Of a stretch of 8,975 bases of DNA, positions 1 through 8,975 are shown piece after piece. Below the pieces are notes generated by a model. That model was not told where the DNA came from and searched no databases. It saw only the letters and a list, made by a program, of their open reading frames with translations. This DNA comes from an uncultured Prevotellaceae bacterium (GTDB taxonomy: Bacteria > Bacteroidota > Bacteroidia > Bacteroidales > Bacteroidaceae), in assembly GCA_937892315.1 (NCBI GenBank), contig CALAVF010000438.1:1-8975 (forward strand). Direction: 5' to 3'. Position 1 is the first letter of the stretch; the number at the start of each line of letters is the position of its first letter. Position numbers and translations under genes: made by a program.

Positions 1-3000
1 CAAAGAGGCGCAGCACCATGCCGCCTTCCAATGGCAGATAGCGGAACACGTTCTGTTCGCCACGAATCTTGGGCTGAATGTTGCGGGCATGACGGAACTC
101 TTTCTCGTACCAATCGGCGTAGGACTTCCTGTAGTCGGTGGTGCTTCCTTCCTTGTCGGTAATGACCATGAACTGGGCACAGTAGTTGGGACCGCCTGCC
201 TTGAGTCCAGGACCGAAGGCGGAGAGTTTCATGCCGCCGAAGGGTTGACGGTTCACGATGGCTCCTGTGATGCCTCGGTTGATGTAGAGATTGCCTGCCA
301 TGACGTGGTTCTTCCAGTACTTCTGTTCTTGCTCGTCGAGCGACTGAAGTCCTGATGTCAGCCCGTAGTCGAGGCTGTTGACGAGGTCAACCGCTTCTTC
401 CAGCGTGTCGTAAGGAGTGACCGCCAAGAGCGGAGCGAACAGTTCGGTGCGGAAGGTGAAGGAAGTGGGTTTCACATGGATTTTCACCGTCGGCTTGAGG
501 ATGTATTTCTTTTCATCGACAAACTCAGGGGCGATGAGCCACTTCTCGCCTGGTTCGAGTTTGAACGCCTGTTCCAGTTTCTCGTTGTGGTTCGTTATCA
601 TCGGACCCACGATGTTGCCGGCATTCCACACACCGCCCACCTTGAGCGATGAAGCACAGTCTTTCAGTTTCTCGAAGAACTCGGGGTTGTCGTAAACCGA
701 ACGCTCCACCAGCAGGATGGAACAAGCCGAGCACTTCTGTCCAGCATTGCCGAAAGCACTGCGGCAAGCGTTCATGATGGCATGGTCGCGGTCGCCCTTG
801 GCAGAAAGTATCATCACGTTCTTGCCGCCCGTCTCGGCCGAGAGCGGCTTGCGTGGATTGGCATGAGCAATGGTCTGGGCTGTCTCGGTGCCGCCTGTCA
901 GGATGATGTGTTTCACCACAGGAGAGGAGGTCAGCAACGGAGTAGCCTCACGGTCGGTAATGATGACCTGAAGAGCCTCCTTCGGCACACCAGCCTCCCA
1001 GAACGCTTTGGCAAACAGCCAGGCAACGGGAGCAGCCACCGTGGCAGGTTTCAAGATGCAGGTGTTGCCCGAAGCCAGAGCAGCGACGACTCCTCCGCAG
1101 GGGATGGCACAAGGGAAGTTCCAAGGCGAGAGCACCAGCACAGTGCCCTTCGCCTTCATGTCGATGTCGGAGAGGGCGGCATATTTCTTCATCGTGGTGG
1201 TGTAGAAACGGCAGTAGTCGATACCTTCCGACACTTCCACGTCCGCCTCTTCCACGGTCTTGCCCGTGATGGCACACATGGAGCCGTTCAGGTCGCCACG
1301 CATCTGTCCGAGAATGTTGGCAGCCTTGTACATGATGCGGTGACGCTCCTCGATGGTGGTCTGCCTCCATCCGGCAGGGTCTTTCTCCGCAATGTCGAGA
1401 ATCTGAGCCGTCTGCACCTTGTTGGCACGCGACATCTCGCAGACAATCACATCGCCCTCCTGTGAGCGGTCATAGTATTTGGCATGGTCGTCGTTGTAAA
1501 CCAACTTGTCGCCAATCTGAGTGGGCAGCACATCACCAGGTTTCCAGTCGCCCCATTCTGCTTTCTCGCCCGACATCGTGCCCTTCGACTGCCACTTCGC
1601 AAAGATTTTCTCCACCCATTCCTGATTGCAGAAACGGTCGAAGTCGGTGTCTGGCTCGTTGAGCATCTCGTCCTGTGGCTCCTGACCCTCGTAAGGCTTG
1701 TTGCGGTCTTGAGTGCGGGTAGGCGTGTGGTCGAGCGTGTCCTTCATGTTGTAGGCGTTGATGAACTGCTGCTCCAGTTCCTTCCACTCTTTCGTGTTGG
1801 GTTTCAGCGAGAAAGAATGTGTCAGGAAGTTGTCGGGAGCCGTGTTCTCGTCCATGCGACGCACCAGATAACTGATGGCATTGAGGAAGTGCTCCTTCTT
1901 CACCACAGGGGTGTAGAGAATCACGTGGTTGCCCAACTTCTTCTGAGCCCTCCACACGTGGTTAGCCATGCCTTCCAGCATCTCGAAACAGAAGCAGTCC
2001 TTTGGTGTCTGATACATCTCGGTGAGCAGGTAGGCGTAGGAGATGGTGAAGAGGTTGTGAGACGCCATGCCGATGTGCAGCACCTTGGCGTTCTCGGGCT
2101 TCAAGCCACGCTCGATGATGTGCAGATAGTTGGCATCCACCTCTGTCTTGTTGCTCCTGACCGGATTGGGCCATCCTCTCATGTCGCTGACGATGTTTTC
2201 CATGTCGAGGTTGCAGCCCTTCACGATACGCATCTTGATGGGTGAACCACCGGCAGCCACACGCTCCTTGGCAAACTCCAGCAACTCTGTCTGGAATCCC
2301 CAGGCGTCGGGCAGATAAGCCTGCACCACGATACCTGCCTCGTAGTTCTTGAACTGTGGCAGAGAGAGCACGTCCTTGAAGAGTTTCATGGTCAGGTGAG
2401 CATCCTTGTACTCCTCCATGTCCAGATTGATGAACTTCGGCTTGGTCACACCGTTCGGGTCAGTATAAGGATTGTCAATCGCCGCCTGATAGAGTGCCGA
2501 CATACGCTTGATGAGTTCGGGGAAGCACTCCTTGTAGTTCAGTGCATGGGTCTGAGCATAAATGCCCGAAATCTTCACGGAGATATAGTTGATGTCTGGC
2601 TCTTTCAGTGCCTCCAGATAGGAGTAGTAACGCTTGTCTGCCTCACCGTCGCCCAGCACGACCTCGCCCAGCAGGTTCACGTTCTGACCGATGTTCTGGT
2701 CAAATCGGGTAGCCAAGTGTTTGGTCAGGTTGGGACGAGCCTGGTCGATAATCACACGACTGGTGTCTCGGCGGAGTCTCCACTTGATGATAGGCACCGC
2801 AGCCCAGTTGAAAAGAGGCAGGTAGGCAAACTTCTGATACATCCAGAAGAGGAAGTGGTCGCCTGCATCAAGAAACTTAGGAATACCATACTGGTCCATC
2901 AGGTCTTTCACACGGATAGCCAATTTCTGCGTGTCTCTCACCTGACTGGTCTCGTCCAGCATACGCACGATGAACTTCTTGTCGTTCGGTGTAGTCACCA

Positions 3001-3121
3001 TCGTGCCATACATGTGCTGCTCATTCTTTTCGGTCTTGGTCAGACCCGAATAACTCTCATCGTAGAGTTTCCTCATCCACGAGAAAACTTCTTCAATGGT
3101 CGGTAGTTTCTGTTCAGCCAT
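1..3121 (-). CDS. putA: Bifunctional proline dehydrogenase / L-glutamate gamma-semialdehyde dehydrogenase (PutA type), C-terminus cut by window edge
   Basis: Oxidises proline to pyrroline-5-carboxylate with FAD, then the semialdehyde to glutamate with NAD. The frame is open from the ATG at 3121 to the window edge (1040 codons), so the last part is missing. The proline dehydrogenase half covers about residues 80-440: LLGEVVLGD near 150, VKISGIYAQ at 182, KGCNLDMENI near 310, NYLHII at 331, and YLVRR at 418-422, whose two arginines match the proline-carboxylate-binding pair of PutA. The aldehyde dehydrogenase half starts near 520: SPWNFP near 665, the Rossmann-type LTGGTE near 739, general base Glu763 in SAETGGKN, nucleophile Cys797 in NAGQKCSA, and QPFGGMKLSAFGPG near 960. 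The Glu-Cys spacing of 34 is normal for the family. There is no N-terminal ribbon-helix-helix domain, so it is not an autorepressor of the E. coli kind. It has its own promoter just upstream. I saw no frameshift in the segments I translated. Confidence 0.95.
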   Translation of the reverse strand, partial: MAEQKLPTIEEVFSWMRKLYDESYSGLTKTEKNEQHMYGTMVTTPNDKKFIVRMLDETSQVRDTQKLAIRVKDLMDQYGIPKFLDAGDHFLFWMYQKFAYLPLFNWAAVPIIKWRLRRDTSRVIIDQARPNLTKHLATRFDQNIGQNVNLLGEVVLGDGEADKRYYSYLEALKEPDINYISVKISGIYAQTHALNYKECFPELIKRMSALYQAAIDNPYTDPNGVTKPKFINLDMEEYKDAHLTMKLFKDVLSLPQFKNYEAGIVVQAYLPDAWGFQTELLEFAKERVAAGGSPIKMRIVKGCNLDMENIVSDMRGWPNPVRSNKTEVDANYLHIIERGLKPENAKVLHIGMASHNLFTISYAYLLTEMYQTPKDCFCFEMLEGMANHVWRAQKKLGNHVILYTPVVKKEHFLNAISYLVRRMDENTAPDNFLTHSFSLKPNTKEWKELEQQFINAYNMKDTLDHTPTRTQDRNKPYEGQEPQDEMLNEPDTDFDRFCNQEWVEKIFAKWQSKGTMSGEKAEWGDWKPGDVLPTQIGDKLVYNDDHAKYYDRSQEGDVIVCEMSRANKVQTAQILDIAEKDPAGWRQTTIEERHRIMYKAANILGQMRGDLNGSMCAITGKTVEEADVEVSEGIDYCRFYTTTMKKYAALSDIDMKAKGTVLVLSPWNFPCAIPCGGVVAALASGNTCILKPATVAAPVAWLFAKAFWEAGVPKEALQVIITDREATPLLTSSPVVKHIILTGGTETAQTIAHANPRKPLSAETGGKNVMILSAKGDRDHAIMNACRSAFGNAGQKCSACSILLVERSVYDNPEFFEKLKDCASSLKVGGVWNAGNIVGPMITNHNEKLEQAFKLEPGEKWLIAPEFVDEKKYILKPTVKIHVKPTSFTFRTELFAPLLAVTPYDTLEEAVDLVNSLDYGLTSGLQSLDEQEQKYWKNHVMAGNLYINRGITGAIVNRQPFGGMKLSAFGPGLKAGGPNYCAQFMVITDKEGSTTDYRKSYADWYEKEFRHARNIQPKIRGEQNVFRYLPLEGGMVLRLF

Positions 3122-3179
3122 AACATTCAAAAAAGGTTAGTAGGTTAAAGTTTTTTTTAAGTTAGCCAATCTCTGCTTG

Positions 3180-3209
3180 CAAAGGTACACAACTATTCTT
3201 AATAAACAA
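3180..3209 (-). promoter_or_regulatory. Bacteroidetes-type promoter of putA
   Basis: On the minus strand, TTG (3209-3207) is followed by 19 bp and then TACCTTTG (3187-3180). This fits the Bacteroides sigma-ABfr consensus of a -33 TTG/TTTG and a -7 TAnnTTTG. Transcription would begin near 3173, giving a leader of about 50 nt that is A-rich before the ATG and has no Shine-Dalgarno sequence. The -33 element lies inside one arm of the dyad at 3208-3255. Confidence 0.75.
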
Positions 3210-3255
3210 TGGCACTTTGCAAGAATTTTTATCTTTTTACTTACAAAATGCCATT
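3208..3255 (-). terminator. Inverted repeat after yitT; possible terminator of leuS-yitT or operator of putA
   Basis: AATGGCACTTTG (3208-3219) pairs with CAAAATGCCATT (3244-3255) over 12 positions with a single C/A mismatch and a 24-nt AT-rich loop. It begins 26 nt past the yitT stop codon, so it could form a hairpin at the 3' end of that transcript. The U-tract after it is weak, so termination is uncertain. The arm nearest putA overlaps the putA -33 element, so an operator role is an alternative. Confidence 0.45.
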
Positions 3256-3281
3256 ATTTTCACAAAAAAGTTCCTTCTGCC

Positions 3282-4556
3282 TTACTTTTTCTTCTTTTCC
3301 AAGTAGGTCTTCAAGGCGTCGAGGTTCTCGTGCTCGGTGATGCCGTATTCTGTCTGGTCGTATTTCCCTTGCACCAGGGTGACAGTTCCGTCCTTAGCCA
3401 GATAGAAGGCATCGAAGCCGAAAAACTTCTTGATGAAGGAGACACGCTTGCGAGGCTCTTGTCCGAGAATGACGGAATAGAACTCCTTTCGGGTGTCGCA
3501 ACCCACTTGCAGGAGGGAACGGATGTCGTAGTAGTCGCCCAGCGCGGTCTGAGCAGTGTCTATCTTGGTTGTGTTGTTGGTCACACACACCAGCACCGTG
3601 TTCTTCTTCCGCTTCTCCTCCTTGTTCTTCTTGGAGAGGAAATTTTTGGAGGTTCCGTCGCTCACCTTCATCTGGTCGAATCCCTCGCCCCACACACCGC
3701 TGGCATCCGTCATGCTGACAAAGGCGTAGGGGTCAATCCGTTTCACCATCCGCAGAATCATGGCTTGGTCACGCCGACGAATCACACTCACAATGACAGG
3801 ACGGTCGGTGTGTGTGTACCATCCTTGCCCGTCCAGCATCGTCACACCGTGGTGGGTGCTGACGATGGCGTCGGCGATGGCATCAGGATTGCGTGAGAAA
3901 ATCATGAACTGAACCGACTGGTGACGACGACGCATCCAGTAGTCGATGGTGGCAGAACAGATGAAGAGCATCACGAAGCCATAAATGATACGGAACCAGT
4001 CGTGGAAGATGAAGTAGCAGGAGGAGATGATGACCACGTCGCAAGCCATGATGACCGAACCCAGCGACATGTTCTTGTACTTGTTCACAATGGCGGCGAT
4101 GATGTCCGTTCCGCCCGTGCTGCCGTTGTTCTCAAAGCACAGAGCCACTCCCGTACCACACAAGATGGCTCCCAAAACACAAGCCATGAAGGACTCCTCG
4201 CCAATCAACTGTGGCAGCATCGTTTTTCCCGCATGAGCAGGGTCGGGCACCTCGATGAGTCGCTGCATCAGCCACAAGACGAAGGTCATGAAGAAAACCG
4301 CATAGATGGTCTTGATGCAGAAACGGATGCCCAACTCCTTGACGGCGACAATGAGCAGGATTGCATTGATAATCACGTAGGTCACCTGCACCTCAACACC
4401 TGTCACATAGTAGATGATGGACGAAATACCCGCCACACCGCCTGTGGTCAAACTGTAGGGCAGCATGAACACCGTCACGCCTATGGCATAAAGGATTACA
4501 CCCACAGAGATGAGGGCATAATCCTTCAGTTCATGTAATACGTAAGATTTGGTCAT
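3282..4556 (-). CDS. YitT-family membrane protein (DUF161 + DUF2179) with an extra C-terminal region
   Basis: The 424-residue protein belongs to the YitT family, whose transport or other role is not settled. Residues 1-205 hold about six hydrophobic segments (roughly 12-34, 40-52, 57-73, 80-100, 122-141 and 165-203). They include the family signatures SLTTGGVAGIS at 35-45 and ENNGSTGGTDI at 142-152. Residues 211-297 form the cytoplasmic DUF2179 domain and end in the characteristic GEGF at 290-293. Most relatives stop near there. Here a lysine-rich linker (309-319) leads into a further soluble region up to 424, which is the odd part of this gene (see findings). The ATG shares one base with the leuS stop codon (TAATG), so translation is probably coupled to leuS and no separate promoter is needed. 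The stop codon is TAA at 3284-3282. Confidence 0.9.
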   Translation of the reverse strand: MTKSYVLHELKDYALISVGVILYAIGVTVFMLPYSLTTGGVAGISSIIYYVTGVEVQVTYVIINAILLIVAVKELGIRFCIKTIYAVFFMTFVLWLMQRLIEVPDPAHAGKTMLPQLIGEESFMACVLGAILCGTGVALCFENNGSTGGTDIIAAIVNKYKNMSLGSVIMACDVVIISSCYFIFHDWFRIIYGFVMLFICSATIDYWMRRRHQSVQFMIFSRNPDAIADAIVSTHHGVTMLDGQGWYTHTDRPVIVSVIRRRDQAMILRMVKRIDPYAFVSMTDASGVWGEGFDQMKVSDGTSKNFLSKKNKEEKRKKNTVLVCVTNNTTKIDTAQTALGDYYDIRSLLQVGCDTRKEFYSVILGQEPRKRVSFIKKFFGFDAFYLAKDGTVTLVQGKYDQTEYGITEHENLDALKTYLEKKKK

Positions 4557-7522
4557 TATTTTTTCAATACGATGTTAATCATCTTACCAGGAACCACAAT
4601 CACCTTTGCCACCGTGAAGCCTTCCATCCACTTGGCTGACTGCGGGTCGGCAAGGGCTGCTTTCTCGGCATCTTCCTTCGACACGTCGGCAGGGAACTCC
4701 AGTGGGAAACGAGCCTTGCCGTTGAAGGCAACCATCATCTTCACAGAGTCTTCCTTCAGGTAATCCTCGTTGAAAGCAGGCCAAGGAGCATCACAAACCG
4801 TGGTGGTGTGACCCAGCAGGTGCCAGAGTTCTTCGGCAAGGTGAGGACAGAACGGAGCCAACAGGATGACCAGCGTCTCCTTCACCTCGCGGCTGGTGCT
4901 CTTCAGTTTGGTGAGTTCGTTCAGACACACCATGAAGGCAGCAATCGTCGTGTTGTAAGAGAACGCCTCGATGTCGGTGGTTTCTTTCTTGATGAGGGTG
5001 TGCAGAGCCTTCAGTTCTTCCTTGGAGGGAGCATTGTCTGTGGAATTGATAGCACCTTCTTCTGTCGTCATAAATTTCCAGAGTTTCTTCAGGAAGCGGT
5101 GGCAACCGTCAATGCCGTTGGTGTCCCAAGGCTTGCTCTGCTCCACAGGACCGAGGAACATCTCGTAGAGACGCAGGGTGTCAGCACCAAACTTCTCCAC
5201 AATCATGTCGGGGTTGACCACGTTGAACATACTCTTCGACATCTTCTCCACAGCCCATCCGCAGATGTACTTGCCCTCGTCGTTGAGGATGAACTCGGCT
5301 GTGTTGTATTCAGGACGCCAAGCCTTGAAAGCCTCCACATCGAGCACGTCGGCACTCACGATGTTCACATCTACATGGATAGGAGTCACGTCATTGAAAG
5401 AAAGTTCTTGGGTGCTTTGCCCCAAGTCTTTCTTTATCTTGTCGAAGGAAACAAACGTGTTCGTGTCCTTGATGCGATACACAAAATTGCTCCTTCCCTG
5501 AATCATGCCCTGATTGATGAGTTTCTGGAAAGGCTCTTCCTTGCAAGACACACCGAGGTCGAAGAGGAACTTGTTCCAGAATCGGCTGTAAATCAAGTGA
5601 CCTGTGGCATGTTCGCTACCACCCACGTAGAGGTCCACATTCTGCCAGTACTCGTCAGCATCCTTGCTCACCAGTGCCTCGTTGTTGTGTGGGTCCATGT
5701 AGCGGAGGTAATAAGCAGAACTGCCCGCAAAACCTGGCATGGTGTAGAGTTCGATGGGGAAAACCGTTTGAGGCTTCGGGCAACGCTCCGAAGAACCCTC
5801 AAACGAGTCTATCTTCGAGTTCTCCACAATCTTTTTGTTCACCTCATCCCAAGCCCACACGGTGGCATTGCCCAGTGGTGGCTCTCCTGTCTCAGTAGGC
5901 AGGAACTTATCCACTTCTGGAAGTTCAATCGGCAGGCACTCTTCTGGAATCATCGTCGGAATGCCATTCTTGTAATAGACAGGGAATGGCTCTCCCCAAT
6001 AACGCTGACGGGAGAAGATGGCATCACGCAGACGGTAGTTCACCTTCACACGACCCAAGCCTGCTTCCTTCACGTATTTCTTCGTCTTGGCGATGGCTTC
6101 CTTCACAGTGCAACCGTTGAGGCTGAAATCGATGTAGGGCTTCACATCCTTGCGAGGTGAGTTCGTCACGATACCTTCCTTGGCATCATAACTCTCCTCA
6201 CTCACGTCAGCACCCTCAATCAGCGGAATAATCGGCAGGTTGAAGTGCTTGGCAAAAGCGTAGTCGCGGCTATCGTGAGCAGGTACAGCCATAATGGCAC
6301 CTGTGCCATAGCCAGCCAACACATATTCTGAAATCCAAATCGGATTCTTCTCGCCTGTGAATGGGTTGATGGCATACGAACCGGAGAACACGCCTGTCAC
6401 CTTGTGGTCAATCATACGCTCTCTCTCCGTGCGACCCTTCACATACTTGATGTATTCCTCCACTGCCGCTTTCTGTTCGGCAGTCGTCACTTTCTCCACC
6501 AGTTCGCTCTCAGGAGCCAACACCATGAAGGTGACACCAAACATCGTGTCGGCACGAGTGGTGAAGATGGTGAAGGAATCATCGCTGTCAGCAATCTTGA
6601 ACTCCACTTCTGCACCTTCACTTCGACCAATCCAGTTCTTCTGAGTCTCTTTGATGGATTCACTCCACTGAATCGTCTCCAGACCGTCCAAGAGTCGCTG
6701 AGCGTATGCACTCACACGGAGGCACCACTGCCTCATCTTCTTCTGCTCCACAGGGAAACCGCCACGCACACTCACGCCGTCCACCACTTCGTCATTTGCC
6801 AGCACAGTGCCCAGTCCTGCACACCAGTTCACCATCGTCTCGCCCATGAAGGCAATGCGGTAGTTCATCAGCACATCACTCTTCTTCTTCTCGCCCCACG
6901 ACTTCCATTCATCAGCCGTAAACGTGAGGTTCTCCGTTTGAGCCACATCGAGGTCTTCCAGTCCCTTTGTTCCATTCTTCTCAAAGTATGCAACCAACTC
7001 TTCAATAGGTCTCGCCTTCCCAGCCGGATGGCTCCCCTCGCCCTTCACGGGAGAGGGGTTGGGGGAGAGGGTCTTCTTACTGAAGAACGAACCAAACATC
7101 TTCTGGAAAGCCCACTGTGTCCACTTGTAATACTCAGGCGAACAAGTCCGCACCTCTCTGTTCCAATCGAAGCAGAAGCCAATCTTGTCCAACTGCTCAC
7201 GATAGCGGTCAATATTCTGGAAAGTAGTCTTCTCAGGGTGCTGCCCCGTCTGAATCGCATACTGTTCAGCAGGCAGTCCGTATGCATCATACCCCATCGG
7301 GTTCAGCACATTATATCCCTGCAAACGCTTGAAACGTGCGTAGATGTCACTGGCGATATATCCAAGCGGATGTCCCACATGCAGACCCGCCCCACTCGGA
7401 TAGGGGAACATGTTCAACACATAAAACTTCGGCTTGCTCTTGTCCTCAGCAACCTGATAGGTCTTCTCCTCCACCCACCGCTGCTGCCATTTCTTCTCGA
7501 TCTCTCTAAAATTGTATTCCAT
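4556..7522 (-). CDS. leuS: Leucyl-tRNA synthetase
   Basis: Class I synthetase that attaches leucine to tRNA-Leu in the cytoplasm, 988 residues. The ATP-binding HIGH motif appears as HVGH at 48-51 and the second signature as KMSKS at 760-764. The editing domain (CP1) is present, with [12 protein letters not shown] at 321-332 and AVPAHDSRD at 412-420; the last Asp is probably the one that positions the substrate amino group. The zinc-module region (about 232-266) has kept only one cysteine, so it probably binds no zinc. The anticodon-binding domain follows, with [12 protein letters not shown] at 889-900. The start is the ATG at 7522, the only one matching the family N-terminus (MEYNF). Residues 151-164 come from an inserted palindromic repeat, which adds to a length above the roughly 940 I recall for Bacteroides. 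It is the first gene of a leuS-yitT operon driven by the promoter at 7551-7582, with a leader of only about 20 nt. Confidence 0.97.
7031..7072 (-). repeat. Palindromic GC-rich repeat inserted in frame in leuS
   Basis: These 42 bp encode [14 protein letters not shown], residues 151-164 of LeuRS. CCCCTC (7034-7039) pairs with GAGGGG (7053-7058), and inside that CCC (7041-7043) pairs with GGG (7049-7051) around a 5-nt loop, with one mismatch between the two stems. A second G-rich run follows at 7061-7071. Peptides reading [11 protein letters not shown] are a familiar translation of a dispersed intergenic repeat in many bacterial genomes (recalled, not searched). The element is exactly 14 codons long with no stop, and it lies between the aligned family segments [10 protein letters not shown] and KARPIEEL. 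Its edges may extend several codons further on each side (about 148-168). Confidence 0.75.
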
Positions 7523-7540
7523 TGTTTTGTCAAGTTTTCA

Positions 7541-7691
7541 AATTTGGGTGCAAAGGTACGACTAAGTGAGCGAAAAACCAAATTTCTTCACTCATTTTCT
7601 ATTTTTTAGTGGTGTTCAGGCGAACAAGTTCGGAGTCTTTGAGGTTTTCCGAACGTGAGTACCTTCGGCGGAGCCAAAGGTGGTGATAAAG
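7541..7691 (+). repeat. Left arm of a long inverted repeat flanking the intergenic core
   Basis: This arm matches the reverse complement of 8438-8614. The outer 102 bp (to about 7642) agree at roughly 85% by eye. The best block is 7608-7643, which matches the complement of 8513-8549 with only one inserted base. The inner part (7649-7691) matches again after a gap. The arm contains the whole leuS promoter. Reading inward it has three potential hairpins: GTTC/GAAC (7614-7625), GTTCGG/CCGAAC (7628-7633 with 7649-7654), and the pair around 7661-7681. It ends close to the leuS start codon, and no clear target-site duplication was seen. Confidence 0.85.
7551..7582 (-). promoter_or_regulatory. Bacteroidetes-type promoter of leuS-yitT
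   Basis: On the minus strand, TTTG (7582-7579) is followed by 20 bp and then TACCTTTG (7558-7551). The ATG is 29 nt beyond the -7 element, so the leader is about 20 nt and leaves no room for a leucine leader peptide or T-box. The promoter lies wholly inside the left repeat arm and mirrors the phosphatase promoter at 8573-8604. Confidence 0.8.
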
Positions 7692-8027
7692 AATGAAACA
7701 TAAAGAATTGAACATCCTTTTTCATCATTTCTTTCACCATTTTTATATGAAACACTCCACACTATTTCGACAGGTTCCACTTTCCATCTTTGATACAGCA
7801 TTAGCATGATTGTTATTTTCACAGCATAAAAATAGGGAGAATGTATTTTGTAACAAACATTTTTTGTAGAAAAGTGTATTTTGCAAGATACAGTTCTGCC
7901 ATGTTATACAATTTTTCACCTTATAAGTAAGTGCTCAATCTGTGATGTCATGATTTTCTGTGGCGGATGTCCTGTTTTTTCTGTGTGTCGTCACCTTTGT
8001 TTTCTTTTGCCGCAGACGTGTTAAATA

Positions 8028-8155
8028 TTTGGCTTGATGATAATTTTCAATTTGGCTTGATTATACAAAATATTTTGGCTTGAATACACTGAATTGTAAT
8101 CAAGCCAAATTGAAAGTTGTATTCAAGCCAAATCATTTCTTATAATCAGGCTAAA
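8028..8155. repeat. Symmetric array of six TTTGGCTTGA sites, 23-bp period, three direct and three inverted
   Basis: Direct copies of TTTGGCTTGA begin at 8028, 8051 and 8074. Inverted copies TCAAGCCAAA begin at 8100 and 8123, with a degenerate one (TCAGGCTAAA) at 8146. All neighbouring copies within each half are exactly 23 bp apart, and the whole is a dyad centred at 8091.5. The longest matches are 8045-8063 with 8097-8115 (19 of 19) and 8074-8088 with 8118-8132 (15 of 15). The outer pair 8028-8043 with 8140-8155 matches at 13 of 16. The function is unknown. The form suits a cruciform, a structured RNA or a set of phased protein-binding sites. Confidence 0.85.
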
Positions 8156-8170
8156 ATGTTTAGAGATTGT

Positions 8171-8189
8171 GGAAGGGAGGGAGGGAAGG
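8171..8189 (+). other. G-rich run with quadruplex potential
   Basis: The plus strand reads GG, GGG, GGG, GGG, GG separated by one or two A residues. This permits a two-layer G-quadruplex and perhaps a three-layer one with a bulge. It lies 15 bp beyond the six-site array inside a longer purine-rich stretch (to about 8225). No function can be assigned. Confidence 0.35.
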
Positions 8190-8240
8190 CTGTGGAAGAA
8201 GGATGGTGAAGGATGCGGAAGAGATAAGCATGATAACCAC

Positions 8241-8260
8241 CAAAGCCCTGAAGGGTTTTG
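8241..8260. other. Short hairpin in the intergenic core
   Basis: CAAAGCCC (8241-8248) pairs with GGGTTTTG (8253-8260) across a TGAA loop: eight pairs, one of them G-T. No T-run follows on either strand, so it is not a typical intrinsic terminator. Confidence 0.4.
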
Positions 8261-8437
8261 ATGGAGCAAACTCTGTCTGATTGTGGGTGTAAAATTGGGG
8301 TGAGACGATCAAACAAAAATCAACGTCGCACGCCGATAGTTGTAGGAAAGCCAGTAACTTCGTTTCAACGAGTCCGACAAGAAGGAACGGGCTATCAATT
8401 CTTTGGCCACCTTCAACTCTTCAATTTTTATTTTTCA

Positions 8438-8614
8438 CTTTATTTCCGTACCGTTGGCTTCGCCCAAGGTACTCACGTTCGGTTATCGTCCACGCTTTCG
8501 CAGAAAGAATAACTCAAAGACTCCGAACTCTGTTCGCCTGAACACCACTGAGAGAGAAAAATGAGCCAGAAATTTGTTTTTTCTCTCACTTAATCGTACC
8601 TTTGCCCCCAAATT
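8438..8614 (-). repeat. Right arm of the long inverted repeat
   Basis: Reverse-complement partner of 7541-7691. It is 26 bp longer, mainly because 8483-8512 (30 nt) replaces a 5-nt loop in the left arm. The replacement is itself palindromic: TTAT/ATAA ends enclose CTTTC/GAAAG at 8495-8507. The arm keeps GTTCGG/CCGAAC (8477-8482 with 8523-8528) and GTTCGCCTGAAC (8532-8543), and it contains the entire phosphatase promoter. It stops 9 bp before the phosphatase ATG. Confidence 0.85.
8573..8604 (+). promoter_or_regulatory. Bacteroidetes-type promoter of the alkaline phosphatase gene
   Basis: TTTG (8573-8576), 20 bp, then TACCTTTG (8597-8604). The spacing and flanks are the same as in the leuS promoter in the opposite arm. 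The ATG follows 19 nt after the -7 element, so the leader is only about 12-15 nt. Confidence 0.8.
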
Positions 8615-8623
8615 GCTGATACA

Positions 8624-8975
8624 ATGAAAAAGATTCTTGTTTTATTCGTTTTGTGTGCGTGCTTTCTGAGTGCCGCGGCTCAGAAGGAGTTGCAGGGACG
8701 CCCCAAACTGGTGGTGGGCATTATGGTGGACCAAATGCGGTGGGACTATCTCGTCCGCTACAATGACCGCTACTGCGAGGGCGGTTTCAAACGCATGATG
8801 ACGGAAGGTTATAACTGCAACCGTCTGCTCATCAACTACATCCCCACGGTGACGGCAGTGGGGCATACGGCTGTCTATACAGGCACGGTGCCTGCCTTCA
8901 ACGGCATCATTGCCAACAGCATGTACTTCGACGGGCAGTGGGCTACGCCTGTGAGGGACTGGACGGTGAAGGGTG
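8624..8975 (+). CDS. Secreted alkaline phosphatase, PafA type (type I phosphodiesterase/nucleotide pyrophosphatase superfamily), N-terminal part only
   Basis: 117 codons are present before the window ends. Residues 1-19 form a signal peptide (MKK, hydrophobic stretch, SAAA before Gln20), so the enzyme should act in the periplasm or at the envelope, releasing phosphate from monoesters. VGIMVDQMRWDYL at 31-43 carries the first metal ligand, Asp36. TVTAVGHTAVYTG at 75-87 carries the nucleophile, most likely Thr77, and Asn98 follows. The spacing Asp36-Thr77-Asn98 equals that of Asp38-Thr79-Asn100 in the characterised Elizabethkingia PafA (recalled). The Lys/Arg pair and the remaining metal ligands lie beyond the window, so the phosphatase versus phosphodiesterase call is not final. 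The ATG follows the promoter closely and opens a standard signal peptide. The gene is divergent from leuS across the repeat-bounded region. Confidence 0.88.
   Translation, partial: MKKILVLFVLCACFLSAAAQKELQGRPKLVVGIMVDQMRWDYLVRYNDRYCEGGFKRMMTEGYNCNRLLINYIPTVTAVGHTAVYTGTVPAFNGIIANSMYFDGQWATPVRDWTVKG

Follow-up and report, generated by a model that had tools for sequence, protein, structure and literature searches.

A mirrored array of 23-bp units in a Bacteroidales genome belongs to a dispersed array family and is a candidate docking platform for HU-HIG proteins

Iteron- and parS-type arrays of plasmids and chromosomes consist of phased repeats, one set of which lies at the promoter of the binding protein itself. 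The expansion of HU-HIG proteins in Bacteroidetes was reportedly discussed in a 2017 survey of the HU superfamily, and no published DNA target for HU-HIG proteins was found in the open-licence literature. The closest known system to the arrays described here is the BrickBuilt minisatellites of Porphyromonas gingivalis, which consist of 23-nt tandem units without spacers, accompanied by a leader and a tail, with 19 intergenic copies in one strain and a unit number that varies among strains (PMC4596501). The BrickBuilt units are direct repeats within an IS5-like MITE with 12-bp inverted ends, and according to the accessible portion of that paper they were found in P. gingivalis and P. gulae only (PMC4596501). 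BrickBuilt_12 of P. gingivalis adjoins leuS, and BrickBuilt_14 is listed in Table 1 between PGN_0871 (minus strand) and PGN_0872 (plus strand, encoding a DNA-binding protein, PF00216) (PMC4596501). DNA/RNA-binding neighbours are counted there among the functional clusters, and the same portion of the paper proposes no role at the repeats for the PGN_0872 protein (PMC4596501). The arrays of the present study are likewise made of 23-bp tandem units, intergenic, present in multiple copies, and variable in unit number.

The window, that is, the whole stretch of 8,975 nucleotides that was analyzed, contained the six-site mirrored array described in an earlier note, with three direct and three inverted sites arranged symmetrically about 8091.5. 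The direct sites at 8028..8037, 8051..8060, and 8074..8083 on the plus strand were exact copies of TTTGGCTTGA. On the minus strand, the inverted sites at 8100..8109 and 8123..8132 were exact inverted copies of TTTGGCTTGA, and the sixth site at 8146..8155, TCAGGCTAAA, had two mismatches to inverted TTTGGCTTGA. The steps, which had been given as exactly 23 bp, were indeed 23 and 23 bp inside each arm, whereas the step across the centre at 8091.5 was 26 bp. The centre itself spanned 36 bp (8074..8109, without assigned strand) and consisted of 14-bp arms and an 8-bp spacer. All six sites were found in the real gap, and at most three of six in 300 Markov shuffles of it, in which the geometry was fixed and up to two mismatches per site were allowed.

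As had been noted before, the array was located in non-coding DNA; it occupied part of the gap that separates leuS (4556-7522, minus strand) from a type I phosphodiesterase-family gene (plus strand, from 8624). By its leuS relatives, the window groups with ruminant-gut drafts of Bacteroidaceae or Prevotellaceae, the best leuS segments showing 88 and 84% identity with L003 and L034, respectively. The start of the phosphodiesterase gene showed 93% DNA identity with draft G317, in which the DNA upstream of this gene differed from the window and contained no array; thus, the position of the window array was not common to G317, and this locus could not serve as a clean empty site. The left flank of the array (7936..8027) was common to L172, an array of a relative that lies upstream of an HU-HIG gene pair. 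The right flank (8156..8409) matched, in reversed orientation, L194 and L196, both contig ends of the relative G316, the alignment spanning 8062-8409 of the window with 76% identity. A second, larger inverted repeat, with pieces within 7541-7704 and 8427-8614 and 80-91% complementarity between the arm pieces, flanked the window array at a distance and faced both genes; pieces of it recurred in L003 beside leuS, in L005, and, by eye, in L237, and it seems to be a promoter-side interspersed repeat. A viral, phage, or plasmid origin of the array was rejected, as the two-site pattern had no exact match in viral contigs and the region 7980-8200 had no blastn match in plasmids or phages.

The two-site pattern detected another array in the L034 genome, again spaced 23/26/23. 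The 36-bp centre was present in four of the 301 genomes sampled from the family, with 10 forward matches in G023, 8 in G071, and 1 each in G002 and G105, and the reversed control pattern matched one of the 301 genomes, G185. In the nearest genus, a unit pair was matched in 9 of 45 genomes. We measured 51 arrays, from G002, G023, G071, G105, G312, G313, G316, G317, and the window, with G148 left out; this set included orthologous loci and probable assembly duplicates, and a chance cluster, L187:11217, was dropped. The steps were 26 bp or a multiple of 23 bp in all 51 arrays, and a mirrored 26-bp centre was present in 49 of them; because the arrays outside the window were found by patterns asking for one 23-bp direct pair or the mirrored centre, that step is ascertained, whereas the other steps, as well as the inversion and the 26-bp centre in G312, G313, G316, and G317, were not demanded by the search patterns. 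The exact form with three direct and three inverted sites was found in 16 of the 51 arrays (the window, 7/8 in G317, 5/8 in G312, and 3/9 in G316). Expansion of one arm, to up to 9 units, was frequent in G023, G071, and G105. When 25 arrays were stacked without gaps, the unit consisted of approximately 17 conserved bp (ATTTGGCTTGAWTAYAA) and approximately 6 freer bp, and there was little conservation outside the arrays. Contigs L190, L194, and L196 (G313 and G316) ended approximately 100-200 bp from arrays; therefore, short-read drafts may undercount them. The six sites of the window are one copy of a dispersed array family. Where the earlier note had allowed for relatives lacking conserved spacing or symmetry and for the absence of other copies, the part of this comparison that was run on sequence found spacing and symmetry kept in relatives, and other copies, so that its proposal was not refuted.

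In four genomes, G023, G071, G312, and G317, an array immediately preceded two HU-HIG (PF18291) genes arranged in tandem. At these loci (L138, L154, L172, and L186) the array ended approximately 100-340 bp upstream of the pair, and the gene on the far side differed. Five HU-HIG proteins from three of these loci were scanned; all matched PF18291, and three also matched PF00216. The structure model of HU-HIG-1 had an HU-like order of strands and helices, and with a pLDDT of 59, which is of low confidence, it was not used as evidence. By protein similarity to HU-HIG-1, we collected 84 matches (2 to 15 per genome) from ten genomes, namely the nine array-bearing genomes and G001, and tested the 30 matches with loci for periodicity in the 450 bp upstream, using periods of 10 to 40 and 60 shuffles. 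The best period was 23 in 13 of the 30 genes, and 11 scored above all 60 shuffles; the 13 included L225, which was no better than shuffles, and L221, which had only two copies. For homologues at least 55% identical to HU-HIG-1, the best period was 23 in 7/7 cases, 6 of which exceeded all shuffles. Another best period was obtained for 17 of the 30 upstream regions, and a strong 21-bp period (43 of 46) was found at two HU-HIG genes, L222 and L229 (G071:C43 and C61).

A lag-23 score of at least 29 was reached by 12/30 HU-HIG genes versus 7/774 control genes (p 3e-14) and, without the four discovery genes, by 8/26 versus 7/774 (p 2e-9); control genes with an upstream class-A array, the class carrying the window word, had been left out, so that 8/26 is a fairer figure than 12/30, and related HU-HIG genes are not independent draws, so that the p-values are guides only. 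Five control genes scored at least 30 at lag 23, of which that of L006 was a run of N, and those of L053 (two), L132, and L188 were repeats. L053, from Porphyromonas oral taxon 278, carried palindromic units resembling ACCTACNGTNGGT, spaced 23 bp apart, at 4800-4890 and 9000-9085, upstream of leuS and another gene. In the right flank of L132, upstream of 10096, another word, CATGTATTTGTGTTGGCGAAAGC, stood in three tandem 23-bp copies within the flank of an array element. Other Bacteroidaceae drafts also had genes preceded by 22-bp tandem units (L016, upstream of 10139, and L062, upstream of 4373), and these units may represent a sister period.

At E<=1e-40, HU-HIG-1 was present in 6 of the 45 genomes of the nearest genus, and all six were among the 9 array-bearing ones (hypergeometric p 1e-5, uncorrected for kinship). 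No HU-HIG-1 homologue was found at E<=1e-20 in G316, which has nine arrays, or in G002, which has one, and the match in array-bearing G313 was only 36% identical; these genomes are drafts that may lack HU-HIG genes by incompleteness, and some contigs of G316 end beside arrays. The three class-A arrays of G105 had no HU-HIG gene in the retrieved surroundings. HU-HIG-1 was detected in 4 of 301 genomes at the family level (E<=1e-25) and in 1 of 344 at the order level, this being G023 itself (E<=1e-17), and a word-limited search of 5.8 billion proteins yielded 24 at E<=1e-10. The HU-HIG-1 subfamily is narrow.

Diverged HU-HIG genes had other words upstream. The word TTTAGCGTTGGRA, in arms mirrored about a 26-bp centre, was found upstream of the HU-HIG gene at G105:C4, the word TTTAGCATTATTATA upstream of that at G148:C32, and GC-rich 23-bp units upstream of that at G317:C37. 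If the upstream word marks the target of an HU-HIG protein, the same word should also be dispersed, and this prediction was tested with the G105:C4 word in 12 genomes. There were 28 matches in G105, 18 in G317, and 7 looser ones in G148, with none in the other nine genomes and none for the reversed control pattern. The mirrored 26-bp centre was present in 10 of the 12 retrieved loci, and at two G148 loci the units were in one orientation only. None of the five loci of G317 with this word (class B) had an HU-HIG gene within the 9-12 kb retrieved.

The array family with its geometry, dispersal, and variable unit number, its co-location and co-occurrence with HU-HIG genes, and the differing 23-bp words at diverged HU-HIG genes are established here. 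We propose, with a probability of roughly 0.6, that the two HU-HIG proteins (PF18291, HU/IHF superfamily) of a tandem gene pair, itself preceded by such an array, use the arrays as docking platforms. In this model, HU-HIG-1 and HU-HIG-2 would jointly occupy every 23-bp unit. Adjacent bound units, spaced by 2.2 helical turns, would cause each arm to fold, and the two mirrored arms, meeting at the 26-bp centre, would close into one complex. The array at the promoter of the HU-HIG pair itself could provide autoregulation or feedback, and the arrays elsewhere may put intergenic regions under the same protein, tied to the level of the HU-HIG pair. The cooperative protein binding suggested in the earlier note gains indirect support from the strict phasing in 51 arrays and from the link to HU-HIG genes, the binding itself being predicted from sequence.

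The dispersal of the arrays could also be explained by a non-autonomous, BrickBuilt-like MITE, in which the 23-bp minisatellite is passive cargo, the transposase acts in trans, and no dedicated binding protein exists. Such an element would fit the copy number of up to ten intergenic arrays per genome, the flanks of approximately 100 bp common to several G023 copies, the differing number of inverted sites at orthologous loci (5 in G071, 3 in G002, and 8 in G023), and one locus that has the element in G023 and G071 and lacks it in G269; the accessible portion of the BrickBuilt report presents the P. gingivalis repeats as an element of this kind (PMC4596501). However, neither terminal inverted repeats nor a target duplication could be made out by eye, and positions were mostly stable, with a G071 counterpart, judged by neighbouring genes, for 8 of 10 G023 loci. 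Moreover, a MITE predicts neither HU-HIG genes with differing upstream 23-bp words nor a mirrored centre kept across words, and we consider this explanation unlikely.

The left part of the window array (7936-8133) showed 86% identity with L172 and the right part (8023-8195) 88% identity, in reversed orientation, with L173, so that the window array looks like a mosaic, which supports the rearranged array that had been suggested as one cause of its crossed pairing. The matches behind this pairing, 19 bp between the second direct and first inverted sites and 15 bp between the third direct and second inverted sites, can be read from the window units. To compare partners across the family, 23 arrays were used (the 25 stacked arrays minus L190 and L194), and ties were assigned to the lower-numbered inverted unit; with 19-bp units, the best partners were nested as outer-outer in 3 arrays, middle-middle in 5, and inner-inner in 11. 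Nested partners are thus not the rule in the family, so that the crossing, although present in the window, needs no special fold, and it fits unit turnover and recombination.

In G071 (L150 8506-10994, C53), two direct arrays flanked a 173-aa RTasCOG2852-like gene and a UG26 defence-type reverse transcriptase (PADLOC E 4e-161). In G269, where the genus search found no arrays, the 173-aa gene and the reverse transcriptase followed the permease directly. In G105, this cargo was absent, and a single array combined the flank lying left of the first G071 array with that lying right of the second. The difference between G071 and G105 fits recombination between direct arrays, with a presumed direction of change, and the arrays look like recombination points. 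The UG26 reverse transcriptase was rejected as a partner of the arrays; of the 45 genomes, 4 encoded it, including 3 array-bearing ones (p 0.02), and in G269 and G317 there was no array beside it. An attachment site of a site-specific recombinase, with the 14-8-14 centre as the core and the outer units as accessory sites, would accommodate this cargo and the hybrid single array, as well as the 8-bp spacer between 14-bp arms and the orientation of lopsided arrays with the two commonest spacers (ACCAATTT; ACCTTTTT/TCCTTTTT type), whose long arm was always on the same side, these copies being partly orthologous. However, for a third spacer type the long arm of ACAAACGT in L140 and L150 was opposite to that of ACAAATGT in L152, and spacers varied among arrays of one genome. 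In addition, a non-systematic look noticed no recombinase gene beside the arrays, and homologous recombination between repeats can also give a hybrid array. A recombinase site appears improbable.

Sixteen of 39 arrays were in divergent gaps; among background gaps no shorter than 250 bp, 6 of 36 were divergent (Fisher p 0.02). Ten orthologous or duplicate loci were left out of this count, and L190 and L194 had no gene on one side; 6 of the 39 independent arrays were between convergent genes. Secreted products downstream of arrays were not enriched (17/49 versus 134/395 by a crude signal-peptide rule), and a surface-protein regulon was rejected on this basis. No function common to the neighbours was seen by eye. 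The arrays in convergent gaps, together with the lack of secreted enrichment, mean that a simple promoter regulon is not established, and, with no common neighbour function either, structural and regulatory roles are equally open. The excess in divergent gaps would be expected of an operator array for an unrelated transcription factor, but the convergent gaps and the absence of an evident common function among the neighbours speak against it, and the HU-HIG link would have to be a coincidence, which makes such an operator array hard to credit. A structured RNA (a long hairpin, or the alternative folds or pseudoknot raised in the earlier note) is highly improbable, since the strong folding of the window single strands (z -8.3 and -8.0 versus shuffles) would be shown by any such palindrome, the linkers matched no better within an array (5.6/14) than between arrays (6.3/14; 23 arrays, permutation p 0.96), arm lengths in G023, G071, and G105 were very uneven (up to 9 versus 2 units), and Rfam yielded 11 matches at E<=1 (9 to microRNA families), every one below its gathering score.

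Extended beyond the window word, the proposed docking by HU-HIG proteins leads to a broader and more tentative reading, which we hold at somewhat under even odds. The HU-HIG paralogues of Bacteroidales may be sequence-specific nucleoid proteins, each pair with a private 23-bp word, forming co-diversified sets of one geometry; the arrays would have spread as docking platforms, and BrickBuilt of Porphyromonas would be another branch. If this is true, the 23-nt minisatellites of Bacteroidales would gain a function as well as an origin, and there would be a case of HU-superfamily proteins working through phased, specific sites. Bacteroidales drafts contain many HU-HIG-like genes, and a visible upstream word turns the question of their target into a simple binding assay.

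In comparison with BrickBuilt, the arrays described here were mirrored in 49 of 51 cases, whereas the accessible portion of the BrickBuilt report contains no description of units mirrored around a 26-bp centre (PMC4596501). Leader- and tail-like flanks were present here in only part of the copies, and ends resembling the 12-bp IS5-like ends of BrickBuilt were not made out by eye, the array boundaries being seen by alignment only. The arrays also differ from a CRISPR array in that the units adjoin at 23 bp with only approximately 6 freer bp and have no unique spacers. They resemble iteron- and parS-type arrays in their phased repeats and in having one set upstream of the genes for the candidate protein, but here the candidate belongs to the HU superfamily, the arms are mirrored, and the arrays are scattered along the chromosome. 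What is new in this system is thus the mirrored geometry together with the link to HU-HIG genes.
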